Assembly: GCA_902798965.1 (NCBI GenBank) | Contig: CADBYS010000030.1 | Span: forward strand, 1 to 32,293 | DNA from: an uncultured Bacteroidales bacterium | GTDB taxonomy: Bacteria > Bacteroidota > Bacteroidia > Bacteroidales > Paludibacteraceae | Length of the DNA: 32,293 nt | Direction: 5' to 3' | Shown here: one piece after another, positions 1 to 32,293 of the stretch | How positions within the stretch are numbered: position 1 is the first letter of the stretch | How the letters are laid out: each line of letters starts with the position of its first letter | Translations under genes and position numbers: made by a program | The notes under the pieces: generated by a model | Told to the model about the DNA's origin: nothing | Database searches by the model: none | The model's input: only the letters and a program-made list of their open reading frames with translations

Positions 1-319
1 GTGCCGATAAGTTCGTCGGGGAGTTTGAAGATACTATTAAGGATATTTGTGTAGATCAGTTCGGGGTTGATACTAACATCCCGAAGCTTACAGGATATAA
101 CCGTGCGGCGGTATGCTTCCGAAAGGCAGGCGTTGAGGTTTGTAACGCTCAACTCTTGATCGCCGAAATCGGTTTTGCTGAGGAAGAGGAACATGTCGAT
201 GAGCGTGCCGATAAGTTCGTCGGGGAGTTTGAAGATTCTATCGAGGATATTAGTGTAGATCAGTTCGGGGTTGATACCAATCTTCCGAAGCTTTCGGGCG
301 ATACCCGCGCGGCGGTAAT
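1..319 (-). repeat. In-frame direct repeat, two copies 204 bp apart
   Basis: Bases 1-115 and 205-319 are near-identical. The 204-bp offset is a multiple of three, so the repeat is in frame inside the HNH-like gene. The first copy is cut by the window edge, so further units may lie to the left. The intervening sequence (about 116-204) is not obviously duplicated within the window. Confidence 0.9.
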
Positions 320-779
320 TCTCTGCTGACCAAACCCACTCGAGGTTATTAGCATGCCAGTTCATCAGGTTCGTGTCCTTATGGTCGCAGACCTTACCTT
401 CCGGGCGCTTGCCGTTCCATGCATGAGCAACCAGCAGGTGGCATAATAGGCCACCAAAGTTACGCATAATCGGATGACTGCTTCCTTTTCTGAAACTTTG
501 ACTACTTGGCGAGTAATTAAACTTTTGCTCCTTCCATCCATGTTTGTTGCGGTCGAAGAATCTGCCGCTAAACGTGCAGTACAGCCAAGCGGCTATTTCA
601 CCGTCTTTGTTCAACCCTACGGAACAAGGGTGAAGATGCAGGCATCGGCATTGCATGGAGGTTACGTACTCCAGATCGGGCTCAAGAGGCGCGAGTAGGC
701 GCTTGATGAGGTTGGGGGTGACATACACGTCGAACATCTCGCCCGTGTAGAGCACCCAGTTAAGTTTTGATTTTCTCAT
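1..779 (-). CDS. HNH-endonuclease-like protein with internal repeat, 3' end outside window
   Basis: A frame open from an ATG at 779 runs off the left edge, giving at least 259 residues. Residues about 113-150 match the HNH_3 (phage/intron-type HNH) pattern: a CHLLVAHAWNGKRPEG stretch, then DHKDTN with D132-H133, then N-N-L-E-W-V and a YRR tail. This type of protein nicks or cuts DNA and is usually carried by phages or mobile elements. After the HNH part, a 68-residue unit starts to repeat (first copy about residues 154-221, second from 222). Both copies share the core INPELIYTNIL and FKLPDELIG, and the DNA of the two copies is nearly identical. The start sits about 55 bases downstream of a good Bacteroidota -7 box. 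The HNH assignment is fairly secure; the role of the repeat is unknown. Confidence 0.72.
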   Translation of the reverse strand, partial: MRKSKLNWVLYTGEMFDVYVTPNLIKRLLAPLEPDLEYVTSMQCRCLHLHPCSVGLNKDGEIAAWLYCTFSGRFFDRNKHGWKEQKFNYSPSSQSFRKGSSHPIMRNFGGLLCHLLVAHAWNGKRPEGKVCDHKDTNLMNWHANNLEWVWSAENYRRAGIARKLRKIGINPELIYTNILDRIFKLPDELIGTLIDMFLFLSKTDFGDQELSVTNLNACLSEAYRRTVISCKLRDVSINPELIYTNILNSIFKLPDELIG

Positions 780-832
780 TGTTGTATTGCTTTCGGGGTT
801 GAGGAGGGCGCCTTCTCCTGCCGAAAAACAAT

Positions 833-841
833 GCAAAGGTA
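833..841 (-). promoter_or_regulatory. Bacteroidota -7 box of the HNH-like gene
   Basis: On the minus strand 841-833 reads TACCTTTGC, a match to TAnnTTTG. No TTTG lies at the usual 20-nt spacing; the nearest upstream TTTG is at 25 nt. Transcription would start near 828, about 50 nt before the ATG at 779. Confidence 0.6.
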
Positions 842-884
842 CAACAAATATTTTAAAATTTTGTGACAAATTTGTCGCATAATT

Positions 885-1130
885 TCAAAAAATTTTCTTA
901 TCGCGTGCACGCGCGACCGTTCGGGTATCTACACCGGCTAAATCTGCTGTTTTCTGCAAAGGAGAAGGCCATCCAAGCAATACAACTGCTCGATAGAGTT
1001 CCTGAAGATAGATGGTTTTGAGGTCTTCGAGCGGGAAGTACTCGAGTTGTGAACGATCCTCATGATCGTTGCTCAGTGACCGGAGTGCGACGCGTATAGC
1101 GAGCCGTACAATAGATCGAATTAGAATCAT
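885..1130 (-). CDS. Small HTH-like hypothetical protein
   Basis: An 81-residue ORF. I do not recognise a family. The last 30 residues (PLQKTADLAGVDTRTVARAR) have the look of a helix-turn-helix of the type found in small phage or transposon DNA-binding proteins. The N-terminal third is basic and hydrophobic. No Shine-Dalgarno sequence is visible and no clear promoter lies in the 33 bases between the start and the terminators upstream, so expression is uncertain. It is co-oriented with the HNH-like gene and stops 43 bases before that gene's -7 box. It could be real accessory DNA or a chance ORF. Confidence 0.45.
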   Translation of the reverse strand: MILIRSIVRLAIRVALRSLSNDHEDRSQLEYFPLEDLKTIYLQELYRAVVLLGWPSPLQKTADLAGVDTRTVARARDKKIF

Positions 1131-1161
1131 AATGTTGTTGTTTTGTGGTTAATAATTATAC

Positions 1162-1189
1162 AAAAAAAAATGCCGGATTTCTCCGGCAT
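1162..1189 (-). terminator. Rho-independent terminator (second of two)
   Basis: An 8-bp perfect stem (ATGCCGGA/TCCGGCAT, 1170-1189) has a GAAA tetraloop on the minus strand and is followed by a run of nine T on that strand. Confidence 0.8.
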
Positions 1190-1194
1190 AGGCA

Positions 1195-1227
1195 CAAAAA
1201 AAATCCGCCTCCTTTCGGAAGCGGATT
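1195..1227 (-). terminator. Rho-independent terminator (first of two)
   Basis: Stem AATCCGC/GCGGATT (1202-1208 with 1221-1227) extends by three more pairs past one mismatch to a GAAA loop on the minus strand, then eight or nine T. It works leftward and would end the ORF6N transcript. The 250 nt between that stop codon and here would be a long 3' UTR. Confidence 0.8.
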
Positions 1228-1381
1228 AGAGTAATGTTTGTTTGTTGCTAATTATACGCAAAAGCGACAAGTGCATGAAGCACCTGCCGCCTATTAGTCG
1301 GTTATATATGTTTGCTGATTATTCCCTTCTTTTCTCGCGTAAACGCTCGAACGACATATTTCGCACAAACAGCCCCTTCGC

Positions 1382-1402
1382 TGTGTGTGTGTGTGTGTGT
1401 GT
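1382..1402. repeat. (TG)10 dinucleotide microsatellite
   Basis: Twenty-one uninterrupted bases of alternating T and G. Such runs can change length by slippage. Confidence 0.95.
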
Positions 1403-1410
1403 AGAGCCTT

Positions 1411-1466
1411 ACCATCCCCTTCGCGGCTGTCGCCGCGATACCGATAGAACAATATGTGAGGATGGT
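1411..1466. other. Foldable element next to the TG run
   Basis: ACCATCC (1411-1417) pairs with GGATGGT (1460-1466) and encloses a perfect 6-bp hairpin CGCGGC-TGTC-GCCGCG (1422-1437). On the minus strand it lies in the presumed 3' UTR of the ORF6N gene. Confidence 0.5.
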
Positions 1467-1479
1467 GAGCATTAGGGTA

Positions 1480-2412
1480 TTACAATTGGTTTAGTATTAT
1501 ATTCTTATCCAGCCCCATCTTGTCAAAGGCGAACAAACGTTTTCCTAATTCGTTAAAAGATGCTCCGAAATGATAGAGGTCATCATCGATTATCAAAAAT
1601 CGGTCATGGAAACGATTGTTATAAGCCTTTACTTCTATCGGCCTGCCGGGATATTGTGCGTCGTGTGCTGCAGAAATCGCTTTCAGACTCCGCCCAACTG
1701 CCTCCGTGTATATAGTTGCTTTCACGCCCTTCTGTCTGGCCTCCAATATATCAAATGTACGGGCATCCACATAACCATCAATCAAGATAACCTCCCGTTG
1801 CGCACTGCCAATCAATTTTTCTAAATAGATGCGTGCATCAAGCACTTTCCCCTCGACAAAAACTCCTTCTATCGGTTTAACAGAGCCATCATCCAATCGA
1901 CTCAAAATCGTCTCAAAATCATGTCCTATGGATGCAATCTCCCGCTTCGTTTCTAAGCGGAATTGCTCCAAAGAATCAAGTCTTTGTAAAATACCTGCAT
2001 TGGCTACAATAAAGCGCCGCATAGCCACAAAGGCCTCAATAATCTGCACGCTGAGACGAACCGCAATTTCACTGCGCAATACAGCAGATAGCATAGCTAC
2101 TCCCTGTTCGGTAAAAGCAAATGGCGTTGACGAGGAATGCTTGAGGGATTGGAACCTATCACAATTTGTGATTAGTTCATTTGTTTCTGAATCTGTCAGT
2201 TGGAAACGAAAACTCTCCGGAAAGCGTGCGGCATTACGCTTAACAGCCTGATTAAGAGCAATCGTTTTGATTTGGTATAGTTCGGCAAGGTCGCGATCTA
2301 ACATTACTTGAGTACCCCGTATGGTGAATATACGGTTTTCTATCTCATGCGAACTATACGAAAGTTCTAATGAGCGGGTGGTTTTATGCTTAAGCTGATT
2401 GTTAACCGCCAT
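1480..2412 (-). CDS. ORF6N (KilA-N-type) domain protein
   Basis: A 310-residue protein. Residues about 22-125 form an ORF6N domain (motifs RGTQVMLDRDLAELYQ, NRDL-type helix, FTEQGVAMLSAVL), a DNA-binding module of phages and other mobile elements that is common in Bacteroidota. The C-terminal 120 residues hold the companion domain usual in this family (ILIDGYVD and FHDRFLIIDD), which resembles half of a phospholipase-D-like fold with one His-x-Asp-type motif; no catalytic role should be assumed. The frame extends upstream to an ATG at 2529, but that would cover the promoter, so I place the start at the ATG at 2412, 30 bases after the -7 box. It is monocistronic, bounded by a terminator on each side. 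Likely role: regulator or antirepressor of an integrated element. Confidence 0.88.
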   Translation of the reverse strand: MAVNNQLKHKTTRSLELSYSSHEIENRIFTIRGTQVMLDRDLAELYQIKTIALNQAVKRNAARFPESFRFQLTDSETNELITNCDRFQSLKHSSSTPFAFTEQGVAMLSAVLRSEIAVRLSVQIIEAFVAMRRFIVANAGILQRLDSLEQFRLETKREIASIGHDFETILSRLDDGSVKPIEGVFVEGKVLDARIYLEKLIGSAQREVILIDGYVDARTFDILEARQKGVKATIYTEAVGRSLKAISAAHDAQYPGRPIEVKAYNNRFHDRFLIIDDDLYHFGASFNELGKRLFAFDKMGLDKNIILNQL

Positions 2413-2441
2413 TTGATTTCCGGTTTTAACTAATTTCGCCA

Positions 2442-2473
2442 CAAAGGTACAAAAAATTTTTGACATTTGCAAA
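2442..2473 (-). promoter_or_regulatory. Promoter of the ORF6N gene
   Basis: Minus-strand TTTG (2473-2470), a 20-nt spacer and TACCTTTG (2449-2442), the Bacteroidota sigma-ABfr arrangement. It decides the start codon at 2412. Confidence 0.8.
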
Positions 2474-2544
2474 TAATTTTTCACATTTTTGTGCGAATGG
2501 TAAGAAAAATTGAAAAATGCTATCTGCAAACGAAGCGGGGTGAT

Positions 2545-2581
2545 ATGAGAAAAGGCGGCGCGTCAAGACTGACACGCCGCC
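2545..2581 (-). terminator. Terminator of the transketolase operon
   Basis: GGCGGCG/CGCCGCC plus GTCA/TGAC around an AGAC loop (2554-2581) gives an 11-pair stem with one mismatch. On the minus strand it runs into a TTTT tract. Confidence 0.8.
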
Positions 2582-2592
2582 TGATTGGATAG

Positions 2593-2620
2593 GTCAAAAA
2601 TTACCCCAAATTATCCAAAA
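2593..2620. repeat. Copy of the right-arm spacer repeat
   Basis: This 28-base stretch (starting GTCAAAAATTACCCC) is the reverse-complement counterpart of elements near 31850 and 31995-32020. It lies between the tkt stop and its terminator, so it belongs to the tkt 3' UTR. Confidence 0.65.
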
Positions 2621-2635
2621 ACACTTTGGATTCGT

Positions 2636-4645
2636 TTAGAGCAGTTTCTTTACCTGGTCGTAGACGTTCCGGGCGGTGAAGCCGAGTTTCTCGTCAAGAA
2701 CCTTGTACGGAGCGGAGAAGCCGAAGCTGTTCAAGCCCCAGATGGCACCATTCTCGCCAACGAGTGACTCGAGGGTGCAAGGCAGACCGGCAGTCATGCC
2801 GAAGCGCTTGATGCCCTTGGGCAGCACAGCATCCTGGTACTCTTTCGGTTGCTCGCGGAACAGGCCTTCGGACGGAACGCTGACGATCTGCAGACGAACG
2901 CCATCCTTACGCAGCAGTTCAGCACCGGCAAGCAGAGTCGATACCTCCGAACCGGAAGCGAGCAGAACGACTTGCGGGTTCTCATCCTTGCTGACGATAT
3001 ATGCGCCTTTGCGGAAGCCTTCGAGGTTCACATTGGGCACAGGAGCGATATCCTGACGGCTGAGGATAAGGGCACTCGGCGTAGCGGTGTTCTCGATAGC
3101 CAGACGCCAAGCGAGGGTCGTCTCCTCGGCATCGGCGGGACGAAGCACGAGCATCGACGGATGGCCGTGGTGGTTGCGGAGCTTCTCCATCAAGCGGATC
3201 TGTGCCTCTTGCTCTACAGGCTCGTGGGTCGGACCATCCTCGCCTACACGGAACGCATCGTGGCTCCAGATGAAGATAACAGGTACCTCCATGAGCGCAG
3301 CCAGACGAACAGCAGGTTTCATATAATCGCTGAACACAAAGAACGTACCGCAAGCGGGGATAATACCTCCGTGCAGACTCATACCGATGCAAACGCAAGC
3401 CATGGTAAGCTCGCTCACACCTGCCTGCAAGAACTGACCGCTAAAGTCACCCTTGGTGAAGGCTTTGGTCTTCTTGAGGAAGCCGTCGGTCTTGTCGGAG
3501 TTCGAGAGGTCAGCCGAGCTGACGATCATGTTGCCGACATTTTCAGCCAGGAACGAGAGCACTCGTCCACTTGCATTACGGGTTGCGTCACCGGGTTTCT
3601 GCTCGATCAGACTCCAATCAATGCAGGGCACTTCACCCGACATGAAGGTCTCGTATTCGTTAGCTGCCAACGGGTTCTTCTCTTTCCAGTCATGATACCA
3701 GGCGTATTTCTTGTTGCACAACTCGCGCAACTCGATAGCACGCTCTTCGTACAATTTCTGAACCTCCGGGAAGATGACAAACGGGTTCTGCGGGTCACCG
3801 CCGAGGTTCTCGATGGTCTTCTCGAACGAAGCACCGGCCTTGCTCAACGGAGCACCATGGGTCGAACATTTGCCTTCCCAGTTGGCACCCTCAGCCGTCA
3901 CGCAGCCCTTACCCATCGTTGTATGGCCGATGATGATGGACGGTTGTCCTTTGTGCGCCTTGGCTTTGGCGATAGCATCACGGATGGCATCGGGATCATT
4001 ACCCGGTATCTCCTGCACGAACCATCCCCAAGCTTTGTACTTGGCAGCAACATCTTCGGAAGTCACTTCGCCACACTCCGTGGAGAGCTGGATGGTGTTG
4101 GAGTCATAGAACATGACAAGATTGTCCAGTCCGAGGTGTCCTGCCAGACGACCTGCGCCCTGGGATATCTCCTCCTGTACGCCGCCATCGGAGATGAAGG
4201 CATAGATGGTAGGATTGTGAGCCTCGCCATAACGTGCGTTGAACCATTTGGCTGCAATAGCTGCGCCAACCGCGAATGTATGGCCTTGGCCAAGCGGACC
4301 GCTGGTATTCTCAATCATTCGTTCGATCTCGCGTTCGGGGTGACCGGGAGTCACACTACCCCACTGACGGAGGTTCTGAAGGTCTTCGAGCGAGAATTTA
4401 CCCGCCAGGCAGAGCTGTGCATAGAGCATAGGTGCCATATGTCCCGGGTCGAGGAAGAAACGGTCGCGTGCCTCCCATGCAGGGTTCTCGGGATCGTACT
4501 CCAGGAACTCCGAGAAGAGTACGTTGATGAAATCTGCGCCACCCATGGCACCGCCCGGGTGACCACTCTTGGCTTTCTCTACTGCTGCCGCCGCAAGGAT
4601 GCGGATATTGTTGGCGGCCATTGTCATTAGTTCTTTCGAATTCAT
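2636..4645 (-). CDS. tkt: Transketolase
   Basis: A 669-residue, full-length transketolase. It moves two-carbon ketol units between sugar phosphates in the non-oxidative pentose phosphate pathway, using thiamine diphosphate and a divalent metal in the cytoplasm. Seen in order: SGHPGGAMGGAD (about residue 27), the thiamine-diphosphate-binding SDGGVQEE segment followed by FYDSN (about 153-184), and the GEDGPTHEPVEQ loop carrying the conserved catalytic-site His (H474). It is the third gene of a minus-strand operon, 19 bases after the DUF6048 gene, with a strong terminator 55 bases after its stop. Length and motifs are normal. In a gut-type Bacteroidales it would supply pentoses and erythrose-4-phosphate. 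Confidence 0.97.
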   Translation of the reverse strand: MNSKELMTMAANNIRILAAAAVEKAKSGHPGGAMGGADFINVLFSEFLEYDPENPAWEARDRFFLDPGHMAPMLYAQLCLAGKFSLEDLQNLRQWGSVTPGHPEREIERMIENTSGPLGQGHTFAVGAAIAAKWFNARYGEAHNPTIYAFISDGGVQEEISQGAGRLAGHLGLDNLVMFYDSNTIQLSTECGEVTSEDVAAKYKAWGWFVQEIPGNDPDAIRDAIAKAKAHKGQPSIIIGHTTMGKGCVTAEGANWEGKCSTHGAPLSKAGASFEKTIENLGGDPQNPFVIFPEVQKLYEERAIELRELCNKKYAWYHDWKEKNPLAANEYETFMSGEVPCIDWSLIEQKPGDATRNASGRVLSFLAENVGNMIVSSADLSNSDKTDGFLKKTKAFTKGDFSGQFLQAGVSELTMACVCIGMSLHGGIIPACGTFFVFSDYMKPAVRLAALMEVPVIFIWSHDAFRVGEDGPTHEPVEQEAQIRLMEKLRNHHGHPSMLVLRPADAEETTLAWRLAIENTATPSALILSRQDIAPVPNVNLEGFRKGAYIVSKDENPQVVLLASGSEVSTLLAGAELLRKDGVRLQIVSVPSEGLFREQPKEYQDAVLPKGIKRFGMTAGLPCTLESLVGENGAIWGLNSFGFSAPYKVLDEKLGFTARNVYDQVKKLL

Positions 4646-4664
4646 GTTATTATGATTTAAATTG

Positions 4665-5447
4665 TTAAAACGCGTAGCCTATGTAGTAATCAAAGCCCCA
4701 GTTCATGTTGTTGTGGTAGCCGAAGCCGGGGATGTAATAGGGAGTGGTCAGTTCGTCGTGGCTGTTCTTGGTAAACAGGAACTTCATCCTTACCGCCCAA
4801 CCCATATACACACCGTACATGATATCCACATTCACTCCTGCCGCCACCTCGCCCCATACGTCGGCAATCCACTCACCCTTCGGGAAATAAGGTTTCAAGT
4901 CGGGTGTGTCCAAGCGTTGCCAACCCGTACCCAGCCGCACGCCGATCAGCAGGCTGGAGCGTTGATCCGGACGTTTCTTGAGCGGATTGATATCCAGTCC
5001 TATCCTCGCGAACTGTCCGCTGCCGTGGTAGAGACTGTCCGGCAGGTTCTTGCTCCTATCTACCTTCTGCTGCAGGAACTGCCCTGCGTGCCCGAACTCG
5101 ACGGTAGGAAAGAAACGGTTCTTGAGCCGCACGCTCACCGCGGCTTCCACAGAGTACGTGTGCCAATCCGAGCGCAAGGCGTCGAAGATGGGATTGAATA
5201 TATCCACCCGCACCAACGTAGCCTGATAGATTGAATCCTTCTTAACGGGCTTGGGCGCTTCCGGCTCAGGCTGCAAGGCTGCGGAATCCGCCTTCATCGA
5301 CTTATCGGGCAGCACATCCTGTATGAGCACCGAATCCGCCGACGCTACTACGGTTGAATCTGCCAACGCAACAACGGTTGAGTCCGCCTGCTGCGCACAA
5401 AGAGGCAAAGTCAGCGTCAGAAACACTATGAACGCCAAGCGCCTCAT
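4665..5447 (-). CDS. DUF6048-type outer-membrane-like protein
   Basis: A 260-residue protein with a signal peptide (MRRLAFIVFLTLTLPLCAQQ, cleavage near residue 19). A Ser/Asp/Val-rich stretch with a short duplicated VVALADST/VVASADSV motif and a Pro/Lys linker follow. From about residue 75 alternating hydrophobic and aromatic strands end in YYIGYAF with a terminal Phe, which suits a small outer-membrane beta-barrel. It resembles the uncharacterised Bacteroidota DUF6048 family; that name is from memory and moderately sure. Its ATG overlaps the stop of the upstream gene (ATGA), and tkt follows in 19 bases, so the three are co-transcribed and the first two probably co-translated. Function unknown. 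Confidence 0.85.
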   Translation of the reverse strand: MRRLAFIVFLTLTLPLCAQQADSTVVALADSTVVASADSVLIQDVLPDKSMKADSAALQPEPEAPKPVKKDSIYQATLVRVDIFNPIFDALRSDWHTYSVEAAVSVRLKNRFFPTVEFGHAGQFLQQKVDRSKNLPDSLYHGSGQFARIGLDINPLKKRPDQRSSLLIGVRLGTGWQRLDTPDLKPYFPKGEWIADVWGEVAAGVNVDIMYGVYMGWAVRMKFLFTKNSHDELTTPYYIPGFGYHNNMNWGFDYYIGYAF

Positions 5448-5956
5448 ATCAGTTTGGCAGCTTCCTCCTTCAGTGCGCGCAACGCTTTCTCGTTAGCCGT
5501 CTCGCCGTTGGTACTATAGGCGGTGAGCAGCACCTTGGCATAGTCGAGCGACGTGCTCTCAGGCGGCAACTGCACAGCCATAGCCGTGACGAACGCCATC
5601 ATCTGCCCGCGCGCCACCATGATCTGTTCCCACACGGACTCCGACACATAGATCTGCTGACTCATGTTGTGGTCGAACTCCAGACGGATGGTTTGCAACA
5701 GGCGCTGCTGCACCTGCTGAACGGTCATCGTGGAGACCTCCAGATCCATGAGCATGTGTTCGGGCTGCGTACGCTCGAGCATCAAAGCCAGACGCTCATA
5801 CGCCCTGAGCCGAATAGGCGATATCTCCTTCTGCGACGCACGCTTGAGTTCCCATTCGCGCTTCTGCTGCTCGTTGTTAAAGAGCTTGTGCATCACAATC
5901 CATGTAGCCAACAGCACAATCAGTGCCGGAATGCAATATTTCAGTACTTCTATCAT
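5444..5956 (-). CDS. DUF7935-type membrane-anchored protein
   Basis: A 170-residue protein with one N-terminal membrane segment (about residues 5-25, ALIVLLATWIVMHKLF) and a cytoplasmic helical domain (RLRAYERLALMLERTQP, then FDHNMSQQIYVSESVWEQI). This matches a conserved Bacteroidota family of unknown function (DUF7935, moderately sure). I start it at the ATG at 5956; a longer frame to 6034 would use sequence of no family likeness. It is the first gene of the operon leading to tkt. The mRNA leader is about 90 nt and holds a strong hairpin at 5977-5994. Confidence 0.85.
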   Translation of the reverse strand: MIEVLKYCIPALIVLLATWIVMHKLFNNEQQKREWELKRASQKEISPIRLRAYERLALMLERTQPEHMLMDLEVSTMTVQQVQQRLLQTIRLEFDHNMSQQIYVSESVWEQIMVARGQMMAFVTAMAVQLPPESTSLDYAKVLLTAYSTNGETANEKALRALKEEAAKLI

Positions 5957-5976
5957 AATCGTATCTTGTTTGTGCG

Positions 5977-5994
5977 GCAGCCAAAATTGGCTGC
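5977..5994. other. Hairpin of the CCAAT-TTGG type in a 5' leader
   Basis: GCAGCCAA-AA-TTGGCTGC is a perfect 8-bp inverted repeat in the leader of the DUF7935 gene. On the minus strand its core is CCAATTTTGG, one base from the CCAATCTTGG core repeated at 18801, 18871, 23485 and 27674. Confidence 0.6.
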
Positions 5995-6054
5995 GGGCAT
6001 TTTTTGTCGGGGCAGCATGGCGGCAAAAAATCACCGCTCACACCAATTCCGCCA

Positions 6055-6086
6055 CAAAGTTACAAAAAAAAAATGATATTTGCAAG
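6055..6086 (-). promoter_or_regulatory. Promoter of the DUF7935-DUF6048-tkt operon
   Basis: Minus-strand TTG (6085-6083), 20-nt spacer with ten T, TAACTTTG (6062-6055). It is divergent from the promoter at 6143-6174, about 80 bases away. Confidence 0.8.
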
Positions 6087-6142
6087 TAATAATGCAGAAA
6101 ATCGCAAAAAAAATCGTTACTTTCTTATTTTTTTCAAAAAAA

Positions 6143-6174
6143 TTTGCAAATGTCGATTTTTTTTTGTAACTTTG
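6143..6174 (+). promoter_or_regulatory. Promoter of the cell-wall operon
   Basis: TTTG (6143-6146), 20-nt spacer and TAACTTTG (6167-6174). The spacer begins CAAATGTC and ends in nine T and a G, almost the same as in the ORF6N promoter. No other clear promoter appears before 19297, so this one may drive eleven genes. Confidence 0.85.
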
Positions 6175-6223
6175 TATGTTTTTTTGAATGGACTGATTAA
6201 CGTTATTGTTTTTGTAGAAAATA

Positions 6224-7693
6224 ATGCTATTATCACAACTATTTACCCAAGCCACGGGGAAGAAAGCCGGTGAGCAGGTAGCTCTGACGGCATCGGGCAG
6301 CAACCGCCGGTATTACCGCATATACAGTGAGGACAGAGAGGTGTCGCTCATCGGTGTGCAAGGCACATCCAGGGACGAGAACCATGCGTTCCTGTATATG
6401 GACGAGCGCTTCCTGGCTCAGGGGCTGAACGTGCCGCGCGTGCTGGCTGTGAGCGAGGATGAGATGGCGTATGTGCAGGAGGATCTGGGCGATACCCTGC
6501 TCTTCGATTATATAGCCGAAGGAAGGAAGACCGGCGTGTTCTGCGAAGCAGAGAAGGATATGCTGCGCAAAACTATGCGCGCGCTGGCGCGCTTTCAGGT
6601 GCGCGCTGCGGATGATTTCGACTTCAACCAGTGCTATCCGCAGCCCGAGTTCAACCTGCGCAGCATTCGCTGGGATCTGAACTATTTCAAATATTGTTTT
6701 CTGAAAGCCACAGGCCTGGAGTTCCAGGAGGACAAGCTCGAGAACGAGTTTGAGCGCCTGGCATATATTCTGCTGCAACAGAAGCGGATGAACGCCTTCA
6801 TGTACCGCGACTTCCAGAGCCGGAATGTGATGGTAGTGGAAAGTCAAAAGTCGAAAGCCAAAAGCGGCAAAGGTGAACTTGTGCCGTACTTCATCGATTT
6901 TCAGGGCGGCCGACGCGGACCACTATACTACGACGTAGCCTCGTTCCTGTGGCAAGCCAAGGCGAACTACCACGACGAGTTGCGCCACGAGCTGATAGAG
7001 GAATACCTCGACGAGCTGAGCAAGCACATGGAAATCGACAAGGAGGAGTTTTACGCCACGCTGCGTCACTTCGTGCTCTTCCGCACGATGCAGGTGCTTG
7101 GCGCGTACGGCTTCCGCGGATACTTCGAGAAGAAACCTCACTTCCTGCAATCCATTCCGTTTGCGATAGAGAACCTGCGCCGTTTGCTCAAGAACGCCGC
7201 CGAGGACTACCCCTACCTGATAGAGGTGCTGCACGAAATGACGGAGATGAAGCAGTTCAAGGATGTAGGCGTACGCAAACCGCTGGTGGTGAAGGTCTAT
7301 TCGTTCTCGTACAAGAAAGGTATACCTGCTGACGCGAGCGGCAACGGTGGCGGATTTGTGTTCGACTGCCGCGCCGTGAACAACCCCGGCAAGTACGAGC
7401 GCTACACCTATTTCACGGGTATGGATGAGCCGGTTATCAAGTTCCTGGAGCAAGACGGTGAGATTCTGCCGTTCCTGGATTCCGCCTACAAGCTGGTGGA
7501 TGCGAGCGTGAAGCGGTACATTGACCGCGGGTTCAGGAACCTGATGGTAAGTTTCGGTTGCACGGGCGGACAACACCGTTCGGTATATGCTGCCGAGAAG
7601 ATGGCCGAGCATATCAACTCGAAGTTCGGCGTGGAGGTACAGCTCATCCACCGCGAGCAGAACGTAGAACGCATACTGAACAGTAAGGACTGA
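6224..7693 (+). CDS. Sugar kinase (APH/AmgK-like) fused to RapZ C-terminal domain
   Basis: A 489-residue two-domain protein. Residues 1-340 are an aminoglycoside-phosphotransferase-fold kinase resembling AmgK (N-acetylmuramate/N-acetylglucosamine 1-kinase): catalytic-loop YRDFQSRN with D196 and N201, and the metal-binding IDFQ with D225 followed by GPLYYDVASFLW. Residues about 355-489 match the C-terminal domain of RapZ, which in Escherichia coli senses glucosamine-6-phosphate: YSFSYKKG, DCRAVNNPG and GCTGGQHRS (C446, H451, R452). The Walker-type N-terminal half of RapZ is absent. The gene overlaps the MurU-like gene by one base (TGATG), which argues for a shared path: phosphorylate an amino sugar, then make the UDP-sugar. 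Residues 206-215 (ESQKSKAKS) are encoded by a heptamer repeat between the two catalytic motifs. The substrate is inferred. Confidence 0.9.
   Translation: MLLSQLFTQATGKKAGEQVALTASGSNRRYYRIYSEDREVSLIGVQGTSRDENHAFLYMDERFLAQGLNVPRVLAVSEDEMAYVQEDLGDTLLFDYIAEGRKTGVFCEAEKDMLRKTMRALARFQVRAADDFDFNQCYPQPEFNLRSIRWDLNYFKYCFLKATGLEFQEDKLENEFERLAYILLQQKRMNAFMYRDFQSRNVMVVESQKSKAKSGKGELVPYFIDFQGGRRGPLYYDVASFLWQAKANYHDELRHELIEEYLDELSKHMEIDKEEFYATLRHFVLFRTMQVLGAYGFRGYFEKKPHFLQSIPFAIENLRRLLKNAAEDYPYLIEVLHEMTEMKQFKDVGVRKPLVVKVYSFSYKKGIPADASGNGGGFVFDCRAVNNPGKYERYTYFTGMDEPVIKFLEQDGEILPFLDSAYKLVDASVKRYIDRGFRNLMVSFGCTGGQHRSVYAAEKMAEHINSKFGVEVQLIHREQNVERILNSKD
6839..6866. repeat. Heptamer array inside the kinase/RapZ gene
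   Basis: Four successive heptamers GAAAGTC, AAAAGTC, GAAAGCC, AAAAGCG. The same order of words occurs in reverse complement in the spacer at 31961-31992. Confidence 0.85.
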
Positions 7694-8472
7694 TGAAAGC
7701 AATGATCTTTGCTGCGGGACTGGGCACACGCCTCAAGCCGCTGACCGACCGTATACCGAAAGCCTTGCTGCCGCTGGCTGGCAAGACGCTGCTGGAGTGG
7801 CAGATCGAACGGCTGAAAGCCGCAGGCATACAAGATATAGTGGTGAATGTGCATCACTTGGGCGAACAGATCGTGACGTACCTCAAGGAGCACGACAACT
7901 TCGGCTGCCGTATCCGGATCAGCGACGAGAGCGATATGCTGCTCGAAACGGGCGGCGGGTTGCTGAAAGCCGCAGCGTTGCTGGGCGAAGATGAGCCCGT
8001 GTTGGTGTGCAATGTGGATATTCTTTCGAACATCGATCTAAAGCTGCTGATCGCAGCAGTCGAAAGTCGAAAGTCGAAAGTCGAAAGCCAGGAACTGGCA
8101 ACGGTTGTGGTGTCGAACAGGGAGACGCAGCGCTACCTGCTGTTCAGCGGCGAAGGAGTACTGCGCGGCTGGATGAACCGCAAGACCGGCGAATACAAAC
8201 CCCAAGAGGCTGCTCACGAAGACCTGGTGCCCATGGCATTCTCGGGAATGCAGATCGTATCGCCCGCGTTCTTTGGCGAACTAAGGAAGGTGCAGGCCGA
8301 GAAAGGCGACAAGTTCTCGCTGATTGATGCGTACCTGTCGGTCGTAGCAAGAAAGGCAGGCACGATCCGCGCCTATGTGCCGAGATACTACAGGATGATG
8401 GATGTGGGAAAGATTGACCAACTGGAAGAAGCCGAGCGCTTCGCAAAAAATTTAGACGCATGCTTGGAGTAA
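7693..8472 (+). CDS. MurU-like sugar-1-phosphate nucleotidyltransferase
   Basis: A 259-residue protein of the NTP_transferase (RmlA/MurU) family. It should transfer a nucleotide from an NTP to a sugar-1-phosphate and release pyrophosphate. Seen: the N-terminal FAAGLGTRLKPLTDRIPKAL signature (residues 6-25), the acidic metal site VCNVDILSN (about 108-116), and MMDVGKIDQL near the C-terminus. Length and order match MurU, the N-acetylmuramate-1-phosphate uridylyltransferase of peptidoglycan recycling; GlcNAc-1-phosphate or mannose-1-phosphate remain possible. It overlaps the kinase gene upstream by one base and the lipid kinase downstream by 13. Residues VESRKSKVESQ (from about 121) are encoded by four perfect AGTCGAA heptamers, an apparent insertion in a surface loop. 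Confidence 0.88.
   Translation: MKAMIFAAGLGTRLKPLTDRIPKALLPLAGKTLLEWQIERLKAAGIQDIVVNVHHLGEQIVTYLKEHDNFGCRIRISDESDMLLETGGGLLKAAALLGEDEPVLVCNVDILSNIDLKLLIAAVESRKSKVESQELATVVVSNRETQRYLLFSGEGVLRGWMNRKTGEYKPQEAAHEDLVPMAFSGMQIVSPAFFGELRKVQAEKGDKFSLIDAYLSVVARKAGTIRAYVPRYYRMMDVGKIDQLEEAERFAKNLDACLE
8058..8085. repeat. Four perfect AGTCGAA heptamers in the MurU-like gene
   Basis: AGTCGAA x4 with no mismatch. A heptamer array is stop-free in this orientation and always translates as the cycle S-R-K-S-K-V-E. Confidence 0.95.
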
Positions 8473-9392
8473 TTATCAACCCGAAATCAGGTAAACGCGC
8501 ATACCGAATGCAGCGGATGTACTTATGGAACCTGCTAAGGGAAAAACGTATTCCTTACGAGTTCCGCGTAACGAAATATGCCTCTCACGCCATTGAGTTG
8601 GCGCGTGAGTTGATCGAGGATTACGGTTGCGATGAGATACTGGTCATCGGCGGCGACGGTACGTTGTCGGAGACACTGAACGGCATTATGCGTGCCAACA
8701 TCTCCGCCGAGCAACGCCGCAACATCAAACTTGGCCTGATGCCCCGCGGCACAGGCAATGACTGGGGACGTTACTGGAACCTGACAAAGAACTACCGTGA
8801 GGCGATCGAGCGGTTCCTGACGGGCGAAGGCCATCCGCTGGATGTGGGCTGTGTGACCTACTGGCGCAACCACATCGAGCACCACAGGTACTTCATCAAC
8901 TCCGTGGGCTTCGGCGTTGACCCGCTCTGCTGCCAGAAAGCCGAGAAACTGAAATACTACCTCGGTTCGCATCATGTGAATTATGTAATAGGCCTGGTAG
9001 GTGCCATTGTGCAGCAGAAACCCATACCGATGTCGCTGATAGTGGACGGAGAGACACTGGTGAACGAGGCGCTGTTCACGATGAACGTAGGCAACGGTCC
9101 ATTCTCCGGAGGCGGTATACGCCAGAACCCCGAAGCTGACCCGCAAGACGGTGTGTTCCACGCGATGTTCGTGTGCAAACCCACGCTGATACAGGTGATC
9201 AAGGCATTGCCGAACCTGTTCAACGGCAAACTGACCGATCTGCCGTTCATCCACGCCTACAAAGGCAAAGATATCCGTATGGAGACCGAGGAACACCTGA
9301 TGTTCGAGGGTGACGGCATATTGCAAAACATAATGGGACCGTGCGAGATACACTGTATCCACCATGCGATACAGTTTAAGGTTAAGATGTGA
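8460..9392 (+). CDS. Diacylglycerol/lipid kinase (DgkB/YegS family)
   Basis: A 310-residue soluble lipid kinase. Seen: the N-terminal NPKSGKR loop (7-13), the nucleotide-binding GGDGTLSE (64-71), PRGTGNDWGRYW (about 93-104), GGGIRQNPEADPQDG, and the C-terminal FEGDG. Family members phosphorylate diacylglycerol, or related lipids, at the membrane face. In the envelope operon it could recycle diacylglycerol left by lipid-transfer reactions; that role is inference. Its start lies 13 bases inside the MurU-like gene, so the two are translationally coupled. A 43-base spacer with TAAGGA repeats separates it from rsmH. Confidence 0.9.
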   Translation: MLGVIINPKSGKRAYRMQRMYLWNLLREKRIPYEFRVTKYASHAIELARELIEDYGCDEILVIGGDGTLSETLNGIMRANISAEQRRNIKLGLMPRGTGNDWGRYWNLTKNYREAIERFLTGEGHPLDVGCVTYWRNHIEHHRYFINSVGFGVDPLCCQKAEKLKYYLGSHHVNYVIGLVGAIVQQKPIPMSLIVDGETLVNEALFTMNVGNGPFSGGGIRQNPEADPQDGVFHAMFVCKPTLIQVIKALPNLFNGKLTDLPFIHAYKGKDIRMETEEHLMFEGDGILQNIMGPCEIHCIHHAIQFKVKM

Positions 9393-9435
9393 TTGGACAA
9401 AACGAATAAAGAGTAAGGAATAAGGACTAATGTAG

Positions 9436-10347
9436 ATGGAGGAAACGGTGTATCATATACCTGCGATGCTGAGCGAGGTGCTTGAGGGGTTGCGCATTGA
9501 CGCGGGCAAGCCACAAACATTTGTGGATGTCACGTTCGGCGGCGGCGGTCACAGCCGCGGCATCATCGCGCAGATGAACGAGCAATCGCACCTCTACGGT
9601 TTCGATCAGGACTTGGATGCCTACGCCAACCGCATCGACGATGAACGTTTTACCTTCGTGCGAAGTAACTTCCGCTACGTGGCGAACTTCATGGATTACT
9701 ACGGCGTGGAGCATATCGACGGTCTGCTGGCGGATTTAGGAGTGAGTTTTCATCATTTCGACGCCGCCGAACGAGGTTTCTCCTTCCGCTACGATGCCCC
9801 GCTGGATATGCGCATGAATGCCAAGCAACGCCTCACAGCCGCGGACATCATCAATAGCTACTCAGAGGAAGAGTTAGCACGCGTGCTGTACTTGTACGGA
9901 GAGTTTGGCAACTCGCGTGCTATCGCCTCGCAGATTGTTCGCAAGCGCACCGGGGCGGTCATACTGACCACCCAACAACTGCAAGAGAGCGTACGACTGA
10001 AGGACAAACAGGACTATGCCCGACTGTTCCAAGCCCTGCGCATCGAGGTGAACGACGAACTGGGCGCGCTGCGCGAACTGCTGCAAGCCGCCGTCAGTCT
10101 GTTAGCACCCGGCGGACGACTGGTGATACTGACCTATCACTCGTTGGAGGACAGGCTGGTAAAGAACTTTATGCGGTCGGGCAACACCGAAGGAACAATC
10201 GAGAAAGACTTCTACGGTAATCCGATCACACCGTTCAAGGTCATCGAGAAAGGACGCACGGCAAGTGCCGAAGAGGTAGCACGCAACCCCCGCGCACGAA
10301 GTGCCAAACTCCGCGTGGCGGAAAAGACCGCTGCGCTAAAGGAGTAA
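9436..10347 (+). CDS. rsmH: 16S rRNA (cytosine1402-N4)-methyltransferase
   Basis: A 303-residue RsmH (MraW). It uses S-adenosylmethionine to methylate N4 of C1402 in the decoding centre of 16S rRNA. Seen: the SAM motif FVDVTFGGGGHSRGI (about 28-42), FDQDLDAYANR, LADLGVSFHHFDAAERGFSF and DMRMN, and near the end PFKVIEKGRTAS. Length is normal. rsmH opens the classical dcw cluster, but mraZ, its usual neighbour, is not in front of it: the lipid kinase is. The last seven codons lie in a 23-bp tandem duplication that continues into the ftsL leader. Confidence 0.97.
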   Translation: MEETVYHIPAMLSEVLEGLRIDAGKPQTFVDVTFGGGGHSRGIIAQMNEQSHLYGFDQDLDAYANRIDDERFTFVRSNFRYVANFMDYYGVEHIDGLLADLGVSFHHFDAAERGFSFRYDAPLDMRMNAKQRLTAADIINSYSEEELARVLYLYGEFGNSRAIASQIVRKRTGAVILTTQQLQESVRLKDKQDYARLFQALRIEVNDELGALRELLQAAVSLLAPGGRLVILTYHSLEDRLVKNFMRSGNTEGTIEKDFYGNPITPFKVIEKGRTASAEEVARNPRARSAKLRVAEKTAALKE

Positions 10348-10375
10348 GGATCGCTACGCTAAAGGAGTAAGGACA
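10330..10375 (+). repeat. 23-bp tandem duplication across the rsmH stop
   Basis: Units 10330-10352 and 10353-10375 differ at a few bases. The first carries the rsmH stop codon; the second puts AAGGAG eight bases before the ftsL ATG, one of the few Shine-Dalgarno-like sites in the window. Confidence 0.85.
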
Positions 10376-10693
10376 ATGGATAAGAGACTGAGTTTACTGC
10401 AACAGATTCTGAACGGAGACATATTCCGCAACGAGAAGATATCGCGACACTATAAGTTGTTTGCGCTGATCGGTGTGTACGTGTTCATCACCATCTTCAT
10501 GGGTTTCGTTTCGGAGTGGCAATATGTACGTATCGGCGACCTAAAGAAAGAGCTGCAAGATGCCCGCAACGAGGAGTTGACGTTCAGTTCGGAACTGGTA
10601 AACAACACTCGTCAGTCAGCCATCGCCCGCCAACTCAAGGAGAACGGCAGCGCACTGCGCGAAGCCAGCACACCGGTCATCGTAGTTAAATAA
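10376..10693 (+). CDS. ftsL: FtsL-like cell division protein
   Basis: A 105-residue bitopic membrane protein in the Bacteroidota FtsL form. It has a basic cytoplasmic N-terminus (about 1-27), one membrane span (about 28-47, LFALIGVYVFITIFMGFV) and a periplasmic heptad-like helix (RIGDLKKELQDARNEELTF) expected to pair with FtsB/DivIC. FtsL helps bring FtsW-FtsI to the septum and activate them. Sequence identity in this family is low, so its place between rsmH and ftsI carries much of the assignment. A normal-length gene with an unusual leader made by the tandem duplication. Confidence 0.88.
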   Translation: MDKRLSLLQQILNGDIFRNEKISRHYKLFALIGVYVFITIFMGFVSEWQYVRIGDLKKELQDARNEELTFSSELVNNTRQSAIARQLKENGSALREASTPVIVVK

Positions 10694-10705
10694 ATAGTTA
10701 AAATG

Positions 10706-10723
10706 GTTTCGTTAGAGCGAAAC
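10706..10723 (+). other. Hairpin in the ftsL-ftsI spacer
   Basis: GTTTCG-TTAGAG-CGAAAC, a perfect 6-bp stem, lies 13 bases before the ftsI start. It may tune translation of ftsI; nothing else marks it. Confidence 0.4.
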
Positions 10724-10736
10724 GTTAAAGAGTTAC

Positions 10737-12584
10737 ATGGAGCAACGACAGAATGCCATATTTCGATTCTCAATCGTTTTCCTGCTGATCACGGCAGGCT
10801 TCGTTGCTGTGCTATTATACATTATACACCTGCAGTGGTTTGAGAAGGAGGAGTTGATGCAGACTGTTTCCACGGGTCAAAGCATCGAGCGCGTTATCAC
10901 TCCGCAACGCGGGAACATACTGGATTCGGAAGGCCGCTTGCTGGCGAGCAGTATTCCCGGGTACTACGTATATATGGATACCCGTGTGCCGGCACTGCAT
11001 CAAGGCGGCGACACCTTGTTCTACAAGTATCTGGACAGCATATCCAACGGCTTGGCTCGCATACTGCCCGAGAAATCCGCGGAGCAATACAAGAAGATGA
11101 TCACCCAATCGTTCAAAAAACGCAACGGTGTATCGCCCAAAGGGTTGCCGCGCGAGAACGGATCGAACCTCAAGCTCTGTCCGCACCGCATCACATACAT
11201 CCAGAAGCGCGAGATAGATAAGCTGCCCTTGTTCCGCCGCGGATACTACAAGTCGGGACTGCACTTCGAGAGTTCGTCGCAACGCAAGAAGCCGTTCGGC
11301 ACATTGGCATCACGAACGATAGGATCGATCCTGGCCAACGGCAAGGGAAACACGGGTCTGGAGAAGGCGTTCGATGCCGAACTGCAAGGACAGGAAGGCT
11401 TGGAACTGAAAGAGCGAATGGGCGGACAGTGGGGCTACGTCACGGTACGCGAGGCCGTGAACGGCTACGATCTGGTCACCACACTCGATGCCAACCTGCT
11501 GGATATAACCGAAACAGCCTTGCGCGGGTGTCTGGAGCGGACGGAAGCCGACTGGGGGTGCTGCATCCTGATGGAAGCGCATAGCGGTAAGATCCGCGCC
11601 ATCTGCAACCTCGACCGCAACGCCGACGACGGCACGTATAGCGAGAAAGCCAACCACGCCGTCACGCGCGTGGAACCCGGATCAACATTCAAGACCATCG
11701 CGATGATGGCGGCACTGGATGACGGCAAAGTGGAACTGACCGACACCTTTGAGGTATATAAGAGCGGATGGAAGTACCTGGATGCCCTGCACACCGATGC
11801 CCATAAGTTCGATACCGTCTTTACCCTGCGCAGCGCGTTGGCTGTATCATCGAACATCGCGTTTGCGAAGATGATTCTGAAGAGTTACGACAAGAAAGCC
11901 TCGAAGTTCGTGGACAAACTACAAGCCATGGGACTCCGCGATAGCGTATATAGCGAGATTCCGGGTGCGCAGAAGTCCCGCATCGATGTGCCGAAAGACG
12001 CTGTGACCCTGTCGCGTATGGCGTACGGCTACTCCGTGGAGCTGACACCGATGCAGCTCATCACGTTCTACAACGGCATAGCCAACGACGGCAGGATGAT
12101 CCGCCCGTACCTGGTGGAGAAGGTCATGGACGGCGATGAGGTCATCCGCCGCTTCGACACCGAGACGCTCAAGGCCAGCATGTGCCGGCGCAGCACGCTC
12201 AATGATGTCAAGCTGGCGCTGCACGATGTGGTCTGGGACAACAACCTGGGCACAGCATCGGTGCTTAAATGGGCAGGACACATCGTGCGCTACAAGGCAC
12301 AGAGTAACATGGTACATATAGCCGGCAAGACCGGTACGGCACAGATCTTCCGCGATGGCAAGTACCAGAAACGCGAACACCGAATGACCTTCGTGGGCTA
12401 CTTCCCCGAAGAGAATCCGCAATACACCTGCCTGTGCATGGTGGAGCACCCGCGCAACTACCCGGGGTACGATGCCGGCTACGACTGCGGACAAGTGGTT
12501 CGACAGATCGCTGAACGCACCATCGTCTATGCCGGGCACTACGAGATCAGAGGCGACAGCCTGGTTTATGAAAAGAACAAGTAA
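10737..12584 (+). CDS. ftsI: Penicillin-binding protein, septal transpeptidase
   Basis: A 615-residue class B penicillin-binding protein that cross-links septal peptidoglycan with FtsW. Seen: a membrane anchor (about 10-32), a dimerisation/pedestal region (RVITPQRGNILDSEGRLLASS), the transpeptidase motifs SxxK (S316-T317-F318-K319), SxN (S371-S372-N373) and KTGT (531-534). The protein ends about 80 residues after KTGT, and I see no PASTA domain at the C-terminus, which many Bacteroidota division PBPs carry; this one may be a short form. It sits 43 bases after ftsL and before murE, the standard order. Confidence 0.96.
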   Translation: MEQRQNAIFRFSIVFLLITAGFVAVLLYIIHLQWFEKEELMQTVSTGQSIERVITPQRGNILDSEGRLLASSIPGYYVYMDTRVPALHQGGDTLFYKYLDSISNGLARILPEKSAEQYKKMITQSFKKRNGVSPKGLPRENGSNLKLCPHRITYIQKREIDKLPLFRRGYYKSGLHFESSSQRKKPFGTLASRTIGSILANGKGNTGLEKAFDAELQGQEGLELKERMGGQWGYVTVREAVNGYDLVTTLDANLLDITETALRGCLERTEADWGCCILMEAHSGKIRAICNLDRNADDGTYSEKANHAVTRVEPGSTFKTIAMMAALDDGKVELTDTFEVYKSGWKYLDALHTDAHKFDTVFTLRSALAVSSNIAFAKMILKSYDKKASKFVDKLQAMGLRDSVYSEIPGAQKSRIDVPKDAVTLSRMAYGYSVELTPMQLITFYNGIANDGRMIRPYLVEKVMDGDEVIRRFDTETLKASMCRRSTLNDVKLALHDVVWDNNLGTASVLKWAGHIVRYKAQSNMVHIAGKTGTAQIFRDGKYQKREHRMTFVGYFPEENPQYTCLCMVEHPRNYPGYDAGYDCGQVVRQIAERTIVYAGHYEIRGDSLVYEKNK

Positions 12585-12588
12585 TTTC

Positions 12589-12619
12589 AAGTGTAAATTG
12601 TAAATGAGTAAATCGTAAA
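12589..12619 (+). repeat. GTAAAT word array in the ftsI-murE spacer
   Basis: Four GTAAAT hexamers with 2-5 bases between them fill the spacer up to the murE start. Confidence 0.7.
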
Positions 12620-12623
12620 TAAA

Positions 12624-14099
12624 ATGATACTAAGCGAATTATTAACTGCCATCAAGCCTATTCAGGTGATAGGCGCTACGGATATCGACGTTCATGCCAT
12701 ACAGTTCGACTCGCGCAAGGTGGAGCAGGGCGACTTGTTTGTAGCGCAAGCCGGCACGGCTGTGGACGGTCACACCTTTATCCCTTCGTGCATCGACAAG
12801 GGTGCAACCGTGGTCGTCCTGGACAATACCGCCTATCTGGGCGAACCCAAAGAGGGAGTGACGTACGTAGTGGTTAAGAACTCCGAAGAGGCCTTAGGCC
12901 GCTTGGCGCATCAGTGGTACGGTTGCCCGAGCAAGAAACTGACGTTGGTAGGCGTGACCGGCACGAACGGCAAGACAACCATCGCTACCCTACTCTATAA
13001 GATGGTGCGCGCCATGGGCTACAAGGCAGGACTGATCTCCACCGTGGTCTATTATGTGGATGGCGAAGCGTTCCCTTCCACCCACACCACGCCCGATGCC
13101 TTGGCGCTGAACAGTCTGCTGGCGCAGATGGTCGATGCCGGTTGCCAATATGCATTCATGGAGGTAAGCAGCCACAGCATAGCACAAGAACGTATTGCCG
13201 GCTTGCAGTTTGCCGGAGCGATGTTCACCAACCTCACGCGCGATCATATTGATTACCACAAGACCTTCGACAACTACCGCGACACTAAGAAACGGCTGTT
13301 CGACGGACTGAGCAAGGAGGCGTTTGCCGTGACGAACGCCGACGACAAGAACGGTCTGGTGATGACGCAGAACACACGCGCGCACGTGCACACCTATTCC
13401 ACTTGTAATATAGCAGAGCACCGCGGCAAGATCCTGGAAGAGGGATTCGAAGGCATGCTGCTCAGCATCGACGGACAAGAGGTGTTCGTGCCGCTGGTAG
13501 GACGATTCAACGTAAGCAACCTGCTGTGCATCTACAGCGCGGCGTTGTGCTTGGGCTTCGACAAGCTGGAAGTGCTGCGCGTACTCAGCACGCTCCAACC
13601 CGTGAACGGACGCTTCGAGACCATCCGCAGCGCCAAAGGTTGGACGGCCATCATCGATTATGCCCACACCCCTGATGCCGTGGAGAATGTGATCAGCACG
13701 ATCAATGAGATATTGAACAGTCAAAAGTCGAAAGACGAAAGTCGAAAGCCCAAACTGATCACCGTGGTAGGCTGCGGCGGCAACCGTGACAAAGGCAAGC
13801 GCCCGATGATGGCTCAGATAGCCAAACGCGGCAGCGGGCAACTCATCCTCACGTCCGACAACCCGCGCGACGAAGAGCCGAGCGCCATCCTCAAGGACAT
13901 GACCGACGGCTTGACGGAGGATGAACTGCGCAGCACACTGGTCATCGAAGACCGCGCGGCAGCCATACAGACAGCTTGCACCTTGGCGCAAGCCGGAGAT
14001 GTGATCCTCGTTGCCGGCAAGGGACATGAGAACTATCAGATTGTCAAAGGTGTTAAGTCCCACTTCGACGACCACGAACAAGTGCGCAAATACATCTAA
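12624..14099 (+). CDS. murE: UDP-MurNAc-L-Ala-D-Glu:meso-diaminopimelate ligase
   Basis: A 491-residue MurE. It adds the third stem residue with ATP hydrolysis in the cytoplasm. Seen: N-terminal UDP-binding domain with FDSRKV, the ATP loop GVTGTNGKTT (110-119), a central-domain EVSSHS and DYHKTF, and the C-terminal DNPR (412-415). DNPR selects meso-diaminopimelate over lysine, so the wall is of the Gram-negative DAP type. Residues NSQKSKDESRKPK (about 366-378) are encoded by AGTCRAA heptamers, between the C-terminal-domain strand DAVENVISTINEIL and LITVVGCGG. The rest is of normal length. Confidence 0.97.
   Translation: MILSELLTAIKPIQVIGATDIDVHAIQFDSRKVEQGDLFVAQAGTAVDGHTFIPSCIDKGATVVVLDNTAYLGEPKEGVTYVVVKNSEEALGRLAHQWYGCPSKKLTLVGVTGTNGKTTIATLLYKMVRAMGYKAGLISTVVYYVDGEAFPSTHTTPDALALNSLLAQMVDAGCQYAFMEVSSHSIAQERIAGLQFAGAMFTNLTRDHIDYHKTFDNYRDTKKRLFDGLSKEAFAVTNADDKNGLVMTQNTRAHVHTYSTCNIAEHRGKILEEGFEGMLLSIDGQEVFVPLVGRFNVSNLLCIYSAALCLGFDKLEVLRVLSTLQPVNGRFETIRSAKGWTAIIDYAHTPDAVENVISTINEILNSQKSKDESRKPKLITVVGCGGNRDKGKRPMMAQIAKRGSGQLILTSDNPRDEEPSAILKDMTDGLTEDELRSTLVIEDRAAAIQTACTLAQAGDVILVAGKGHENYQIVKGVKSHFDDHEQVRKYI
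13719..13753. repeat. Heptamer array inside murE
   Basis: AGTCAAA, AGTCGAA, AGACGAA, AGTCGAA, AGCCCAA in succession. The orientation and word order are those of the arrays at 6839 and 8058. Confidence 0.9.
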
Positions 14100-14102
14100 C
14101 AA

Positions 14103-14143
14103 TCGTACATCAATCGTACATCGTACATAAATAAATCGTACAT
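14103..14143 (+). repeat. TCGTACAT word array before mraY
   Basis: Four TCGTACAT copies (14103, 14114, 14121, 14136). Bases 14113-14143 are identical to 15451-15481 before murD. The mraY ATG follows four bases later. Confidence 0.9.
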
Positions 14144-14147
14144 AAAC

Positions 14148-15431
14148 ATGATCTATCATCTTATTGAATATTTGCAAGACACCCACGGTCACTTTGCCGG
14201 CGCAGGCTTGTGGCAATACATCTCCTTCCGCGGGATTGTAGCCGGCGTGATAGCCTTCATCGTGAGCGTGTGGTTCGGCAATTACTTTATCAATCTATTG
14301 AAACGCAAACATATCTCCGAGCAGCAACGCGACGAGAAGACCGACCCCTTCAACGTGGGCAAGAAAGGCGTACCTACCATGGGCGGCGTAGTGCTGATTG
14401 TAGCAACGATTCTTCCTGTCTTGTTGGTCGGCAACCTCCACAACGTCTATCTGTGGCTGATGCTTATCACTACCGTCATCCTCGGTGCATTAGGATTTGC
14501 CGACGATTATATCAAGACCTTCAAGCACAACAAGGACGGCTTGAACGGCTGGCTGAAGATCATCGGTCAAGTGGCGCTCGGTCTGATTGTAGGTCTTACG
14601 CTGCGTTATGCCCCCGTAACGACGATGAACGAAACGGTAAACGTACATTATGAGAATAACGTGCGCGTGGTGGAGAAGTCGCCCGAGGTCAAATCCACCC
14701 GCACCACTATCCCGTTCGTCAAGAACCACAACGCCAACTATGCGGATATGTTCTCGTTCCTGGGCGATGACTGGAAGTACCGCGCAGGCTGGATCTTCTT
14801 CGTGCTGCTCACGGTGTTCGTGGTGGCAGCGGTAAGCAACGGCGCCAACCTCAACGATGGCATGGACGGTATGTGTGCCGGCAACAGTGCGATAATAGGC
14901 GTGGCGCTGATTGTGCTCGCCTACGTCTCGGGCAACACGATGTTGGCGGATTACTTCGATGTGATGTATATCCCCGGCAGCGAGGAGCTGGTAGTGTTCC
15001 TCGGTGCATTTGTCGGCGCGCTGGTTGGCTTCCTGTGGTTCAACGGTTTCCCCGCTCAGGTGTTCATGGGCGATACGGGCAGTCTGACCATCGGCGGTAT
15101 CATCGGCGTGTGCGCCGTGATCATCCACAAGGAGCTGCTCGTGCCTATCCTGTGCGGCGTGTTCCTGATGGAGAGCGTGTCGGTTATCTTGCAAACGCAG
15201 GTATATAAGTTCAGCAAGCAGAAGGGGCAGCGTATCCGCGTATTCAAGCGCGCACCGCTGCACGATCACTTCCGCACATCGGTGGAGCAGGTGCTCAAGA
15301 ACGACCCTACCTGCCGCATCCTGTGCCAAGGGCAAAAGAACCTGCACCACGAGACGAAGATTGTGGTACGTTTCTGCATCGTGACCCTGCTGCTGGCGGC
15401 ATTCACCATCCTGACACTGAAAATACGATAA
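14148..15431 (+). CDS. mraY: Phospho-MurNAc-pentapeptide transferase
   Basis: A 427-residue polytopic membrane enzyme. It transfers phospho-MurNAc-pentapeptide from the UDP precursor to undecaprenyl phosphate, giving lipid I on the inner face of the membrane. Seen: KTDPFNVGKKGVPTMGG, the acidic pair D119-D120 in GFADDYIKTFKH, NLNDGMDGMCAG with D237 and D240, and FNGFPAQVFMGDTGSL. A segment of about 50 polar residues (about 162-210, from NETVNVHYENN) makes it longer than the Escherichia coli enzyme; such a loop is usual in Bacteroidota. It lies between murE and murD, as expected. Confidence 0.97.
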   Translation: MIYHLIEYLQDTHGHFAGAGLWQYISFRGIVAGVIAFIVSVWFGNYFINLLKRKHISEQQRDEKTDPFNVGKKGVPTMGGVVLIVATILPVLLVGNLHNVYLWLMLITTVILGALGFADDYIKTFKHNKDGLNGWLKIIGQVALGLIVGLTLRYAPVTTMNETVNVHYENNVRVVEKSPEVKSTRTTIPFVKNHNANYADMFSFLGDDWKYRAGWIFFVLLTVFVVAAVSNGANLNDGMDGMCAGNSAIIGVALIVLAYVSGNTMLADYFDVMYIPGSEELVVFLGAFVGALVGFLWFNGFPAQVFMGDTGSLTIGGIIGVCAVIIHKELLVPILCGVFLMESVSVILQTQVYKFSKQKGQRIRVFKRAPLHDHFRTSVEQVLKNDPTCRILCQGQKNLHHETKIVVRFCIVTLLLAAFTILTLKIR

Positions 15432-15437
15432 AGACCA

Positions 15438-15481
15438 TCGTACATAATAAATCGTACATCGTACATAAATAAATCGTACAT
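15438..15481 (+). repeat. TCGTACAT word array running into the murD start
   Basis: Copies at 15438, 15452, 15459 and 15474. The last copy supplies the A and T of the murD ATG (15480-15482). Confidence 0.9.
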
Positions 15482-16829
15482 GATAAAGAGGCTTGTTGTT
15501 TTAGGTGCAGGCGAGAGCGGCGTTGGGGCTGCTATACTCGCCAAGCAGAAGGGATATGATACCTTCGTGAGCGATATGGGTGAGATCAAACCGCACTATG
15601 CGGCGTTGCTCGACCAGCATCGTATTCCGTATGAGAGCGGGCGGCATACAGAGCCGCGCATCCTGTGTGCGGACGAGGTAGTGAAGTCTCCGGGTATTCC
15701 CGACACCGCGCCTATGGTGCAGAAACTCATCGCGCAACACACACCTATCATCTCGGAGATCGAGTTCGCGGCGCGCTACACCACAGCCAAGATGATCTGT
15801 ATCACCGGCTCCAATGGTAAGACCACCACCACCTCGCTCATCTTCGACATGCTGCGTCGCGCCGGGCTGGATGTCGGCTTGGCAGGCAACATAGGCAACT
15901 CGCTGGCGCTGCAAGTGGCAAAGGAAGACCACAAGTACTACGTCATCGAGCTATCGTCGTTCCAGCTCGACAACATGTACGACTTCCGCGCAGATATTGC
16001 TATCTTGCTCAATATCACGCCCGATCACCTCGACCGCTACAACTTCGAGTTCCAGAACTACATCAATGCCAAGATGCGCATCACGCGCAACCAGCGCAGC
16101 GAGGATGCGTTTATCTACTGGAGCGGCGATCCCATCATCGACCGCGAGATACGCAAACTGCGCCCTGCTGCCACGCTCTACCCCTTCGGCGAAGAGAACG
16201 CGCAGAACGTAGCCTTCGTCAAGAGCAACACACTGGTCGTAGAAGCCCAGCAACCGTTCGAGTTGCCCGTAGCACTGATGTCGCTCAAGGGAAAGCACAA
16301 CCAGTACAACTCCATGGCAGCGGCTATCACAGCACAGATCCTGCATATCAAGAACGAGGTGATACGCGAGAGTCTGACCACCTTTGCCGGAGTGGAGCAC
16401 CGCTTGCAATACGTAGCCACGGTGCGCGGTGTCCGATACATCAACGACAGCAAAGCCACGAATGTCAACTCCTGCTGGTACGCGCTGGAGTCGATGACCA
16501 CTCCCACCGTACTCATCCTCGGTGGCAAGGACAAAGGCAACGACTATTCGGAAATCGACAAACTCGTGCTCGAGAAATGCCACACGCTCGTATTCATGGG
16601 CTTGCACAACGAGAAGCTGGTTGAGCACTTCTCAGCCTTAGGTTACTCACCCGACGGCGAGAAGCGGTATATCGACACCCACACGCTCGCCGATGCCGTG
16701 CAGGCCTGCTACGAAGCGGCACATTGCGGCGACACGGTGCTGCTGTCACCCTGCTGCGCCAGCTTCGATCTGTTCTCATCCTACGAGGACCGAGGCGAAC
16801 AATTCATGCAATGCGTTAAACAACTGTAA
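15480..16829 (+). CDS. murD: UDP-MurNAc-L-alanine:D-glutamate ligase
   Basis: A 449-residue MurD, which adds D-glutamate to UDP-MurNAc-L-alanine with ATP. Seen: the N-terminal Rossmann start VLGAGESGVGAA (about 6-17), the ATP loop ITGSNGKTTTT (108-118), ELSSFQLD, NITPDHLDRY, the C-terminal-domain HRLQYVATVRGVRYINDSKATN and LSPCCASFDLFSSYEDRGEQF. Length is normal. The start codon is formed by the last unit of the upstream repeat. ftsW begins three bases after the stop. Confidence 0.97.
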   Translation: MIKRLVVLGAGESGVGAAILAKQKGYDTFVSDMGEIKPHYAALLDQHRIPYESGRHTEPRILCADEVVKSPGIPDTAPMVQKLIAQHTPIISEIEFAARYTTAKMICITGSNGKTTTTSLIFDMLRRAGLDVGLAGNIGNSLALQVAKEDHKYYVIELSSFQLDNMYDFRADIAILLNITPDHLDRYNFEFQNYINAKMRITRNQRSEDAFIYWSGDPIIDREIRKLRPAATLYPFGEENAQNVAFVKSNTLVVEAQQPFELPVALMSLKGKHNQYNSMAAAITAQILHIKNEVIRESLTTFAGVEHRLQYVATVRGVRYINDSKATNVNSCWYALESMTTPTVLILGGKDKGNDYSEIDKLVLEKCHTLVFMGLHNEKLVEHFSALGYSPDGEKRYIDTHTLADAVQACYEAAHCGDTVLLSPCCASFDLFSSYEDRGEQFMQCVKQL

Positions 16830-16832
16830 TCG

Positions 16833-18134
16833 ATGGAGCAAAACGACATAGAGATTACCGACATCGGTCCAAACGGAACCGACCAGCCCAAAGGCCTGGA
16901 ACTGATACGGTACAAGCTCAAGTATGTTGACAAGACATACTGGACGGTATTCATCTTCCTCATCGCCTTTGCCGTGTTGGAACTGTTCTCCGCCTCCAGT
17001 ACCCTGGCTTTCAAGTCAGGCAGTCTGCTCGCGCCGGTGTGGCATCAGGTACGTTTCATCCTGGTGGGTGTAGCTATCTGCTTTGGTGCGCAGTTGCTCC
17101 CCTCCAAATACGTACGCATGGGCGGCTACGGCTTGTTAGCCCTCGCGTTGCTATGCCTCTACTTGATGATCATCCCGGGTAGTCCGTTCGTCAGCACCAT
17201 CAACGATGCCGAACGATGGTTCAAGATCTTCGGGTTCAGTTTTCAGCCCTCGGAGCTGGCGAAGCTCAGTCTGATCATCGTGGTGGGCGACCGCCTGTCG
17301 CGAGCCAAGAACGAACAGGAACTGGTCAAGGAGTTCTATCGCACCTTGGTGCTGTCGGTGGTTATTATCTTCCCTATCCTGTTGGGCAACCTGTCCACAG
17401 CCTTGCTGCTTGCAGCAGTCATCTTCCTCATGTGGTTCATGGCGCGCGTGCCGCTCAAGTACCTCGGCGGAGTGCTGGCTATAGCCTGTGTGCTGATGGT
17501 TTCCGGTTACTTCATCGTCGAGTTCGGCTATGTGCGTGCACACCGCAAACTCACCGGTCCGTTCAAGCGCGCCATCACATGGGTCAACCGTGTGGACGAC
17601 TTCATTGCCGACAAGAGCAGCGACTCCTTTGACGAGGACGACAACTACCAGCGCAATCATGCCCGTCTGGCTGTGGCGCGTGGCAGTGCCTCGCCTCTGG
17701 GTGTATTGCCCGGCAACAGTGTGGAGCGTAACTTCCTTCCGCTGGCGTACGCCGATTATATCTTTGCCATCATCGTGGAGGAGACAGGTCTGTTGGGGGC
17801 TTTTGCCCTGATTGTCCTGTATGTGGTCATTCTGTTCCGAGCGTGCTACACCTCGGCCAAGAACACCGACTACGGCTCCATGCTCATGGTGCTGGGCTTG
17901 GCGCTGATGCTCACGTGCCAGGCGTTCGTCTCGATGGCGGTGGCAGTGGGACTCGGTCCCACTACAGGTCAGCCGCTGCCTATGGTATCACGCGGTGGTA
18001 CATCGGTACTCGTAACAAGTCTGTACTTCGCCATACTTATGTGCGTCAGCCGCGAACAGAACGAGATGAAAGAACAGATCGACCAAACGCGCAACGCATC
18101 GTTCCACGATGCACCCGACATCAACTTCGATTAA
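16833..18134 (+). CDS. ftsW: Septal peptidoglycan polymerase FtsW
   Basis: A 433-residue SEDS-family protein with about ten membrane spans. It polymerises lipid II at the septum with FtsI. Seen: a short cytoplasmic N-terminus, YWTVFIFLIAFAVLELFSASS, FQPSELAKLSLIIVVGDRLS, ARLAVARG and PLGVLPGNSVERNFLPLAYADYIFAIIVEE, then GPTTGQPLPMVSRGGTSVL. A charged loop of about 35 residues (RAITWVNRVDDFIADKSSDS onward) before NHARLAVARG is typical of the phylum. It is tightly packed between murD (3 bases) and murG (21 bases). Confidence 0.96.
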   Translation: MEQNDIEITDIGPNGTDQPKGLELIRYKLKYVDKTYWTVFIFLIAFAVLELFSASSTLAFKSGSLLAPVWHQVRFILVGVAICFGAQLLPSKYVRMGGYGLLALALLCLYLMIIPGSPFVSTINDAERWFKIFGFSFQPSELAKLSLIIVVGDRLSRAKNEQELVKEFYRTLVLSVVIIFPILLGNLSTALLLAAVIFLMWFMARVPLKYLGGVLAIACVLMVSGYFIVEFGYVRAHRKLTGPFKRAITWVNRVDDFIADKSSDSFDEDDNYQRNHARLAVARGSASPLGVLPGNSVERNFLPLAYADYIFAIIVEETGLLGAFALIVLYVVILFRACYTSAKNTDYGSMLMVLGLALMLTCQAFVSMAVAVGLGPTTGQPLPMVSRGGTSVLVTSLYFAILMCVSREQNEMKEQIDQTRNASFHDAPDINFD

Positions 18135-18155
18135 CAGTTTAACAATTTAACATCA

Positions 18156-19289
18156 ATGAAATATCTCATTTCCGGAGGCGGAACAGGAGGACATATCTTT
18201 CCCGCCGTAAGTATAGCTAACGCACTCAAGGCTGCCGACAAGCAGGCAGATATCCTGTTTGTCGGAGCGCTGGGACGCATGGAGATGGAGCGCGTGCCGC
18301 AAGCCGGCTACCGAATAGAAGGTCTGCCCGTTCGAGGCTTCAACCGTGCGCAGCCGTGGAAGAACATCTCTGTACTGTTCGACCTCTGGCGCTCCATGCG
18401 CATGGCCAAACGCATCGTCCGTGAGTTCAAGCCCGACGCAGCGGTGGGCGTAGGAGGCTATGCCAGCGGCGCGGCGATGAAAGTGGCGGCGCGTATGGGT
18501 ATTCCTGTTATCTTGCAAGAGCAAAACGGCTTTGCCGGTGTTACCAACAAACTGCTCAAGGATGATGCCCGACTCATCTGCGTGGCGTACGAAGGAATGG
18601 AGCGCTTCTTCCCCAAGGACAAGATACTGCTTACCGGCAATCCCGTAAGGCAGAACCTCACAACCGGCGACAGGAAGCACGCCTTGCAGTGGCTCAAGCA
18701 AGAGTACGATGCTACCTTCGCAGCCGACCGACCCACCGTGCTTATCATCGGCGGCAGCCTCGGTGCACGGACAATCAACCAAGCCATGCTCACGGCTCTG
18801 CCAATCTTGGCAGAGAAGAACATACAGGTCATCTGGCAAACAGGTAAGGTGTACTACGATAACATCTGCGCCAATCTTGGCGCAGAGAACCTCGCGGCGT
18901 ACAAGAAGCAAGGCATAGTAGTCACACCGTTCCTGAGCAACATGCCCGATGCCTATGCTCTGGCGGATATAGTCGTGTCACGCGCAGGCGCATCCTCGAT
19001 CAGCGAACTCTGCCTGCTCGGCAAAGCAAGCATACTCATCCCATCGCCCAACGTGGCGGAAGACCACCAGACGCACAACGCTATGGCGCTCGTGCGCAAA
19101 GATGCGGCCATACTCGTCAAGGACATTGAATGCTCCGACAAACTGCTGCCCGCTATCCTGGATTTGCTCAATGACAAGCAGCGGCAACAAGCAATGAAAA
19201 AGAACATTCTTTCGCTCGCTCAAACCGACTCAGCGGCACGTATAGCCGACGAAGTGATAAAAATTGCAAAGAATAATGCAAAAAAATAA
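18156..19289 (+). CDS. murG: UDP-GlcNAc:lipid I N-acetylglucosaminyltransferase
   Basis: A 377-residue GT28-family glycosyltransferase that adds GlcNAc to lipid I, making lipid II. Seen: GGGTGGHIFPA (7-17), VGVGGYASGAAM, LQEQNGFAGVTNKLL, the mid-protein GGSLGARTINQ, and the UDP-GlcNAc site SRAGASSISELCLL with PSPNVAEDHQTHNA. Two perfect hairpins with the core CCAATCTTGG lie in the coding sequence, giving LPILAE (about residue 215) and CANLGAE (about 239); both are near the interdomain linker and the reading frame is intact. It is the last gene of the dcw block: murC, ftsQ, ftsA and ftsZ do not follow. Confidence 0.96.
   Translation: MKYLISGGGTGGHIFPAVSIANALKAADKQADILFVGALGRMEMERVPQAGYRIEGLPVRGFNRAQPWKNISVLFDLWRSMRMAKRIVREFKPDAAVGVGGYASGAAMKVAARMGIPVILQEQNGFAGVTNKLLKDDARLICVAYEGMERFFPKDKILLTGNPVRQNLTTGDRKHALQWLKQEYDATFAADRPTVLIIGGSLGARTINQAMLTALPILAEKNIQVIWQTGKVYYDNICANLGAENLAAYKKQGIVVTPFLSNMPDAYALADIVVSRAGASSISELCLLGKASILIPSPNVAEDHQTHNAMALVRKDAAILVKDIECSDKLLPAILDLLNDKQRQQAMKKNILSLAQTDSAARIADEVIKIAKNNAKK
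18796..18815. other. CCAATCTTGG hairpin 1 (in murG)
   Basis: CTCTGCCA-ATCT-TGGCAGAG, an 8-bp perfect stem with an ATCT loop. Confidence 0.8.
18865..18886. other. CCAATCTTGG hairpin 2 (in murG)
   Basis: A 9-bp perfect stem TCTGCGCCA/TGGCGCAGA with an ATCT loop. The outer arm differs from hairpin 1 on both sides in step, so pairing is kept. Confidence 0.85.
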
Positions 19290-19296
19290 CAAAATA

Positions 19297-19328
19297 TTTG
19301 CATATTTCGATTTTTTTTCGTAACTTTG
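19297..19328 (+). promoter_or_regulatory. Promoter of the DUF6089-uppS-bamA operon
   Basis: TTTG (19297-19300), 20-nt spacer, TAACTTTG (19321-19328). It overlaps the murG downstream region. Transcription would start only about 6-10 bases before the ATG at 19341, so the mRNA is nearly leaderless. Confidence 0.85.
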
Positions 19329-19340
19329 TGGGCTCAATCT

Positions 19341-20039
19341 ATGCGCAATAGTAAAAACAAGATAGTATTATGCCTGATGTTGGCGTGCTTGTGCACGTTG
19401 CAAGCCTATGCCCAACGTCCTCAACGCAACCAATTGGAGATTGGCGTGCAGGGAGGCATGATGTACTATGTTGGCGATGCTAACCCGAAGATGTTCCAAC
19501 ATATCCGGGAGGCGTACGGCGCTGAGGTGAGCTACCTGTTCAACCGGCGCTGGTCGATTATGCTGCAAGGCACAGCCGGACGTATTGCCGGACGAACAGC
19601 CACCGAGCAGGGACTGCCCGATCCGAAAGGCGAGATGTGGACGAACTACCTGGTCAGCATCGATGCCGTGGCACGGTTCAACTTCCTGCCATACGGCATG
19701 GCGGACAAGTTCGACCACAAGATCAAGCCCTACACCCCGTATATCTATGCCGGTATAGGCGTGACCATGCATCAGCATTTCGGCGCAGCGGCAGCATACA
19801 TTCCTGTAGGTGTGGGATTTAAGTGGGCATGCACCGAACATCTGATGATGTATCTGGCGTGGCAGAACAACATTTGTTTTGCCGACAACCTGGAGCCCAC
19901 GCCCTACTACAATAACATCCACGAGCTGAACGGATCGAACATTCTGAACTGCGACATGGTATCGACCTTACAGTTTGGCATAGTTTTTGAATTTGTCAAA
20001 GAGAAAAGCATTTGCAAGTTCTGCAAAGAAAAAGAATAA
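19341..20039 (+). CDS. DUF6089-type outer-membrane beta-barrel protein
   Basis: A 232-residue secreted protein: signal peptide (CLMLACLCTLQAYAQ, cleavage near residue 25), then an opening ELGVQGG-like strand (LEIGVQGGMMYYVGDANP) and alternating strands through FNFLPYGMADKFDHKIKPYTPYIYAGIG. It looks like an eight-strand OmpA-like barrel of the Bacteroidota DUF6089 family, which often precedes uppS-bamA; the family name is moderately sure. The frame could also start at a TTG at 19326, but that lies inside the -7 box, so I use the ATG at 19341. The C-terminus is basic and has two cysteines (SICKFCKEKE), odd for a barrel end. Confidence 0.83.
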   Translation: MRNSKNKIVLCLMLACLCTLQAYAQRPQRNQLEIGVQGGMMYYVGDANPKMFQHIREAYGAEVSYLFNRRWSIMLQGTAGRIAGRTATEQGLPDPKGEMWTNYLVSIDAVARFNFLPYGMADKFDHKIKPYTPYIYAGIGVTMHQHFGAAAAYIPVGVGFKWACTEHLMMYLAWQNNICFADNLEPTPYYNNIHELNGSNILNCDMVSTLQFGIVFEFVKEKSICKFCKEKE

Positions 20040-20040
20040 T

Positions 20041-20107
20041 AGACCGCTAACGCTGAAAGTAATTAGGCTTTTGTCTTTTGTCTTTGAGCGAGCGAAGCAA
20101 GCGGTCT
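20041..20107. repeat. Repeat cluster in the DUF6089-uppS spacer
   Basis: AGACCGCT (20041-20048) and AGCGGTCT (20099-20106) are inverted ends. Between them are GTCTTTT heptamers (from 20072) and GAGCGAGCGAAGCAAGCGG. The left end, read on the minus strand, gives TCAGCGTTAGCGGTCT, a word also present in the murF array at 27357. Confidence 0.75.
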
Positions 20108-20126
20108 TTCGACTAAAATAAACCAT

Positions 20127-20870
20127 ATGAGCAAGAAAGACAATATAATCAAGGAGCGCATCCCGCGACATATTGCCATCATCATGGACGGCAACGGCCG
20201 CTGGGCGAAGAAGCAAGGCTTGGCACGCATGTTCGGGCACAAGCAAGGGGTAACCACGGTACATAACATCACCGAGGCTGCTGCCGAGATCGGCATTGAG
20301 TACCTGACACTCTACGCCTTCTCTACCGAGAACTGGAACCGCCCGAAGGAAGAGGTGGATGCCCTCATGGCATTGCTCGTGGATACGATTGCCAAAGAGA
20401 CTCCCACGCTCATGAAGAACAACGTGCGTCTGCTCACCATCGGCGATATCAACCGCTTACCCGAAGCCACGCGCCTCAAGTTCCTTGGTTGCATCGAGCA
20501 GACATCCGTGAATACGGGGCTGAACCTCGTGCTCGCACTCTCCTACTCTTCGCGCTGGGAGATCATCGAAGCCGCCAAGCGCATCGCCGCCGAGGTTAAC
20601 AGCGGCGCACTCACGCTCGACGAGATCAACGAGGCTGCTATCAGCAACCATCTGACTACAGCGGGTATACCCGATCCCGACTTGCTCATCCGCACCTCCG
20701 GCGAACTGCGCATATCGAACTTCTTGCTCTGGCAAATAGCATATTCCGAGCTGTACTTCACCGACAAACTATGGCCGGAGTTCACCGTCGAAGACCTATA
20801 CGAAGCCATCATCGACTACCAGCAACGCGAACGTCGATTTGGCAAAACATCTGAACAACTGAAGAATTGA
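20127..20870 (+). CDS. uppS: Isoprenyl transferase (undecaprenyl diphosphate synthase)
   Basis: A 247-residue cis-prenyltransferase. It extends farnesyl diphosphate with isopentenyl units to C55 undecaprenyl diphosphate, the lipid carrier for MraY and MurG. Seen: [17 protein letters not shown] (catalytic Asp about residue 22), the helix [46 protein letters not shown] and the C-terminal [22 protein letters not shown]. Length is normal. Its stop TGA overlaps the TTG start of bamA. Confidence 0.97.
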
Positions 20871-23476
20871 AACATCGCATACTGACATATATCATCCTCG
20901 CCCTACTCATCTGTCAGCCACTCCTGGCTGATGCACAGGATTCGATACCTGCCTCATCGGCTGCCACGCCGAAGATTGAGTATGGCATGACGCGTCCCAC
21001 CTACGAGATAGCGGGCATCAGCGTTTCCGGCGCACCCAGTTACGAAGATTTTGTACTTATCGGATTCTCCGGCCTTGCCGTCGGCGACAAGATTGAAGTG
21101 CCCGGCGACCAGATCACCAAGTGTATACGCCGATTCTGGAAGCAGGGACTGTTCTCCGACGTCAAGATCGTAGCCACGAAGATCGAGGGCGACAAGATAT
21201 GGCTCGAGATCCGCCTCAAGCAGCGCCCGCGAGTAAGCGAGATCGTTTACAACGGACTCAAGAAGAGCGAGAAAGAGGACGTAGAAGTCAAGGTAGGCAT
21301 CAGCAAGGGCGCACAGATGACGCCTAACCTCGCCGACCGCGCACAGACAGTGGTCAAGAAGTACCTGGCAGAGAAAGGCTTCCACAACTCCGAGGTCAAG
21401 GTGCTGCAGCAGCCCGACCGCGACCGCGAAGGATACGTCAAAGTCATGGTCAATGTCGACAAGAAGGTTAAAACGAAGGTCGGCAAGATCTACATCACCG
21501 GCAACCAGGCGCTGACACACACCCAGATCAACCAGGCGATGAAGAAGACCAACGACAACAATATCCTCAACCTCTTCCGTACCAAGAAGTTCGTTTCCGC
21601 GGAGTTCGAGAAGGATAAGCAAGCCGTGATCGAGAAGTACAACGAGATAGGTTACCGCGATGCCTACATCGTAGCAGACAGTATCGTGCCCAACCCCGAA
21701 GACCCCACACGCGTGGATGTGTACATGACCATCAGCGAGGGTAATCCGTACTACGTACGCTCTATCAGCTGGGTCGGCAACACCGTCTATCCCTACGACT
21801 ACCTCAACGCCGTGCTCGGCATCAAACCCGGCTCGACGTACAACCTTAAAGAGCTCAACAAACGTCTCACCGAAGATGATGATGCCGTCAGCAAACTCTA
21901 CACCGACCAGGGTTACTTGTTCTTCAACGTCGATCCGGTGGAGGTGAACGTCGATAACGACTCCATCGACTTCGAGATGCGTGTGTACGAAGGTCGCCCC
22001 GCTACCATCAACGAGATCAAGATCGTCGGCAACACCCGCGTCTATGAGCATGTCGTTCGCCGCGAGCTCTATACCAAGCCCGGACAACTCTATTCGCAAT
22101 CCGACATCATGCGTTCGCTGCGTGAGTTGGCACAGATGGGACACTTCGATCAGGAAAAGCTTGTGCCCGATATCCAGCCAAACCCCGAAGACGGAACAGT
22201 GGATATCACCTATCAGCTCGAGACTAAGTCGTCCGACCAGATCGAGTTCTCGCTCGGTTGGGGCGCTACGGGTATCGTAGGTTCTATCGGCTTGAAATTC
22301 ACCAACTTCGCCATCCAGAACCTGTTCAACCCCAAGTCCTACCGCATCGTGCCGCAAGGCGAGGGACAGACCTTCTCCATCAACGCGCGCACCAACGGTG
22401 TGTACTACACCTCAGCCAGCATCTCGTTCGTCGAGCCGTGGCTCGGCGGCAAGCGACCGAACTCGCTGTCCACATCCGTGTTCTTTGCTTCGCAGACCGG
22501 TTACTCCGACCGCTACTACCAGGCGTATCGTAACCTCTACAACTCCTACGCCTACAACTACGCGTACTACGGCAACTCCGATTACTACCAGCAACTCGCT
22601 GAGTCGGAGGCTGACCCCGACAAATACCTGCGCACCTTCGGCGTGAGCATCGGTTACGGCAAACGTCTGCGCTGGCCTGACGATTACTTCCAGTTCTACG
22701 GCGAACTGTCGTACCAAGCTTACTGGATGAAGGACTGGGCATACCTGCTCGTATCCAACGGCACGTGCCATAACCTGGCGCTCAACCTCCAACTCTCGCG
22801 CTCGAGTATCGACAATCCCATCTATACCCGCCGCGGTTCGCAGTTCAGCCTGGGCTTGAAGATCACTCCGCCGTGGTCGCTCATCAACGGACTCGACTAC
22901 TCCAACATGACCACCAACGAGCGCTACCATCTCATCGAGTACCACAAATGGACATTCAAGGGCAAGGTGTTCACGCCGCTCACCCACGACTCCAAACTTG
23001 TGCTCATGACCCGATTCGAGTTCGGTTATCTCGGTCACTACAACCAGTATGCCAAGTCGCCGTTCGAGACCTACTACATGGGCGGTGACGGTATGTCGTC
23101 GTACTCATCCTACGCTACGGATTATGTATCCATGCGTGGTTACTCATCCGGCTCACTCACGCCCTACGACTCCGAGACCGGACGAAACATGGGATACCTG
23201 TACAACAAGTTCACGCTCGAGTTGCGTTATCCTATCTCTCTGGAGCAGAATGCCACGATCTGGGCGCTCGGCTTCCTGGAGGCAGGTAACTGCTTCGCCA
23301 GCATCAAGGATTACAACCCCTTCGACCTCAAGCGCTCGGCAGGTGTGGGCGTACGCGTGTTCCTGCCTATGTTCGGCTTGTTAGGTATCGACTGGGGCTG
23401 GGGATTCGACAAGATCAACGGCAGCGACCAGTACGGCAAGAGCCAGTTCCACTTCGTCCTCGGCCAAGAATTATAA
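20867..23476 (+). CDS. bamA: Outer-membrane protein assembly factor BamA
   Basis: An 869-residue BamA/Omp85. It folds and inserts beta-barrel proteins in the outer membrane. Seen: signal peptide ([15 protein letters not shown]), five POTRA-like units across about residues 45-440 (for example [14 protein letters not shown] and [21 protein letters not shown]), then a 16-strand barrel with Tyr/Ser-rich loops (about 545-580) and the conserved [11 protein letters not shown] segment. The start is a TTG overlapping the uppS stop (TTGA); no ATG fits the signal peptide. The last residue is Leu, not the common Phe. An exact copy of a 22-base element also found after murF begins one base after the stop. 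Confidence 0.95.
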
Positions 23477-23477
23477 C

Positions 23478-23499
23478 GCATCGACCAATCTTGGGCGAT
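23478..23499. repeat. 22-base CCAATCTTGG element after bamA
   Basis: Identical to 27667-27688. It folds as ATCG-A-CCA / TGG-G-CGAT around an ATCT loop, with one A-G mismatch. It starts one base after the bamA stop. Confidence 0.85.
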
Positions 23500-23514
23500 A
23501 TAATAACAAAAAAA

Positions 23515-24033
23515 ATGAAAAAACTAATTGCATTAATAATCAGCGCATTCTGCATCTTCGGCATCGCTCAGGCGAAAGATGCTGCCGTCGCTTATGTCGA
23601 TATGGCATACATTTTGAAGAACTTACCGCAGTACGAGACGGCTAACGAGCAACTCTCCATGATGGCCAAGCGTTGGCAGAAGGAGATCGATGCCTTGGAG
23701 CAAGAGGTGCGCGTGATGACTACCAACTACCAGACCGAGCAGATCTTCCTCTCCGAAGAGATGCGCCAACGCCGCGAGGAGGAGATACTGGCGAAGGAAC
23801 AGGAAGCCATCGAGCTCAAGCGCAAGTACTTCGGCGAGACCGGCGAACTGGTCAAGAAACGCGAAGCACTCTTGAAGCCCATTCAGGACGAGATCTACGC
23901 GGCTATTCAGGATCTGGCTAACGAGAAGCACCTCGATGTAGTCAAAGACCGCTCTTCCGACCCGGGATTGCTCTTTATGTCATCCAAGCTCGACTACTCG
24001 GATCAGTTGCTCCAGAAGCTTGGCGGCAAGTAA
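23515..24033 (+). CDS. OmpH/Skp-like periplasmic chaperone (first copy)
   Basis: A 172-residue secreted protein: signal peptide (MKKLIALIISAFCIFGIAQA, cleavage near 20), an opening strand AAVAYVDMAYILKNLPQY, then a long charged helical arm (about 45-130, with EMRQRREEEILAKEQEAIELK) and a closing strand region ending KLGGK. This is the Skp/OmpH form: trimeric jellyfish-like chaperones that hold unfolded outer-membrane proteins for BamA. I start at the ATG at 23515; an in-frame ATG at 23491 would put eight non-signal residues in front. Order bamA-ompH-ompH is normal for Bacteroidota. Confidence 0.93.
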   Translation: MKKLIALIISAFCIFGIAQAKDAAVAYVDMAYILKNLPQYETANEQLSMMAKRWQKEIDALEQEVRVMTTNYQTEQIFLSEEMRQRREEEILAKEQEAIELKRKYFGETGELVKKREALLKPIQDEIYAAIQDLANEKHLDVVKDRSSDPGLLFMSSKLDYSDQLLQKLGGK

Positions 24034-24047
24034 CCCCTCGTAACCCT

Positions 24048-24081
24048 CGAAATATCGAAATATCGATTTATCGAAATATCG
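24048..24081 (+). repeat. Octamer array between the two OmpH genes
   Basis: CGAAATAT, CGAAATAT, CGATTTAT, CGAAATAT then CG, with an exact 8-nt period. Confidence 0.9.
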
Positions 24082-24102
24082 CAAATAATTAAATCAAAGA
24101 AT

Positions 24103-24597
24103 ATGAAAAAGATTGTAATGATTATGGCGGTTCTCGCTCTGACGCTGACCGCTAATGCACAGAAGTTCGGCTATGTTAACACCCAGGAGTTGTTCATGCT
24201 CATGCCCGAACTCAAAGATGTTCAGGCACGTATGGACAGCCTCAACAAGCAATACGAGAATCTGCTCATGAACATGCAAGAGGAGTACCAGAAGAAACTT
24301 CAGGACTACCAGCAGAAGCAGCAGACTCTGCCCGAGGCAATGCGTCAGATTCAGGAGGAGGAGCTTTACTCCATGCAGCAGCGTCTGCAAACGACCTATC
24401 AGACGGCACAGCAAGATGTAGAGCAGAAGCGCACCGAGTTCCTCAAGCCCGTCAACGAACGAATGGCGAAAGCTATCCAGGAGGTAGGCGCTGCCAACAA
24501 CTACACCTATATCTTCGACTCGGCAGCTGCCGTATATATTGCTCCGGATGCCGATAACGTTATGCCGCTCGTCAAAACCAAACTCGGTATTAAGTAA
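24103..24597 (+). CDS. OmpH/Skp-like periplasmic chaperone (second copy)
   Basis: A 164-residue paralogue of the preceding protein: signal peptide (MAVLALTLTANAQ, cleavage near 20), FGYVNTQELFMLMPELKD, a Gln-rich coiled arm (about 45-120) and the terminal strand YIFDSAAAVYIAPDADNV. It should act with the first copy in carrying outer-membrane proteins to BamA; a paired arrangement is usual in the phylum. Its stop TAA overlaps the ATG of a 38-codon ORF. Confidence 0.93.
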   Translation: MKKIVMIMAVLALTLTANAQKFGYVNTQELFMLMPELKDVQARMDSLNKQYENLLMNMQEEYQKKLQDYQQKQQTLPEAMRQIQEEELYSMQQRLQTTYQTAQQDVEQKRTEFLKPVNERMAKAIQEVGAANNYTYIFDSAAAVYIAPDADNVMPLVKTKLGIK

Positions 24598-24713
24598 TGG
24601 CTGACGGTTATCTCGAATCCCACTACGCCGAGTATGAAAAACGCAAGGCAGAATGGCTTAAGAAAAAACATACAACACCTCATCCCCGCCGCCCCGAGGA
24701 TGAGGCGTTGTGA
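24597..24713 (+). CDS. 38-residue basic small protein
   Basis: An ATG that shares its A with the ompH stop (TAATG) opens 38 codons: MADGYLESHYAEYEKRK and so on, ending RRPEDEAL. It is highly charged, with no membrane segment. The MADxYLExxxxxYE opening resembles small Bacteroidota proteins often (wrongly) labelled dehydrogenase; that likeness is from memory. The TAATG overlap and codon use like its neighbours support translation. Function unknown. Confidence 0.6.
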   Translation: MADGYLESHYAEYEKRKAEWLKKKHTTPHPRRPEDEAL

Positions 24714-24722
24714 TTTCAATTA

Positions 24723-24748
24723 GAAATTATAAATTTGAAATTATAAAT
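24723..24748 (+). repeat. 12-base direct repeat before the MFS gene
   Basis: GAAATTATAAAT at 24723 and 24737, a 14-nt period, ending seven bases before the ATG. Confidence 0.8.
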
Positions 24749-24754
24749 CATTTT

Positions 24755-26122
24755 ATGGAACAGATTCAAAACTTACTTCGCGATAAAGCATGGGCACGTT
24801 GGACGGTGCTCGTGCTTGTTGCATCTATGATGTTCTTCGCGTACATGTTCGTCGATATACTCTCGCCCTTGGCATCGCTGCTCAACGACTCGCTCGGGTG
24901 GGATCAGGGTGTGTTTGGCACCTACGCCGCCGGTGAGTACCTGCTCAACGTCTTCGGCTTCCTTATCCTCGCCGGCATCATCCTCGATAAGATGGGTGTG
25001 CGCTTCACGGGCTTGCTCTCAGCTTCGCTCATGGTTATCGGCGCGGCTATCAAGTTCTGGGGCATATCCTGGGCGGATGCCAACAGCGTGGCTTGGCTCA
25101 ACAGCTGGTGGACGACCATGCCCGGTTCGGCTAAGCTGGCTATGTTCGGCTTCATGATCTTCGGCTGCGGTTGCGAGATGGCGGGTACTACCGTCAGCAA
25201 GATCCTCGCCAAGTGGTTCAAGGGCAAGGAGATGGCATTGGCTATGGGCTTGGAGATGGCTATTGCACGTCTGGGCGTGTTTGCCGCCATGTGGCTCTCA
25301 CCGATGTTCAGCATCAAGTTCGCTGTTGACGGCACGAACTCCGTAGTAGCACCGCTGCTCTTCGCTTCATGCCTGCTCGTGATCGGTCTGCTCAACTTCT
25401 TTGTGTTCACCATCATGGACAACAAGTTCGACAAGCAGCTCGTAGCTATCGGCGAAGCACCTGCCGTACATGATCCCGAGGATGAGTTCAAGGTCAGCGA
25501 CCTGGCGCAGATCTTCAAGTCGAAGATGTTCTGGATCGTGGCGCTGCTGTGCGTACTCTACTACTCGGCTATCTTCCCCTTCCAGCGTTTTGCAACGAAC
25601 TTCCTGGAGGAGACCCTGAGCATCAGCAATGCCGAAGCTGCCGGTCTGTTCAAGTGGTTCCCGATACTGGCTATGGTTCTCACGCCGTTCCTCGGTGCGT
25701 TCATCGACTACAAGGGCAAAGGCGCCTCGATGATGCTGCTCGGTGCAGTCATCATGATCGCCTGCCACAGCGTGTTCGCCTTCGTGCTGCCCGCTTTCCC
25801 GAGCAAGACTCTCGCACTCTGCACGATCCTCGTGCTCGGTGTCAGCTTCTCGCTCGTGCCGGCATCCATGTGGCCGTCCGTGCCTAAGATCATCGACGAG
25901 AAGGTGCTCGGCTCGGCCTACTGCCTCATCTTCTGGGTGCAGAACATAGGTCTCTGCCTCGTGCCGCTGCTGATTGGCAAGCTCCGCGTGGCTACCGACG
26001 GCTACCTTGTTCCGATGATCGTCTTTGCCTCCTTCGGCGTACTCGCCTTCTTCCTCAGCCTCGCACTCAAGGTCGAGGACAAGAAGAAAGGCTACGGCCT
26101 CGAACTGCCCAATAAAAAGTAA
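24755..26122 (+). CDS. Major facilitator superfamily transporter (MFSD1-like)
   Basis: A 455-residue inner-membrane transporter with about twelve spans and a central loop (about residues 230-255, charged). Spans begin at about residue 12 (WTVLVLVASMMFFAYMFVDI). Features of the MFSD1-like subgroup are seen: DILSPLASLLNDSLGW, then GEYLLNVFGFLILAGIILDKMGVRF as loop 2-3, and SKILAKWFKGKEMALAMGLE. The human MFSD1 family moves dipeptides; the bacterial substrate is not known and peptide or nutrient export or import are all open. The frame extends to an ATG at 24710, but those 15 residues come from AT-rich repeat DNA, so I start at 24755. Confidence 0.9.
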   Translation: MEQIQNLLRDKAWARWTVLVLVASMMFFAYMFVDILSPLASLLNDSLGWDQGVFGTYAAGEYLLNVFGFLILAGIILDKMGVRFTGLLSASLMVIGAAIKFWGISWADANSVAWLNSWWTTMPGSAKLAMFGFMIFGCGCEMAGTTVSKILAKWFKGKEMALAMGLEMAIARLGVFAAMWLSPMFSIKFAVDGTNSVVAPLLFASCLLVIGLLNFFVFTIMDNKFDKQLVAIGEAPAVHDPEDEFKVSDLAQIFKSKMFWIVALLCVLYYSAIFPFQRFATNFLEETLSISNAEAAGLFKWFPILAMVLTPFLGAFIDYKGKGASMMLLGAVIMIACHSVFAFVLPAFPSKTLALCTILVLGVSFSLVPASMWPSVPKIIDEKVLGSAYCLIFWVQNIGLCLVPLLIGKLRVATDGYLVPMIVFASFGVLAFFLSLALKVEDKKKGYGLELPNKK

Positions 26123-26136
26123 CACACCTCAAATAA

Positions 26137-26154
26137 ACAATATACATATATTGT
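26137..26154. other. AT-rich palindrome after the MFS gene
   Basis: ACAATATA-CA-TATATTGT, 8 perfect pairs, followed by GTATAC. No T-run follows, so it is not a standard terminator. It could be a protein-binding site. Confidence 0.45.
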
Positions 26155-26165
26155 ATACTACGGAA

Positions 26166-26321
26166 TTTATTTAGGTTTATTGCTTTTGAGTGTTTTACTC
26201 GGAGAGTTGTGATAATGGATGGTAAGAACTATCCGAAAGTTCACTTTCGAGGAGTTTTTAGCAGCCATTAGCACAAGTCGCAAAGCGACAAAACACTCAA
26301 AAGGGTTTATTTAGGTTTATT
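26166..26321. other. Structured 121-nt element with flanking 16-bp direct repeats, before murF
   Basis: Direct repeats TTTATTTAGGTTTATT (26166-26181 and 26306-26321) flank a perfect 14-bp inverted repeat CTTTTGAGTGTTTT/AAAACACTCAAAAG (26183-26196, 26290-26303). Inside are an 11-pair helix with one A-G mismatch (26207-26218 with 26265-26276), two hairpins within it (26219-26232, and 26234-26249 with stem CGAAAGT/ACTTTCG), and a GTCGC-AAA-GCGAC hairpin (26277-26289) that abuts both helices. It occupies the murF leader. Candidates are a cis-regulatory RNA or a small non-autonomous mobile element; no match to a named class is recognised. Confidence 0.6.
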
Positions 26322-26338
26322 TTCTATTTTACACCGAT

Positions 26339-27664
26339 ATGGATTGGAGTTTTTTGATTGAGGGCAAGGATGCCATTTGCGTCAGCACCGACAGCCGCAA
26401 CCTCCCCGAGGGCTGCATCTTCGTAGCCCTGCGCGGCGAGACCTTCGATGGCAACACCTTCGCGCTGAAAGCCCTGGAGCAAGGCGCCTCGCTGGCTATC
26501 GTGGACGACGAGAATGTCTATAACGCCATTCAGCAGACAGGCGAGTACTCCGCGTTGCTTGTGGAGAACAGCCTCAGCGCCTTACAGGATCTCGCCCGCG
26601 AGTGGCGTCGTCAATGGGGCAAACGCATCATAGGCATCACGGGCACCAACGGCAAAACAACCACCAAGGAGCTGCTTGCTGCAGTCCTGAACACCAAGTA
26701 CAAGACCCTTTTCACCCAAGGCAACCTCAACAACTCCATCGGTGTGCCCCTCACGCTCTTGCAGCTCACTGCCGAGCACGAACTGGCTATCGTGGAGATG
26801 GGTGCCAGCCATCCGGGCGACATCAAGGAGCTCGTCGAGGTCGCTGAGCCGAACTGCGGACTCATCACCAACGTCGGCAAAGCCCACCTGCAAGGCTTCG
26901 GTTCGTTCGAGGGTGTCATGGCCACCAAAGCCGAGCTCTACGACTATCTGCTTGCCCACAACGGTCTTATCTTCCGCAACGCCGACAATCCCCACCTTGA
27001 GCAAATGTATCTGTCAGCGCAGCGGTCTCACTTCCCACAGCGTAGCGGTCTCACTTCTCACAGCGAAGCGGTCTTATACACCACAGGCACAATGCCCGAA
27101 GGCACGCAGCTTGTAGGCGCATACAACAGCGAGAACATCCAAGCCGCACTCTGCGTAGGCGAGTACTTCGGTATCAGCCGCGAAGACGGCTTGGCTGCCA
27201 TCCGCGCCTACGTGCCCTCCAACAACCGCTCACAGCGAATGCAAACCGAGCACAACACCCTCATCGTCGATGCCTACAACGCCAACCCCACCTCCATGCA
27301 GGCTGCCATTCAGGCTTTCGACTTTGAGCAACGCAGTCTGTCAGCGCAGCGGTCTGTCAGCGTTAGCGGTCTGTCAGCGCAGCGGTCTGTCAGCGCAGCG
27401 GTCTATATCTTGGGCGCTATGCGCGAACTCGGCGACTACTCGCACACCGAGCACCAGAACATAGTGAACATGCTCCTGGAGCGCAAAGCCGACACCGTGC
27501 TGCTCGTAGGCGATGAGTACCGCGAGACCACAGCCCCCTATCCTATCTTCTCGAACGTGGATGAGCTGTGCGAACAACTGAAGGCTCACCCCATAACCGG
27601 CTGCACCATCCTCATCAAAGGCTCGCGTAGCAACAAACTCGAAAAAGTATTACCGCTACTCTAA
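26339..27664 (+). CDS. murF: UDP-MurNAc-tripeptide:D-Ala-D-Ala ligase, repeat-bearing
   Basis: A 441-residue MurF, which adds D-Ala-D-Ala to the UDP-MurNAc-tripeptide with ATP, the last cytoplasmic step before MraY. Seen: STDSRNLPEGCIFVALRGETFDG, the ATP loop GITGTNGKTT (99-108), QGNLNNSIGVPLTLL, EMGASHPGDI, TNVGKAHLQGFGS, and the C-terminal-domain PSNNRSQ, DAYNANPTS and GAMRELG. Two repeat-encoded stretches interrupt it: residues about 225-244 (LSAQRSHFPQRSG onward) and about 333-355 (SLSAQRSVSVSGLSAQRSV). The central-domain segment between NADN and GAYN is about 50 residues, half of it repeat-derived, and from memory shorter than in other MurF proteins. All catalytic motifs remain and the frame is open. 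It lies outside the dcw block. Confidence 0.94.
   Translation: MDWSFLIEGKDAICVSTDSRNLPEGCIFVALRGETFDGNTFALKALEQGASLAIVDDENVYNAIQQTGEYSALLVENSLSALQDLAREWRRQWGKRIIGITGTNGKTTTKELLAAVLNTKYKTLFTQGNLNNSIGVPLTLLQLTAEHELAIVEMGASHPGDIKELVEVAEPNCGLITNVGKAHLQGFGSFEGVMATKAELYDYLLAHNGLIFRNADNPHLEQMYLSAQRSHFPQRSGLTSHSEAVLYTTGTMPEGTQLVGAYNSENIQAALCVGEYFGISREDGLAAIRAYVPSNNRSQRMQTEHNTLIVDAYNANPTSMQAAIQAFDFEQRSLSAQRSVSVSGLSAQRSVSAAVYILGAMRELGDYSHTEHQNIVNMLLERKADTVLLVGDEYRETTAPYPIFSNVDELCEQLKAHPITGCTILIKGSRSNKLEKVLPLL
27011..27070. repeat. AGCG-AGCGGTCT array 1 in murF
   Basis: CTGTCAGCGCAGCG (27011-27024) is followed by two 23-nt units (27025-27047, 27048-27070), each ending in AGCGtAGCG or AGCGaAGCG before GTCT. 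Confidence 0.9.
27336..27400. repeat. AGCG-AGCGGTCT array 2 in murF
   Basis: Units GTCTGTCAGCGCAGCG at 27336, 27369 and 27385 (16 nt) and one 17-nt variant at 27352 with GTTAGCG. The total is 65 nt. Confidence 0.95.
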
Positions 27665-27666
27665 TA

Positions 27667-27688
27667 GCATCGACCAATCTTGGGCGAT
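27667..27688. repeat. 22-base CCAATCTTGG element after murF
   Basis: Exact copy of 23478-23499, starting two bases after the murF stop. Confidence 0.85.
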
Positions 27689-27703
27689 CAACACAATCAG
27701 CTT

Positions 27704-28585
27704 ATGAACAAGAAAATCATAATCCCTATTCTAATCATTCTGCTCGCCGCCATCGGCGCGCTGGCTTACTTGTATTTTGCACAGAAGCAGGAGATGACCG
27801 AGATGGTTGAGCAGATGGAGTTCGAGAAATCCGAACTCGAGGACGAGTACGAAGACCTCGCCATGCAGTTCGACGGCTACCGCACGCCCGACATCAGCAA
27901 CGACTCGCTCACCCAGCTCCTCAGCCAGGAGCAGCAGCGCGTGCGTGACCTGCTCGAGGAGCTGCGCATCACCAAGGCGACCAACGCTCGCCGCATAGCC
28001 GAACTCAAGAAGGAGCTCTCCACCGTGCGCGAGGTCATGGTCAGCTACGTACATCAGATCGACTCGCTCAACCAGACCAACAAGCGCCTCACCGCCGAGA
28101 ACCGTCAGGTGCGCGAGCAGTATGCCGTGGTGCAGCAGCAAGCCGAGCAGCTGCAGCAGCAGAACACCGATCTTAGCGAGAAGGTCACACGTGCCTCGAT
28201 GCTCGAGATTACCGCGTTCAGCGTCACGCCCCTCAACAAGCGCGACCGCAAGACGAACAACATCAATCAGATGCAGAAGATTCAGTTCGACTACACCATT
28301 GGCAAGAACGTCACCTGCGAGCGCGGCATGAAGCAGATATACATGCGCATCGTACGTCCGGATGGCGAACTCATCACCCTGCCCGACCCGCAGAACCGCA
28401 TGTTCGCCTTCGAGAACAGCGAGATCGAGTATTCGCTCACCAAGGAGTTTGAATACGGCGGCGAAGCGATGGACGATGTCCTGTATTGGACAGTCGGAGA
28501 AATACTCTATAAGGGTACCTACAACGCCGATTTCTTTATCGACGGCGCACTCATCGCCTCTTATCCTTTCGTACTGAAAAAGTAA
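27704..28585 (+). CDS. Membrane-anchored coiled-coil protein of unknown function
   Basis: A 293-residue protein: one N-terminal membrane span (about residues 5-24, IIPILIILLAAIGALAYLYF), a long periplasmic or cytoplasmic coiled coil (about 25-165; Glu/Gln/Leu heptads, EQAEQLQQQNTDLSEKV), then a beta-rich C-terminal domain (about 170-293; EITAFSVTPLNKRDRKTN, QKIQFDYTIGKNVTCERG, YMRIVRPDGELI). I do not recognise a named family; similar conserved Bacteroidales proteins exist. I use the ATG at 27704 because the in-frame ATG at 27680 lies in the 22-base repeat. Its place after murF suggests an envelope role, which is inference only. Confidence 0.8.
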   Translation: MNKKIIIPILIILLAAIGALAYLYFAQKQEMTEMVEQMEFEKSELEDEYEDLAMQFDGYRTPDISNDSLTQLLSQEQQRVRDLLEELRITKATNARRIAELKKELSTVREVMVSYVHQIDSLNQTNKRLTAENRQVREQYAVVQQQAEQLQQQNTDLSEKVTRASMLEITAFSVTPLNKRDRKTNNINQMQKIQFDYTIGKNVTCERGMKQIYMRIVRPDGELITLPDPQNRMFAFENSEIEYSLTKEFEYGGEAMDDVLYWTVGEILYKGTYNADFFIDGALIASYPFVLKK

Positions 28586-28609
28586 CGCCCATTCGGAATG
28601 AACCACACA

Positions 28610-29389
28610 ATGAAGACAGTAGTTATCACAGGCGGCTCGTCGGGTATCGGTAAGGCGACTGCCGAGTTGTTCGCCGAGCGAGGCTGGCGGGTATTCGAGT
28701 GGTCGCGCAGCGGGCAATCCTCCGATAAGGTGACGCATATCTCCTGCGATGTCACCAAGCCCGAGCAGACGCAAGCTGCCGCCAGGCAGGTGCTCGACCA
28801 AGCCGGGCAGATTGACGTGTTCATCTCCAATGCCGGCTACGGAATCAGCGGAGCGATTGAGTTCACCACCACCGAGGATGCCCACAGGCAGATGGAAGTC
28901 AACTTCTTCGGCGCACTCAACAGCGTGCAGGCTGTGTTGCCCTCCATGCGCGAGCACAAAGCCGGACGCATCATCTTCACCGGCAGTGTGGCAGCCATAC
29001 TGAGCATCCCCTATCAGAGTTTCTACAGCGCCTCCAAGGCAGCCATCAACGCGCTGGCACTGGCGTTGCAGAACGAGGTGCGCGCGTTCGGCATCCACGT
29101 CAGTGTGCTCATGCCCGGCGACGTATCCACAGGCTTCACCGCAGCGCGTAAGAAGTCCGAGGAAGGCATCAACGCCTACGGCAATATCCGCAAGGCGGTA
29201 GCAGCCATGGAGAAAGACGAGCAGAGCGGTATGAGCCCGCGTCAGATGGCACGCGATCTGTATCGCATCGCCACGCGCCGTTGTCCCGCGCCGCAGTATG
29301 TCGGCGGCATGCAGTACAAGATCTTCTGCTTCCTCGACCGCCTGCTCCCCAAGCGCCTCGTCAACTGGATCGTCGGACAACTCTATTAA
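28610..29389 (+). CDS. Short-chain dehydrogenase/reductase
   Basis: A 259-residue classical SDR, an NAD(P)-dependent oxidoreductase. Seen: the cofactor loop GGSSGIGK (7-14), the acidic-binding strand end VFEWSRSG (Arg after Ser suggests NADP), CDVTKPEQ, NAG (SNAGYGISG), the catalytic Ser in FTGSVAA and the YxxxK pair in FYSASKAAINALA, with PGDVSTGF after it. The substrate cannot be told. An ATG at 28598 would add four residues. It ends the plus-strand operon; a terminator lies 110 bases after the stop. Confidence 0.92.
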   Translation: MKTVVITGGSSGIGKATAELFAERGWRVFEWSRSGQSSDKVTHISCDVTKPEQTQAAARQVLDQAGQIDVFISNAGYGISGAIEFTTTEDAHRQMEVNFFGALNSVQAVLPSMREHKAGRIIFTGSVAAILSIPYQSFYSASKAAINALALALQNEVRAFGIHVSVLMPGDVSTGFTAARKKSEEGINAYGNIRKAVAAMEKDEQSGMSPRQMARDLYRIATRRCPAPQYVGGMQYKIFCFLDRLLPKRLVNWIVGQLY

Positions 29390-29407
29390 CCGCAACTTTC
29401 GTAACCT

Positions 29408-29497
29408 ACGCAACCCACGCAAACTACGCAAACTACACAACCCACGCAAACCACGCAACCCACGCAAACTACGCAACCCACGCAAACTACGCAAAAA
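29408..29497. repeat. Nonamer array ACGCAA(A/C)C(T/C)
   Basis: Ten consecutive 9-nt units, mostly ACGCAACCC or ACGCAAACT, the last running into the terminator's A-run. Confidence 0.95.
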
Positions 29498-29520
29498 AAG
29501 CCGCATCTGCGGCTCTTTTT
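29493..29520. terminator. Bidirectional terminator between SDR and lipoprotein genes
   Basis: A run of seven A, stem AGCCGC/GCGGCT with an ATCT loop (29499-29514), then C and five T. It can serve the plus-strand SDR transcript and the minus-strand lipoprotein transcript. Confidence 0.85.
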
Positions 29521-29523
29521 GTC

Positions 29524-29559
29524 ACTTGGTACTTGGTACTTGGTCACTTAGTCCCTTGT
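29524..29559. repeat. ACTTGGT heptamer array
   Basis: ACTTGGT x3 (29524-29544), then ACTTAGT and CCCTTGT variants. It fills the space between the terminator and the lipoprotein stop. Confidence 0.85.
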
Positions 29560-29741
29560 CATAGCCTCTTCGAGGCGTCGTAGGACTCAATCGTTTTCGA
29601 CTGTATCACTACCGTCGTGTCCCCGCGCTGCACGTACTGGCTTGAGGTTGTCACCGTTCGTGTCACGTTGCACGAGCTTATCAATGCACCACATGCAGCA
29701 ACGCACAACACCCCTGCAAAAATCATAAATAATCGCTTCAT
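29559..29741 (-). CDS. Small lipoprotein
   Basis: A 60-residue protein with a lipoprotein signal: MKRLFMIFAGVLCVAA, then LISSC with the acylated Cys at about residue 24. The mature part is only about 37 residues (NVTRTVTTSSQYVQRGDTTV, then VIQSKTIESYDASKRL), rich in Thr, Ser and Val, which suits a short surface or periplasmic tail. Small lipoproteins of this look are frequent in Bacteroidales mobile or variable regions. It lies alone on the minus strand, 205 bases after the next minus-strand gene, with a phased hairpin in its presumed leader. No clear promoter is seen. Confidence 0.75.
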   Translation of the reverse strand: MKRLFMIFAGVLCVAACGALISSCNVTRTVTTSSQYVQRGDTTVVIQSKTIESYDASKRL

Positions 29742-29815
29742 AGAATTTCATTTTTGTTCTAATTTTCTGTACGGATTCCACGGATCTTACGGAATCCAAA
29801 GAATATTTTTTATCA

Positions 29816-29884
29816 GAACACGGAGTTTCACGGATTTTCACGGAACACATTGGAATCCGTGTCTTTCCGTGTGATTCCGTGTTC
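29816..29884. other. Phased CACGGA/TCCGTG hairpin
   Basis: CACGGA at 29819, 29829 and 29839 pairs with TCCGTG at 29856, 29866 and 29876. Both arms have a 10-nt period, so three helices (the outermost extended to 9 bp) are separated by 4-nt internal loops. Confidence 0.75.
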
Positions 29885-29901
29885 GTTTAATGTTCATCGT
29901 A

Positions 29902-29928
29902 ATCCGTTCAATCCGTTCGATCCGTACA
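29902..29928. repeat. ATCCGTTC nonamer array
   Basis: Three 9-nt units, ATCCGTTCA, ATCCGTTCG and ATCCGTACA, continuing the TCCGT theme of the adjacent hairpin. Confidence 0.8.
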
Positions 29929-29946
29929 GATTAAACAATCCGTTTA

Positions 29947-30336
29947 CTAACCTTGGTGCTCGGCGTCGTAAGCCGCACCAACAACCATCCACAGGTAGGA
30001 AACGAGCGTCTTCTTACCGCCCGGGGTGTTCTTCTGCGCCTCGAACGCCTCGCGATCCTGGTTCATCGTCGCCAGGTTCTTCTTGCGCTGTGCCACCTGC
30101 GCGGACACAATGCTGAAACGGGTACGAGCTGCCAACTCATCGGCGCTCGGATCACCGACGCGCTTGTAGGCATCAGCAGCCTTCACGTAGGCTCGGGTGC
30201 AGTTCGGGTTCTGGGTAGGCGCCTCACGGTGCGTACCGATCAGGTAATCGCCGTGCGAGTGTCCGTCCTGTTTCTTGGGCTTCGTCAACGCGCCCTTCAC
30301 ATAATCGATGGCTGAGTTCCATTTTACAATTGCCAT
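29947..30336 (-). CDS. Hypothetical protein, 129 residues
   Basis: I do not recognise a named family. The protein is soluble, starts MAIVKWNSAIDYVKGALTKP, has a polar middle (GHSHGDYLIGTHR), then helices rich in Ala, Arg and Gln (TRAYVKAADAYKRVG, FSIVSAQVAQRKKNLATMNQ) and a short hydrophobic end (TLVSYLWMVVGAAYD). GC content and codon use match the core genes better than the flanking spacers do. The long, ordered composition supports a real gene. A weak promoter lies 25-57 bases upstream. Proteins of this style occur in accessory or phage-derived stretches of Bacteroidales; that is an impression. Confidence 0.72.
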   Translation of the reverse strand: MAIVKWNSAIDYVKGALTKPKKQDGHSHGDYLIGTHREAPTQNPNCTRAYVKAADAYKRVGDPSADELAARTRFSIVSAQVAQRKKNLATMNQDREAFEAQKNTPGGKKTLVSYLWMVVGAAYDAEHQG

Positions 30337-30360
30337 AACATTGCTGCCAAATGTTTACCC

Positions 30361-30393
30361 CAAAGGCAGCGTGTGGGGGATAAATAAGTCAAA
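30361..30393 (-). promoter_or_regulatory. Possible promoter of the 129-residue protein gene
   Basis: Minus-strand TTTG (30393-30390), 21-nt gap, TGCCTTTG (30368-30361), one base from TAnnTTTG. Confidence 0.35.
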
Positions 30394-30423
30394 GATCGCT
30401 GCAACCCTTTCTTTTGTTATGTG

Positions 30424-30553
30424 CTCGCGATTTCATGAGCGAGTCTTTCGCCGCAGGCTGCTTTACGGCGTTTTTGGGGTCCCCGACACAACTGTTAAGT
30501 TGTGGTGGGGAGAAGCGGAGGCCTCGATGCGCTTTTATGTCGCAGGGCGACAT
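30424..30553. other. Hairpin-rich stretch
   Basis: Three inverted repeats: CTCGC/GCGAG (30424-30443); a strong CCCC-CACAACT/AGTTGTG-GGGG stem with a GTTA loop and a 2x2 internal loop (30481-30510); and ATGTCGC-AGG-GCGACAT (30537-30553). None is followed by a T-run on either strand, so they are not standard terminators. No gene is seen. Confidence 0.55.
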
Positions 30554-30596
30554 CTGTAGCGCCGAGTGCCGAACGCGAGAACTATGCCCCTCTATT

Positions 30597-30631
30597 AATA
30601 GCCAATTTAGGGTGACAATTAAATGGCTATT
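30597..30631 (-). other. Hairpin over the stop of the sigma-like gene
   Basis: AATAGCCA/TGGCTATT (30597-30604, 30624-30631), with a further ATTTA/TAAAT pairing inside. It includes the stop codon. No T-run follows, so it may be a processed 3' end and not a rho-independent terminator. Confidence 0.45.
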
Positions 30632-31145
30632 TTGGCATGTTTTTGATGTGCTTGCGAATTTTTTCTATCATTCTGTCTTTAATATGCAATGCAGAGTTGG
30701 CATCCATGCCTAATTCAGCGCCTATCTGCTCAAAGGTCATTCCGTCCAACCACATATGCAACACTTGTCTGTTGAGTTTGGGTTTGTGCTCGTGCGGGAA
30801 GACCACGGAGTCAACATATTCGATGATCTTGTCGGCTCGCTGACCTATCCACTCGTTATACGCTACGTTCTCTGAACCGGTATCTATGCGGTCGTATTTA
30901 AGCATCTCTTGAGGCGTGACGTTGGTGAAATGTACATCGCGGTCGGTGAGACGCTTGTGACGCTTGTTGTAAAACGACAGGAAGGTGTTCTTGAAGTCGA
31001 GAATCTCGTTGTTTTGCGACCACTCGAACAGATCGATATACGTATCATGTAGCAGATCCTCGTCGTAAATCTTTAGCGCTTTGATTTCATTCGCGATATC
31101 ATCCTTATTGGCTAAATATGCCTTTCCAAATTCTTCTTCGGTCAT
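30627..31145 (-). CDS. Sigma-70-family-like protein
   Basis: A 172-residue protein. Residues about 18-60 (NEIKALKIYDEDLLHDTYIDL, then FEWSQNN) resemble sigma region 2, and 125-168 (QVLHMWLDGMTFEQIGAELG, then MDANSALHIKDRMIEKIR) form a clear region-4 helix-turn-helix. The middle is a linker with VTPQEMLKYDRIDTG. Length suits the small phage- or ECF-like sigma proteins of Bacteroidota. It could direct RNA polymerase to a limited set of promoters, or be only a DNA-binding relative. No anti-sigma gene is adjacent. Its ATG overlaps the stop of a 25-codon ORF (ATGA), so translation may be coupled. Confidence 0.72.
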   Translation of the reverse strand: MTEEEFGKAYLANKDDIANEIKALKIYDEDLLHDTYIDLFEWSQNNEILDFKNTFLSFYNKRHKRLTDRDVHFTNVTPQEMLKYDRIDTGSENVAYNEWIGQRADKIIEYVDSVVFPHEHKPKLNRQVLHMWLDGMTFEQIGAELGMDANSALHIKDRMIEKIRKHIKNMPK

Positions 31146-31219
31146 AATTGTCTTTCATTATTTTTGGTTAATTTTGGGGTCATTTTTGACTTACCAACTC
31201 CATTGTAATCTCCGTCCAT
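31142..31219 (-). CDS. Possible 25-residue leader peptide of the sigma-like gene
   Basis: ATG at 31219 opens 25 codons (MDGDYNGVGKSKMTPKL, then TKNNERQL) and stops with TGA overlapping the next ATG. Its first 12 residues are encoded by the 60-bp repeat and recur in the ORF at 31932-32051. The overlap argues for translation, but a repeat-borne ORF can arise by chance. Confidence 0.35.
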   Translation of the reverse strand: MDGDYNGVGKSKMTPKLTKNNERQL

Positions 31220-31241
31220 TCCGGTCGGATTCTATCCGACC
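31182..31241. repeat. 60-bp repeat, copy 1
   Basis: Identical over 60 bp to 32014-32073. It contains the hairpin GGTCGGAT-AGA-ATCCGACC (minus-strand reading) and the word TTTTTGACTTACC. Confidence 0.95.
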
Positions 31242-31270
31242 ACATTGTAGTTGTTGCCTGTTGTTGGCAG

Positions 31271-31299
31271 TTTTTGACTTACCAACTCCATTGTAATCT
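31271..31299. repeat. 60-bp repeat, partial copy
   Basis: Twenty-nine bases (TTTTTGACTTACCAACTC and on) identical to the left part of the 60-bp element, then diverging into GTCTTTT heptamers. Confidence 0.9.
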
Positions 31300-31302
31300 T
31301 TC

Positions 31303-31323
31303 GTCTTTTGTCTTTTGTCTTTT
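31303..31323. repeat. GTCTTTT heptamer array
   Basis: Three perfect GTCTTTT units and a GTCTC remnant. It is the same word class as at 20072. Confidence 0.95.
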
Positions 31324-31352
31324 GTCTCAAATTCTGTGCACCTCCATCGGGG

Positions 31353-31751
31353 TCAAATCGGGGTCAAGTCCAGGGTAAGACCTGTGTACCCCTTGCTTTT
31401 CGACGGCCTCTTCCTCAGATCCTGGAAGTACCCGTCCACGATCGCCCGACGCAGCTTCCCATTATCGGGGATCAACTCGCAGCACCGCCGGTAATCCCGC
31501 CTCACCCGCGCTCGTATAGCACGGTACTGCTCCAGCGCCTCACCCTCGTTGTGCATCCGTTCCTGTATATCGCTCACGCACTCCCCGATGATCCGTTCCG
31601 CCCGCGCCGCAGCACTACGTGCCACCTGCTCATCATCCGGCAGTGACAACCCGTATATCAGTTGTTCGCCTTGCGCACTGACCACATATCTCGCCCCGCA
31701 GTATATCCCCGTCACCAGCTCTCGCCCTTCTTTTAGTTTCGCCTTTCCCAT
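31353..31751 (-). CDS. Hypothetical protein, 132 residues
   Basis: I do not recognise a family. The protein is basic and mainly helical: KLKEGRELVTGIYCGARYVV, an Ala/Arg-rich segment (DEQVARSAAARAERIIGE), then RARVRRDYRRCCELIPDN and a C-terminal YFQDLRKRPSKSKGYTGLTL. The clustered Arg/Lys suggests nucleic-acid or ribosome contact, but nothing proves it. It is co-oriented with the sigma-like gene, 207 bases upstream of it, separated by the 60-bp repeat and heptamers. Its frame stays open for about 55 codons after the TGA stop. Confidence 0.65.
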   Translation of the reverse strand: MGKAKLKEGRELVTGIYCGARYVVSAQGEQLIYGLSLPDDEQVARSAAARAERIIGECVSDIQERMHNEGEALEQYRAIRARVRRDYRRCCELIPDNGKLRRAIVDGYFQDLRKRPSKSKGYTGLTLDLTPI

Positions 31752-31840
31752 AACTTTGTAATTCGTTTATTTCGCTTAATTCGTGTAATAATCGTGCCCT
31801 TTAGGGCTAAGAACCTATTTTGTTCATTGTAATTTTGGAT

Positions 31841-31865
31841 AATTTTGGGTAATTTTTGACTTACC
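31841..31865. repeat. 60-bp repeat, short partial copy
   Basis: TTTTGGGTAATTTTTGACTT and ACC match the region just before and within the 60-bp element, then diverge. Confidence 0.75.
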
Positions 31866-31931
31866 TTATCCTTTGTAGTTGTTGTCAGTTGTTGACCACA
31901 AATGGATCTTTGTAATAGTTTTGAATAGTTT

Positions 31932-32051
31932 TTAATTGTTGACTGAAAAAGTCCATCGTCGGCTTTCGACTTTCGACTTTTGACTTTCGACTATTTTGGG
32001 ATAATTTTGGGTAATTTTTGACTTACCAACTCCATTGTAATCTCCGTCCAT
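31932..32051 (-). CDS. Possible 39-residue peptide born from repeats
   Basis: The ORF reads MDGDYNGVGKSKITQNYPK, then IVESQKSKVESRR and a short tail. The first part comes from the 60-bp element and the second from the AGTCRAA heptamers. VESQKSKVESR is the same peptide that interrupts the kinase/RapZ fusion and the MurU-like protein. Low confidence as a gene; good evidence of how repeat DNA can be coding. Confidence 0.25.
   Translation of the reverse strand: MDGDYNGVGKSKITQNYPKIVESQKSKVESRRWTFSVNN
31961..31992. repeat. Heptamer array GACTTTC in a spacer
   Basis: GGCTTTC, GACTTTC, GACTTTT, GACTTTC, GACTATT. Read on the minus strand this is the AGTCRAA array found in three genes. Confidence 0.9.
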
Positions 32052-32073
32052 TCCGGTCGGATTCTATCCGACC
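32014..32073. repeat. 60-bp repeat, copy 2
   Basis: Exact copy of 31182-31241, in the same orientation, 832 bp away. Confidence 0.95.
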
Positions 32074-32094
32074 CTCCGGAATACGTCCCCGACA

Positions 32095-32110
32095 GCGAGC
32101 GTCAGCTCGC
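32095..32110 (-). other. Hairpin after the Tyr/Glu-rich miniprotein
   Basis: GCGAGC-GTCA-GCTCGC, a perfect 6-bp stem directly after the stop codon. There is no T-run on the minus strand. Confidence 0.4.
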
Positions 32111-32239
32111 CTACAACCACCGTGCATCCTCGTAGTACCCGCTGTCCCACCACCGCCGCTCATAGCTGCACCGCTCATCGCGTTCCTCGTACTTCTCTTC
32201 CTCGTAGTACTCCTCTTCGTAATATTCCTCGTGTATCAT
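32111..32239 (-). CDS. 42-residue Tyr/Glu-rich miniprotein
   Basis: ATG at 32239 overlaps the stop of the incoming gene (ATGA). The product begins MIHEEYYEEEYYEEEKYEER and ends RRWWDSGYYEDARWL: about a third Glu/Asp, eight Tyr and three Trp. It is far too biased for a globular fold by itself; it may be disordered, bind a basic partner or mimic nucleic acid. The start overlap supports translation. I know no family. Confidence 0.6.
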   Translation of the reverse strand: MIHEEYYEEEYYEEEKYEERDERCSYERRWWDSGYYEDARWL

Positions 32240-32293
32240 AATTCAAATTTTTCCGGGTTAGACATATGATGTGCCTCGACATCTTCGCGTTTG
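32236..32293 (-). CDS. C-terminal end of a gene entering from the right
   Basis: Nineteen codons ending REDVEAHHMSNPEKFEL and TGA, open to the window edge. The stop overlaps the ATG of the miniprotein. Too short to assign; the frame is supported mainly by the overlap. Confidence 0.5.
   Translation of the reverse strand, partial: KREDVEAHHMSNPEKFEL

Follow-up and report, generated by a model that had tools for sequence, protein, structure and literature searches.

REP-like hairpins in a Bacteroidales bacterium and their likely partner, a RAYT-type HUH-Y1 protein

Results

Four hairpins in and after envelope genes

The window, a stretch of 32,293 nucleotides from an uncultured Bacteroidales bacterium (Paludibacteraceae; contig CADBYS010000030.1), carries the envelope genes murG, bamA and murF together with a short hairpin that recurs inside the first and just past the other two (Table 1). 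Four copies of its palindromic core had been placed at 18801, 18871, 23485 and 27674, and all four are confirmed, on the forward strand; 0.07 would be expected in a shuffled window, and none of 100 shuffles contained four or more. The outer arms pair as the original prediction described. In both intergenic copies the fifth pair is an A.G mismatch, which accounts for their weaker folding (z of -1.5 and -1.8, against -4.3 and -5.9 for the murG copies). The near relative reported from a leader at about 5974-5997 is likewise real (E 9e-5 in the window); it is a minus-strand element preceding an ATG that is in frame with the coding sequence of a DUF7935 protein. Searching the window against Rfam at the gathering score returned no matches.

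Table 1. Features of the window and the candidate partner gene
Feature	Position	Strand	Context
Weaker relative CGCAG-CCAATTTTGG-CTGCC	5976..5995	-	apparently leader of DUF7935 gene
murG (glycosyltransferase 28)	18156..19289	+	carries two in-frame hairpins
Hairpin CTCTG-CCAATCTTGG-CAGAG	18796..18815	+	inside murG, in frame (LPILAE)
Hairpin CTGCG-CCAATCTTGG-CGCAG	18866..18885	+	inside murG, in frame
bamA (POTRA and Omp85 domains)	20867..23476	+	
REP-like hairpin ATCGA-CCAATCTTGG-GCGAT	23480..23499	+	3 nt past bamA stop; foot GC 23478-23479
murF (Mur ligase)	26339..27664	+	
Identical second copy of bamA-junction hairpin	27669..27688	+	4 nt past murF stop; foot GC 27667-27668
Candidate RAYT/TnpA_REP-type HUH-Y1 protein gene	C27:28684-30006		

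A genome-wide hairpin family

Across the 2.85-Mb genome CCAATCTTGG occurs 39 times and its reversed control twice, and the arms remain paired outside the window: each of five flanking pairs is formed in 32-37 of the 38 copies examined, and pairing ends at position 6. The core is not invariant as first described, because the loop varies genome-wide; what is held is a CCA....TGG stem, of which ATCT is merely the commonest loop. The genome holds 75 distinct hairpin places at E<=10 and 60 at E<=0.01; 61 of the 75 were examined, a set from which two of the 60 strongest were omitted. Of these copies, 37 are intergenic, 25 of them between co-directional genes, and 24 fall within open frames as called by a crude ORF caller, where the copies are individually unexplained by a REP/RAYT reading.

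The family shares several properties with repetitive extragenic palindromes (REPs), being a short palindrome in many copies lying mainly outside genes (37/61). Its unit is a 20-nt hairpin whose foot reads G[C/T]AT; many copies follow a stop codon by 1-7 nt (16 of 32) and are read in the sense direction. The foot has G at -2 in 26/36 copies and C or T at -1 in 33/36, followed mostly by AT; the GTAG or GTGG of canonical REPs was not found at the 5' foot, and we therefore call the units REP-like. Sense copies outnumber antisense copies 25 to 3 in this genome; the bias is weaker in a second set (22 vs 15), which weighs little because tandem and overlapping loci were counted more than once. Relatives carry tandem arrays of up to seven copies.

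The envelope setting of the window copies does not extend to the family, whose neighbours have no shared theme. Twenty proteins were taken from a list of 23 junctions and scanned; one protein had no Pfam match, and the others included DnaB, tRNA synthetases, the glycine cleavage P-protein, glutamate dehydrogenase, Rnf subunits, biotin ligase and YidC.

Presence and absence at orthologous sites

At the bamA and murF junctions and at further ones the hairpin is absent in some relatives, a pattern that indicates that units of about 30-45 nt have been gained or lost; such presence/absence variation at orthologous sites is also a property of REPs. Since bamA and murF were each found in 4 of the 20 relative regions compared (one murF relative, G090, at 37% identity, is without the next gene), the empty junctions corresponding to the window rest on three genomes: the bamA junction is 6 nt long and hairpin-free in G160 and G067, and the murF junction is a hairpin-free stop/start overlap in G067 and G094, the last of which also has a differing bamA-skp spacer. 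Junctions lacking the family hairpin are not all bare. In G007 the bamA-skp spacer is 80 nt long and includes a palindrome of another kind, 7 bp in length, in which GTAG arms enclose a core of CCA....TGG type; in G001 an unlike palindrome lies between RnfD and RnfG. We count these against the REP/RAYT explanation.

Where a site is shared, stems are conserved far better than loops across 12 comparisons, 5 of which come from loci located by the hairpin itself, with some sites counted twice and a half hairpin in G067 excluded. The seven comparisons not found via the hairpin differ at 6/112 stem and 13/28 loop positions.

Aligning murG with its relatives, proposed earlier as a way to tell insertion from substitution for both hairpins, gave a divided answer that points to different origins. 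Around 18866-18885 murG exceeds 16 of 20 relatives by 1-4 codons and matches the length of the remaining four, G001, G160, G067 and G195; of these, G160 and G067 have a complete hairpin at the site, differing in its arms or its loop. Around 18796-18815 all 20 relatives are of the same length as this murG.

A candidate partner enzyme

Reading the gene that has family hairpins on both sides led us to a protein encoded on contig C27, a likely REP-associated tyrosine transposase (RAYT/TnpA_REP) and partner of the hairpins. Pfam Y1_Tnp, tried as a search for the partner, missed this gene, and its counts did not visibly track hairpins when genomes were compared by eye; its weak match to the protein counts against the REP/RAYT explanation. 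The protein has DHFH and YVQDNP motifs, that is, an HUH motif and a single catalytic Tyr followed by xxNP, and a Y1 fold. H, H, Y, N and P are invariant in the 45 rows of alignment A3, which includes 45 of 69 open frames; partner frames span 331-446 residues, most about 360-400. A computed fold match predicts a C-terminal DprA-like fold behind the N-terminal HUH/Y1 domain, and we take the motifs of this C-terminal half to resemble those of DprA. NCBIfam NF047646 (REP_Tyr_transpos) matches 45/45 members at E<=0.1, with two members scoring 36 and 39 bits, below the curated cut-off of 80, which also counts against the assignment. A sequence-profile search of solved structures returned no matches, nor did PADLOC for two proteins, and our literature search, outside which most subscription papers lie, found no published RAYT-DprA fusion and no account of this hairpin family.

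Besides the flanking hairpins, the C27 gene contains two in frame, and this association of hairpins around and inside the gene, again a property of REPs, recurs in relatives, and in most of those examined the in-gene copies sit at fixed positions. Counted from the D of DHxH, one is at +106 nt in 28/30 loci. Among 80 RAYT loci, less 4 in which the motif pair was missing, the first in-gene hairpin exceeded recoding (p<0.05) in 13/75 and the second in 40/76. Close RAYT orthologues accompany hairpin abundance across 178 genomes, a link overstated by the relatedness of the genomes and by the hairpins that the RAYT locus contributes to the count; as at most 44 candidates were scored per genome, hairpin counts near 40 are to be read as at least that number. 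Counting against the partnership, hairpins occur in 16/70 genomes without a RAYT match at E<=1e-20 (up to 18, in G021), and of the two other paralogues in the bacterium's own genome that on C16 has just a weak hairpin 0.8 kb away and that on C1 no hairpin within 6.9 kb.

Discussion

We consider it highly probable that these hairpins are REP-like elements with the RAYT/TnpA_REP-type HUH-Y1 protein as their likely agent, the repeated hairpin being one of dozens of apparently mobile units in this bacterium and its relatives. The original prediction had offered a REP-like mobile hairpin as one of two readings, and it is this one that gains support: from a genome-wide repeat family whose stems covary and end after five outer pairs, from whole units present or absent at orthologous junctions, from tandem arrays, from stems kept while loops drift, and from hairpins both around a RAYT-like gene and at two in-frame places within it. 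From known REP/RAYT biochemistry we infer that the C27-type protein would recognise the folded hairpin in single-stranded DNA through its foot and stem, and would cut and rejoin the DNA, thereby spreading or duplicating units. Units may persist best where they are least harmful or are useful, at operon junctions just past stop codons and read in sense, and in mRNA the hairpin may make the ribosome pause at termination or shield the message on its 5' side, as has been reported for E. coli REPs. More speculatively, and in our view doubtful, the enzyme gene might keep its in-frame REPs as a recognition tag by which the fusion binds its own gene or mRNA and so controls itself. The in-gene pair might serve as a master copy for renewing the genomic REPs, and the DprA-like half might pass the cut single strand on to recombination, in which case REPs would spread through RecA-dependent strand exchange or gene conversion, not classical transposition.

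The other reading offered, in which an RNA-binding protein would recognise the hairpin and co-regulate envelope genes, draws on the window copies in or after murG, bamA and murF. The mixed neighbours genome-wide leave it unsupported, relatives carry tandem arrays, and sites come and go between species, the bamA and murF junctions of some relatives being hairpin-free; we regard it as extremely improbable. A possible though clearly less favoured explanation is that the host has selected the hairpin as a cis-acting RNA element near stops or starts that tunes termination, re-initiation or mRNA decay, mobility being its history and host function the reason that copies are retained. The sense bias, the spacing past stops and the conservation of stems over loops fit such an element, as does the statement in a 2025 paper, citing Liang et al. 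2015, that E. coli REPs <=15 nt from a stop codon stall ribosomes (PMC12306157). Against it, close species differ in which sites they have, through gain, loss and substitution by unrelated sequence; neighbouring genes have no common theme, and gene conversion or transposase recognition could equally preserve stems.

Intrinsic termination is about as improbable as the envelope site: the stems are stable and lie past stops, and a similar one at C14:20268 has a T-rich tail, but the two intergenic window copies have neither a terminator-like site nor a T run, the bases that follow the stem are rich in A across 36 intergenic copies, and most intergenic copies separate co-directional genes. That single copies are coincidental is very unlikely, if least so for the first murG hairpin, where the protein context LPILAE favours a palindrome and no length change accompanies it; when murG was recoded synonymously 20,000 times, a pair of such hairpins never appeared and a single one appeared 224 times, and locally the first hairpin arose in 11 of 20,000.

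The REP-like reading bears on the way in which REPs spread and on the reason that certain transposase genes retain them internally, here as an in-gene hairpin that changes in sequence yet stays at two fixed, in-frame places. In this Bacteroidales family, which includes many rumen assemblies, matched types of enzyme and hairpin can be compared across many related genomes, and the DprA-like domain suggests a link between the enzyme and single-strand recombination. The family also cautions against taking a hairpin past an envelope gene here as necessarily regulatory.

Among known systems, REP/RAYT pairs (REPtrons) are similar in having short multicopy hairpins largely at gene junctions with a tetranucleotide-like foot, an HUH-Y1 gene flanked by the same hairpins, and a patchy distribution (for background also PMC3733652 and PMC8266576). 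The pair described here differs in its foot, G[C/T]AT lying partly within the stem as against GT[AG]G, in its 60 distinct places at E<=0.01, in its CCA....TGG stem core, and in partner frames of 331-446 residues whose C-terminal half is DprA-like. TnpA_Y1 subclass 2.4 (Quentin et al. 2018, PMC6006769), which occurs in Bacteroidetes, has NH[IFV]H, WQ and YIxNNP motifs and a listed length of 194, also has in-frame REPs between HuH and Y within the gene; the proteins described here, compared at the HuH and Y motifs, instead have DH[FIL]H and Y[VI]xDNP, are about twice as long in most cases, and at most loci carry an extra hairpin at a fixed distance before the HuH motif. The words 'DprA' and 'Rossmann' are absent from the main text of that paper. 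Unlike in IS200/IS605 elements (TnpA_IS200: IS608, ISDra2), the hairpins apparently stand alone genome-wide, and unlike in DNA processing protein A (DprA) itself, just the Rossmann-type part is present, fused to a transposase domain. Set beside these systems, the hairpin/enzyme pair looks like a new variety of the known REP/RAYT kind.

A bounded hairpin family dispersed across the genome

The four copies of CCAATCTTGG in the window lie at the positions originally reported, and the genome-wide search called for at that stage returned 39 copies in the 2.85-Mb, 51-contig genome (G000) versus 2 for the reversed pattern, while a 21-mer from the bamA and murF copies gave 12 matches (up to 3 mismatches) versus 0 for a control. 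Arms are paired beyond the window as well: counting G-T as a pair, flank pairs 1 to 5 form in 33, 36, 37, 32 and 37 of the 38 copies scored (of 39), and position 6 pairs in just 8 of 38. Because pairing extends through position 5 and ends at 6, the element has defined limits: a 20-nt hairpin whose stem comprises three fixed pairs and, outside them, five variable ones. Compensatory arm change was likewise recovered, with 41 cells altered on both sides versus 8.2 in shuffles (35 chosen copies); the three inner pairs are uninformative for covariation since these rows were selected by core. A covariance model (E up to 10) returned 116 rows, many representing both strands of one place; they correspond to 75 separate places, of which 60 reach E ≤ 0.01. 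Contrary to the first claim, the core varies: many of the 61 of 75 places examined carry other loops (AGCT, AGTT, TGCT and more), and at orthologous shared sites (12 comparisons, 9 sites) differences affect 7 of 192 stem cells and 17 of 48 loop cells. ATCT is the most frequent loop and is not required. The stem on contig C14 (table) looks like a true terminator, illustrating that stems of this sort can look like members of the family.

Placement and turnover of copies

Using a simple ORF caller, 37 of the 61 examined hairpins are intergenic: 25 between genes both in the hairpin's direction, 3 between genes both opposite, 7 between converging genes and 2 other. Hairpins start 1–7 nt past a stop codon in 16 of 32 measured copies and end 7–19 nt ahead of a start codon in 17 of 26. 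Among 36 aligned intergenic copies, the pair of bases 5′ of the stem has G first in 26 and C or T second in 33, and mostly AT follows; GTAT is also the most frequent foot among transposase in-gene hairpins (17 of 28 and 13 of 23). Stop-codon proximity recurs in a second set, taken from relatives, with a weaker strand bias (22 versus 15, duplicated loci included). Relatives also carry tandem arrays of 2–7 hairpins, spaced mostly 28–41 nt apart.

Orthologous junctions differ in hairpin content. From bamA to skp the stop-to-start distance is 38 nt in G000 versus 6 in the relatives G160 and G067; G007 (80 nt) and G094 (44 nt) have spacers unlike that of G000, the former containing a different palindrome with core CCA....TGG. 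Downstream of murF, 39 nt separate the next gene in G000, stop and start overlap in G067 and G094, and G007 has 45 nt of dissimilar sequence. Four more junctions were compared with six relatives. The hairpin at C1:192967 is common to G000, G195 and G001, absent from G160, where the stop and start codons share a single base, and supplanted by other sequence in G007 (two relatives had no match). That at RnfD/RnfG is common to G000, G094 and G160, missing in both G067 and G007; G001 instead has sequence bearing another palindrome there (no G195 match); that at YidC/MBL is common to G000 and G094, with G067 retaining the left half alone. RnfB/RnfC has hairpins with altered arms in G001 and G067, the two comparable relatives of six, and G001 carries at least 2 hairpins at positions empty in G000. 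The GTAG in the arms of a second palindrome type (table) is the sequence of the canonical REP foot.

On the question whether the two murG hairpins are insertions, comparison with 20 relatives gave different pictures: the second occupies a stretch 1–4 codons longer than in 16 of them, of equal length in G001, G160, G067 and G195, and the first entails no length change. G160 and G067 have a full hairpin at the second site, with different arms or loop. Both hairpins jointly arose in 0 of 20,000 synonymous recodings; the pair is not expected from codon use.

Features in G000 (C numbers, contigs) and other loci (L numbers)
Feature	Location	Strand	Observation
RAYT-like gene	C27:28684-30006; L267:4001-5140; relatives among L265-L344		predicted DprA-like C-terminal half
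Direct repeats	C27:30004-30095 (L112)		ACGACACGTAAACG and ATGCTGAGGAA type, 3′ of C27 gene
Second G000 RAYT-like gene	C2:124926-125906 (L345)		matched as two pieces; HUH motif not found
Further G000 RAYT-like gene	L133:4826-6130	-	30-33% identity to C27 protein; no strong hairpin found close by
Further G000 RAYT-like gene	L134:8632-9693	+	30-33% identity to C27 protein; no strong hairpin found close by
Thirteen more distant RAYT relatives	L284, L290, L295, L300, L307, L317, L318, L319, L322, L328, L338, L341, L342		in-gene hairpin of other sequence, mostly CCG....CGG, similar place, +122 to +128 nt from HUH
Second palindrome type (GTAG...CTAC arms)	L259 (G007 bamA-skp); L361 (G001 RnfD/RnfG)		at G000 hairpin positions; 18 and 15 nt
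Other short tandem repeats at YidC/MBL	L353, L355, L351, L350 (G001, G195, G160 and G007)		GATTGAC-like or GTTGAGTGTTTAGAG-like
Stem similar to hairpin family	C14:20268 (L025)		GGAGCG...CGCTCC, then T-rich tail

A candidate transposase partner

Reading hairpin-rich regions of sequence led to the C27 gene, whose protein carries the motifs DHFH and YVQDNP and matches the NCBIfam REP-associated tyrosine transposase (RAYT) model at 5.8e-9, under the model cut-off; all 45 aligned relatives match it at E ≤ 0.1. Given the predicted C-terminal half, the protein looks like a Y1 transposase joined to a fold of ssDNA recombination. The C2 gene may be a decayed source of other hairpins.

Across 30 RAYT loci (22 close, G000 included, and 8 at 41–49% identity), distances were taken from the D of the HUH motif: the best hairpin is exactly 106 nt downstream in 28 loci and exactly 106 nt upstream in 22, in constant frame, with further hairpins on the gene flanks. 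Arms of the later in-gene hairpin resemble ATCCG/CGGAT in one group of loci and ATCAG/CTGAT in the second; both sides of the stem change together, and the encoded protein changes with them. Among wider relatives, pairing exceeds that of synonymous recodings (p < 0.05) at 40 of 76 loci for the later hairpin and 13 of 75 for the earlier. Core type (CCA/TGG or CCG/CGG) agrees between gene and flanks in all 19 loci with both (17 and 2), drawn from these 76, of which, by the strict test, 36 had neither in-gene nor flanking hairpins and 21 one kind alone; neither core type occurred in any farther window (whole in 50 loci, partial in 26).

Hairpins (E ≤ 1e-3) occur in 92 of 178 genomes of the genus, with counts near 40 meaning at least that number, and a RAYT relative (E ≤ 1e-20) in 108. 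No genome of the 23 with a close orthologue (including G000, and G001 on a fragment) has fewer than 2 hairpins, and their median is 15 versus a median of 0 in the other 155, 86 of which have none, a difference (p about 1e-11) inflated by genome relatedness and by the hairpins of the RAYT locus itself. Of the 70 genomes in which no RAYT relative matched, 16 nevertheless have hairpins. The 80 named records retained for relatives are all assemblies of uncultured bacteria; many titles give rumen or another ruminant gut as origin, and the names are Paludibacteraceae, Prevotellaceae, Bacteroidales and the like.

Mobile element or envelope regulator

Two readings had been offered in the original prediction. 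An RNA–protein site coordinating envelope mRNAs is not supported, the 20 neighbouring proteins scanned being of mixed function. The alternative, a REP-like mobile hairpin, is sustained by copies present, absent or replaced at orthologous junctions and by a RAYT-like gene both flanked by and containing hairpins. By analogy, we propose that a C27-type protein would recognise the foot and stem of these hairpins in single-stranded DNA; in other species, single-stranded REP is cleaved and the foot has a role. The stop-codon proximity of the copies would fit the ribosome-stalling role that PMC12306157 reports for E. coli REPs.

REPs and TnpA_REP are already known (PMC6006769, PMC3733652 and PMC8266576), and subclass 2.4 is reported to have in-frame REPs within the gene, between HuH and Y (PMC6006769). 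The G000 family differs from these in its foot, and its enzyme in a DprA-like half, a DH[FIL]H motif and a second fixed in-gene hairpin; we therefore name the repeats REP-like and regard the system as a new variant.
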